Shown here piece by piece: positions 1 to 39,909 of a DNA stretch of 39,909 nucleotides. The stretch's first letter is position 1; each line of letters begins with the position of its first letter. The position numbers were made by a program, and so were the translations under genes. The notes beneath the pieces are model-generated. The model ran no database searches. It saw only the letters and a program-made list of their open reading frames with translations, and was not told where the DNA came from. This DNA comes from Actinomycetota bacterium (GTDB taxonomy: Bacteria; Actinomycetota; CADDZG01; WHSQ01), in assembly GCA_009380005.1 (NCBI GenBank), contig WHSQ01000002.1, forward strand, positions 1 through 39,909, read 5' to 3'.

Positions 1-305
1 CACGACCCACGTTGGCGCGCCCAGCTGCGAGCGTGCACGTAGCCGCCTGCGACGAAGAACAGCGGCATGACCTGGAGCACCCACGTGAGGCTCCACAACC
101 CGGAGACGTATCCGATGGGGTTGTCGGCATGGGGGCCGTCGTCGCGCCACACCAGGATCGTGAACACCCAGTGCCACAGGACCACGGTGGTGGTCGCGAG
201 CGATCTCACGAGATCGACGAGCTCGTCGCGCTCCCTGCCCGGCTCGGCCGGCAGCATCGCGGGGTGTGGGGTTGGGCTCGTCCGCGGCGCCTCGGTGTCG
301 GTCAC
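1..305 (-). CDS. Acyltransferase-3-like membrane protein, N-terminal part (cut by window edge)
   Basis: A minus-strand reading frame runs from a GTG at 305 off the left edge, giving about 101 residues. The order is a Pro/Thr-rich cytoplasmic tail, an R-D-E-L-V-D-L-V-R-S start of a first membrane helix (VVLWHWVFTILVW), then a second helix (LTWVLQVMPLFFVAGGY). This pattern resembles the first helices of actinobacterial acyltransferase family 3 (O-acyltransferase/fucose acetylase-like) proteins, where the His in the first helix is typical. An ATG at 257, 16 codons in, is an alternative start; neither has a strong ribosome-binding site. It lies 40 bp downstream of the histidine kinase on the same strand. 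The substrate cannot be predicted. Confidence 0.55.
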   Translation of the reverse strand, partial: MTDTEAPRTSPTPHPAMLPAEPGRERDELVDLVRSLATTTVVLWHWVFTILVWRDDGPHADNPIGYVSGLWSLTWVLQVMPLFFVAGGYVHARSWARQRGS

Positions 306-344
306 TCCGAGCAGCCTAATGGGGGTACACCGAATGGCGGCGGT

Positions 345-2264
345 TTATATCGTCTCTACCAGGATTTCGTCGACGACCTCTAGGAACTTCTTCACATCGA
401 GCGGCTTCGTCAGGTAATCGCGCGCCCCGGCCCCCAGGAACCGCTCGATCTTCGCGGGCGTCGCCTCGGCGCTGACCACCACTACAGGGATGTCACGCGT
501 CTCCGGGTTCGCCAGCAGCCGGCGGAGCACTTCGTCGCCGTCGATGTCGGGCAGATGCACGTCGAGAAGGATGAGGTCGGGGCGGTGCTCGCGCGCGAGA
601 TCGAGAGCCAGGCCCCCCTGCATCGCCGCGACCAGCCGGATGGACGGGCGTCGCTCGAAGATCCGTTCGACGAGGCGGAGGTTAGGGAGGTTGTCCTCGA
701 CGTAGAGAACGATCCGCTCGCCGGCAGGCGCGACAGGTACCACCGTTGCGAGCTCCGCCGCGGTCTCGGCGCGTACCTCCGAGGTCTCCGCGGACCCCAG
801 CTCCACCCAGAAACGCGAGCCTCGCCCCATCTCGCTGTCTGCACCGATCTCACCGCCCATGAGCTCGACGAGGCGCTTGGAGATCGAGAGCCCGATCCCG
901 GTTCCCTCGACCGAGCTCCGCTCCGCGCCCAGTCGTTCGAAGGGCAGGAAGAGCCGGTCCATCATCTCGGGCGCGATCCCCAGACCGGTATCGGCGACCG
1001 CGATCCTCAGCCGGCGGCCCGGGGCGGGCTCACAGGAGACCACCACCTCGCCACCCTCGCGGTTGTATTTGACCGCGTTGGCCAGGAGGTTGAGGAGCAC
1101 TTGTTTCAGACGCTGTCGATCGGCGAGCGCGTAATAGTTGAACCTCTGATCCGACCGGAGCCGGATGGTCTTGGATTCCGCTAGGGGCGCCACGAGCTCA
1201 AGCGCCTCGCGCACGATCTCGTCGAGATGCACCGGCTCTATCGAGAGCGCGAGTTGTCCCTGCTCGATCCGCGCGACGTCGAGGAGCTCTTCGATGAGCT
1301 GATAGAGGTGTTTGCCGGCGCGCACGATCTGCCGGACGCTGTCGGTGTCCTCCGGACCGAGATCACCGATCTCGAGGATCTGGGCGAAGCCGAGGATCGC
1401 GTTCAGCGGCGTACGGAGCTCGTGGCTCATACGGGCTAGGAAGTCGCTCTTGGCGCGGCTGGCCTGCTCGGCCTCCGTCTTAGCGGCTTGCAATGCCTGC
1501 TGCACGCGCTTGCGCTCTGTTACGTCGCGCAGGACGGCATTGAAGACGACGGTGTCGCCCAGCGACATACGAGTGATCGTCAGTTCGACGGGGAACTCGG
1601 ACCCGTCACGGCGAAGCGCCTCGATCTCGATCAAGCGTCCCAGCAGGGGGCCCTCGCCGGTGGCTCGATAGTTCTCGAGGCCCCGGTTGTGGGCGTCTCG
1701 GTAGCGCTCCGGGACGATGGTGTCGGCCAGTACCCGGCCCAAAGCTTCCTCGCGGGACCAGCCGAAAGCCCGCTCGGCTTGGGCGTTCCACTCGATGACC
1801 CGTCCGTCGATGTCGATAGAGATGAAGGCCTCGTAAGCGCCGTCGATGATGAGACGAGTGCGTCGCTCGCTCTCACGCAGGGCGTCCTCCAACGCTCGGC
1901 GCTCGGTCACGTCGAGCATGTAACCGAGGAGGGTTGCGGGAACACCCCCCTCGTCGTACTCGAGATGCAAGAGCGCGTGCAGCCACCGGTAGTTGCCCTC
2001 TTTGTGGCGGAACCGGTACTCACGCTCAAGCTCGGTCGCCTTGCGCGCGTACGCCTCGCGAGCTTCGGCGGCGACCCGATCGCGATCGTCGGGATGCACG
2101 TGGGCGACCCAGAATCCGGAGACGCCCACGACCTCCTTAGGCGAGTAGCCGAGGATGCGCTCGATGTTGGGGCTCACGTAGGTCACGACGTCTTCGGCGG
2201 TTCGCCGGAAGATCACCATCGGGCCCGTGGCGATCAGATGTTCGAGGAGGGGTCGTTCATCCAC
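345..2264 (-). CDS. Hybrid sensor histidine kinase (PAS-PAS-HisKA-HATPase-REC)
   Basis: A 639-residue soluble two-component kinase. Residues ~10-120 and ~130-250 are two PAS/PAC sensor units, each ending in the D-V-T-E-R signature. A coiled linker leads to the HisKA domain with phospho-acceptor His281 in MSHELRTPLN. The ATPase domain follows, with the N-box around Asn396, DTGLGI at 425-430 and GTGIGLS at 454-460. The C-terminus is a receiver domain with Glu523/Asp524, phospho-acceptor Asp568 (LLDVHLPD) and Lys620. No membrane segment is seen, so the signal is probably cytoplasmic. The start is a GTG preceded by GAGGTAAG. No response-regulator gene is adjacent; the fused receiver probably passes phosphate to a phosphotransfer protein elsewhere or acts alone. 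Confidence 0.93.
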   Translation of the reverse strand: MDERPLLEHLIATGPMVIFRRTAEDVVTYVSPNIERILGYSPKEVVGVSGFWVAHVHPDDRDRVAAEAREAYARKATELEREYRFRHKEGNYRWLHALLHLEYDEGGVPATLLGYMLDVTERRALEDALRESERRTRLIIDGAYEAFISIDIDGRVIEWNAQAERAFGWSREEALGRVLADTIVPERYRDAHNRGLENYRATGEGPLLGRLIEIEALRRDGSEFPVELTITRMSLGDTVVFNAVLRDVTERKRVQQALQAAKTEAEQASRAKSDFLARMSHELRTPLNAILGFAQILEIGDLGPEDTDSVRQIVRAGKHLYQLIEELLDVARIEQGQLALSIEPVHLDEIVREALELVAPLAESKTIRLRSDQRFNYYALADRQRLKQVLLNLLANAVKYNREGGEVVVSCEPAPGRRLRIAVADTGLGIAPEMMDRLFLPFERLGAERSSVEGTGIGLSISKRLVELMGGEIGADSEMGRGSRFWVELGSAETSEVRAETAAELATVVPVAPAGERIVLYVEDNLPNLRLVERIFERRPSIRLVAAMQGGLALDLAREHRPDLILLDVHLPDIDGDEVLRRLLANPETRDIPVVVVSAEATPAKIERFLGAGARDYLTKPLDVKKFLEVVDEILVETI

Positions 2265-2737
2265 CTGCTTACCTCGGCCGAGCGCGCCGGCAGGTCAACA
2301 TTGGTTGAGCGCTCCCGGCGTCTGAGGCCTCATGGCTGGTTCGCCCCGCTTGGCAAAAGGGGACGCGTACGACAGACCTCTGAGACGCGACCAAAGACCA
2401 ACCCATGGTGACCGCCTATGCGCTTTCATCCGTGCGCACTCTTTCCCCGCGAGGAACAGACCAAAGGAGCGCAGTCTGCGGACCTCGCCGAGCTCCTTCA
2501 CACTAAGCATTCAGCGATAGATCGGGAAAATCAAGATAGTTGGACGATGGCTCAAACAGAGGCTGCTACCAAGGGAACATTCGACAACTTGAGCAGCAGA
2601 GGCTTGGATCAGGAGTTGAACGAGCGTGTTCTTCCTGTGGGCACGGGCATCGCGCCGGGGCGAACCTAGGGAGTAAGGCGGTAGAACCGCCAGCAATCAT
2701 GTTCAACCGCTGCGGTTATTGCGTCGACGCCGAGCGC
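2265..2737. other. Intergenic region without a recognisable gene
   Basis: About 470 bp lie between the start of the histidine kinase and the end of the DUF5995 gene, both on the minus strand. The frames here give short peptides with no recognisable family and no good ribosome-binding site. The base composition is visibly more AT-rich around 2500-2620 than in neighbouring genes. I looked for riboswitch cores and tRNA-like folds and found none. The kinase promoter should lie in the 2265-2400 part, but I cannot assign it. Confidence 0.5.
2677..2717. repeat. Two short inverted repeats downstream of the DUF5995 gene
   Basis: GGCGGT-AGA-ACCGCC (2677-2691) and AACCGC-T-GCGGTT (2705-2717) are perfect 6-bp inverted repeats sharing the ACCGC core. 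They lie 21-61 bp past the stop of the minus-strand DUF5995 gene. They could be weak terminator hairpins, although no T-tract follows. Confidence 0.35.
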
Positions 2738-3502
2738 CTAGAGGGGCCGGCTGATCAGCAATCCCCGTCCCGCGAACCCGACGGTGCGATCGAGAACCAA
2801 CAGCCACCGCGCGGACAGCGAAGGGTTCTCTCGTAGGGCCCACATCGTCTCGGCCTGAACCCAAGCGGCCTCGCGGGCTCGCGAGATGCTCCACGTCTCG
2901 GCGACTTCATCAGCGCGACCCAGCAAACGGTCGACGAGATGGAAGATCCCGCGCTTGAGCGACGGCTCCACGTTCTCCTGAGCCTGGACGAGCAACGCGT
3001 TGACGTACGTGAAATCACGGTAAGGGGGCGAGTCGTGTCGGGGCCGTCGGTCGAGCCGGATGCACGTGTCGACGATCGCAGCGACCAGATCGCGGTTGAT
3101 ATGCGCGTTCATGCCGGCGAGCGCGAACTGGATCGGAGCGATGCGCCGACTGCTCCTTTCGTCGAACAACGGAACCCAGGCTCGGGGGCACGAAGCCGGG
3201 TCGGTCTCGTAGTCCGACAACGCCTTGAAGTAGAGATTCGCGAAGGTGACATCTAACAGCTCGAGGAACCGGGGGTCCTCGAAGTCATGCCCCCGGCTCG
3301 CGTCCCTTACGAGGAGAGTGACCTCGAGATACATCCGGTTGAAGTGAGCAACCCCATCTTTCTCTGGAAGGCGATCGGCGATCGATCTCATGCGGGCGAT
3401 GACTTCGTCCACAGATGTGGCGGGAGTCAGAGGCCCAGCGCGCGGAGATCCCACCGCGGCGGATATCCGCAGGACACGTTTGACCCACCCGACCGGATCC
3501 AA
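2738..3502 (-). CDS. DUF5995 family protein
   Basis: A 254-residue protein that I recognise as the DUF5995 family, widespread in actinobacteria and of unknown function. Family hallmarks seen: DGVAHFNRMYLEVT near residue 49, F-x-D-P-x-F-L-E-L-L-D-V-x-F-A-N-L-Y-F near 75-93, P-x-A-W-x-P-L-F near 104, and the central motif IAPIQFALAGMNAHIN at ~121-136. The His in NAHIN, with nearby Asp residues, could bind a metal; this is inference. There is no signal peptide or membrane segment. The likely start is TTG at 3502 behind GAGGTGAG; a GTG further in (VDEVIARM) is possible. It lies 63 bp downstream of the lipase-like gene on the same strand. Confidence 0.8.
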   Translation of the reverse strand: MDPVGWVKRVLRISAAVGSPRAGPLTPATSVDEVIARMRSIADRLPEKDGVAHFNRMYLEVTLLVRDASRGHDFEDPRFLELLDVTFANLYFKALSDYETDPASCPRAWVPLFDERSSRRIAPIQFALAGMNAHINRDLVAAIVDTCIRLDRRPRHDSPPYRDFTYVNALLVQAQENVEPSLKRGIFHLVDRLLGRADEVAETWSISRAREAAWVQAETMWALRENPSLSARWLLVLDRTVGFAGRGLLISRPL

Positions 3503-3565
3503 GCGCTCACCTCGTCCGCGGATCGCCGGTGACCCGCGGATCGTGTTGGGGGAGGTCTTCGCGAA

Positions 3566-5119
3566 TCATCCGCGCTCGTTCACGCTGAAGCGCAGGCAGG
3601 CGCGCTTCCCCAGGATGGGCTTGGCCGTATCGGGAACGTCGAGGGTCAGAGCGTTCTGCTGCATGGCGAGTGGCTGATCGGTGATCGGATCGAGATCGGC
3701 ATTCGCCCCCGGGGTCTTCGAGTTCCACGCCGCCCACGCTCGGAAGGCGTCATCGGGGTCATCGTCGACCTGACCGACGTCCACGATCAGCGTGTCGTCC
3801 CAATCGGCGGTTTGCTCCAGGTGGTCCTGCCAGAAGAAGAATCCTCGCTTCTCCTCGAGCCTGAAGGCGCGTAGTTGCAGGGAATAACGGCAGCGTCTGG
3901 GCAGCTCGTCGCGGATATCACGGTCGAATCGTTTCCGGTCGAGGAGGAACACCGTCGTGAGTGGGACCGGCGCGTCCGGCGTGTCGCGCGGTTGTTCCAG
4001 CTCCTGGTTGAGCTGGACAGGGCAGTAGTGCGACGCCAATTGCTCGTGCATCACGATGGGTAGTCCGCGTACCGACAACCTCACGTCTGCTTGCCACACC
4101 TGCTTGACGTCGGGCTTGGACCGGGGGAGGTCTAGATTGCACAGCTCGACTCGGACCTCGAGTCTTCCGAAGAGGAAGCGGCGCAGGTTCTGGTAGGCCT
4201 CCTCCGAGTTCACTACTCCGTAACGACCCGAGTGAGAGCGATGCACGAATGCCCGGTGGGCATTCCTAACGTAGGCATTGTTGATCATCACGAGACCGTC
4301 GCTCTTCGGCCCAACGATCTTGCTTGCGACGCCGTAGTCCTTGGAGTCGGTCCCGATCAAGCAGAAGATCCTCTTCACGTCGAAGGCCTTCTTGGGGATC
4401 TCGTGCGGGCGCCATCCGTCCGGTGGCTTGTCGCCCCACTTGGCCTGCGGTGTGAGGTAGCCGTACATCTTGGAAGGGGAGAAGATATCGGCCCCGTTGG
4501 GTCCGAAGGTCTCCATCGCCCAGTCGATGAGGCCGCTGCCGGCCTGGAAGCTGATGCCACCGTGCGGTGTCGCAAAGGTGAACAGGCGATCGACGATCTC
4601 TTTGCCCGGCACGCGGTCGTTACCGTTCTTGTCCTTCTCGAGCGAGATCTTCTGCAACATGCAGCGACATACGAGGCCGCCCATGGAGTGAGCCAGGAGG
4701 TAGACCTTGGGGGCGCCGGTCTTCTTGCGAACGAGCTGCACGAAGTGATACAGCCCCGTGGCCGCCCGCTCGATGTTGAAATCGACCGGTTCCTTGCCGA
4801 AGGTGGTCGCGGATGCGTCGTAGAAACGATAAACCCAGATCGAATTCGGGGCGACACTTTCATCCTCGCGGGCTTTGAGGTAGGCACCCTGGTCCCCGTG
4901 TACGAAAAGCTCGTAGTCCTCGTCGGTAAGCAAGCGCAGCATGGGACTCTCGAACTGGTAGAAGCGGGGATCGCCGTCACCGTTGACGCGCACGTGCGTG
5001 GAGCCATCGTTGAACCCATAGAAGGGATCGTCCACCTGCTTGTCGATGCCGCGCGTTCCTCCGGCGTAACCCCGCACGTAAACGATCGGCAGCTTCTCCG
5101 GCACGGCCGCACCCCCCAC
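3566..5119 (-). CDS. Lipase-like alpha/beta hydrolase
   Basis: A 517-residue protein. The N-terminal ~315 residues are an alpha/beta hydrolase of the lipase/PGAP1-like type: an oxyanion strand (IVYVRGYAG, 12-20), the nucleophile elbow LLAHSMGGLV with Ser145, FATPHGG at 182-188, a candidate acid Asp274 in KSDGLV and a candidate catalytic His at 293 or 296 (VHRSHSGRYGVVN). The last ~195 residues form a separate domain that I do not recognise, rich in beta-forming sequence and charged residues. No signal peptide is seen, so it is probably cytoplasmic. The start is GTG 5119, or GTG 5104 (V-P-E-K-L), which has a G-rich sequence upstream. The substrate is unknown. Confidence 0.82.
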   Translation of the reverse strand: MGGAAVPEKLPIVYVRGYAGGTRGIDKQVDDPFYGFNDGSTHVRVNGDGDPRFYQFESPMLRLLTDEDYELFVHGDQGAYLKAREDESVAPNSIWVYRFYDASATTFGKEPVDFNIERAATGLYHFVQLVRKKTGAPKVYLLAHSMGGLVCRCMLQKISLEKDKNGNDRVPGKEIVDRLFTFATPHGGISFQAGSGLIDWAMETFGPNGADIFSPSKMYGYLTPQAKWGDKPPDGWRPHEIPKKAFDVKRIFCLIGTDSKDYGVASKIVGPKSDGLVMINNAYVRNAHRAFVHRSHSGRYGVVNSEEAYQNLRRFLFGRLEVRVELCNLDLPRSKPDVKQVWQADVRLSVRGLPIVMHEQLASHYCPVQLNQELEQPRDTPDAPVPLTTVFLLDRKRFDRDIRDELPRRCRYSLQLRAFRLEEKRGFFFWQDHLEQTADWDDTLIVDVGQVDDDPDDAFRAWAAWNSKTPGANADLDPITDQPLAMQQNALTLDVPDTAKPILGKRACLRFSVNERG

Positions 5120-5182
5120 TCTCTAGGCCCACTCTGGGTCTCTCAAGAACCCTCAACAGTGACCTAACAGACGGCAGCATGC

Positions 5183-5713
5183 ATGTCCATGCCACCGCAT
5201 GGCAGGTCCACGCCAATCCCCACAGCCTTCACGTGGGACGGGTCCATCGTCGTCTTTGGCGACGAGTTCGCCGGGGGAGGCGGTCCCGGATGCACGGATC
5301 CGAACGACCTCATAGGTCGAGTGTGGTTCTACGACAGGGGCGATCCGGTCAGCCCTCTCGGGTCCTACAAGATCCCTCGCCCCCAGGGGTCCCAGATCTG
5401 CACGATGCACAACTTCAACGTGATCCCGGGGGTGCGTGGCAACGTCTTGGTCGCGGCCTCGAATATGGGGGGCACGACGGTGGTTGATTTCACGGACCCC
5501 GCGGCGGCAACCGAGATCGGCTACTACGACTCGCACCAACCGGCCACCGCGAGCCCGTGGTCGTCGTACTGGTACAACGACTTCATCTACGCCAACGACC
5601 GGGCGCGCGGGGTGGATGTCTTCCTGCTCAGCGACAGGGCGCGGGCGGGCGCCAAGCGTTTCCCGTACCTGAACCCGCAGACACAGGAGAACCTCATTCG
5701 CGGGCGCTAGCGT
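5183..5713 (+). pseudogene. LVIVD-repeat protein, C-terminal remnant
   Basis: The 175 residues match the C-terminal third of large actinobacterial LVIVD-repeat proteins: T-W-D-G-S-I-V-V-F-G-D-E, GRVWFYD, GSYKIPRPQ, C-T-M-H-N-F-N-V-I-P, TTVVDFTDP, E-I-G-Y-Y-D, W-S-S-Y-W-Y-N, RGVDVF and LNPQTQE. Full family members have several hundred more residues and a signal peptide before this point. Here an in-frame TAA lies at 5165-5167, and the lipase gene begins on the other strand at 5119, so there is no room for the missing part. I read it as a 5'-truncated remnant, probably left by a rearrangement that placed the lipase gene next to it. A short functional protein starting at ATG 5183 is less likely, since no ribosome-binding site is seen. 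The reading frame's last sense codon ends at 5707, followed by TAG at 5708-5710. Confidence 0.7.
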
Positions 5714-5768
5714 TGTGGGCGGTGCTCGTATTCATCCATGAGTAGCTGAACGAGTGATCCGGTCAAGA

Positions 5769-5799
5769 AAGGGGGCTTCCCGGTGGAGGGAGCCCCCTT
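5769..5799. terminator. Bidirectional intrinsic terminator
   Basis: A perfect 9-bp stem AAGGGGGCT / AGCCCCCTT with a 13-nt loop, preceded by A residues and followed by T/C-rich sequence. It lies between the converging LVIVD remnant (+) and DUF892 gene (-) and can serve both strands. Confidence 0.85.
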
Positions 5800-5820
5800 C
5801 TCTATCTCGGTTGGACGGGC

Positions 5821-6309
5821 TCAGGCGACGGGTACTTCTTGGCCCAGCTTCTCGTTCATCTGCTCGAGCTCGCGGGCGGCATCCTCTTCCTCGTTGAGGG
5901 TGGTCTGGAAGATCTCGGCGGCCTCGCTGAGGCCCAGTTGATCGGCGAGCCGGATCAGCGATCCGTACGCGGCCATCTCGTACAGCTCGACCTTGATGCC
6001 GGCACCGGTGGCGAAGAGGTCGAGCACCTGGTCCTCGGGCTTCTCGTCCTTGACGAAGCTCTTGAACTCCTCGAGCAGGCCCTCGATCCCATCGCATTTT
6101 TCGCCCTGGGGCTGCTCGCCGATGAGATCGAAGACCTGGTCCAGCCTCTGGACCTGCTTCTCCGTCACGCCACGATGCTCTTCGATCGCGCTCGATAGCT
6201 GATCGTTCGAGACCTGGCTCGCCATCTGCTTGAGCTCTTTCGCCAGCTTGTTCTCGGCGTAGTAGATGTCCTTGAGCTCGTGAAGGAACAGATCCCTGGC
6301 AGTCTCCAT
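5821..6309 (-). CDS. DUF892 (YciE/YciF-type) ferritin-like protein
   Basis: A 162-residue four-helix-bundle protein of the DUF892/YciF family. It starts METARDLFLHELKDIYYAENKL, the usual opening of the family, with the E-H-E/Y residues that would bind a di-iron centre (E11, Y16, E19). It continues with H-R-G-V-T-E-x-Q-V-x-R-L and EYE/ELYEMAAYGSL-type helices, and the length is normal. The family is associated with stress responses and iron or hydroperoxide handling; the exact activity is unknown. A much longer reading frame continues upstream, antisense to pgk, but the family start and the ideal AGGAGG box 6 nt before ATG 6309 fix the true start. It is monocistronic and ends at the bidirectional terminator. 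Confidence 0.92.
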   Translation of the reverse strand: METARDLFLHELKDIYYAENKLAKELKQMASQVSNDQLSSAIEEHRGVTEKQVQRLDQVFDLIGEQPQGEKCDGIEGLLEEFKSFVKDEKPEDQVLDLFATGAGIKVELYEMAAYGSLIRLADQLGLSEAAEIFQTTLNEEEDAARELEQMNEKLGQEVPVA

Positions 6310-6560
6310 CGACCCCTCCTCGGATAGGCGGCGTTCGGCTGGAAGCCTGCCCACTGGGGCCCATTCCATGCCGAGGTTGCGCGGAAAGAATCGCGTTGTC
6401 GGAATCGGTCCCCCTCCCGCGGCCACCGGGCGCCCTCTGCTCAGACAGGTCCTCGCGGCGCACTCCGCGGCCGCGCGCCTGCGGCGGGCGACGCTCCGTA
6501 ACCGCTTGCTGCGGAACTCGCCGGGCGCGCCGGCGGCCGCTCCGCTCATACCGGGTCGAT

Positions 6561-6566
6561 TAACCT
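6561..6566 (+). promoter_or_regulatory. Probable -10 box of the pgk operon
   Basis: TAACCT lies 10 nt before ATG 6577 of pgk. A transcript starting about 7 nt below the box would have almost no 5' leader. No clear -35 is visible. Confidence 0.45.
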
Positions 6567-6576
6567 CGTGTGCCCC

Positions 6577-7782
6577 ATGGCAGCCGAGGACGCGAAGAGA
6601 CTCCCCACGATCGACGACCTCGACGTCGGAGACGGCCGGGTGCTCGTGCGCTGCGATCTCAACGTCCCGCTCGAAGAAGGCCACATAACGGACGACATGC
6701 GCGTCCGGGCCTCCGTGCCGACCCTGAAGGCGCTGCTGGATCGCGGAGCCAGGCTCGCGGTGTGCTCCCACCTGGGTCGTCCGAAGGGAAAGGTCGTCGA
6801 CGAGCTCCGGCTCGCCCCGGTTGGGGAGCGCCTGGCGGAGCTGCTCGACCGGGAGGTGACCGCGGTCACCGACGTGACGGGGCCGGAGGCGAGAGGGGCG
6901 TGCGAGTCGGCGGCCGGCGTCGTCCTGTTGGAGAACCTGCGATTCGACCGCCGCGAGGAGGAGGACGATCCGGAGTTCGCGGCCGAGCTCGCAGCCCTCG
7001 CCGACGCCTACGTCAACGACGCGTTCGGCTCGTCGCATCGGGCCCACGCATCGGTCGTGGGAGTGCCCCGGCACCTGCCGAGCGCCGCCGGCTATCTCCT
7101 TGCCGAGGAGGTCGACAAGCTCGAGAGGGTCCTGCACGACCCGGCTCACCCGTTCGTCGCGGTCCTCGGCGGCGCGAAGGTCTCCGACAAGCTGGGAGTG
7201 ATCGATCACCTGATCGAGCGGGTGGACACCATCTGCGTGGGCGGAGCGATGGCCTTCACGCTCCTGGTCGCACGGGGCACGGACGTGGGGCGCTCGCTCG
7301 TGGAGCACGATCGGGTCGAAGAGGTCCGCGCGGTATTGGACCGTGCAGAATCGGCGGGCATCGAGGTCATGCTGCCCGTCGACGTCGTGGCGGCCGAAGC
7401 GGGGGAGGAAGGCGCCGCTCATGAGGAGGTCGTCCTCGAAGACATCGGGGACCGCCTGGGCGTGGACATCGGGCCGGGGACGGGGAAGCGTTTCGCAGAC
7501 GTGGTGCGCGGCGCCCGGACGGTCGTCTGGAACGGACCGATGGGGATCTTCGAGATCGATGCTTTCTCGAAGGGCACGCTGGCGGTCGCCGAGGCGATAG
7601 CCGAAGCAACCAGGAACGGCGCCTACACCGTGGTGGGGGGCGGCGACTCTGCGGCTGCCATGAAGAAGCTCGGTAAGGACGACGAGGTGTCCCACGTCTC
7701 GACGGGCGGTGGGGCGTCCCTGGAACTGTTGGAAGGCAAGGAGCTGCCCGGGATCGCGGCGCTCCGACGAGGAAGGAACTGA
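6577..7782 (+). CDS. pgk: Phosphoglycerate kinase
   Basis: A 401-residue phosphoglycerate kinase, which transfers phosphate between 1,3-bisphosphoglycerate and ADP in glycolysis/gluconeogenesis. Hallmarks: [11 protein letters not shown] near residue 22, SHLGRPKGK near 63, [12 protein letters not shown] near 112, [17 protein letters not shown] near 142, [15 protein letters not shown] near 194, [10 protein letters not shown] near 315 and the nucleotide-loop GGGDSAAAM near 352. ATG 6577 fits the family start better than the GTG three codons upstream. It is the first gene of pgk-tpiA-apgM; its stop overlaps the tpiA start by one base (TGATG), which suggests translational coupling. Confidence 0.98.
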
Positions 7783-8555
7783 TGGCTCGCAAACCTTTGA
7801 TCGCCGGTAACTGGAAGATGTTCAAGACGCACCTCGAGGCCATAAAGCTGGTTCAGCAGCTCGGATACGAGCTCGCCGGGCACGATCTCTCGGCCGCGGA
7901 AGTCGCCGTTTGCCCACCCTTCACCTCTCTCCGTACCGTGCAGACGCTGATGGAGGACGACAGGATGGAGTTCGCGCTCGGCGCCCAGAACATGCATTCG
8001 GAAGATGAGGGCGCGTTCACGGGAGAGGTTTCGCCCGTGATGCTGCAGGCGCTGCGGGTGAGATACGTGATCCTGGGGCACAGCGAACGCAGGGAGCTGC
8101 TGGGGGAGACCGACGAGGGCGTCAACCAGAAGGCCAAGGCGGCTTTCAAACACGAGCTCACGCCGATCATGTGTTGCGGAGAGACGGAGGCCGAACGCGA
8201 GGGCGGTCTGACCCAGAGCAAGGTCGAGGGCCAGGTCCGCAAGGGGCTCGCCGGGGTGAAGGACGAGCTCGTCGCCCGCAGCGTGATCGCCTACGAGCCG
8301 ATCTGGGCGATAGGAACCGGGAAGACGGCCACGCCCGATGACGCCCAGGAGACCGTCTCCTTCATCCGAAGCGTGATCGCGAAGCAGTTCGGCGACGAGG
8401 AGGTGGGGACCGCGATCCGCATCCTGTACGGCGGAAGCGTCAAAGCCGGCAACGCGAAAGCCCTGTTCGACCAACCGGACATCGATGGGGGCCTGGTGGG
8501 TGGCGCGTCCCTCGATGCCGGTGAGTTCGCGGCGATCGTGAAGTCGGCGCTGTGA
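7782..8555 (+). CDS. tpiA: Triosephosphate isomerase
   Basis: A 257-residue TIM-barrel enzyme converting dihydroxyacetone phosphate to glyceraldehyde 3-phosphate. Catalytic residues are all present: Lys12 in AGNWKMFK, His100 in ILGHSERR and Glu172 in [12 protein letters not shown]. The phosphate-binding loop is ILYGGSVK near 208. The length is typical. It overlaps pgk by one base and the next gene by four (GTGA), so all three glycolytic genes are probably translated as a unit. Confidence 0.98.
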
Positions 8556-9838
8556 AGAACATCCTCTACGTCATCCTGGACGGGCTGGGCGACGATCCGC
8601 TCGACGCGCTCGGCGGGAAGACCCCCCTGGAGGCGGCCCGGACGCCTCATCTGGACGGGCTGGCGCGGGCGGGAAGGAACGGCTACGTGACGACCGTCGG
8701 CGAAGGCATCGCCCCCGAGTCGGACATAGCCGTCTTCGCCGTTCTCGGCTACGACCCGCACGAACACCACACGGGACGGGGCCCGATCGAGGCGGTGGGC
8801 GCGGACCTCGACGTCGATGACGGTGATCTCGCCTACCGGGTCAACTTCGCCACCGTCGAGCGGGACGGCGAGGGCTGGGCGATCCTGGACCGCCGCGTCG
8901 GCCGGGACCTGACCTCCGAGGAAGCCCATGCTCTCGCCGACGAAGTCCAGCGGCAGGTCGTCCTCGACAAGGCCTCGTTCGAGTTCCGTGCCACGGTCGG
9001 CCACCGAGGCGTGCTCGTCCTCCGTTCGGAGGAGGGGCCCCTGTCCGCGGAGGTCGAGAACTCCGACCCGGCTTACGGCCGCCAGGGCGCCCTCGGCGTG
9101 GCCAAGGAAACGTTCGACAACCACGTCGTGACGGTGACGCCGGTGACCGGCAACGAGGACGACGACGCGGCACGGCGAGCCTCGGAGCTGACGAACGAGT
9201 GGCTGAGGGCGTCCTTCGAGGTGCTGGAGAAGTCCGAAGTGAACGAGAAGCGACGGGGTGCCGGCAAGCTCCCGGGGAACTTCATCCTGACCCGGGACGG
9301 GGGAGACCATCTGCCGCGACTGGTGCCCTTCAAGGAGAAGTTCGGTCCCGAGATGGGTTGTTTCGTGGAGATGCCGGTCGAGCTCGGCATCGCCCGGCTG
9401 ACCGGTATGGGCATCGTGGAGGCGCCCACCGATCTGCCTGCCTCGGATCAATACGAGGCGTGGGCCAAGCTCGCGCTCGAGGCGATCGAGGGCTACGACG
9501 GTCTCTACATCCACATCAAGGGGCCCGACGTCCCGGCGCACGATGGGGACCACGAGGCCAAGATCCACAGCATCGAGGAGATCGACGCCCATTTCTTCGC
9601 CCCGCTCCTGGACCGGCTGGATCTCCGCCGGAACATCGTCGCCGTCACGGCCGACCACTCGACCAGCTGCGCCCGGAAGGCGCACACCGACGGCCCGGTG
9701 CCGTTGCTGGTTTCGGGCGGAGGCGTGAGCCCGGATGGCGTGCAGACCTACGGCGAGACCGCGGCACGGGACGGGGCGATGGGCCACCTGCGCGGCCCCG
9801 AGATCATGCCGAACCTCGTCTCCCTAGCGCGAAGCTGA
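8552..9838 (+). CDS. apgM: 2,3-bisphosphoglycerate-independent phosphoglycerate mutase, archaeal type
   Basis: A 428-residue member of the ApgM family within the alkaline-phosphatase superfamily. It would interconvert 3- and 2-phosphoglycerate with two metal ions. Visible features: the metal-binding Asp10 in VILDGLGD, the phospho-acceptor Ser57 in APESDIAVF, the family segment HTGRGPIEA near 71-79, [11 protein letters not shown] near 316, and the C-terminal metal site [21 protein letters not shown]. This is not the GpmI or GpmA form found in most bacteria. GTG 8552 overlaps the tpiA stop, giving three consecutive lower-glycolysis steps in one operon. Confidence 0.93.
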
Positions 9839-9935
9839 GCGCAGCGCCGGCTCCGTTGGGCGCCGCGGCTGTCAATGCCGCGGCCGGCGGCGTACTATCG
9901 GGACGTAACACAAGCTGGGTCGAGGGGTGGATCCG

Positions 9936-10346
9936 ATGGCGGCACGCAGGAAGCATTCACTCTCCGAGGTCCTCGGGCCCCTGGAGAGCGACATCATGGA
10001 CGTCGTTTGGGAGATGGGCGAGGTGACCGTGCGTGACGTGCACCGTGCCCTTCAAGCCGGCCGGCCGGTGGCCTACACGACGGTGATGACCACCCTCGGA
10101 CGGCTCGCGGAGAAAGGTTTCCTCCGCCGGATCGAGGATCAACCCGCCCATCACTACGTCGCCTTGATATCGCGCGCCCAGTACGCCAGCTCGACCGTCA
10201 AGTCCGTGGTCGATTGGTTGGTGGGGCGCTTCCCTGAGCCCGCGGTAGCGTATTTCTTGGATCGGGTCGAGCGAGAAGACGAAGAAGTCATCGATCGCCT
10301 ACGAGACGCGATCGAAGAGCGCAAGGCCACGGGGAGAGGTGACTAG
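9936..10346 (+). CDS. BlaI/MecI/CopY-family transcriptional repressor
   Basis: A 136-residue winged-helix regulator. The wHTH is clear: LGPLESDIMDVVWEMGEVTVRDVHRAL at ~13-39, then AYTTVMTTLGRLAEKGFLRR, the recognition helix of the BlaI/MecI family. The C-terminal helices form the dimer and protease-sensitive region. ATG 9936 is preferred because a GAGGGG box lies 8 nt upstream; GTG 9927 overlaps that box. It is followed, with an 8-nt overlap, by an M56 peptidase, the usual partner that cleaves such repressors. The family often controls beta-lactam or copper responses, but here the target is unknown. TACTAT at 9893-9898 is a possible -10. Confidence 0.93.
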   Translation: MAARRKHSLSEVLGPLESDIMDVVWEMGEVTVRDVHRALQAGRPVAYTTVMTTLGRLAEKGFLRRIEDQPAHHYVALISRAQYASSTVKSVVDWLVGRFPEPAVAYFLDRVEREDEEVIDRLRDAIEERKATGRGD

Positions 10347-11760
10347 CGCTACACCGACCATCCTCGCTCTGGAGACGGCTTCCGCCTGGGTCGTCATCCT
10401 CACCGTTTCGTGCGTAACGCTCGTGACGGCTCTGGTGCTGCGCCGTCTCATCGGCCGGCCGGGGAGCTTCGCGTCGGGCATCCTGCTCACTCTCCCCCTG
10501 GTCCTTCCACTGATCGCCGCCACCGTCTACGCCCGGCAGCTCCTTCCCGAGGTTGAGGTGCTGGCTCCCGCCGGACGGGCGTTCCTGCATCACTCCCAAG
10601 GATTCACCCAGGTAATCCTGTTCTCCGAGCGAGGGGATCTCGTTGTCCCGCTGGCCGTACAAGGTTCGGCGGGCCCGTGGCTCCTCCTCATCGGGCTGTC
10701 CGTCAGCTCTTTCATGCTCGCAAGGCGCCTCCTGGGCGCCTTACTTCTGCAGGGGCTGATCCGTCGTTGTCGGGTGCCGGCGGACGACTGGATCGAGCTG
10801 CTGGCCCCTCGCGTCCGGGCGATGTCCGAGACTGCCGGTCTGAAACGTCCGCCCGAGGTCATGTTCCTGCCCCCGAAGCTCGCCGGGGTCTTCGCGGTCG
10901 GGACGCGGAGGGCACGCATACTGATCTCCGAGGAGCTCCTCGAGGACCTGGATCCGGAGGAGCTCGACTGCATCCTGGCGCACGAGGTCGCCCACGTGGA
11001 AGCTCGGGACATCCAACTCGTGTTCATCGCAGGGGTGCTGCGTGATGTCGTCGCATGGAACCCCCTCGCGCACGCCGCATACCGGCGACTGGTCCTTGAT
11101 CGCGAACTCGAGGCCGACCGGCGGGCGGTGGCGTTCACGGGTGACGCCCTCTCGCTCGCCTCCGGGCTGCTCAAGGTCTGCGCCACGATGGGGTCGGGCC
11201 GAGGTGCAGCACAGCGGGCCGCCGTCGCATTCTTCAAGCCGGGAAGCCGCATCAAGCGCAGGATCAAGAGCATCCTCGCGCTCGCCGATGGCCGCATGGT
11301 GGCGACGCACGCGCAACGGTTGCCCTACCTGTTCGCCGCAGCCGCGGTCGCCCTGCTTGGTATGCAAGCCGGGGCACGGTTGGCGAGTCAGGAGAGCTCG
11401 GCGCTCAGCCTTGTCTGGGGTACGCCCACCTTCTCGACGGCCGACCTGTGGTCCCCGGCCGTGAAGGGGAAGGGGGAGCGCCGTCGGGCGCAGCGTGACA
11501 AGCCCGTCCCGAAGGGGGAGGACCTCGCCCGGCCGCTGCGGACCAAGGTCCTCAGAGACTACGTCGCCTTCAAGGAACGTCATCTCCCGCAGTGGCTCCG
11601 CAACATGAGGCGGCTGGTGGGCCGAGAGCTGGGCGTGACTCCGTCGACGCTGCGGATGCAGAGTCGCAACGACTGGCGCGCCGAGCCGTTGTTCTCGCAG
11701 CCTCCCTTCGGGATCTATCGGATGAAGCTCCAGACGACCGGCAAGGCATCAGGCATCTAG
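10339..11760 (+). CDS. M56-family (BlaR1/MecR1-like) membrane metallopeptidase
   Basis: A 473-residue integral membrane protease. Predicted helices are at ~15-37, ~45-65, ~112-135 and ~324-342. The zinc motif is HEVAH (His215, Glu216, His219), and the downstream EADRRA motif near 258-263 supplies the third ligand. It overlaps the blaI-like gene, so it most likely inactivates that repressor after sensing a signal. After the last helix there are only ~130 charged residues, with no penicillin-binding sensor domain as in BlaR1. The signal is therefore probably not classical beta-lactam acylation, or it is sensed by another protein. The start is GTG within AGAGGTG. Confidence 0.9.
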   Translation: MTSATPTILALETASAWVVILTVSCVTLVTALVLRRLIGRPGSFASGILLTLPLVLPLIAATVYARQLLPEVEVLAPAGRAFLHHSQGFTQVILFSERGDLVVPLAVQGSAGPWLLLIGLSVSSFMLARRLLGALLLQGLIRRCRVPADDWIELLAPRVRAMSETAGLKRPPEVMFLPPKLAGVFAVGTRRARILISEELLEDLDPEELDCILAHEVAHVEARDIQLVFIAGVLRDVVAWNPLAHAAYRRLVLDRELEADRRAVAFTGDALSLASGLLKVCATMGSGRGAAQRAAVAFFKPGSRIKRRIKSILALADGRMVATHAQRLPYLFAAAAVALLGMQAGARLASQESSALSLVWGTPTFSTADLWSPAVKGKGERRRAQRDKPVPKGEDLARPLRTKVLRDYVAFKERHLPQWLRNMRRLVGRELGVTPSTLRMQSRNDWRAEPLFSQPPFGIYRMKLQTTGKASGI

Positions 11761-11761
11761 G

Positions 11762-11779
11762 CGTGCCCTGCAGGGCACG
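11762..11779. repeat. 18-bp perfect palindrome between the M56 gene and secG
   Basis: CGTGCCCTGCAGGGCACG is a perfect palindrome starting 2 bp after the stop codon of the M56 peptidase and 40 bp before secG. It could be a compact terminator stem without a T-tract, or a dimeric-protein operator for secG. TAGATA at 11785-11790 may be a -10 just downstream. Confidence 0.6.
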
Positions 11780-11819
11780 GCGTTAGATACCCTTCGTCGC
11801 AGGCGACCAAAGAGAAGAG

Positions 11820-12056
11820 GTGTCCACAGTGACCGTTGTTCTGATAGTCATCCATCTGCTGGCTTCGCTGGGCTTGATCCTGTTCATCCTGCTTCACGCC
11901 GGCCGTGGCGGAGGGGTCTCCGAGATGTTCGGCGGCGGCATGCAGAGCCAGGCGATGGGATCAACGGTGATGGAGAAGAACCTCGACCGGATCACCATCA
12001 TCACCGCTCTCATCTTCGCGGGCACCACGATCCTTCTGGCCTTCAGGCTCCAGTAG
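11820..12056 (+). CDS. secG: Protein translocase subunit SecG
   Basis: A 78-residue membrane protein, the small accessory subunit of the SecYEG channel. Two helices are visible: VTVVLIVIHLLASLGLILFILL at ~4-25 and ITIITALIFAGTTILLAF at ~58-75. Between them is the conserved G-R-G-G-G-V-S-E-M-F-G-G cytoplasmic loop. The GTG start is preceded by AGAGAAGAGG. SecG downstream of pgk-tpiA is a conserved actinobacterial arrangement (also in mycobacteria); here apgM and the repressor/peptidase pair are inserted between. Confidence 0.96.
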   Translation: MSTVTVVLIVIHLLASLGLILFILLHAGRGGGVSEMFGGGMQSQAMGSTVMEKNLDRITIITALIFAGTTILLAFRLQ

Positions 12057-12064
12057 GAGCCCGG

Positions 12065-13699
12065 TTGTTACCCCCTCGTCGCCTGGCGGCGGCTGCGGCG
12101 GCTGCTCTGATGCTGGCGGCGGCATGCACCGGCGACGATGGGCCGAACGAGCGAGACGCTCCTGCTGCTCCGACCCCGGCGCCGACGCCGACCGGTACGT
12201 TCGCTCCCGATGTCTTCTCGGAGGACGACCAGGTTCTCGCGGTCGCCATCAACGAGCCGTCGACGCTCGACCCCCTGCGCCTACAGGACCCCGGATCCTT
12301 CATGGTCGCCCGGCAACTGTACGAGGGCTTGACGCGCTGGGATCCCGTCGAGGAGCGAGCCGTCCCCGCGATCGCCGAAGGCTGGAACACGTCGGATGGG
12401 GGCCGCACGTGGCGGTTCCGACTGCGTGAGGGAACGACCTTCCACAGCGGAGACATCGTCACAGCCGAAGACTTCGTTTTCGCCTTCGACCGCATCGCCC
12501 AGAAAGCGAACGCGTCCGAGCTCGCCTACACCTTGGAGAGGGTCGAAGGTTTCGATGCGGTCAACCGAACCGGGAAGTCCCGTCATCTCTCCGGGCTCCG
12601 AGCGATCGACGATCTCACGCTGCGCATCCGCCTGACGGAGCCTTACAACGACCTCCCGGCCCTGCTTACGCACCCGGCCCTCGTCCCGTTGAGCAAGGAA
12701 GCGCTCGACGCCACCGATTCCTTCGTGAACACGCCGGTGGGGAACGGCCCCTTCAAGATGGCCGAGGCCTGGGCCCCGGGACAGCCCGTCGTCTTGCAAT
12801 CGTTCGTCGGTTACCTGGACAGCCCCGAGATCGACGGCATCAGGTTCCTGCCGTACGCGGACGCGGCGTCGTCATGGATCCAATTCGTGCGAGGGGAACT
12901 GCATGCGGCCGAGGTTCCGGTGGGGCAGGTCCAGGCTGCAGCGGAGGCGTTCGGCGACGAGGCTTTCAAACCTCTGCTGGCCGGTTACTACTACGGATTC
13001 AACCTGAGATCCAAGCAGCTCAAGAACCGGCGCCTGCGGGTGGCGATCAACCGGGCCATCGATCGCCAAGAGATAGCAACCGACGTCTTCAAGGACACCC
13101 TGACGCCGGCCCGCGGGATAGTGCCCGACGGGATGCCCGGATTCAGCGAAGACACGTGCGCCCAGTTGTGTTCGCATGCACCGGGCGCGGCGAAGCGACT
13201 CGTGCGATCCATCCCGCGCAAGGAGCGCGCCATCGTCGTCGAGTACACCTCTGGAGAGCCACACGATCAGGTCGCGAAGGCGGTGCGCGACGACCTGCGG
13301 GCCGTCGGTCTGAAGGTCACCCTCAAGGACTACAACTTCTCCAGGTACCTACGCCGCCTGCAGAAGGGCGATCAATCCGTCTACCGGCTGGGGTGGATAG
13401 CGGAGTACCCGGTGGCCGACGTCTTCCTCTGGTCCCTGTTCTCGTCCCGTTCGCCGGATAACCACAGTGGGTTCAGGAACAGGCGGGTGGACGCTCTCCT
13501 GAACAGGGCTCACGCAGAGGAGTCCGACGATCTACGGCTCCAGCGGTACGTGCAGGCGGAGAGGTTGATCCTGGCCCAGGCCCCGATCGTTCCGATCGGG
13601 TCCTTCACGTCCTACTGGGCGCTGCAGCCGGAGGTAGGGGGCGTCGCCTTCGACACGATGGGAGGCTTCGACGCCGCGGGTGTCACGCTGGAGGAGTAA
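12065..13699 (+). CDS. Solute-binding lipoprotein, family 5 (peptide/nickel type)
   Basis: A 544-residue extracellular solute-binding protein of ABC transporters (SBP_bac_5). The N-terminus is a lipoprotein signal with Cys21 in LMLAAAC, then a Pro/Thr/Ala linker. Family segments: NEPSTLDPLR near 64, LYEGLTRWDP, A-x-x-W-x-x-S-D-G-G-R-T-W-R-F-R-L-R, TAEDFVFAFDRI, G-N-G-P-F-K-M and RRLRVAINRAIDR. The substrate is probably an oligopeptide or similar; this is a family-based guess. TTG 12065 has AGGAG five bases upstream, and the gene starts 8 bp after secG. No permease or ATPase genes follow. Confidence 0.9.
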   Translation: MLPPRRLAAAAAAALMLAAACTGDDGPNERDAPAAPTPAPTPTGTFAPDVFSEDDQVLAVAINEPSTLDPLRLQDPGSFMVARQLYEGLTRWDPVEERAVPAIAEGWNTSDGGRTWRFRLREGTTFHSGDIVTAEDFVFAFDRIAQKANASELAYTLERVEGFDAVNRTGKSRHLSGLRAIDDLTLRIRLTEPYNDLPALLTHPALVPLSKEALDATDSFVNTPVGNGPFKMAEAWAPGQPVVLQSFVGYLDSPEIDGIRFLPYADAASSWIQFVRGELHAAEVPVGQVQAAAEAFGDEAFKPLLAGYYYGFNLRSKQLKNRRLRVAINRAIDRQEIATDVFKDTLTPARGIVPDGMPGFSEDTCAQLCSHAPGAAKRLVRSIPRKERAIVVEYTSGEPHDQVAKAVRDDLRAVGLKVTLKDYNFSRYLRRLQKGDQSVYRLGWIAEYPVADVFLWSLFSSRSPDNHSGFRNRRVDALLNRAHAEESDDLRLQRYVQAERLILAQAPIVPIGSFTSYWALQPEVGGVAFDTMGGFDAAGVTLEE

Positions 13700-15047
13700 C
13701 CGGCACCGGCCGGGACCGCTGCTGGTGCTCCTCGCCGTGCTGCTGACGGCCTGCCCGGACGGGACGGGGTCGCCGCCCCGGGGGCGGGAGCCGGAGACGA
13801 CGACGAGTCCCGCCGTCGACGCTCCGTCGCCCGGCGATCCGATCCGGTTCGGCTTCCTGGGGGAACCCGCGACGCTGGATCCGTACGACGAAACCGCTTC
13901 CGACCTGACCCGCTACATCGCCCGGGCGATCTACCCATCGCTCTTCACCCTGGTCCCCGACGGGACGCCCGAGCCTCTGCTTGCCGCCGACATGGAGGTC
14001 GACGGGTCGCGAGCCACCGTGCAGTTGCTGCGCTCGGCCTCGTGGAGCGACGGCTCACCCCTGACGGCAAGGGACGTGGTCGCGAGCTGGCGGCGAGCGC
14101 GCGGCACGGTGACGCCCTCCGGTTTCCGGGACATCAGCTCGGCGCGCGCCGTCGATCCCGCGACGGTGGCGTTCCGGGGAGAGGTGAACGACTGGGAGGC
14201 GACGCTGGCCCGCGCCGCCTACATCCTCCCGAGCGAACGCGACGCGAGAACGACGGCGGGACCGTTCCGCATCGCCCGCCGAACGCCCGGCCTGGAAGTG
14301 GTGCTCGAGCCGGACCCGCTGTGGTTCGGCCGGCCCAAGGCGAAGGAGACCATCCGCGTGCGGTTCATCCGTACCACCGGGACGATGCTCGCTCTCCTGG
14401 AACGCGGGGAGCTCGACGCCGCCGCGTTCCCCTCGATGGTCAACGCGGCCGAGCGGGTCCAGGCGGCCGGTCTGCAGGCCGACTCCGCCCTCGGGTGGGA
14501 GACGATCCGCCTGAGCTTCGGGACCGGTCTGAGCCGGCTCCAGCGCGCCGGAGTCGCTGAGGCACTCGACCTGGGTGTGATGAAGGAGACCCTCATCCGT
14601 AGCGACGGCCGGCGGGCGACGACGCTCCATCCGGCTCCCGACCGGGCCTCGGGGCCCTACCGCTCCGTGAGCGGTGGGACGCCGCCGGAGGTCGAGATCA
14701 GCGTTACCGCTCCGGCGGGCGACGAGCTCCTCACCCAGCTGCTCCGAGCCGTCTACGCGCAGCTCGACGCAACGGACGTGGCCGTGGAGGCGGCTCCGAT
14801 CGATCCCTTCATCTTCTATGGGGAATGGCTCCGAGCCGACCCGAGTGACGTCTCGATCCGGCGCGCCTCGGGGGCCCCCGGCCTGGGGATCCCCCCAGAC
14901 GATCCGGCGGGCCTCGATCACTTCCCCCTCTTCCAGGTCCGCACCTACGTCGTGTGGCGCCCGGAGGTGGAGGGCCCTCGATCCAACCCCACGCTCGACG
15001 GACCCCTGTGGAACGCCCGGGATTGGACTTCGACCGGGGGGTCGTGA
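13680..15047 (+). CDS. Second solute-binding lipoprotein, family 5
   Basis: A 455-residue lipoprotein, Cys25 in VLLTAC, overlapping the previous gene by 20 bp. It shows the same family outline (GEPATLDPYD near 62, the SWSDGSPLTARDVVASWRRA segment, AGPFRIARR) but is about 90 residues shorter and divergent. It is probably a paralogue by old duplication. The C-terminal part is the least conserved to my eye. Like its neighbour it lacks linked transport genes, so it may share a permease encoded elsewhere or act as a sensor or scavenger. The start is GTG 13680. Confidence 0.82.
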   Translation: MSRWRSNRHRPGPLLVLLAVLLTACPDGTGSPPRGREPETTTSPAVDAPSPGDPIRFGFLGEPATLDPYDETASDLTRYIARAIYPSLFTLVPDGTPEPLLAADMEVDGSRATVQLLRSASWSDGSPLTARDVVASWRRARGTVTPSGFRDISSARAVDPATVAFRGEVNDWEATLARAAYILPSERDARTTAGPFRIARRTPGLEVVLEPDPLWFGRPKAKETIRVRFIRTTGTMLALLERGELDAAAFPSMVNAAERVQAAGLQADSALGWETIRLSFGTGLSRLQRAGVAEALDLGVMKETLIRSDGRRATTLHPAPDRASGPYRSVSGGTPPEVEISVTAPAGDELLTQLLRAVYAQLDATDVAVEAAPIDPFIFYGEWLRADPSDVSIRRASGAPGLGIPPDDPAGLDHFPLFQVRTYVVWRPEVEGPRSNPTLDGPLWNARDWTSTGGS

Positions 15048-15059
15048 GCGGCCGGTGGC

Positions 15060-15065
15060 TATAAT
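15060..15065 (+). promoter_or_regulatory. -10 box (TATAAT), probably of tRNA-Leu
   Basis: A consensus TATAAT lies 46 bp before the tRNA 5' end, just after the stop of the lipoprotein gene. No good -35 is seen. A hairpin lies between the box and the tRNA, so this assignment is not certain. Confidence 0.5.
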
Positions 15066-15070
15066 CGTGC

Positions 15071-15104
15071 AGGCCCTGTGAGCGACCTGCTGCCGGGGCC
15101 TTTT
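15071..15104 (+). terminator. Possible intrinsic terminator after the lipoprotein genes
   Basis: AGGCCC (15071-15076) pairs with GGGCCT (15096-15101) and is followed directly by TTT(T). It suits termination of the secG-lipoprotein transcript, but it lies downstream of the TATAAT box, so it could instead be part of the tRNA leader. Confidence 0.5.
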
Positions 15105-15111
15105 CTCACGG

Positions 15112-15198
15112 GCGGTCGTGCTGGAATTGGTAGACAGGCATGGTTGAGGGCCATGTGTCCGTAAGGACGTGAGGGTTCAAGTCCCTCCGACCGCACCA
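15112..15198 (+). tRNA. tRNA-Leu (anticodon GAG)
   Basis: A complete class II tRNA of 87 nt, with CCA encoded. The acceptor stem is GCGGTCG/CGACCGC; the anticodon stem CATGG/CCATG encloses the loop TTGAGGG with anticodon GAG at 15146-15148, reading CUC/CUU. The long variable arm is GTCC-GTAA-GGAC. The T-arm is GAGGG-TTCAAGT-CCCTC, with T54 and A58 present, the positions that the ttuA/ttuB and trmI products encoded later in the window would modify. Confidence 0.97.
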
Positions 15199-15268
15199 CT
15201 CTGAAACTGATAGGTACCGGAGCCATTTCGAGACACGGGTACCGAGACTTCACAAACAACGGTAGGTC

Positions 15269-15730
15269 TCATCCGGGCGGCGGGTTGAGATCTTCGGTGC
15301 GCTCGGGGAACAGGTGCCCGTAGATGAAATCCCCAACTTCCCTCGTCTCCTGTACGGCGCAGCCGTGGAGCGGCCCGCGCCACCAGACCGGGGGGTCGGT
15401 GCGATATCGGGTCATCGTTATGTTGGGTCTCCCCGGCAGATCTATGGGCCCGAGCAGCACCTCAACCACTCTGCCGATTCTCGACGGCCCGTCTCGAACC
15501 GGTTCGACCGATACGATCCTCAGAGGATCTCGAAACGGGTTCCTTGCCGTCGGCAACACATCTATGAATTCCTGCCCCGGCGCGAATCCGGCAGGACCGC
15601 GAAGATCTACCTCCACGTCCGCACCGGTCTCCAGTGCGTCCCCCTCGGCGACGCTTCCCGATGACCCAGAGCACCCCACCAGGGTCACCGCCAGAAGGGC
15701 GCCACAGAGCCCGGTGCTTAGCAGTCCCAA
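15269..15730 (-). CDS. Small putative lipoprotein of unknown function
   Basis: A 153-residue protein with a lipoprotein signal ending at Cys20 (LLAVTLVGC), followed by a Gly/Ser linker. The rest has no family I recognise; it contains a core of beta-like sequence, a W-W and one further Cys near residue 123. It is probably exported and anchored in the membrane. The start is TTG 15730 directly behind AAGGAG; this spacing is short, so the true start may be slightly further in. It faces tRNA-Leu, with a 70-bp gap between its end and the tRNA 3' end. Confidence 0.65.
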   Translation of the reverse strand: MGLLSTGLCGALLAVTLVGCSGSSGSVAEGDALETGADVEVDLRGPAGFAPGQEFIDVLPTARNPFRDPLRIVSVEPVRDGPSRIGRVVEVLLGPIDLPGRPNITMTRYRTDPPVWWRGPLHGCAVQETREVGDFIYGHLFPERTEDLNPPPG

Positions 15731-15957
15731 CTCCTTGCGTAGACGACCTTCGATTCAGTTACGAAGGCTCCCACGCCGTACAGACGTCTACAACTAGCCT
15801 CCCAATCGTTGTGTCGCCTCCGTCATATCGGCGGACCCTCCACCTTGGCGGTCGTGGTCGATGACCTGGGGCACCACACGGACGAACGCGCTCACCGCCG
15901 CAACCTTCGGGCGCCGCATCGGGAGGGTGGACGCTGCCGAGCCGGTCCTCTTCGCGC

Positions 15958-15963
15958 CATACT
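15958..15963 (+). promoter_or_regulatory. -10-like box of the esterase operon, leaderless type
   Basis: CATACT is followed by exactly 6 nt and then ATG 15970. It matches the spacing of the TANNNT-N6-start pattern of this window, apart from C in the first position. Confidence 0.4.
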
Positions 15964-15969
15964 GCCGGC

Positions 15970-17058
15970 ATGGACCCGGCTCGGCTCTCCGGAGAACGTG
16001 CGCCCGAGATCAGCGACACTCACGTGCAGTTCGAGCTCGCCGATCCCGAACGAGCGTTCGAGCAGGTCTCGCTGTGCCAAGAGCTGATGCGACCGCGCTG
16101 CGGGATCCCGTTCGAGCGGGTGCCCGGAGAGGACGCGTGGCAGTTGAGGTTCCCCCGGCTCGAGGTCGATCGGATGGAGTACAGGTTCCAGGTCGCTCGC
16201 CGGGGACGCGATCAGGAGCAGATCCTCGACCCCGGCAATCCGGATCGCGCTCCGGGGCCCTTCGGTGAGAAGTCGGTCGTGGAGTTCCCCGAATACAGCG
16301 CCCCGTCGTGGCTTTCCGACGAACCGGCCCCCGACGGCGCGGTGACCGAGCTCGAGATCCCCAGCCGGACGCTGCGTGCCACCGTCGCCGGCGTCCTATG
16401 GGCTGCCCCGGGGGTCGGGGAGCGCGACGCGGTCCCATTGCTCGTCGCTCACGACGGGCTCGACTACCGCGACTACTCGGCGCTGCTGATGTTCCTGGAG
16501 CGGATGGTTGCAGCCGGTCGGTTGCCGAAGATGAGGGCTGCGCTCCTCCGGCCCGTGCACCGGCACCAGAACTACTCGACGTCGGCCGCGTACGCGCGGG
16601 CGGTGGCGCACGAGATCCTTCCCGCCCTCGAAGGGCTCGCACCTACTCCCCCGGGCCGCGCCGCACGCGTCGGCATCGGCGCCAGCCTCGGGGCCCTGGC
16701 GATGCTTCACGTCCACCGAACCAACGCTGCCTCCTTCGGCGCGCTGTTCCTGCAGAGCGGCTCCTTCTTCCGGCAGCGGTTCGACAAGATCGAATCCGGC
16801 TTCGTTCGGTTCGCTCGCATCGCGCGCTTCATGGGGACCGTGCTGGGGCCGGCCGACTGGCCGCATCCCATCCCGATCACCATGACCTGCGGTCGCGTCG
16901 AAGAGAACCTGGCGAACAACCGAGCTACGCACGCGGCTCTGAACGTGCAGGGCTACGACGTGGACCTGATCGAGAATCCAGACGCCCACAACTGGGTTGC
17001 GTGGCGGGACACGTTCGAACCGCATCTCGTCGATCTCCTGGCACGGGTATGGGCATGA
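15970..17058 (+). CDS. Putative esterase with N-terminal domain (Fes-like)
   Basis: A 362-residue protein. Residues ~1-110 resemble an immunoglobulin-like/CBM48-type domain as in enterochelin esterases. Residues ~125-362 are a putative-esterase (PF00756-like) alpha/beta hydrolase: LLVAHDGLDY near 158, the nucleophile Ser239 in VGIGASLGALAML and a catalytic His340 in NPDAHNWVAWRD. There is no signal peptide. It is the first gene of an operon with a second esterase (ATGA overlap) and an ATP-grasp ligase. A siderophore or ester-linked natural product is possible, but no biosynthetic genes are present. Confidence 0.8.
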   Translation: MDPARLSGERAPEISDTHVQFELADPERAFEQVSLCQELMRPRCGIPFERVPGEDAWQLRFPRLEVDRMEYRFQVARRGRDQEQILDPGNPDRAPGPFGEKSVVEFPEYSAPSWLSDEPAPDGAVTELEIPSRTLRATVAGVLWAAPGVGERDAVPLLVAHDGLDYRDYSALLMFLERMVAAGRLPKMRAALLRPVHRHQNYSTSAAYARAVAHEILPALEGLAPTPPGRAARVGIGASLGALAMLHVHRTNAASFGALFLQSGSFFRQRFDKIESGFVRFARIARFMGTVLGPADWPHPIPITMTCGRVEENLANNRATHAALNVQGYDVDLIENPDAHNWVAWRDTFEPHLVDLLARVWA

Positions 17059-17792
17059 GGCGGGACCACGCCGATCTGTACTCGCCGGCGATCGATGCCC
17101 CTGGGACGGTGGTCGTGTACGGGCACTGGGGCAGGCCCGTGTTGGCATTCCCCTCGGAGCAGGGCCGCGCTTGGGACTTCGAGGATCGCGGGATGATCGA
17201 TGCGGTCCGGGGGCCGATCGAGGATGGGCGCGTCAAGATCTACTGCGTCGACAGCTTCGACGCGGCAAGCTGGAACTCGGAGGGCTCCCTGGAGGATCGG
17301 GCTCGCAGGCACGGTCTGTACGAGGACTGGATCCTCAACCAGGTCGTCGCCTGGATCCATGAGGACTCCGGTGGTCGCGCCGATATCGCGACGGTCGGCA
17401 CGAGCCTTGGCGCCTATCACGCGGCGAACTTCGCGCTGAAGCGGGCAGACCTGTTCCCACTGGCCATCTGCATGAGCGGCGTCTACGACGTCTCTCGCAT
17501 CGCGGGCGGCGAACGAGACGATGCCGCCTATTTCAACAATCCGATGGATTACGTCGCGCACCTCGGAGGAGAGCATCTCGAGTGGCTACGCGACCGGGTC
17601 AACCTCCTGCTGATCTGTGGCCAGGGTCAGTGGGAGGACACCACCGGGGCACTCGAGAGCACCAAACGGTTCTCGTCTCTCCTCCGCGACAAGGACATCC
17701 ACCACGAGATGGACCTGTGGGGCCACGACGTTCCACACGATTGGCCGTCCTGGCGCCGACAGCTCGCCCATCATCTGCCCCGCTTCTGTTAG
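17055..17792 (+). CDS. Second putative esterase of the operon
   Basis: A 245-residue alpha/beta hydrolase of the putative-esterase family, without the N-terminal domain of its neighbour. Features: VLAFPSEQGRAWDFEDRGMIDA near 29-50, YCVDSFDAASW near 63, nucleophile Ser117 in GTSLGAYHA, YFNNPMDY near 160 and LWGHDVPHDWPSW carrying the likely catalytic His near the end. It overlaps the first esterase by 4 bp (ATGA); ATG 17049 is an in-frame alternative start. The sequence is only distantly related to its neighbour, so this is probably not a recent duplication. The substrate is unknown. Confidence 0.82.
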   Translation: MRRDHADLYSPAIDAPGTVVVYGHWGRPVLAFPSEQGRAWDFEDRGMIDAVRGPIEDGRVKIYCVDSFDAASWNSEGSLEDRARRHGLYEDWILNQVVAWIHEDSGGRADIATVGTSLGAYHAANFALKRADLFPLAICMSGVYDVSRIAGGERDDAAYFNNPMDYVAHLGGEHLEWLRDRVNLLLICGQGQWEDTTGALESTKRFSSLLRDKDIHHEMDLWGHDVPHDWPSWRRQLAHHLPRFC

Positions 17793-17803
17793 GAAGGTTC
17801 GAG

Positions 17804-19051
17804 ATGGAACACGTGATCGGGATGTTGCTCGGCACGGAGGAAGACTGGCCGTCGGCGTTCGAGGGCCTGATGCGACGCCTCGATCCGAAGATAGCGGTGG
17901 GGACCGACAAGCATTCGTTCTCGGTGGAGCGGATGACGATCGAGCCGTTCAACCTCCGGGCGAAACCCCGCTACTCGTTGGTCATCGACCGGCTGGCGCA
18001 CTGGTACTACAACCCACGGGAGTGGGTGAAGAAGGCCGCCATCATGGACGGCGTATACCTCTTGAACAACCCGTTCACGTTCCAATCGATGGAGAAGCAC
18101 ACGGCGTACTGCGCCATGATGCGCTTGGGGCTGAAGGTCCCCGAGACGTGGATGGTGCCCCAGAAGCAGCCTCCCGAGAACGAGCGATTCCCCTACACGG
18201 CGCGCAAGTACAACCGTCCCTTCCGGCTCGAGGACATCGCTCACGAGGTCGGCTATCCCCTGTATATGAAACCTTTCGACGGGGGAGCGTGGGTCGGGGT
18301 CACGAGGATCACCGACGACACCGATCTGCACGCGCGCTACGACGAGTCGGGGGATCGGTTGATGCACCTGCAGGCGTCGCTCGAGAACTTCGACGTGTTC
18401 GCCCGTAGCCTTTCGATCGGCCCCGAGACCATGGTCATGCACTTCGACCCCGACCGCCCGATGCACGACCGTTACCAGGTAGACCACGAGTTCCTGACCC
18501 CGGAGTTGGGCGACGAGGTCATCACCATCGGGCGCCTGGTGAACGCCTTCTTCCGATGGGAGTTCAACTCTTGCGAAACGCTCGTGAAGGGAGCCGAGGT
18601 CTATCCGATCGACTACGCGAACGCCTGTCCGGACATCTCACTGACGAGCCTTCACTATTACTTCCCCTGGGCCATCAGCGCGCTGGCGAGATGGTCCATC
18701 TTCTGTGCCGCAACGCAGCGACCGATGCGGATCGATCAAGACATCGCCACCTACAACGCGATCGCGGACGATGCCACCCTGGACTACGAGGCGAAGCTAT
18801 CTGCATACCGCCGCCTCGCCGACGGATACTTCGAGCTCGAGCGCTACCGGGAGTTCTGTGCCGAGCATCTGAGCCACGTGGATCAGGTGATGGTGGAGTT
18901 CGTCGAGAGCGACGAGTTCGACCGCCTGATCGTGGACACCGTGACGTCGACGTTCCCGGCCCACGAACAAGAGCGCTTCATCGCTCATTACCGGGGCAGC
19001 CTGGCAGCCTGGGCCCGGGATCAGAGGACGGGCGTGGCCGGACCCAGGTGA
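17804..19051 (+). CDS. ATP-grasp ligase-like protein (RimK-like)
   Basis: A 415-residue protein with an ATP-grasp fold. Residues ~1-95 would be the pre-ATP-grasp domain. The ATP-binding segment is YPLYMKPFDGGAWVGV (Lys156), and the metal-binding region is RWEFNSCET...YPIDYANACPD at ~251-277. The ATP-grasp fold joins a carboxylate to an amine or thiol through an acyl-phosphate; the partners here are unknown. The ~120 residues at the C-terminus are helical and unassigned. AGGAAGG lies 6 nt before ATG 17804. It begins 11 bp after the second esterase, so all three genes are one operon. Confidence 0.8.
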   Translation: MEHVIGMLLGTEEDWPSAFEGLMRRLDPKIAVGTDKHSFSVERMTIEPFNLRAKPRYSLVIDRLAHWYYNPREWVKKAAIMDGVYLLNNPFTFQSMEKHTAYCAMMRLGLKVPETWMVPQKQPPENERFPYTARKYNRPFRLEDIAHEVGYPLYMKPFDGGAWVGVTRITDDTDLHARYDESGDRLMHLQASLENFDVFARSLSIGPETMVMHFDPDRPMHDRYQVDHEFLTPELGDEVITIGRLVNAFFRWEFNSCETLVKGAEVYPIDYANACPDISLTSLHYYFPWAISALARWSIFCAATQRPMRIDQDIATYNAIADDATLDYEAKLSAYRRLADGYFELERYREFCAEHLSHVDQVMVEFVESDEFDRLIVDTVTSTFPAHEQERFIAHYRGSLAAWARDQRTGVAGPR

Positions 19052-19070
19052 CGAGGAGACGACTGGAACC

Positions 19071-19904
19071 CTACGCGGACGCGTAGTGGGGCATCACGTC
19101 GGAGACGAACTCGTCGAGCCGGGCCTTGCCCTCGGACGGCCAGCTCACGGTGAAGTAGTCGAAGCCCCCCTCGCCCAGAAGGTCCAGTCGGCGCCGGACC
19201 TCGTCCCACGGCTCGGAAAGCGACAGCGAGGTCGAGCGCCCGATGCTGGCCGGGTCCCGGCCCGCCTTCCGGGCCTCGCGGTCCACCAACGAGGACTTCC
19301 GGAGGAGTCTCTCGACGTCGCCGAACCCATGCCAGACGTCTGCGCGCCGGGCCGCGAGAGGAAGCATCTTGCGCTCGCCTCCGCCGCCGATCCAGATCGG
19401 CGGGTGTGGATGCTGCACCGGCTTGGGGTTATACGAAGCGCCGCGCAGTCGATAGTGGCGGCCCTTGAAACTGACGTCGTCCCCGGTCATCAGCAGCGTC
19501 ATGACCTGAACGGCTTCATCCAGTCGGCGGACGCGTTCACCGGGCCGAGGGAAATCGATGCCGAGCTCACGGTGCTCCTGTTCGAACCACGCCGCCCCCA
19601 TCCCAAGCTCCAGCCGTCCGTTGGAAACGTGATCCACCGTGACGGCTTCGGCGGCAAGGACCGAGGGATGGCGATAAGTCACGCCGGTGACGAGCGCTCC
19701 CAAACGGATCCTCTCGGTCGCCGCGGCGAGAGCAGCGAGGAGGGTCCATCCTTCGAAACACGGGCCCTTCCGGTCTCCGTACAACGGCTTGAAATGGTCG
19801 AAGACCCACGCGCCGTCGAAGCCGGAGCTCTCCGCGAAGCGCGTGCGTTCGAGGATCTCGTCCCAACCCAGCTGATGTTGTGAAACGTCGAGGCCGAAGC
19901 GCAT
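19071..19904 (-). CDS. Luciferase-like, probably F420-dependent oxidoreductase
   Basis: A 277-residue TIM-barrel protein of the LLM class. Features: MRFGLDVSQHQLGWDEI start, ESSGFDGAWVFDHF near 26, LAALAAATERIRLGALVTGVTYRHPSVLAAEA near 56-87, VSNGRLELGMGAAWFEQEH near 94-112, and HPPIWIGGGGERKMLPLAARRADVWH near 168-193. This set is typical of actinobacterial F420 subfamilies rather than FMN luciferases; the assignment of cofactor is inference. GGGGAG lies before ATG 19904. Its end converges on the ATP-grasp gene with a 19-bp gap. The substrate is unknown. Confidence 0.88.
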   Translation of the reverse strand: MRFGLDVSQHQLGWDEILERTRFAESSGFDGAWVFDHFKPLYGDRKGPCFEGWTLLAALAAATERIRLGALVTGVTYRHPSVLAAEAVTVDHVSNGRLELGMGAAWFEQEHRELGIDFPRPGERVRRLDEAVQVMTLLMTGDDVSFKGRHYRLRGASYNPKPVQHPHPPIWIGGGGERKMLPLAARRADVWHGFGDVERLLRKSSLVDREARKAGRDPASIGRSTSLSLSEPWDEVRRRLDLLGEGGFDYFTVSWPSEGKARLDEFVSDVMPHYASA

Positions 19905-19925
19905 CTCATCTCCCCGGATCCGGGC

Positions 19926-20567
19926 TCAGAGGATCTCGTCCAGGAACGAGGCAACCGTATCGCCCAACCTGTCGTACTGACCCCAGAAGAAGTGATTGGC
20001 TCCCCGGACCTCGACGTAGCGTGCGGTGGGCACGCTTTCCGCCCACGCTCTGGCATCGGCCGGCGACACTTGCTCGTCGCGTTCGCCGCAGACGACGAGG
20101 ATCGGGGCGGTGGCCCGGACCTCGTGAGCGGCCGGTACCGGGATCGTCACGCCTTCCTTGCCCCGCACCGATGGCGCGATCGCCACGACCGCTTCCAGAG
20201 CCGGCTCGCGCGGGAGGATGCGGAGGGCGACGCCTGCTCCGAAGGACCATCCCGCCACCGCCATCGGTACGCCCGGGCACAGCTGGCGCAGCCGGCGGAG
20301 GGCCCCACGCGCGTCGCCCTCTTCAGGCCCCCCGGTGCCCGTTTCGCCCTCCGACGACCCGATGCCCCGATAGTTGAAGCGCAGCACGCCCCAGCCGCCG
20401 GCGACGAGGCGATCCCGAAGTGCCAGCAGGAGGGGAGCGTTCATCGTCCCGCCCATCTGGGGGTGTGGATGGCATAGCAGGAGTGCCCCTCCGAGCGTTT
20501 CGGGGACGTCGATCTCGGCTTCGAGCTTCAGCCCATCGACTGAGTCGACCTCGACCGCGTCGCTCAC
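19926..20567 (-). CDS. Alpha/beta hydrolase (COG2945-like)
   Basis: A 213-residue small hydrolase with a full triad: Ser108 in VAGWSFGAG, Asp164 in CGERDEQV and His192 in GANHFFWG. Near the start it has LLLCHPHPQMGGTMN and FNYRGIGSSEG, typical of the COG2945 family of cytoplasmic hydrolases with no fixed substrate. Longer upstream extensions of this frame run antisense through other genes and are not real. GTG 20567 overlaps the stop of the HIT gene (GTGA), so the two are co-translated. Confidence 0.88.
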   Translation of the reverse strand: MSDAVEVDSVDGLKLEAEIDVPETLGGALLLCHPHPQMGGTMNAPLLLALRDRLVAGGWGVLRFNYRGIGSSEGETGTGGPEEGDARGALRRLRQLCPGVPMAVAGWSFGAGVALRILPREPALEAVVAIAPSVRGKEGVTIPVPAAHEVRATAPILVVCGERDEQVSPADARAWAESVPTARYVEVRGANHFFWGQYDRLGDTVASFLDEIL

Positions 20568-20980
20568 CGCACCTTCGCCAGAGCGTCGGCTACGGCCGCG
20601 GCGGTTTCGGCCATCTCGGCGTCGGAGCCGTACTTCCCTCGAGGCCAGAAGAACCCCCGGAGGCCGTCCTTGCGCACGCGCGGAACCACGTGCACGTGTA
20701 GGTGAGGCACGCTCTGGCTCACTTTGTTGTTGATGGCCACGAAGCTTCCCTCGGCCCCCATGGCGAGACGGACGGCTTCGGAGAGCCTCTGCGCTGCGGA
20801 GAAGAAAGGCTCGAGGAGCGCCTTCGGCAGGTCGTGAAGCGTCTCGTGGTGTTCGACCGGAACGAGGAGGCAGTGGCCGGCGAAGAGCGGCCGGATATCG
20901 AGGAAGGCCACCGTGTGCTCGTCGCGATGCACGAGGTGAGCGTCGTGGCGACCGGCGACGATGTCGCAGAAGAGGCACAT
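20564..20980 (-). CDS. HIT-family nucleotide hydrolase
   Basis: A 138-residue histidine-triad protein. It begins CLFCDIVAG, the usual opening of HINT-type members with a Cys pair, and has the active-site triad HLHVHVV at residues 93-99 followed by PR. These enzymes hydrolyse or transfer nucleotides bound to phosphate or amines (HINT/Ap4A type). The length is normal. It is the first gene of a pair with the downstream hydrolase. On this strand TAGGCT (20989-20994) lies 8 nt before the ATG, so the mRNA is probably leaderless or nearly so. Confidence 0.93.
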   Translation of the reverse strand: MCLFCDIVAGRHDAHLVHRDEHTVAFLDIRPLFAGHCLLVPVEHHETLHDLPKALLEPFFSAAQRLSEAVRLAMGAEGSFVAINNKVSQSVPHLHVHVVPRVRKDGLRGFFWPRGKYGSDAEMAETAAAVADALAKVR

Positions 20981-21005
20981 GGGAGCGAAGCCTAAGGGGC
21001 CGGGT

Positions 21006-21011
21006 TAGGTT
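21006..21011 (+). promoter_or_regulatory. -10 box TAGGTT for a leaderless transcript
   Basis: TAGGTT, then 6 nt, then GTG 21018 of the DsbA-like gene; no ribosome-binding site is present. Confidence 0.65.
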
Positions 21012-21017
21012 GTCGGC

Positions 21018-21698
21018 GTGTTGAGGGCACGGCGCGGCGAGATCCTCATCTACTCGGACATCGGGTGTCCGTGGGCGTCGCTGGCGATCCATCGCCTTCA
21101 CCTCGCGCGCGAACGAGCGGGACTTATCGACCAGGTATCGCTGGACCACCGCTCGTTCCCCCTGGAGCTCATCAACGAACGACCCACGCCCCGCTCGACC
21201 CTCGAGAAGGAGGTCAGGGCGATCGAAGAGATCGAACCGGACCTCGGATGGAGCTACTGGGACGAGGAGGAGTACAGATACCCGGTGACGATGCTGCCGG
21301 CCCTCGAGGCGGTGCAGGCCGCCAAGCAGCAGGGCCTTCGGGCGAGCGAAGAGCTCGACCAGGAGCTCCGGGGGGCGTTCTTCGGTCGCTCTCGATGTAT
21401 CTCGTTGCATCACGAGATCGTCGCCGCGGCCCGCGGGTGCCCGTCCGTCGACGTCGACGAGCTCGAGGCTGCGCTCGTCTCGGGTGGCGCGCGTAAGGTC
21501 CTCTTCGACCTGAGGCGAGCGGCCGACGGTCCGGACGTCAAGGGCAGTCCACATCTGTTCCTGGCGGACGGCAGTGACTTCCACAACCCGGGGATCACTT
21601 TCGGATGGGAGGGTGATCCCGAGCGCGGAACGGTGGTTATCGAGAAGGACTACCCGGCCGTCTACGGCGAGATCGTCGAGCGGGCCGCGGCGAGCTGA
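21018..21698 (+). CDS. DsbA-family (FrnE/HCCA isomerase-like) thioredoxin-fold protein
   Basis: A 226-residue protein with a thioredoxin fold and helical insertion, as in FrnE and 2-hydroxychromene-2-carboxylate isomerase relatives. The active-site-like motif is CPWA with a single Cys17, so it cannot form the usual CxxC disulfide; such proteins act on glutathione-type or mycothiol-type adducts or as isomerases. The late motif GSPHLFLADGSDFHNPG near 178-194 carries the cis-Pro typical of the fold. The start is GTG 21018 (leaderless pattern). It is transcribed away from the HIT gene, and the next small gene follows after 10 bp. Confidence 0.82.
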   Translation: MLRARRGEILIYSDIGCPWASLAIHRLHLARERAGLIDQVSLDHRSFPLELINERPTPRSTLEKEVRAIEEIEPDLGWSYWDEEEYRYPVTMLPALEAVQAAKQQGLRASEELDQELRGAFFGRSRCISLHHEIVAAARGCPSVDVDELEAALVSGGARKVLFDLRRAADGPDVKGSPHLFLADGSDFHNPGITFGWEGDPERGTVVIEKDYPAVYGEIVERAAAS

Positions 21699-21708
21699 GA
21701 GGAGTTAC

Positions 21709-22002
21709 ATGGACGCGCAGTCGGTTCGAGAGCACGCACAGGCACACGGCGACGCGGTGGCGCGCAACGATCTCCGAACGGCGGGTAACGATCTTGCTCC
21801 GGAGGCAATGAAGCTCGCCCAGGACGTCATGGGACAACTCCCGCGGCCGGTACAGGAGGCCGAGGTCTCCGATGTGACATCGGATGGTCCGGCCGTCGTC
21901 GCGCAGATCCGATACCGGGGGGAGTCCGACGAGAAGGTCGTCGAGTCCCGCTGGGAGGAACGCGACGGAACGCCGAAGATCGTCGATCTCCGGGTCGTCT
22001 AG
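21709..22002 (+). CDS. Conserved-looking small protein of unknown function
   Basis: A 97-residue acidic protein starting MDAQSVREHAQAHGDAVARNDL at ATG 21709, behind GAGAGGAG. The layout (an N-terminal helix pair, then three strands with V-A-Q-I-R-Y-R and VVESRWEERDGTPKIVDLRVV) resembles a minimal NTF2/SnoaL-like cone, but I cannot confirm this. It has no Cys, signal or membrane segment. It is probably co-transcribed with the DsbA-like gene 10 bp upstream. Confidence 0.7.
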   Translation: MDAQSVREHAQAHGDAVARNDLRTAGNDLAPEAMKLAQDVMGQLPRPVQEAEVSDVTSDGPAVVAQIRYRGESDEKVVESRWEERDGTPKIVDLRVV

Positions 22003-22013
22003 GGCCTCGTTGT

Positions 22014-22019
22014 TATCCT
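22014..22019 (+). promoter_or_regulatory. -10 box TATCCT for a leaderless transcript
   Basis: TATCCT, then GCCGTC (6 nt), then GTG 22026; no ribosome-binding site is present. Confidence 0.65.
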
Positions 22020-22025
22020 GCCGTC

Positions 22026-22421
22026 GTGGTCGATCGAGAAGCCGATATCAGGGGTCCCCAGCGGAAGATCCTCGCCGCCTCGGTGCGACCCATGCGCGCG
22101 GCCTTCGGGACCTCGGGTATCCGTCTCCGTAACGGCAGGACGCTTCCCTTCATCGTTCAGCGAGAATGGTCGGCCCCGGCGGGGCACTACGCCGAGACGT
22201 GGTACCTGGTGCATCCCGAGACCCGCGAGGTCTACTTCGAGGGGCCGATCCGGCAGGCACGCGTCATCGGGCTCCAGGCGGCGACGGAGTTCGCCGACGA
22301 GGTCGTGCAGCCGATCGAGCTGACTCCGGGCACCTACCACGTGGTCTTCGCCCTGGGCGGCCAGATGGGTGGTCAGATGGACGTCGAGGTGAGCGACCCG
22401 GGAGCCGAAGAAGCCGCCTGA
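22026..22421 (+). CDS. Hypothetical protein
   Basis: A 131-residue protein that I do not recognise. The first ~30 residues are basic and the rest is beta-rich: L-P-F-I-V-Q-R-E-W-S-A-P-A-G-H-Y-A-E-T-W-Y-L-V, REVYFEGPIRQARVIGLQ and TYHVVFALGG. Four Gly in the GGQMGGQMDV segment near the end may form a flexible turn. There is no signal peptide or membrane span. The leaderless-type promoter and good codon use argue that it is a real gene. A weak hairpin (CGGCG-TAG-CGCCG) follows the stop. Confidence 0.65.
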   Translation: MVDREADIRGPQRKILAASVRPMRAAFGTSGIRLRNGRTLPFIVQREWSAPAGHYAETWYLVHPETREVYFEGPIRQARVIGLQAATEFADEVVQPIELTPGTYHVVFALGGQMGGQMDVEVSDPGAEEAA

Positions 22422-22622
22422 GACCGTATCCGGCGTAGCGCCGCCGTATTGACTCGGTTGCGGCGGTGGCACAGACTTTCATCCGGCCGGTTACTGCGGA
22501 CCGCCTGAGCTTCCCCTTACGGCAGCCCACAGGAGCCGGCCTTCTCGCGGGCGCCGGCGGGCGAGTGGCGAGCTCTGACCCGATCTTCAGCTTCGGTTCA
22601 CTGCGTTCTCACCAGACCTATC

Positions 22623-22628
22623 TATCCT
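22623..22628 (+). promoter_or_regulatory. -10 box TATCCT for a leaderless transcript
   Basis: TATCCT, then TGGTCCT (7 nt), then ATG 22636 of the HtrA-like gene; no ribosome-binding site is present. Confidence 0.65.
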
Positions 22629-22635
22629 TGGTCCT

Positions 22636-23760
22636 ATGACACGCAGATCCCTCCCCTTGCTCGTCCTCGTCACCCTGCTCGCGGGCTCGTGCACGATCCC
22701 GCGGTTCGAGACCGACCGAGACCGAGAGAGCCCTCGAAGCGCCCCGACCGTCCAGATAGAGCAGGACGACTCCCCGCCTCCGTCGTCCGATGTGGCCGAC
22801 GTCATCGAAAGCGTGTTGCCTTCGGTGGTCAACATCCGGGTGAGGTCCGTGCAGTCGACCGCCTTCGGCCGCCAAGAGCGCGGGGGTGAAGGTTCGGGCG
22901 TGATCATCGATGGGGATGGCGTCATCCTGACCAACAATCATGTCGTGGCCTGTGCGACCGAGGTCAGGGTTGCGTTCAACGACGGCCGAGACGAGATGGA
23001 TGGAGAGGTCGTCGGCACCGTACCGGAGAAGGACCTGGCGATCGTGCGGGTCGACGCCGACGACCTCAAGGCGCTCACCGTCGGTAGGTCCGGCCGCCTG
23101 CGGCTCGGAGACCCCGTGCTTGCCATCGGGTTCCCACTCGGATTGGGGGAGACCCCGACCGTTACGCGCGGGATCATCTCCGGTAAGGCTCGCGCCATCC
23201 GCGCGCAAACTCCCGGCGGGGGTGTGGAGGCACTCGAGGACCTCCTGCAGACCGATGCGGCCATCAACCCCGGTAACTCCGGTGGCGCTCTCATCGATCT
23301 CGCCGGTCGTCTGGTCGGGATCAACACGGCCGGTGTATCGGCCGCGGCCGGGGAGAACGTCGGCTTCGCCATCCCGATCGACGGCGCGATCGAGGTCGTG
23401 GAGGACATCTTCGGTGACGTCGACAAGGGTTGGCTGGGCGTCTCGATCGGGTCCGTGGACAGTGCGCGGATAGCCGAAGAGGTCGGGGTGGACGAAGACG
23501 TGCGCGGAGCGGTGATCCTGGGCCTCCTCCCCGGGCCGGCGGAGGACAGCGGTCTCCGGGAGGGCGACGTCATCGTCTCCATCGCCGGACGAGAGATCGG
23601 ATCGGCGGAGGAGCTGGGAGAGGTCCTCGAGGAGCGCGGACCCGGCGATCGCGTCGAGGTGGAGGTGGTCCGGGAGGACGAGACGCGCACGTTCCAGGTG
23701 CGCCTGGGACAGCGCCCACCGGCCGAAGAGATCGTCGCTCGAGACCCGAACTGCAGCTAG
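22636..23760 (+). CDS. HtrA/DegP-like serine protease with PDZ domain, lipoprotein
   Basis: A 374-residue protease. The lipoprotein signal ends at Cys19 (VTLLAGSC), so it should be tethered outside the membrane. A Pro/Ser linker leads to a trypsin-like domain with the full triad: His102 in LTNNHVV, Asp133 in KDLAIV and Ser215 in NPGNSGGAL. One PDZ domain lies at ~260-360 (WLGVSIG, GAVILGLLPGPAEDSGLREGDVIVSI). It would degrade or refold damaged envelope proteins. Actinobacterial HtrA proteins often have a membrane helix instead of a lipid anchor, so this form is slightly unusual. Confidence 0.94.
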   Translation: MTRRSLPLLVLVTLLAGSCTIPRFETDRDRESPRSAPTVQIEQDDSPPPSSDVADVIESVLPSVVNIRVRSVQSTAFGRQERGGEGSGVIIDGDGVILTNNHVVACATEVRVAFNDGRDEMDGEVVGTVPEKDLAIVRVDADDLKALTVGRSGRLRLGDPVLAIGFPLGLGETPTVTRGIISGKARAIRAQTPGGGVEALEDLLQTDAAINPGNSGGALIDLAGRLVGINTAGVSAAAGENVGFAIPIDGAIEVVEDIFGDVDKGWLGVSIGSVDSARIAEEVGVDEDVRGAVILGLLPGPAEDSGLREGDVIVSIAGREIGSAEELGEVLEERGPGDRVEVEVVREDETRTFQVRLGQRPPAEEIVARDPNCS

Positions 23761-23780
23761 AGGCGGCCCTCTCCCGGAGC

Positions 23781-23786
23781 TAGTCT
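23781..23786 (+). promoter_or_regulatory. -10 box TAGTCT for a leaderless ttuB operon transcript
   Basis: TAGTCT, then GAGCGG (6 nt), then GTG 23793 of ttuB; no ribosome-binding site is present. It starts 20 bp after the protease stop, so ttuB-ttuA-trmI has its own promoter. Confidence 0.65.
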
Positions 23787-23792
23787 GAGCGG

Positions 23793-24005
23793 GTGAAGGT
23801 GAGGCTGCGCAACCCCGATCGGATCATCGAGGTGAGCGGGCCCCGGACGGTCCCGGACCTCCTGCGCTCGCTGGAGATCGTGCCGGAGGCCGTACTCGTC
23901 ATCCGGGACGCAACCCTGTTGACCCGGGACGAGGAACTGGAAGAGCACGACGAGCTGGAGGTTCGCCCCGTGCTCTCGGGCGGCGCGGGAGGGCCCGGCT
24001 CGTGA
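23793..24005 (+). CDS. ttuB: TtuB-like ubiquitin-fold sulfur carrier
   Basis: A 70-residue beta-grasp protein of the ThiS/MoaD/TtuB type: V-R-L-R-N-P-D-R-I-I-E-V, TVPDLLRSLEIVPEAVLVIRD, LEEHDELEVRPVLSGG. In Thermus TtuB the protein stops at the Gly-Gly, which becomes a thiocarboxylate and donates sulfur to TtuA. Here six more residues (A-G-G-P-G-S) follow before the stop, which overlaps the ttuA start (GTGA). The tail would have to be removed before activation, as is known for QbsE and CysO, or the downstream Gly-Gly is not used. No JAMM-type protease or E1-like activator gene is in the window. Gene symbol by context and similarity. Confidence 0.85.
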   Translation: MKVRLRNPDRIIEVSGPRTVPDLLRSLEIVPEAVLVIRDATLLTRDEELEEHDELEVRPVLSGGAGGPGS

Positions 24006-24994
24006 AGTGCAAGGTCTGCCGGGGGCACGCCGTCGTCGACATCCGGCGTCACAACGCGGCTTTCTGCACCGACCATTTCACGGAACACATCCACAACCAG
24101 GTCGCGAAGGCGATCAAGGAGTTCCACATGTTCGGGCCCGACGCCCGGCTCCTCATCGCCGTGTCCGGAGGCAAGGATTCCCTTGCTCTCTGGGACATCC
24201 TGCTGCAGCTCGGTTACGACGTCACCGGCTTCTACCTGGACCTCGGGATCGGAAGCTATTCGACCCGCTCGAAGGAGGCCACCATCGCCTTCGCCGAGGA
24301 GCGGGATGCCAAGCTCATCGTCCGATCGCTGGCCGAAGAGCACGGCTTCACGGTGCCGGAGCTGGCTTCGCTCACGAACCGCGTGCCCTGCTCGGGATGC
24401 GGCCTCAACAAGCGCTACGAGTTCAATCGGGCGGCTCTGGAGGAGGGCTTCGACATCCTCGTGACGGGCCACAACCTGGACGACGAGGTCGCGACCCTGT
24501 TCGGCAACGTCCTGCACTGGAACACCGACATGCTGGCCCGCCAAGGACCGGTCCTGGAAGAGAGGGTCCTGGGTGAAGGCGACCGGCGGCGTATGGCGCT
24601 CGTCCGGAAGGTGAAACCGTTGGTTCGCGTCGCCGAGCGGGAGACCGCGGCCTACGCCGTCGTGCGCGGGATCGACTACATCGTCGAAGAGTGCCCGATG
24701 GTGGAAGGCAACGTGCAACACAAGTACAAGGAAGCCATCGCGATGCTGGAAGAGTCCTCGCCCGGCACCAAGCACCAGATGTACTTCGGTTTCCTGAAGA
24801 AGGCGGCGTCACGCTTCGCAGACGAGACCGACGCCGCGAACCTCGTCGGATGTGCCAACTGCGGCTCGCCCACGATCGCACCGGAAGCCGGTTCGGATCG
24901 GGTGTGCTCCTTCTGCCGGATGCAGTCCCTGGCGCAGCGCCGGCGCGACGACGGTTACCGAGCGCGACCCGTGAGGGTGAGGAAGCGAAGATGA
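24002..24994 (+). CDS. ttuA: tRNA-5-methyluridine(54) 2-sulfurtransferase TtuA
   Basis: A 330-residue PP-loop ATPase that thiolates position 54 of tRNA, giving 2-thioribothymidine. Domains: N-terminal zinc finger (Cys3, Cys6, Cys22, His25), PP-loop SGGKDS at 55-60, the three [4Fe-4S] ligands Cys130 and Cys133 (PCSGCG) and Cys232 (EECPMVEGN), and a C-terminal zinc finger (Cys285, Cys288, Cys303, Cys306). The full ligand set matches TtuA rather than TtcA, and the neighbouring ttuB supports it. Best known from thermophiles. It overlaps ttuB (GTGA) and trmI (ATGA). Confidence 0.92.
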   Translation: MKCKVCRGHAVVDIRRHNAAFCTDHFTEHIHNQVAKAIKEFHMFGPDARLLIAVSGGKDSLALWDILLQLGYDVTGFYLDLGIGSYSTRSKEATIAFAEERDAKLIVRSLAEEHGFTVPELASLTNRVPCSGCGLNKRYEFNRAALEEGFDILVTGHNLDDEVATLFGNVLHWNTDMLARQGPVLEERVLGEGDRRRMALVRKVKPLVRVAERETAAYAVVRGIDYIVEECPMVEGNVQHKYKEAIAMLEESSPGTKHQMYFGFLKKAASRFADETDAANLVGCANCGSPTIAPEAGSDRVCSFCRMQSLAQRRRDDGYRARPVRVRKRR

Positions 24995-25791
24995 CGACCG
25001 GCCCGTTCCAGGCGGGGGAGCGAGCCCTGTTGCTGGATCTGCGCGGCCGCCGCTACCTCGTGACGCTCGCAACCGGCAGTAAGTTCCACTCCCATCATGG
25101 AGCGATCGAGCACGACGCGATCATCGGGAGCCGGGAGGGGTCGTTCGTCGCGGCGGGCGGAGGTTCGCGGATGCTGGTGGTGCGCCCGACCCTGGCGGAC
25201 TTCGTGCTGAAGATGAGTCGCGGCGCCCAGATCGTCTACCCGAAAGACATCGGTGCCATCCTGGTGGAGGCAGATATCTTCCCGGGCGCGACGGTGCTCG
25301 AAGCCGGCACCGGCTCGGGGTCGCTGACGCTCGCCCTAGCGCGCGCCGTCGGGGACGGAGGGCGCGTGATCTCTTACGAAGCACGCGACGACCACCATGC
25401 TCGCGCGGTCGAGAACGTGAACGCGTTCTACGAATCTCTCGGAGGCAAACCGGAGAACGTCGAGCTCCGCGTGGGGGACGTCTTCGAGGGCGTGCCCGAA
25501 CGGGGCATCGACCGGTTCGTGCTCGACCTCCCAGAACCTTGGCGAGCCGTGGGGGCGACCACGGAATCCCTGGTAGAAGGGGGGATCCTCTGCAGCTACC
25601 TGCCGACGATCCCCCAGATCCAACGGCTCGTAGAGGCGATGCGCGAGGGTGGTTTCGGGCTCATCAACACCTTCGAGATCCTTCGGCGAACGTGGAACGT
25701 CGAGGGTCAATCCGTGCGTCCCGACCACCGGATGGTGGCGCACACGGGGTTCATCGTGACGGGTCGCCGGCTCGCCGGCGGGGGCCTCTAA
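24991..25791 (+). CDS. trmI: tRNA (adenine-58-N1)-methyltransferase TrmI
   Basis: A 266-residue class I SAM methyltransferase. Features: an N-terminal beta domain with [14 protein letters not shown] and [30 protein letters not shown] motif [21 protein letters not shown], the catalytic-region [11 protein letters not shown] and SYLPTIPQI. It makes m1A58 in the T-loop. In Thermus, m1A58 promotes thiolation of T54, so the operon ttuB-ttuA-trmI encodes two interacting modifications. trmI just upstream of mpa/arc is a known actinobacterial arrangement (as in mycobacteria). Confidence 0.95.
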
Positions 25792-25841
25792 ACATTCCAC
25801 TTTGCCATCTTCAGGGAGTACGCTTCTCGTACGCCAGGGAG

Positions 25842-27608
25842 GTGAGAGCGGTTTCCGACGAACTCGAACGCAGGATCGCCCGTTACGACCGCGAGGTATC
25901 GGAGCTGCAAGGACAACTGAAGCTGGTCGAGGAAGAGCTCGTCCTGACCAAGCGCAGGCTGGACGCGGCCCCCCGCCAGATCCACGCCCTGGAGAAGAGG
26001 CTCGCGGAGACGTCGGCCGAGCTCGAGCGCGGCCGCGACAACAACGAGCGGATGGCGGACACCCTGCGGGAGGCTCGCGAGCAGCTCGTCACGCTGCGCG
26101 AAGAGGTCGAGAAACTGAGCCAGCCTCCCTCCAGCTATGGGATATTCCTCCAGCCCCAGGACGAGAACACGGCCGACGTCTTCACGAACGGCAGGAAGCT
26201 TCGGGTGAACGTCTCGCCCGAAGTCGATCGCTCCGCTCTACGCCGCGGCCAGGAGGTCTTGCTCAACGAGGCGATGAACGTCATCGGAGAGCGTGCCTAC
26301 GAGATCCAGGGCGAGGTGGTGATCCTCAAGGAGCTACTGGAGGACGGCGGGCGCGCGTTAGTGATCGCCCACACCGATGAGGAGAAGGTGGTGGAGCTGG
26401 GCGCGCCTCTGATCGGCGTTCCCCTGAGAGCAGGCGATTCACTCCTTCTCGAGCCGAGGTCGGGACACGTGCTCGAGAAACTGCCCAAGCCCGAGGTCGA
26501 GGAGCTCATCCTCGAGGAGGTGCCCGACATCGCCTACGAGGACATCGGGGGCCTGGCCGACCAGATCGAAGAGATCCGCGACGCGGTGGAGCTGCCCTAC
26601 CTACACGGGGATCTCTTCCGCGAGCACAAGCTCGAGCCACCCAAGGGCATCCTCCTGTACGGACCACCCGGGTGCGGGAAGACGCTCGTGGCGAAGGCGG
26701 TCGCCAACTCCCTCGCGAAACAGGTGGCGGAGAAGCTCGGCCGCTCCGATCGCCAGAGCTACTTCTTGAACATCAAGGGCCCCGAGTTACTCAACAAGTA
26801 CGTCGGGGAGACCGAACGTCAGATCCGGATGATCTTCCAGCGCGCCAAGGAGAAGTCGGAAGAGGGCGTACCGGTGATCGTGTTCTTCGACGAGATGGAT
26901 TCGCTCTTCCGAACACGTGGCTCGGGGATCTCCAGCGACATCGAATCGACGATCGTGCCGCAGCTGCTGGCGGAGATCGACGGTGTGGAGTCGCTGAAGA
27001 ACGTCATCGTCGTCGGCGCCTCGAACCGGGAAGACTTGATCGACCCTGCGATCCTGCGGCCCGGCCGTCTGGACGTGAAGATCAAGATCGAGCGCCCCGA
27101 CCAGGGCGCGGCCAAGGACATCTTCTCCAAGTACTTGACGTCGGAGATCCCGATAGCCGCGAGCGAGATCGAGATCCACCGCAGCGAGGACGCGGCCGTA
27201 GGGGCCCTGATCGAGGACACGGTCCAGAAGATGTATTCCGAGGACGACGACAACAGGTTCCTCGAGGTGACCTACGCGAACGGGGACAAGGAGACCTTGT
27301 TCTTCAAGGACTTCGCGTCGGGAGCGATGATCGAGAACATCGTGCGACGCGCGAAGAAGATGGCCATAAAGCGCGCCATCGCCGGGGGACCCAAGGGGAT
27401 AGGCAACCCCGACCTCATCCAGGCGATCCACCAGGAATACAAAGAGAACGAAGATCTCCCGAACACGACGTCGCCGGACGATTGGGCTCGCGTCTCCGGG
27501 AAGCGGGGCGAGCGCATCGTCTACATCCGGACCCTCGTGGGCGACGCAAAAGAGTCGTCCGAGGGTGGTCGCCAGGTCGAAAGGGTGCAGACGGGCCACT
27601 ACCTGTAG
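25842..27608 (+). CDS. mpa: Proteasome-associated AAA ATPase (Mpa/ARC)
   Basis: A 588-residue ring ATPase that binds Pup and threads pupylated proteins into the 20S proteasome. Layout: coiled coil at ~3-93 (Pup docking), tandem OB folds at ~97-225, AAA domain with Walker A GPPGCGKT at 274-281, Walker B VIVFFDE at 345-351 and arginine fingers at 406/409. It ends in G-H-Y-L, matching the penultimate-Tyr Q-Y-L gate-opening tail. The frame is open far upstream inside trmI; GTG 25842 fits the family start. An AGGGAGG box directly abuts this GTG, which is too close, so the start remains somewhat open; no other good start is nearby. Confidence 0.95.
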
Positions 27609-27616
27609 CCCCGGCG

Positions 27617-27622
27617 TAATCT
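27617..27622 (+). promoter_or_regulatory. -10 box TAATCT for a leaderless dop transcript
   Basis: TAATCT, then GAACCC (6 nt), then ATG 27629 of dop; no ribosome-binding site is present. Confidence 0.65.
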
Positions 27623-27628
27623 GAACCC

Positions 27629-29113
27629 ATGGCTGTTCCGAAGATCTGCGGGGTCGAGACCGAGTTCGGCATCGCCGTGCGCGGCGCCGGCGAGTTCAAC
27701 CCGATCCTGACTTCCTCACTCTTGATCAACGCCTACGCCAAGCCCGCTTTCAAGCGTGTGAAGTGGGATTACGAGGAGGAGTCGCCGCTGCGCGACGCCC
27801 GGGGCTTCGAACACCAGCCCGAGCCGCAGCTGGAGGAGGACAGCGGGCTGGTGAACATCATCCTCCCGAACGGGTCCAGGTACTACGTGGACCATGCCCA
27901 TCCCGAGTACTCCAGCCCCGAGTGTGCCGACGCCCGATCGGCAGTCATCTGGGACAAGGCGGGGGAGACGATCCTGGCGGACTCCGTCGCCGCGGCTGCG
28001 CACCTCTTGACCGAGGGCGAGCAGGTGTTCATCTACAAGCACAATTCCGACGGCAAGGGGAACTCGTTCGGCTGCCACGAGAATTACCTCGTCGACCGGC
28101 AGACGCCGTTCCCGGACCTCGTCAAGCACCTGACGCCGTTCTTCGTGAGCCGGCAGGTATTCGCCGGAGCCGGCAAGGTGGGGGCCGAGAACTCACCCAA
28201 CGCGTCCGAGGTGGATTACCAGATCACGCAGCGAGCCGATTTCTTCGAAGTGGAAGTCGGTCTCGAGACGACGTTCAAGCGTCCGATCATCAATACGCGC
28301 GACGAACCCCACGCCGACCCCGAGATCTACCGGCGCCTCCACGTCATCGTCGGCGACGCCAACATGGCCGAGCTCCCGACGCTCCTCAAGATCGGAACGA
28401 CGGCGCTCATCCTCAAGATGATCGAGGACGAATACATCGAGGATGACTTCTCGCTGGCCGAGCCCGTCCGCTCCATGCGCGCCGTGTCGCACGACGTGGG
28501 CCTCGGCCAGACGTTGGAGCTCGCCGACGGACGTCGCATGACGGCTCTGGAGATGCAATGGGAGTACTACCGGCTCGCCAAGAAATACGCCCTCGACAAC
28601 GAGGACTCCGAGATCGTCGAAGACGTCCTGGAACGATGGGAGGGCGTGCTCGAGGGGCTGGAGACCGATCCGATGGAACTGGCGGATCAACTGGACTGGG
28701 TGGCGAAACTGAAGCTTCTGCGGGCCTACCGGGATCGCGACGGACTCGCCTGGGATCACGCCAAGATGAGACAGATCGACCTGCAGTATCACGACGTCGA
28801 CCGGGGGCGCTCGCTGTACTGGAAGCTGGTCGACAATGGCAAGATGCAGCGCCTGGTGACCGACGCCGAGATCGCATGGGCCGTGGACCATCCCCCCGAG
28901 GACACGAGGGCCTACTTCCGGGGGGAGTGCCTGCGTCGCTACTCGCCGAAGATCGTGGCAGCGTCGTGGGATGCGTTGATCTTCGACACCGGCGACGAGC
29001 CGCTTCGCAAGGTGCCCACGATGGACCCGACGAGGGGCACGAAAGCGCACGTGCAGGACCTGCTGGACGGCTCCACCGACGCCGGGGACCTGATAGCCAA
29101 GCTGAGCTCCTAG
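27629..29113 (+). CDS. dop: Pup deamidase/depupylase Dop
   Basis: A 494-residue member of the carboxylate-amine ligase-like family. It converts the C-terminal Gln of Pup to Glu and removes Pup from proteins. Metal-binding Glu10/Glu12 lie in GVETEFGIAV, the Dop-specific segment NPILTSSLLINAY...WDYEEESPLRDARGF (24-60) contains the Dop loop, and the catalytic-type Asp88 is in [44 protein letters not shown] is the shared family core. It is distinguished from PafA, encoded in the same window, by the loop and the NPxLTS start. Its substrate here should end in Gln, consistent with the G-G-Q of pup. Confidence 0.96.
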   Translation: MAVPKICGVETEFGIAVRGAGEFNPILTSSLLINAYAKPAFKRVKWDYEEESPLRDARGFEHQPEPQLEEDSGLVNIILPNGSRYYVDHAHPEYSSPECADARSAVIWDKAGETILADSVAAAAHLLTEGEQVFIYKHNSDGKGNSFGCHENYLVDRQTPFPDLVKHLTPFFVSRQVFAGAGKVGAENSPNASEVDYQITQRADFFEVEVGLETTFKRPIINTRDEPHADPEIYRRLHVIVGDANMAELPTLLKIGTTALILKMIEDEYIEDDFSLAEPVRSMRAVSHDVGLGQTLELADGRRMTALEMQWEYYRLAKKYALDNEDSEIVEDVLERWEGVLEGLETDPMELADQLDWVAKLKLLRAYRDRDGLAWDHAKMRQIDLQYHDVDRGRSLYWKLVDNGKMQRLVTDAEIAWAVDHPPEDTRAYFRGECLRRYSPKIVAASWDALIFDTGDEPLRKVPTMDPTRGTKAHVQDLLDGSTDAGDLIAKLSS

Positions 29114-29125
29114 GCCCCGCCGGCG

Positions 29126-29157
29126 GCCGGGTAGCTGCTATCTGCGGGGTACCCGGC
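29126..29157. repeat. 8-bp inverted repeat between dop and pup
   Basis: GCCGGGTA (29126-29133) and TACCCGGC (29150-29157) form a perfect 8-bp inverted repeat with a 16-bp spacer, immediately before the TACCAT -10-like box of pup. It occupies the -35/-10 spacer region. It could be a dop terminator (no T-tract) or an operator. Confidence 0.55.
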
Positions 29158-29163
29158 TACCAT
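29158..29163 (+). promoter_or_regulatory. Possible -10 box (TACCAT) of pup
   Basis: TACCAT lies 28 bp before ATG 29192. Unlike most genes here, pup has a leader with a GAAGGGA ribosome-binding site ending 8 nt before the start, so strong expression is expected. Confidence 0.45.
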
Positions 29164-29191
29164 TGGGTACTGCTCGATGAAGGGATGATCG

Positions 29192-29509
29192 ATGGCCGAA
29201 CAGACCCGTAGGGGCAAGCCCACCAAAGAGGAAGAAGCCGCGCCGCAAGAAGAGAAGGCCGCGGAAACCGAAGCGTCCGACGTCGACGACCTGCTGGACG
29301 AGATCGACGAGGTCCTCGAGATCAACGCCGAGGAGTTCGTTCGTTCGTACATCCAAAAAGGCGGCCAACTGGTAGTTCCTTCCAGTTTGCTAACGGGCCT
29401 ACACGCCTCCAATCGCCTCTGGGTGGCCGTTCTTCTGATAGGCGCCTTGGTGCTGCGACGGGTGGCCGAACGTCGATGGGCGCGTGATCCTGTCGCACCT
29501 CCTCGCTAA
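29192..29509 (+). CDS. pup: Prokaryotic ubiquitin-like protein Pup, with unusual C-terminal tail
   Basis: Residues 1-59 are a normal Pup: a disordered, Glu/Lys-rich N-terminus, then DVDDLLDEIDEVLEINAEEF, which binds Mpa, and the end V-R-S-Y-I-Q-K-G-G-Q (Gln59 at 29366-29368). Every Pup I know stops at this Gln or Glu, since its side chain is ligated to lysines. Here no stop follows; the frame continues for 46 residues (LVVPSSLLTGL..., including hydrophobic LWVAVLLIGALVL, then basic) to TAA 29507-29509. The tail would block Dop and PafA unless removed. A small hairpin (AACTGG/CCAGTT, 29367-29387) sits just at the junction. A true extension, stop loss in this lineage, or a sequence error are all possible. 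Confidence 0.88.
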   Translation: MAEQTRRGKPTKEEEAAPQEEKAAETEASDVDDLLDEIDEVLEINAEEFVRSYIQKGGQLVVPSSLLTGLHASNRLWVAVLLIGALVLRRVAERRWARDPVAPPR

Positions 29510-29555
29510 CCTCTACGCAGCCGCACTTCCCGTAGACCGCGGGCCAGGAGGACCC

Positions 29556-30014
29556 TTGGATCCGCGCGCTCGGAACGATCAGCTTTCCTTCGAAGGCCGC
29601 CATGTGAGGCCAGGACACAAGAGATGTCCGCGATGCACCGGCATCAAGCCCTTGGCAGACTTCGTCAGGAATCGTTCACGTCCCGATGGGCATGGGACCT
29701 ATTGCCTTCCCTGCAATGCCGCCAGGAATAGGGAATATGTTCAGCGCAAACACGGCGGCTACTCCCACTATCGATTGATGCAGAAGTACGGCATCGGACG
29801 TTCTGGCGTCGATGCGATGATCGAGGTGCAGGGTGGGCTGTGCCCGATCTGTGAGAAGCGGCCCGCCGTCCATGTCGACCACGACCACCGAACCGGCCGG
29901 GTCAGAGAGATACTGTGCGAGCTCTGCAACGGCACGCTTGGGGCCTTCCGAGACGATCCCGCGATCATCGCCAAAGCCATTACTTACCTCGAAGCTCACC
30001 GTGCGACAGATTAG
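29556..30014 (+). CDS. Endonuclease VII-like HNH protein, first copy
   Basis: A 152-residue zinc-binding nuclease-like protein. The N-terminal zinc ribbon is Cys24, Cys27, Cys50, Cys53 (KRCPRC...TYCLPC). The nuclease domain resembles recombination endonuclease VII: CPIC (96/99), HVDHDH at 106-111, ILCELCN at 119-125. All catalytic-type residues are present, so it is probably active on DNA. The frame is open upstream to 29484, but TTG 29556 follows AGGAGG; GTG 29604 is another option. I recall a single endonuclease VII-like gene at this site in Streptomyces/Frankia proteasome loci (unverified). It may act on branched or damaged DNA; this is inference. Confidence 0.82.
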   Translation: MDPRARNDQLSFEGRHVRPGHKRCPRCTGIKPLADFVRNRSRPDGHGTYCLPCNAARNREYVQRKHGGYSHYRLMQKYGIGRSGVDAMIEVQGGLCPICEKRPAVHVDHDHRTGRVREILCELCNGTLGAFRDDPAIIAKAITYLEAHRATD

Positions 30015-30402
30015 ATGTCCATCCTGTAAGCGGGTGAAATCCCCCGAGGATTTCCCGCGCAACCGCGCCACGAAGAGCGGACGAGCCACCTACTGCCGGC
30101 CGTGCCACAACCGGATCATGAGGGCCAATCGGCAGACGCACTACGGCAGTGATCGCAACTTCCAGCTTGTCCGCCGGTATGGGGTCGACGCGGTCCAGGT
30201 CGAGTGGATGATCTTGCAGCAGGGTGGCGTCTGCGCCTTGTGTCGTGAGGCGAATCCCAGGCACGTGGATCACGATCATCGCTCGGGGAAGGTTCGAGGG
30301 ATCCTGTGCTTCAACTGCAACAAGGGCCTAGGGAAGGTCGAGGACGGCCCGGATGTTCTACGGAGGGCGATGGACTATCTTCTGGCGCATGGGTCTGGAT
30401 GA
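30001..30402 (+). CDS. Endonuclease VII-like HNH protein, second copy
   Basis: A 133-residue paralogue of the preceding protein with the same architecture: zinc ribbon Cys6, Cys9, Cys32, Cys35; CALC (78/81); HVDHDH (88-93); ILCFNCN (101-107); and an A-x-x-Y-L-x-A-H end in both copies. It overlaps the first copy by 14 bp and prcB by 14 bp, and the prcB -10 box lies within its last codons. The start is taken as GTG 30001, since upstream codons in this frame are out of family. Identity to copy 1 is clear but moderate, so the duplication is not recent. Confidence 0.82.
   Translation: MRQIRCPSCKRVKSPEDFPRNRATKSGRATYCRPCHNRIMRANRQTHYGSDRNFQLVRRYGVDAVQVEWMILQQGGVCALCREANPRHVDHDHRSGKVRGILCFNCNKGLGKVEDGPDVLRRAMDYLLAHGSG
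30376..30381 (+). promoter_or_regulatory. -10 box TATCTT of prcB inside the second HNH gene
   Basis: TATCTT, then CTGGCGC (7 nt), then ATG 30389 of prcB. The match supports this start and a leaderless prcBA transcript separate from pup. Confidence 0.6.
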
Positions 30403-31249
30403 CCAAGGGTTCGGAGACGTGATCGGGCGGCCCCTGTACGGGCCCGGCTCGTCCTTCTCCGATTTCCTCTCCGGCCACTCACCAGAGATACTGCCCCGGA
30501 TGGACTCCAAGGGTCCGGCCCCCATACCGGAGGGCACCACCGTCCTCGCACTCCGCTACGCCGAGGGAGTGATCATCGCCGGCGACCGCCGGGCGACCGA
30601 GGGCTTCCAGATCGCTCACCGCTCGATCGAGAAGGTCTTCGCCGCGGACGACATGAGCGCGGTCGCCATCGCGGGTGCGGCGGGGCCGGCGATAGAGATG
30701 GTCCGGCTGTTCCAGACCGAGCTCGAGCACTACGAGAAGGTCGAGGGCGATCGCCTGACGCTCGAGGGCAAGGCCAACAAGCTCTCGCAGATGATCCGGG
30801 CGAACCTGCCGATGGCGGTGCAGGGCATGGTCGTGGTCCCGCTCTTCGCGGGCTACGACGAGGCACGGGAGATGGGCCGGCTGTTCAAGTACGACGTGAC
30901 CGGCGGCCGCTACGAGGAGGACGACTACCACGCCACCGGCTCGGGCGGCAAGGACGCCCGCTCCAGCCTCAAGAAACGGTGGAAGGCCGACCTGACCCGG
31001 GAAGCGGCCGTGAAGGTGGCTATCGAGGCTCTCTTCGACGCGGCGGACGAAGACGTCGGGACCGGCGGGCCGGATCTCGTGCGCGGCATCTTCCCGACGG
31101 TGGCCGCGATCAGCGCAGCCGGGATGCAGGAGATCCACGAGGACGAGGTCCGTACCCTGTTCGAGGAGCTCATCGCCGATCGCAGCATCGAGCTCCGCAG
31201 GCCCGAATCGCATCCGGTAGACCTTCGGCGTCCGGGAGACGAACGCTGA
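30389..31249 (+). CDS. prcB: Proteasome beta subunit PrcB
   Basis: A 286-residue precursor. The first 49 residues are the propeptide, cleaved before Thr50 in E-G-T-T-V-L-A-L-R-Y. Counting from this Thr1, the other active-site residues fall exactly at Asp17 (AGDRR) and Lys33 (IEKVF). ATG 30389 is chosen over ATG 30353 because it gives a usual propeptide length and is preceded by a TATCTT box. Downstream regions G-Y-D (near 155), Y-H-A-T-G-S-G and RGIFPTVAAI fit the family. The stop overlaps the prcA start (TGATG). Confidence 0.96.
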   Translation: MGLDDQGFGDVIGRPLYGPGSSFSDFLSGHSPEILPRMDSKGPAPIPEGTTVLALRYAEGVIIAGDRRATEGFQIAHRSIEKVFAADDMSAVAIAGAAGPAIEMVRLFQTELEHYEKVEGDRLTLEGKANKLSQMIRANLPMAVQGMVVVPLFAGYDEAREMGRLFKYDVTGGRYEEDDYHATGSGGKDARSSLKKRWKADLTREAAVKVAIEALFDAADEDVGTGGPDLVRGIFPTVAAISAAGMQEIHEDEVRTLFEELIADRSIELRRPESHPVDLRRPGDER

Positions 31250-31941
31250 TGCCGATGCCGTACTACGTCTCGCCGGAGCAATTGATGAAGGACAAGGCCG
31301 ACTACGCGCGTAAGGGCATCGCTCGCGGCAAGTCGGTTATCGCGCTCGAATACGCGGACGGGATAGCGTTCGTCGCCGAGAACCCCAGCGCTACGCTTCA
31401 CAAGATCTCCGAGATCTACGATCGCATCGCCTTCGCCGGCGTCGGCAAGTTCAACGAGTTCGAGCAGCTGCGCATCGGCGGTATCCGGCTCGTCGACATG
31501 AAGGGCTACTCGTATTCGCGGGAAGACGTCACGGCGAAGGGCCTCGCCAACGCTTACGCACAGACGTTGGGGAACATCTTCACGTCGGAGCTGAAGCCCT
31601 ACGAGTGCGAGATCCTCGTCGCTTCGGTGGGGGAGGCGACCGACAGGAACGAGCTCTTCCACATCCTCTACGACGGTTCCGTCACCGACCGCACCGGATG
31701 GGTCGTCATGGGTGGACAGTCGGATGCCCTCAACACCTTCTTCGAGAACAACTACCCAAAGGGCTACCCAACCTCGGTCCCGACACTGGCGGAAGCCATC
31801 AAGCTCGGACACAAGGCGATGACGTCGGTGGAGAGCCGTGAGATAGCCCCGAACGCGCTCGAGGTCGCCGTCCTGGACCGCAACCGTTCCCGCCGCAAGT
31901 TCAGACGCCTGAACGAGAAGGACCTCCCCAAACTCGGCTGA
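31249..31941 (+). CDS. prcA: Proteasome alpha subunit PrcA
   Basis: A 230-residue alpha subunit that forms the outer rings and the gate of the 20S core. It starts MPMPYYVSPEQLMKDKADYARKGIARGKSVIAL, and continues FVAENPSATLHKISEIYDRIAFAGVGKFNEFEQLR and L-A-N-A-Y-A-Q-T-L-G. The catalytic Thr is absent, as expected. It ends with the usual LEVAVLDRNRSRRKFRRL. It is coupled to prcB by a one-base overlap. No terminator with a T-tract follows, only a weak GC-rich hairpin (CCGGCG/CGCCGG, 31962-31981). Confidence 0.97.
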   Translation: MPMPYYVSPEQLMKDKADYARKGIARGKSVIALEYADGIAFVAENPSATLHKISEIYDRIAFAGVGKFNEFEQLRIGGIRLVDMKGYSYSREDVTAKGLANAYAQTLGNIFTSELKPYECEILVASVGEATDRNELFHILYDGSVTDRTGWVVMGGQSDALNTFFENNYPKGYPTSVPTLAEAIKLGHKAMTSVESREIAPNALEVAVLDRNRSRRKFRRLNEKDLPKLG

Positions 31942-32084
31942 ACGCTAGATCGGCCTAGATCCCGGCGACGCTGCGCGCCGGCGGTGTGCCTCGGCCGCCG
32001 GGTGACGCATCGAAGCCAAATCCGCGTCCGAGGGGGACCCTCCGCTATACGGTGCGTGGGAACGGAACGAACACGGGAGGCCCC

Positions 32085-32540
32085 ATGTACGAATACGCGC
32101 TCTTCGTCCACGTGCTCCTGGCCGTCATCTGGGTGGGTGGGGGACTAACGATGCTCCTGCTCGGAGGCCGTCTGCGGAAGTCCGATGATGCCGGGAAGGT
32201 GGCAGAGTTCGGAAGTCACGCAGAATGGATCGGAACGCACGTCTACTTGCCGTCGTCGATACTTCTCTTCCTGGCAGGCGTCTACATGGTCATCGACGGT
32301 GACTGGGGCTGGGGCACCCCTTGGGTCGTGATGGGGATCGTCGGCTGGCTCTTCTCCGCCCTGGTCGGCAGCCTCTACCTGGGCCCCCAGGGCAAGAAGC
32401 TCAAGGCGGACATGGATGCCGGCACCATCACCGACGAGGGCCTGCTGGCCCGCGTGGACAGGATCGTCAACGTCCAGCGCATCGAATGGCTGGTCTTCCT
32501 GATCGTCGTCTGGGCCATGACCGTCAAGCCGGGCGTTTAG
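32085..32540 (+). CDS. DUF2269-like integral membrane protein
   Basis: A 151-residue protein with four predicted membrane helices: ~2-25 (LFVHVLLAVIWVGGGLTMLLLGG), ~52-70, ~78-98 and ~130-148. The His8-x-x-x-A-V-I-W start and the later W-I-G-x-H-V-Y-L match DUF2269 and related copper/haem-linked four-helix proteins; function unknown. GGGAGG precedes ATG 32085, and TATACG at ~32045 is a possible -10. It is inserted between the prcBA and pafA parts of the cluster. Confidence 0.8.
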   Translation: MYEYALFVHVLLAVIWVGGGLTMLLLGGRLRKSDDAGKVAEFGSHAEWIGTHVYLPSSILLFLAGVYMVIDGDWGWGTPWVVMGIVGWLFSALVGSLYLGPQGKKLKADMDAGTITDEGLLARVDRIVNVQRIEWLVFLIVVWAMTVKPGV

Positions 32541-32545
32541 GGGCC

Positions 32546-32566
32546 GCCGGCGACAGACCCGCCGGC
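32546..32566. terminator. GC-rich hairpin after the DUF2269 gene
   Basis: GCCGGCG and CGCCGGC form a perfect 7-bp stem with a 7-nt loop, 6 bp after the stop. There is no T-tract; it may be a non-canonical (I-shaped) terminator. Confidence 0.5.
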
Positions 32567-32582
32567 ACCCCATCACCCCGCC

Positions 32583-32588
32583 TATCCT
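32583..32588 (+). promoter_or_regulatory. -10 box TATCCT for a leaderless pafA transcript
   Basis: TATCCT, then TGACGG (6 nt), then GTG 32595 of pafA; no ribosome-binding site is present. Confidence 0.65.
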
Positions 32589-32594
32589 TGACGG

Positions 32595-33947
32595 GTGGAG
32601 AGACGGATATTCGGGACCGAGAACGAGTACGGCGTCACCTGCACGTTCAGGGGCCAGCGCCGCCTGTCTCCGGACGAGGTCGCCCGCTACCTCTTCCGGC
32701 GGGTGGTGTCGTGGGGCCGGTCGTCCAACGTCTTCCTGGAGAACGGGGCCCGGCTCTACCTCGACGTCGGATCCCACCCGGAGTACGCCACCCCCGAGTG
32801 TGACACCGTGTACGACCTGGTCGTCCACGACAAGGCCGGGGAACGGATCCTAGAAGGTCTCCTGAAGGCGGCCGAGGCCCGGCTCCGAGAAGAGGGCATC
32901 TCCGGGGACATCTACCTCTTCAAGAACAACACCGACTCGGCGGGCAACTCCTACGGAAGCCACGAGAACTACCTCGTGTCGCGGTACGGGGAGTTCGGTC
33001 GGCTGGCGGAGGTCATGATCCCCTTCTTCGTGACGCGCCAGATCTTCGCCGGCGCCGGGAAGGTCCTGCAAACCGCCAGGGGAGCTCTGTTCTGCATCTC
33101 CCAGCGCGCCGAACACATCTGGGAGGGCGTGTCGTCCGCGACCACGAGATCCCGACCGATCATCAACACCCGGGACGAGCCGCACGCGGATGCAGAGAAG
33201 TACCGGCGCCTCCACGTCATCGTGGGGGACTCGAACATGAGCGAGTGGGCCTCGTATGTGAAGGTCGGCACGACGGCGCTCCTTCTCAGGATGCTCGAAG
33301 AAGGCGTCCAGATCCGCGACATGACCTTGGAGAACCCGATCCGAGCCATCCGTGAGATCTCACACGACACCACGTGCAGGCGACGCGTGCGGCTCGCCAA
33401 CGGACGGGAGCTCTCGGCCCTCGACATGCAGAAGGAGTACCTGGAGAAGGCCCTGCGGTGGGTCGACCATCGCGACGACCAGGTGCTGAAGGACATCGCG
33501 CACCGGTGGGAACACGTCATCACGAACCTAGAGGACGACCAAGACGCGCTCGACACCGAGGTCGACTGGATCATGAAGCGAAAGCTGATCGAGGGCTACC
33601 GGTCGCGGCACAGCCTCTCGCTCGCTCACCCCCGTGTCGCTCTCATGGACCTCGCTTACCACGATGTCTCTCGCAAGCGCGGCCTCTACTACATGCTCGA
33701 GCGTCGTCAGATGGCGGAACGAGTCTGCGACGAGCGCGACATCGAGCTGGCCACCCAACAGCCTCCGCAGACGACCCGGGCAAGATTACGCGGCGAATTC
33801 ATCCGCGCGGCCAAGCGCAAGCGTCGCGACTTCACGGTGGACTGGGTGCATCTGAAGCTCAACGACCAGGCCCAGCGGACCGTCCTCTGTAAGGATCCTT
33901 TCCGTTCCACCGACGAACGCGTGGCTAAGCTGATCGCATCGCTCTGA
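32595..33947 (+). CDS. pafA: Pup-protein ligase PafA
   Basis: A 450-residue ligase that joins the C-terminal Glu of Pup to lysine side chains using ATP. It closely matches the mycobacterial enzyme: Glu9/Glu11 in G-T-E-N-E-Y-G-V metal site, [20 protein letters not shown], catalytic Asp57 in [44 protein letters not shown] and the C-terminal [10 protein letters not shown]. Lacking the Dop loop, it is distinct from the earlier homologue. The stop overlaps the next start by one base. Confidence 0.98.
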
Positions 33948-35014
33948 TGGCCGACTTCGTCACTGGGAAGGTCACCGAGATCATCGAGGAACGCGACGAT
34001 CTCGTTCGCGTGCGCGTCTCCCACCCGAACGGCGAGACCGACGCGGCCGCCTTCCCGAGCATGTGCGGACCATTGGCTCCGGGCGATCAGGTCGTGCTGA
34101 ACGTGACCGGGATCGAGCTCGGGCTGGGGACCGGTGGCGAGGGTTTCGTGCTCTGGAACCTCTCGGGTGAGGGGCCGGGAGACTCGGGGGAGGGCCACAT
34201 CGTCAAGCTGCGGTACACGCCGTGGCAGATGAACGTCCTCGTGGCGGAGGCCCCCGAGAGCCCGCACCACGACGCCTTGCAGGACCGCCGCTCCGTCGAC
34301 GGGCTGCCGGTGGTCGCGGCGAGCCTTCATTCCCAGATCGCGGGGATCGCGGCGGGCGTGAAGGCCGCTCGCCCCGAGGCCAGGGTGGGTTACGTGATGA
34401 CCGACGGCGCCGCGCTCCCGATCGCGTGGAGCCGCCTGGTCGCCGAGCTCCGCGCTGCCGATCTGATCGACGTAACGTGTACCGCAGGGCACGCGTTCGG
34501 CGGCGATCACGAGTCCGTGAACGTCTATTCCGCGCTCGCGGTCCTGCGTTGGGTCGAGGATGTCGACGTCGCCGTCGTGGCGATGGGCCCCGGCATCGTG
34601 GGCACCGGCACGGCCCTCGGTTTCACCGGTGTGGAACAGGCCCACGTGTTGGATGCGGCGGAGGCCCTCGGCGGACGGGCCATCGCGTGCCTGAGGGTCT
34701 CGTTCGCCGACGAGAGGGAGCGCCACCACGGCCTCAGCCATCACACCGAGACCGTCTTGGCGCTGGCCCGATCGAGGGCAACCATCGTCGTTCCGGAGCT
34801 CGCCGGCCGGGAGATCGAGCTGCACAACGAGCTGGACGCGGCCGGACTGTCGGCTCGTCACTCCATCGTCACGCTCGACGGATCGGCGGGCGTCGAGCTC
34901 CTCACGCAGAGGGGGATCGCACCGACCTCGATGGGACGTGGGTTCGAAGACATCTCGGAGCTGTTCCTGGCGGCAGCCGCAGCGGGCGCCCACGCCGCGG
35001 CACTCGGCCGGTAG
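33947..35014 (+). CDS. DUF3866 family protein
   Basis: A 355-residue protein of the DUF3866 family, unknown function. N-terminal ~100 residues are a beta domain (VTGKVTEIIEERDDLVRVRVSHPNG; HIVKLRYTPWQMNVLVAEA). The rest looks Rossmann-like: VGYVMTDGAALPIAWSRLVAEL, D-V-T-C-T-A-G-H-A-F-G-G-D-H-E-S-V-N, VAVVAMGPGIVGTGTALGFTG and VSFADERERHHGLSHHTETVLALA. Several conserved His/Asp could bind a metal (inference). It sits between pafA (1-bp overlap) and pafB and must be co-transcribed with pafA. No signal or membrane span. Confidence 0.88.
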   Translation: MADFVTGKVTEIIEERDDLVRVRVSHPNGETDAAAFPSMCGPLAPGDQVVLNVTGIELGLGTGGEGFVLWNLSGEGPGDSGEGHIVKLRYTPWQMNVLVAEAPESPHHDALQDRRSVDGLPVVAASLHSQIAGIAAGVKAARPEARVGYVMTDGAALPIAWSRLVAELRAADLIDVTCTAGHAFGGDHESVNVYSALAVLRWVEDVDVAVVAMGPGIVGTGTALGFTGVEQAHVLDAAEALGGRAIACLRVSFADERERHHGLSHHTETVLALARSRATIVVPELAGREIELHNELDAAGLSARHSIVTLDGSAGVELLTQRGIAPTSMGRGFEDISELFLAAAAAGAHAAALGR

Positions 35015-35017
35015 CCT
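35012..35017 (+). promoter_or_regulatory. -10 box TAGCCT for a leaderless pafBC transcript
   Basis: TAGCCT overlaps the stop codon of the DUF3866 gene (TAG 35012-35014), then CGGCCG (6 nt), then ATG 35024 of pafB. Confidence 0.6.
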
Positions 35018-35023
35018 CGGCCG

Positions 35024-35989
35024 ATGCGGCGGATCGAACGGCTCCTGAACCTCATCATCGCCCTACTGAATACGGACCGGCCTTACACCGCGGAAGAGGT
35101 CCGAGAACGGATCGAGGGCTACGGCGGAGAACCCAACCACGAAGCCTTCAGGCGAACTTTCGAGCGGGACAAAGAGGCGCTGCGCAAGATGGGCATCCCG
35201 ATCGAGACCGTCACGACCGACGTGTTCTCCGACGTGCCGGACGGTTACATCATCCCGAAGACCAAGTACTACCTGCCGAACCTGGAACTCGAAGCCGACG
35301 AGCTGGCTGCCCTGCACCTGGCGGCCGCGGCGGTGCTCGGATCCCGAGAACCGGCACGAACCGGTCTGTTAAAGCTCAGCATCGGGCCCGATCCATCGCC
35401 GTCCGCCGGAACACGAGTTCTGTGGAGCGCCGACGTTGCGGCCCAGCAGCCTCTCCTCGCGCCGTTATCTGCAGCCTTGATGGACAGGACCCCCGTTTCG
35501 TTCCGTTACAAACCCGCCACGGGGCCATCGGGCGTGCGCGAGGTCGAGGTCTACTCGCTGATCAACCGGCGTGGCCACTGGTACGTCGTCGGACGCGATC
35601 GCAACAGAGAAGCGCTCCGCTCCTTCAAGGTGGCGCGGGTGGAAGGAGAGATAGGCCTTCTCGTGGGGACCTACGAGATCCCGGCCGACTTCCGCGCCGA
35701 GGAGAAGCTCCCGGCGCAGGCGTGGGAGGTCGGACCCGACGAACCGTCCGAGGCCGTCCTCCGCTTCTCGCAGGACCTGCGCTGGTGGGCCGAGCAGAAC
35801 CTCCCTGCGGCGAGATCCGGGGATGGCCCGTCGGGGACGCTGGACGTCCACCTTCCGGTGGCGAACCTCGACGCCTTGATCTCGTGGGTCCTGGAGCTCG
35901 GCCCGCAGGTCGAGGTCGTGGCTCCCAGGGAAGCCCGGGAACGACTGGTCGAGCACCTGGACGCATTCCTGGGATCGGTGGCGAAGTGA
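35024..35989 (+). CDS. pafB: WYL-domain transcription regulator PafB
   Basis: A 321-residue regulator. Winged helix at ~1-70 (MRRIERLLNLIIALLNTDRPYTAEEVRERI...EAFRRTFERDKEALRKMG), a WYL domain at ~150-225 (DRTPVSFRYKPATG; VEVYSLINRRGHWYVVGRDR) and a C-terminal WCX domain. With PafC it activates the LexA-independent DNA-damage regulon in mycobacteria; the WYL domain is thought to bind a nucleic-acid ligand. The stop overlaps pafC (GTGA), so the two are made in equal amounts. Confidence 0.94.
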   Translation: MRRIERLLNLIIALLNTDRPYTAEEVRERIEGYGGEPNHEAFRRTFERDKEALRKMGIPIETVTTDVFSDVPDGYIIPKTKYYLPNLELEADELAALHLAAAAVLGSREPARTGLLKLSIGPDPSPSAGTRVLWSADVAAQQPLLAPLSAALMDRTPVSFRYKPATGPSGVREVEVYSLINRRGHWYVVGRDRNREALRSFKVARVEGEIGLLVGTYEIPADFRAEEKLPAQAWEVGPDEPSEAVLRFSQDLRWWAEQNLPAARSGDGPSGTLDVHLPVANLDALISWVLELGPQVEVVAPREARERLVEHLDAFLGSVAK

Positions 35990-36957
35990 GCGAGGGCCGG
36001 CTCTCGAGACGTCTCGCACGGATCCTTTCCCTGCTGCCCTACGCCATCCAGAACCCCGGCGTCACCCTCGACGAGCTTGCGGGGCGGTTCGACATCTCGA
36101 AGAAGGAGCTGCGCGCCGACCTGGACCTCGTCTTCATGTGCGGCCTTCCCGGGTACACGCCCGCGGACCTGATCGAGGTCGACTACGAAGGCGATCACGT
36201 CTACATCCGTGCAGGCGATTACTTCGGCACGCCGCTGAACCTCACGCCGGTCGAGGGCCTCACTCTCTATGCCGGAGCCAGTGCCCTCACCAACCTGCCG
36301 GAGCTCTCGCAGGCGGACGCGTTGGCACGGGCGCTCGCGAAACTGGGCCGGGCCCTGGGCATCTCGAACGAAGGATCGGCCATCCAGGTATCCGTCGACT
36401 CCGGTTCATCCGAGCACCTGCAGCTACTCCAGGACGCGATAGCGGACGAGAAGCGCGTGGCGATCGAGTACATGAGCGCCTCCCGCGGCGAGCTGACGGA
36501 ACGGGATGTCGATCCCTGGAGCTTGATCGCCGCCCTCGGCCACTGGTACGTCGTGGGGCTGGATCACTCGTCCGGGGAGGAACGGATGTTTCGCACCGAC
36601 CGGATGAAATCAGTCGTCAAGCTGGATGAACCGGCTCCGCTTCCTACCGACTTCGACCCCGAGAAGTATCGAGGGGCATTCATCGGCAGCGAGACCGGCC
36701 GTCGCGTCGTCTTCGAGATCGCGCCGCCGGTCGCGGATTGGTTCATGGACTATTACCCGGTTGTCTCGTCGCAGCCGGCACCGGGGGGATGGACCCGTGT
36801 CGAGCTGGCGATCGGGGGAGCGCGTTGGGCCGCGACGTTGCTGATGAAACTGGGGGACCAGGTCAGGCAGGTAGAGCCGGAGGAGATGCGGAACGCGGCG
36901 CGCGAGCTTGCCCAAGAGATCGTGGAGCGTCACCGGGAAGCGGCCGGAACGTCCTAG
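35986..36957 (+). CDS. pafC: WYL-domain transcription regulator PafC
   Basis: A 323-residue partner of PafB. Helix-turn-helix at ~5-60 (RILSLLPYAIQNPGVTLDELAGRFDISKKELRADLDLV), WYL domain at ~150-215 (KRVAIEYMSASRGELTERDVDPWSLIAALGHWYVVGLDH), WCX at the end. The start is GTG 35986, coupled to pafB; the frame is open far upstream but that part is antisense-like noise. The pafC stop overlaps by 4 bp the stop of the convergent histidine kinase. In mycobacteria the next genes are tatA-tatC; here two genes separate pafC and tatA. Confidence 0.94.
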   Translation: MSEGRLSRRLARILSLLPYAIQNPGVTLDELAGRFDISKKELRADLDLVFMCGLPGYTPADLIEVDYEGDHVYIRAGDYFGTPLNLTPVEGLTLYAGASALTNLPELSQADALARALAKLGRALGISNEGSAIQVSVDSGSSEHLQLLQDAIADEKRVAIEYMSASRGELTERDVDPWSLIAALGHWYVVGLDHSSGEERMFRTDRMKSVVKLDEPAPLPTDFDPEKYRGAFIGSETGRRVVFEIAPPVADWFMDYYPVVSSQPAPGGWTRVELAIGGARWAATLLMKLGDQVRQVEPEEMRNAARELAQEIVERHREAAGTS

Positions 36958-39011
36958 GCTTCCCGGGCGTGTTTCCTCTCGATCTTCCCACCCGCTATCC
37001 GGGTCACCTCCGGGCTCCCGGTACGAGCGGGAAGCGTGAAGGAGAACGTCGAACCCTTCCCCCACGCGCTGTCCACCCAGATCCGGCCCCCGTGCATGCG
37101 AACGAGGTTCGCACATAGGTAGAGACCAACCCCGGTACCCCCGTGAGCCCGCGTGGACGAGCTGTCCACCTGCTTGAACCTCTCGAAGATGTGCGGGATA
37201 TCGCTCGACACTAAGCCAACGCCACGATCGACGACATCGAATCTCAGTTCGCTGTCGTCCTCGAGCACTCTCACGATCGCCGGATGAGGCGGGTCGGAGT
37301 ACTTGAACGCGTTCTCGATCAAGTGGCGCAGCACGAGCCCGAGCTTCGTCTCGTCACACAGCCATCTCTGATCCTTCGGGATATCAACGTGCACCTCGCG
37401 GTCGGGATGCTCGTTCGTCACATCCTCGGCGACGCTGCGTACGAGGGTTGCGATGTCCACGTTCTCTATCCGGAGCGATGCCTCTCGGGATTCGATGCCG
37501 GCAACGTAGAGCAGGTCCTCGATCAGACGGTCCAGTTGTTCCGCCTTGGCGTCGATGATCCCGAACGCCTCCTGCGCCTCATCCCCATCTTCGGGACGGC
37601 GAAGCATCGTGCGCGAGAAACCCTTGATGATCGTGAGCGGGGTTCGGAGCTCGTGCCCGATCATGGCCACGAAGTCACGCTGTTTCTGAGCGATCTCGCG
37701 CTCGGACGAGACGTCGTCCATTATCAGGACGCGTCCCATGAGCGTCCCGGGTGCGCTAACGTCGGCGACCCTCGCCCGGTAGGTCTTGGCGGGATTGCCG
37801 GCGACGATCTCCGTCTGCAAGTGGCCCTCTCCGGACAAGAGGTCTTCGATCTGTTCGTGGCCGATGTTGCCGCGCACGTCGGCGCCTGCGAGGAACTGCG
37901 ACGAGATGTTGAAGGTCTCTTCAGCGGCGTTGTTGACCGCCACGATCTTGCCGCGTGCGTCCGCGAGGACGATGGGGTTCGGAACGCTGTGAGCGATCGC
38001 GGCGAGCTCCGTCTCCTTGCGCCGGATCATCTCGTGCAGCTCGGCGGACCCGAGGGCCATGCCGGCCTGTTGAGCGAAAGCCTTCAGGAGCTTGTGCCGG
38101 TCTTCGATGAGATCGGGTTGGGCCGACACGACGAGTACGCCGCGGGTGTTCTGCCCCGTGCGCAGACCCGCCGCCACCACCGTATCGATGTCCCATCGCT
38201 CGAAGGTCGTAACTTCCTGGTTATCGATCGCCAGCTGGATGTCCGGCTGATCGACCAGTCCCTTGATGTCGGCCTTGTCCATCCCGCGGAACACACCGGT
38301 ATCGATCGCTCCGGAGTCGGGACTGAAGAGACACACGAACCCCTCGTGGGACCCCATCAGCCGGCATGCGCCCTCGAGCACCTGATTCATCAAAGCATGG
38401 GGGTCCAGTCCACCGATCAAGCCCTTGCTCGACTCGAGCAGAGCCAGGAGGTCGGACGACCGCTGCTCCGATTGCTCGTGGAGACGGGTCATGTGGATCA
38501 CGTTCCCCGCCTGCTCGGCGAACATCTGAGCGATCCGCAGGTCCTCTTCGGTGAATGGGGGAGCCTCGGCCGAGATGCCGAGGTTCAAGACGCCGATGGG
38601 GCGACCCTGCACCGGTAGCGGCACGACGACGCTCGACCGGATGGGCCGGCTCTTGGGAACGAAGTTGACGAAGGCTTCCTTGTCGACGTCGCCCAGCAAG
38701 AGCGGCTTTCCCGTGGCCAGAACGCGACCGGCGACCGACTCACCGAGCGGCAGCCGATCGCCGACGAAGGCGTCGGGAGGCAGGCCCACGGCGGCGACCA
38801 GCACGAGGTTCTGGCCGCCCTCTTCCCGCAGCATGATCGAACCCGTCTCGGCCCCGAGCAGGCCGATCGCCTCGCGCACCATGGCGTTGAGGGCCTCGGG
38901 AAGGGGAGTGGCCGACGAGGCGATGGAGCTGACCCGCAGGGCCGATTCCAGCACCTGGCGCCACCGGGCCTCCTCCGAGGTGGGGCCTCTATCGCGCGAG
39001 AAGAGAGCCAT
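36954..39011 (-). CDS. Soluble sensor histidine kinase (GAF-GAF-PAS-HisKA-HATPase)
   Basis: A 685-residue kinase with two GAF domains (~20-175 and ~195-325), a PAS domain (~333-440), HisKA with His453 in MIGHELRTPLT and an ATPase domain (Asn567; DRGVGL at 595-600; GTGVGLYLC). GAF1 has AAVGLPPDAFVGDRLPLGESVAGRVLATGKPLLLGDV, a classic small-molecule or redox-type fold. No membrane segments; the signal is internal. ATG 39011 follows AAGGTAGG. No response regulator is next to it. It is transcribed against the pafABC genes and overlaps the end of pafC. Confidence 0.93.
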   Translation of the reverse strand: MALFSRDRGPTSEEARWRQVLESALRVSSIASSATPLPEALNAMVREAIGLLGAETGSIMLREEGGQNLVLVAAVGLPPDAFVGDRLPLGESVAGRVLATGKPLLLGDVDKEAFVNFVPKSRPIRSSVVVPLPVQGRPIGVLNLGISAEAPPFTEEDLRIAQMFAEQAGNVIHMTRLHEQSEQRSSDLLALLESSKGLIGGLDPHALMNQVLEGACRLMGSHEGFVCLFSPDSGAIDTGVFRGMDKADIKGLVDQPDIQLAIDNQEVTTFERWDIDTVVAAGLRTGQNTRGVLVVSAQPDLIEDRHKLLKAFAQQAGMALGSAELHEMIRRKETELAAIAHSVPNPIVLADARGKIVAVNNAAEETFNISSQFLAGADVRGNIGHEQIEDLLSGEGHLQTEIVAGNPAKTYRARVADVSAPGTLMGRVLIMDDVSSEREIAQKQRDFVAMIGHELRTPLTIIKGFSRTMLRRPEDGDEAQEAFGIIDAKAEQLDRLIEDLLYVAGIESREASLRIENVDIATLVRSVAEDVTNEHPDREVHVDIPKDQRWLCDETKLGLVLRHLIENAFKYSDPPHPAIVRVLEDDSELRFDVVDRGVGLVSSDIPHIFERFKQVDSSSTRAHGGTGVGLYLCANLVRMHGGRIWVDSAWGKGSTFSFTLPARTGSPEVTRIAGGKIERKHAREA

Positions 39012-39141
39012 ACCTACCTTTTCGGCCGTTCTCGGGCGACTTTTAGCCGCCCTTCCACCTAGGCAAAGAACGTACTAAACCCGGCCTCCCGGCGGGCCGA
39101 TATCGATCTCAGGAGATAGACACAGGGAGGAACACCCCGAG

Positions 39142-39474
39142 ATGACCACCATCAAGGCCACCTGCACCGGATGCGGCGAGGTCGACCTCAAGGCCGAGGA
39201 CATCCTCCTGCGCATAGGGGCTGCCCGGACGATCAACACCTACGGCTTCACCTGCCCCGGGTGCGCGGAGTTCGTCGAGAAGCCTGCGGACGAGCGGATA
39301 GTTCGCCTCCTGCTGTCGGGCGGCGTGGTCCCGGTGCCGGTTCACGTGCCGGCCGAGGTCCTGGAGATCCACGACGGGCCTACGATCACCTACGACGACG
39401 TCCTGGATTTCCACGAGCGGCTGCAGGGGGACGATTGGTTCTCCGAGCTCGCCACTCCCCGCACGACCCACTGA
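39142..39474 (+). CDS. Small zinc-ribbon protein of unknown function
   Basis: A 110-residue protein with a zinc ribbon made by Cys8/Cys11 (CTGC) and Cys38/Cys41 (CPGC). Between them is the segment V-D-L-K-A-E-D-I-L-L-R, usual in a small actinobacterial family of unknown function. The second half is acidic with a helix LDFHERLQGDDWFSEL. AGGGAGG precedes ATG 39142 by ~12 nt. It could bind nucleic acid or protein; unknown. Confidence 0.72.
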   Translation: MTTIKATCTGCGEVDLKAEDILLRIGAARTINTYGFTCPGCAEFVEKPADERIVRLLLSGGVVPVPVHVPAEVLEIHDGPTITYDDVLDFHERLQGDDWFSELATPRTTH

Positions 39475-39504
39475 TCGAGACGCCCTCCCGGGCGACCCTC
39501 CCTC

Positions 39505-39510
39505 TAGACT
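39505..39510 (+). promoter_or_regulatory. -10 box TAGACT for a leaderless tatA transcript
   Basis: TAGACT, then CGTCCC (6 nt), then ATG 39517 of tatA; no ribosome-binding site is present. Confidence 0.65.
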
Positions 39511-39516
39511 CGTCCC

Positions 39517-39909
39517 ATGCCGTCCCTAGGTCCGCTCGAGCTCTTCGTGGTCGGGGCGATCGCACTAATCGTCTTCGGGCCCCAGAAGCTCCCCGAGATC
39601 GCCCGTAATATCGGGCGCACCATCGCCGACCTCCGCAAGATGGCGGCCGAGGTCAAGGACGAGTTCGAGTCGGAGCTCACGATCCCCGAGGACGAGCGCG
39701 TCCGCCCCGAACGCGAGCGCCCAACCCCCTCCCGCCTGACGCCCGAACCCGTCCAGGACAAGGACAAGGACGAGGTCCTCAAGCCGGGCGAGCCCGGACC
39801 GGGGGACGATCCGAACGACGAGGCGGCCGAACCCAAATCCGAAGAGGAGCTTCCGAACGACGAGGCGGCCGAACCCAAATCCGAAGAGGAGCTTCCGAAC
39901 GACGAGCGG
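39517..39909 (+). CDS. tatA: Sec-independent translocase subunit TatA/TatB (cut by window edge)
   Basis: The first 131 residues of a Tat component. One membrane helix (ELFVVGAIALIVFG) is followed by the hinge P-Q-K-L-P-E-I-A-R and an amphipathic helix (IGRTIADLRKMAAEVKDEFE). The tail is long, acidic and rich in Pro/Glu/Lys, with a 14-residue repeat, and continues past the window. The length beyond 130 residues and the long tail fit TatB-like or long TatA proteins of actinobacteria. Position after pafC matches the mycobacterial order, though two genes intervene. Confidence 0.92.
   Translation, partial: MPSLGPLELFVVGAIALIVFGPQKLPEIARNIGRTIADLRKMAAEVKDEFESELTIPEDERVRPERERPTPSRLTPEPVQDKDKDEVLKPGEPGPGDDPNDEAAEPKSEEELPNDEAAEPKSEEELPNDER
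39811..39909 (+). repeat. 42-bp in-frame tandem repeat in the tatA tail
   Basis: Two identical 42-bp units (39811-39852 and 39853-39894), each encoding P-N-D-E-A-A-E-P-K-S-E-E-E-L, and the first 12 bp of a third before the window ends. The perfect identity suggests recent expansion or contraction. Confidence 0.95.

Follow-up and report, generated by a model that had tools for sequence, protein, structure and literature searches.

A pup gene open beyond its Gly-Gly-Gln end in a single actinobacterial genome most likely reflects a recent stop-codon loss, not a new kind of Pup precursor

Pup is a small tag by which proteins are marked for degradation. Does a pup gene whose reading frame runs on past the codons for its Gly-Gly-Gln end encode a precursor that has to be matured, or has an ordinary gene lost its stop codon? 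Pup proteins are described as ending in G-[EQ] (PMC2588565), and it is the side chain of this C-terminal residue that is deamidated by Dop and activated by PafA (PMC8599861). The gene in question belongs to a single uncultured actinobacterium, with a genome of 3.8 Mb in 639 contigs that is estimated to be 100% complete. The whole stretch of DNA analysed, here called the window, comprises 39,909 nucleotides, and pup is placed well within a 128 kb contig with continuous gene order.

The open frame (29192-29506, plus strand) encodes a protein of 105 amino acids that starts with MAEQ, reaches the end of the Pup core at SYIQKGGQ and continues for 46 further codons (Table 1). The Pfam Pup match ends exactly at GGQ of the extended frame, and the codon usage of the core, with a GC3 of 0.763, is typical of the operon. 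Residues 60-105, the tail, read LVVPSSLLTGLHASNRLWVAVLLIGALVLRRVAERRWARDPVAPPR and include a hydrophobic stretch of about LWVAVLLIGALVL. The first-pass annotation had described a 59-residue Pup ending in K-G-G-Q with 46 codons beyond it, a description that translation and the Pfam match both support, and the hydrophobic stretch and basic end that it assigned to the tail are visible in the translation. A second, ordinary pup, which it had named as counter-evidence, was not found anywhere in the genome; the sole other match (E 0.67) fell far below the cut-off. Since the Pfam match ends at the Gln, the frame runs as stated and pup is single in a genome estimated to be complete, we consider the observation itself correctly described. 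The gene has the Pup domain with its helical core and QKGG[QE] motif, and it lies in a locus with dop, pafA, ARC and the usually present prcBA. Gln or Glu is the last residue in all 133 comparison genes and is not the last residue here.

Table 1. Features of the extended pup gene and of the Pup-proteasome locus in the window.
Feature	Position	Strand	Basis
ARC/Mpa proteasomal ATPase, C-terminus ...TGHYL	25791..27608	+	ORF translation, sequence and position; start codon uncertain
Dop, Pup deamidase/depupylase	27629..29113	+	Pfam Pup_ligase, E 2.9e-177
Pup core, 59 aa, ends K-G-G-Q	29192..29368	+	Pfam Pup PF05639, E 1.1e-20, residues 8-59
Tail, 46 codons after Gln59, hydrophobic stretch and basic end	29369..29506	+	Translation; codon usage
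CTG where all other pup genes have a stop	29369..29371	+	133/133 others TAG/TGA/TAA; ungapped alignment with L016
CTTCCAGTTT, matches non-coding 3' flank of pup in two relatives, both from one related genus	29379..29388	+	L016/L022 identity
TAA, stop actually reached	29507..29509	+	Translation
Endonuclease VII-like (HNH), first; likely start TTG 29556 behind AGGAGG	29556..30014	+	PF02945, E 1.1e-23
Endonuclease VII-like, second; start uncertain	30001..30402	+	PF02945, E 2.4e-21
PrcB, proteasome beta subunit; start uncertain	30353..31249	+	Pfam Proteasome, E 1.6e-38
PrcA, proteasome alpha subunit	31255..31941	+	Pfam Proteasome, E 7.4e-17
PafA, Pup ligase	32595..33947	+	Pfam Pup_ligase, E 1.6e-166

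To place the extension in a wider context, pup genes of related genomes were compared. The family is represented by 16 genomes including the source, in 14 of which pup is detectable, and all of these genes except that of the source stop immediately after GGQ or GGE, as do those of 80 loci from GTDB genomes. When distinct pup genes were pooled (n=134), 133 stopped at once (72 with TAG, 48 with TGA and 13 with TAA), and CTG followed the Gln/Glu codon in the source's gene only. Two patterns, which between them cover the stop codons, TGG and all sense codons beginning with A, C or G, were searched in 396 Actinomycetota genomes: the Pup end followed by an A-, C- or G-initial codon occurred in four places, and the motif followed by TRR in 156 of the genomes, with no TGG among the matches listed. 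The source's pup was one of the four places; the other three (L115-L117) were rejected as further extended Pups, being unrelated proteins that carry the end motif before a non-stop codon. Matches of tblastn to residue 104 in Acidimicrobiales were likewise discarded as tails, being stop codons read through; all of these genes, L049 and L083 included in the stop check, end at GGQ. Every relative thus stops directly after GGQ or GGE in the comparison that the first-pass annotation had proposed, and therefore the data compared contain no lineage with a pre-Pup. A Pup precursor or a natural C-terminally extended Pup was not found in the literature searched either, which lay mostly outside subscription journals.

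The tail differs from the core in its composition. Its synonymous codon usage lies 7.8 standard deviations below that of 46-codon pieces taken from six neighbouring genes in the window (z = -7.8), and its GC3 is 0.565, compared with 0.83-0.88 in neighbouring genes. Part of this codon signal may be regional, since the adjoining endonuclease VII genes also have a GC3 that is intermediate and below that of the operon; the tail nevertheless lies lower than any piece of them.

Searches of the source genome and of the 24 genomes of the class, both around pup and away from it, gave no meaningful homologue of the tail, only weak hits to unrelated sequence. Its DNA does share short identities with the region just past the pup stop codon in L016 and L022, which both belong to one related genus. 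The shared bases (CTTCCAGTT/T) number 10 in a row in L016 and 9 in a row in L022, in both cases at the distance from the Gln/Glu codon that they have in the tail. Apart from 40-mers that overlap the site itself, random ones drawn from L016 reach no more than 7 bases, and the number of 40-mers scoring 10 is that expected from this overlap. Because the flank of these relatives and the tail have these 10 and 9 bases in common, the tail seems to have been 3' non-coding DNA in the past, and because the matches lie at the same distance, CTG occupies the position of the relatives' TAG or TGA; in the ungapped alignment to L016, it stands opposite TAG. The change from the relatives amounts to two neighbouring substitutions (CTG versus TAG) or to a 4-base insertion (CAA-CTGG-TAG), which would explain it too. 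Other sources of the tail were considered and rejected: a mobile element or repeat, as the genome holds no other copy beyond short chance matches, and a homologous small membrane protein, for which only weak matches in unrelated contexts were obtained. A search for a terminator or promoter inside the tail gave one weak terminator-like site (29413-29426), within the range of chance.

An opening of 46 codons arises fairly commonly by chance, 35% of shuffled tails being open. The hydrophobic stretch exceeds chance expectation: no more than one among 131 other read-through tails comes up to it, as do 0.1-4% of shuffles, depending on window length. It could be a hint of function. It counts as weak evidence, because the hydrophobicity had been noticed before it was tested.

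The genes around pup follow the order ARC, dop, pup, two endonuclease VII-like genes, prcB, prcA, pafA and two WYL-type regulators, with ARC and the regulators named from sequence and position rather than by a database match. Dop and PafA, both placed in the window by the first-pass annotation, were recovered as Pfam Pup_ligase matches. Dop shares 70-75% identity with its counterparts in genomes of the same family, which is within the range seen among these, and PafA is 89% identical to the proteins of L032 and L034, genomes of the same family. Among the columns whose conservation reaches 98% or more in 93 Dop and 69 PafA sequences, each protein has a single deviation (Y147F in Dop, L222V in PafA), both ordinary among the sequences compared. 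By eye, ARC ends in TGHYL and PrcB retains its GTTVLALR processing site. Judged from their sequences, the genes for Dop, PafA, ARC and the proteasome are undamaged and conserved to a normal degree, and neither the Dop and PafA columns nor ARC and PrcB inspected by eye gave a sign of decay or of adaptation to an extended Pup. In the same column test, PafA of L073 and L084 stands far apart from the rest, with deviations at 18 near-invariant columns.

Two further features of the neighbourhood were recorded. Two tandem endonuclease VII-like genes sit between pup and prcB, and one or two such genes lie directly 3' of pup in 13 of the 136 other loci with enough downstream sequence, spanning several distantly related lineages. 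Their GC3 falls below the operon's, which suggests a passenger that is mobile or under loose constraint, and a site occupied in some loci and empty in others would be in keeping with a homing-type element; an association between pupylation and endonuclease VII was not found in the literature searched for both topics. Upstream of ARC (23793-25791) lie genes for a small MoaD/ThiS-like protein (23793-24005), an NcsA/TtcA-like tRNA thiolation protein (24002-24994) and a tRNA methyltransferase-like ORF, all named from sequence only, so that a putative ubiquitin-fold sulphur carrier adjoins the Pup system.

Taken together, the non-coding codon usage of the tail and its conserved non-coding ancestry argue for a private stop-codon loss. 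We favour the reading that an ordinary single-copy pup has lost its stop codon in one genome, probably recently, and that the gene most likely represents a mutation in that genome and no new kind of Pup precursor. Where relatives have TAG or TGA after GGQ/GGE this gene has CTG, from which the frame runs 46 codons into DNA of non-coding composition, and the product, if translated, would be a linear Pup fusion with a short hydrophobic, basic tail. As Gln59 is then internal and the active sites of Dop and PafA take the terminal residue, Dop should not deamidate this protein and PafA should not ligate it. As its ARC-binding part is intact, the protein should be recognised like other Pup fusions and would probably pass to the proteasome; ARC-20S degrades linear Pup-GFP (PMC6017811), and translational Pup fusions are degraded by ARC/Mpa-20S (PMC12288473). 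Unless ordinary proteases cut the tail back to Gln59, such a strain would pupylate weakly or not at all. The lesion could nevertheless persist for a while, since Streptomyces coelicolor remains viable and grows when pup is deleted (PMC11356632). With Pup core and enzymes intact, their undecayed state would fit only a recent loss, an artefact of the sequence or continued function through adequate trimming.

The second of these, an error of assembly, consensus or strain mixture, with a normal stop after GGQ in the living population, is in our estimate unlikely. It would account for a tail that is private to one assembly of 639 contigs and for a pathway that is otherwise without decay, but the gene lies deep inside its contig in continuous gene order and no single-base error produces GGQ followed by a stop. 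The first-pass annotation had rightly made this last point, a one-base deletion yielding GGQL; either a pair of neighbouring substitutions or an indel of four bases is required. Because two adjacent bases would need to be wrong, a real mutation is more likely than a read error. Among the three options which that annotation had left (a pre-Pup cut by a protease, some other solution that the lineage tolerates, or an error), the last thus comes nearest, with mutation of the gene itself preferred to misreading of it.

Its option of a true pre-Pup, in which the tail would be a pro-peptide or membrane anchor and a protease would cut after Gln59 to release a working Pup in the manner of ubiquitin or SUMO, gained no supporting finding, and we regard it as distinctly improbable. 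The intact Pup core, Dop and PafA and the unusually hydrophobic tail with its basic end speak for it; against it stand the absence of the tail from every relative, its non-coding codon usage, the derivation of its DNA from non-coding flank and the lack of any described Pup precursor in the literature searched. A precursor of the ubiquitin type would call for a C-terminal peptide conserved in the lineage and under selection at the protein level, and what we found is a private tail with the codon usage of non-coding DNA. The locus holds no candidate for a dedicated processing protease beyond its usual genes. The more specific idea that Pup is kept as a membrane-anchored or masked precursor, with the cut after Gln59 switching pupylation on as a prokaryotic counterpart of ubiquitin-precursor maturation, is very unlikely.

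Use of the extended Pup untrimmed, with the Dop and PafA of this organism acting on the internal Gln59 side chain, appears barely plausible. The bond does go to the side chain and not to the terminal carboxylate, and the Pup C-terminus is poorly ordered and weakly held in the PafA complex, but Dop grips the terminal residue through many contacts in its active site in the available structures (PMC8599861), and neither enzyme has unusual substitutions that would make room for a tail. Least credible is recoding by a +1 shift at CAA-C-TGG-TAG, in which ribosomes would stop at the TAG that does lie in the +1 frame one codon beyond Gln59, but the product would end in GGQW (GGQL by a one-base deletion) and still not in GGQ, no slippery run is seen at the site by eye, and the arrangement is absent from relatives.

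The extended pup is thus a genuine anomaly confined to one genome, a stop-loss allele of a known gene, and its interest is modest, short of protein data revealing a matured Pup. All other Pups examined end exactly at the reactive residue, and this natural gene, which breaks the rule, therefore lends itself to testing whether a free Gln/Glu terminus is really required by Dop and PafA and whether cells are able to trim an extended Pup. Should it carry no more than a recent lesion, it provides an example of pupylation switched off by the loss of a stop codon while the enzymes are still intact.

Among known systems, the precursors of eukaryotic ubiquitin and SUMO resemble it in being modifiers with residues past their functional C-terminus. 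Their tails are a conserved, family-wide feature removed by dedicated proteases, whereas that of the present Pup is private and non-coding in composition, and we know of no protease for it. Laboratory fusions such as Pup-GFP share the linear arrangement of Pup followed by further protein in frame; they are degraded by ARC/Mpa-20S (PMC6017811, PMC12288473), while the present fusion is natural and has a short hydrophobic tail. With the Pups of Actinomycetota (PF05639), it has in common the core sequence, the G-G-Q motif, the single copy and the position between dop and the proteasome genes, and it differs from them in that the known ones end in G-[EQ] (PMC2588565) and this one continues for 46 residues.
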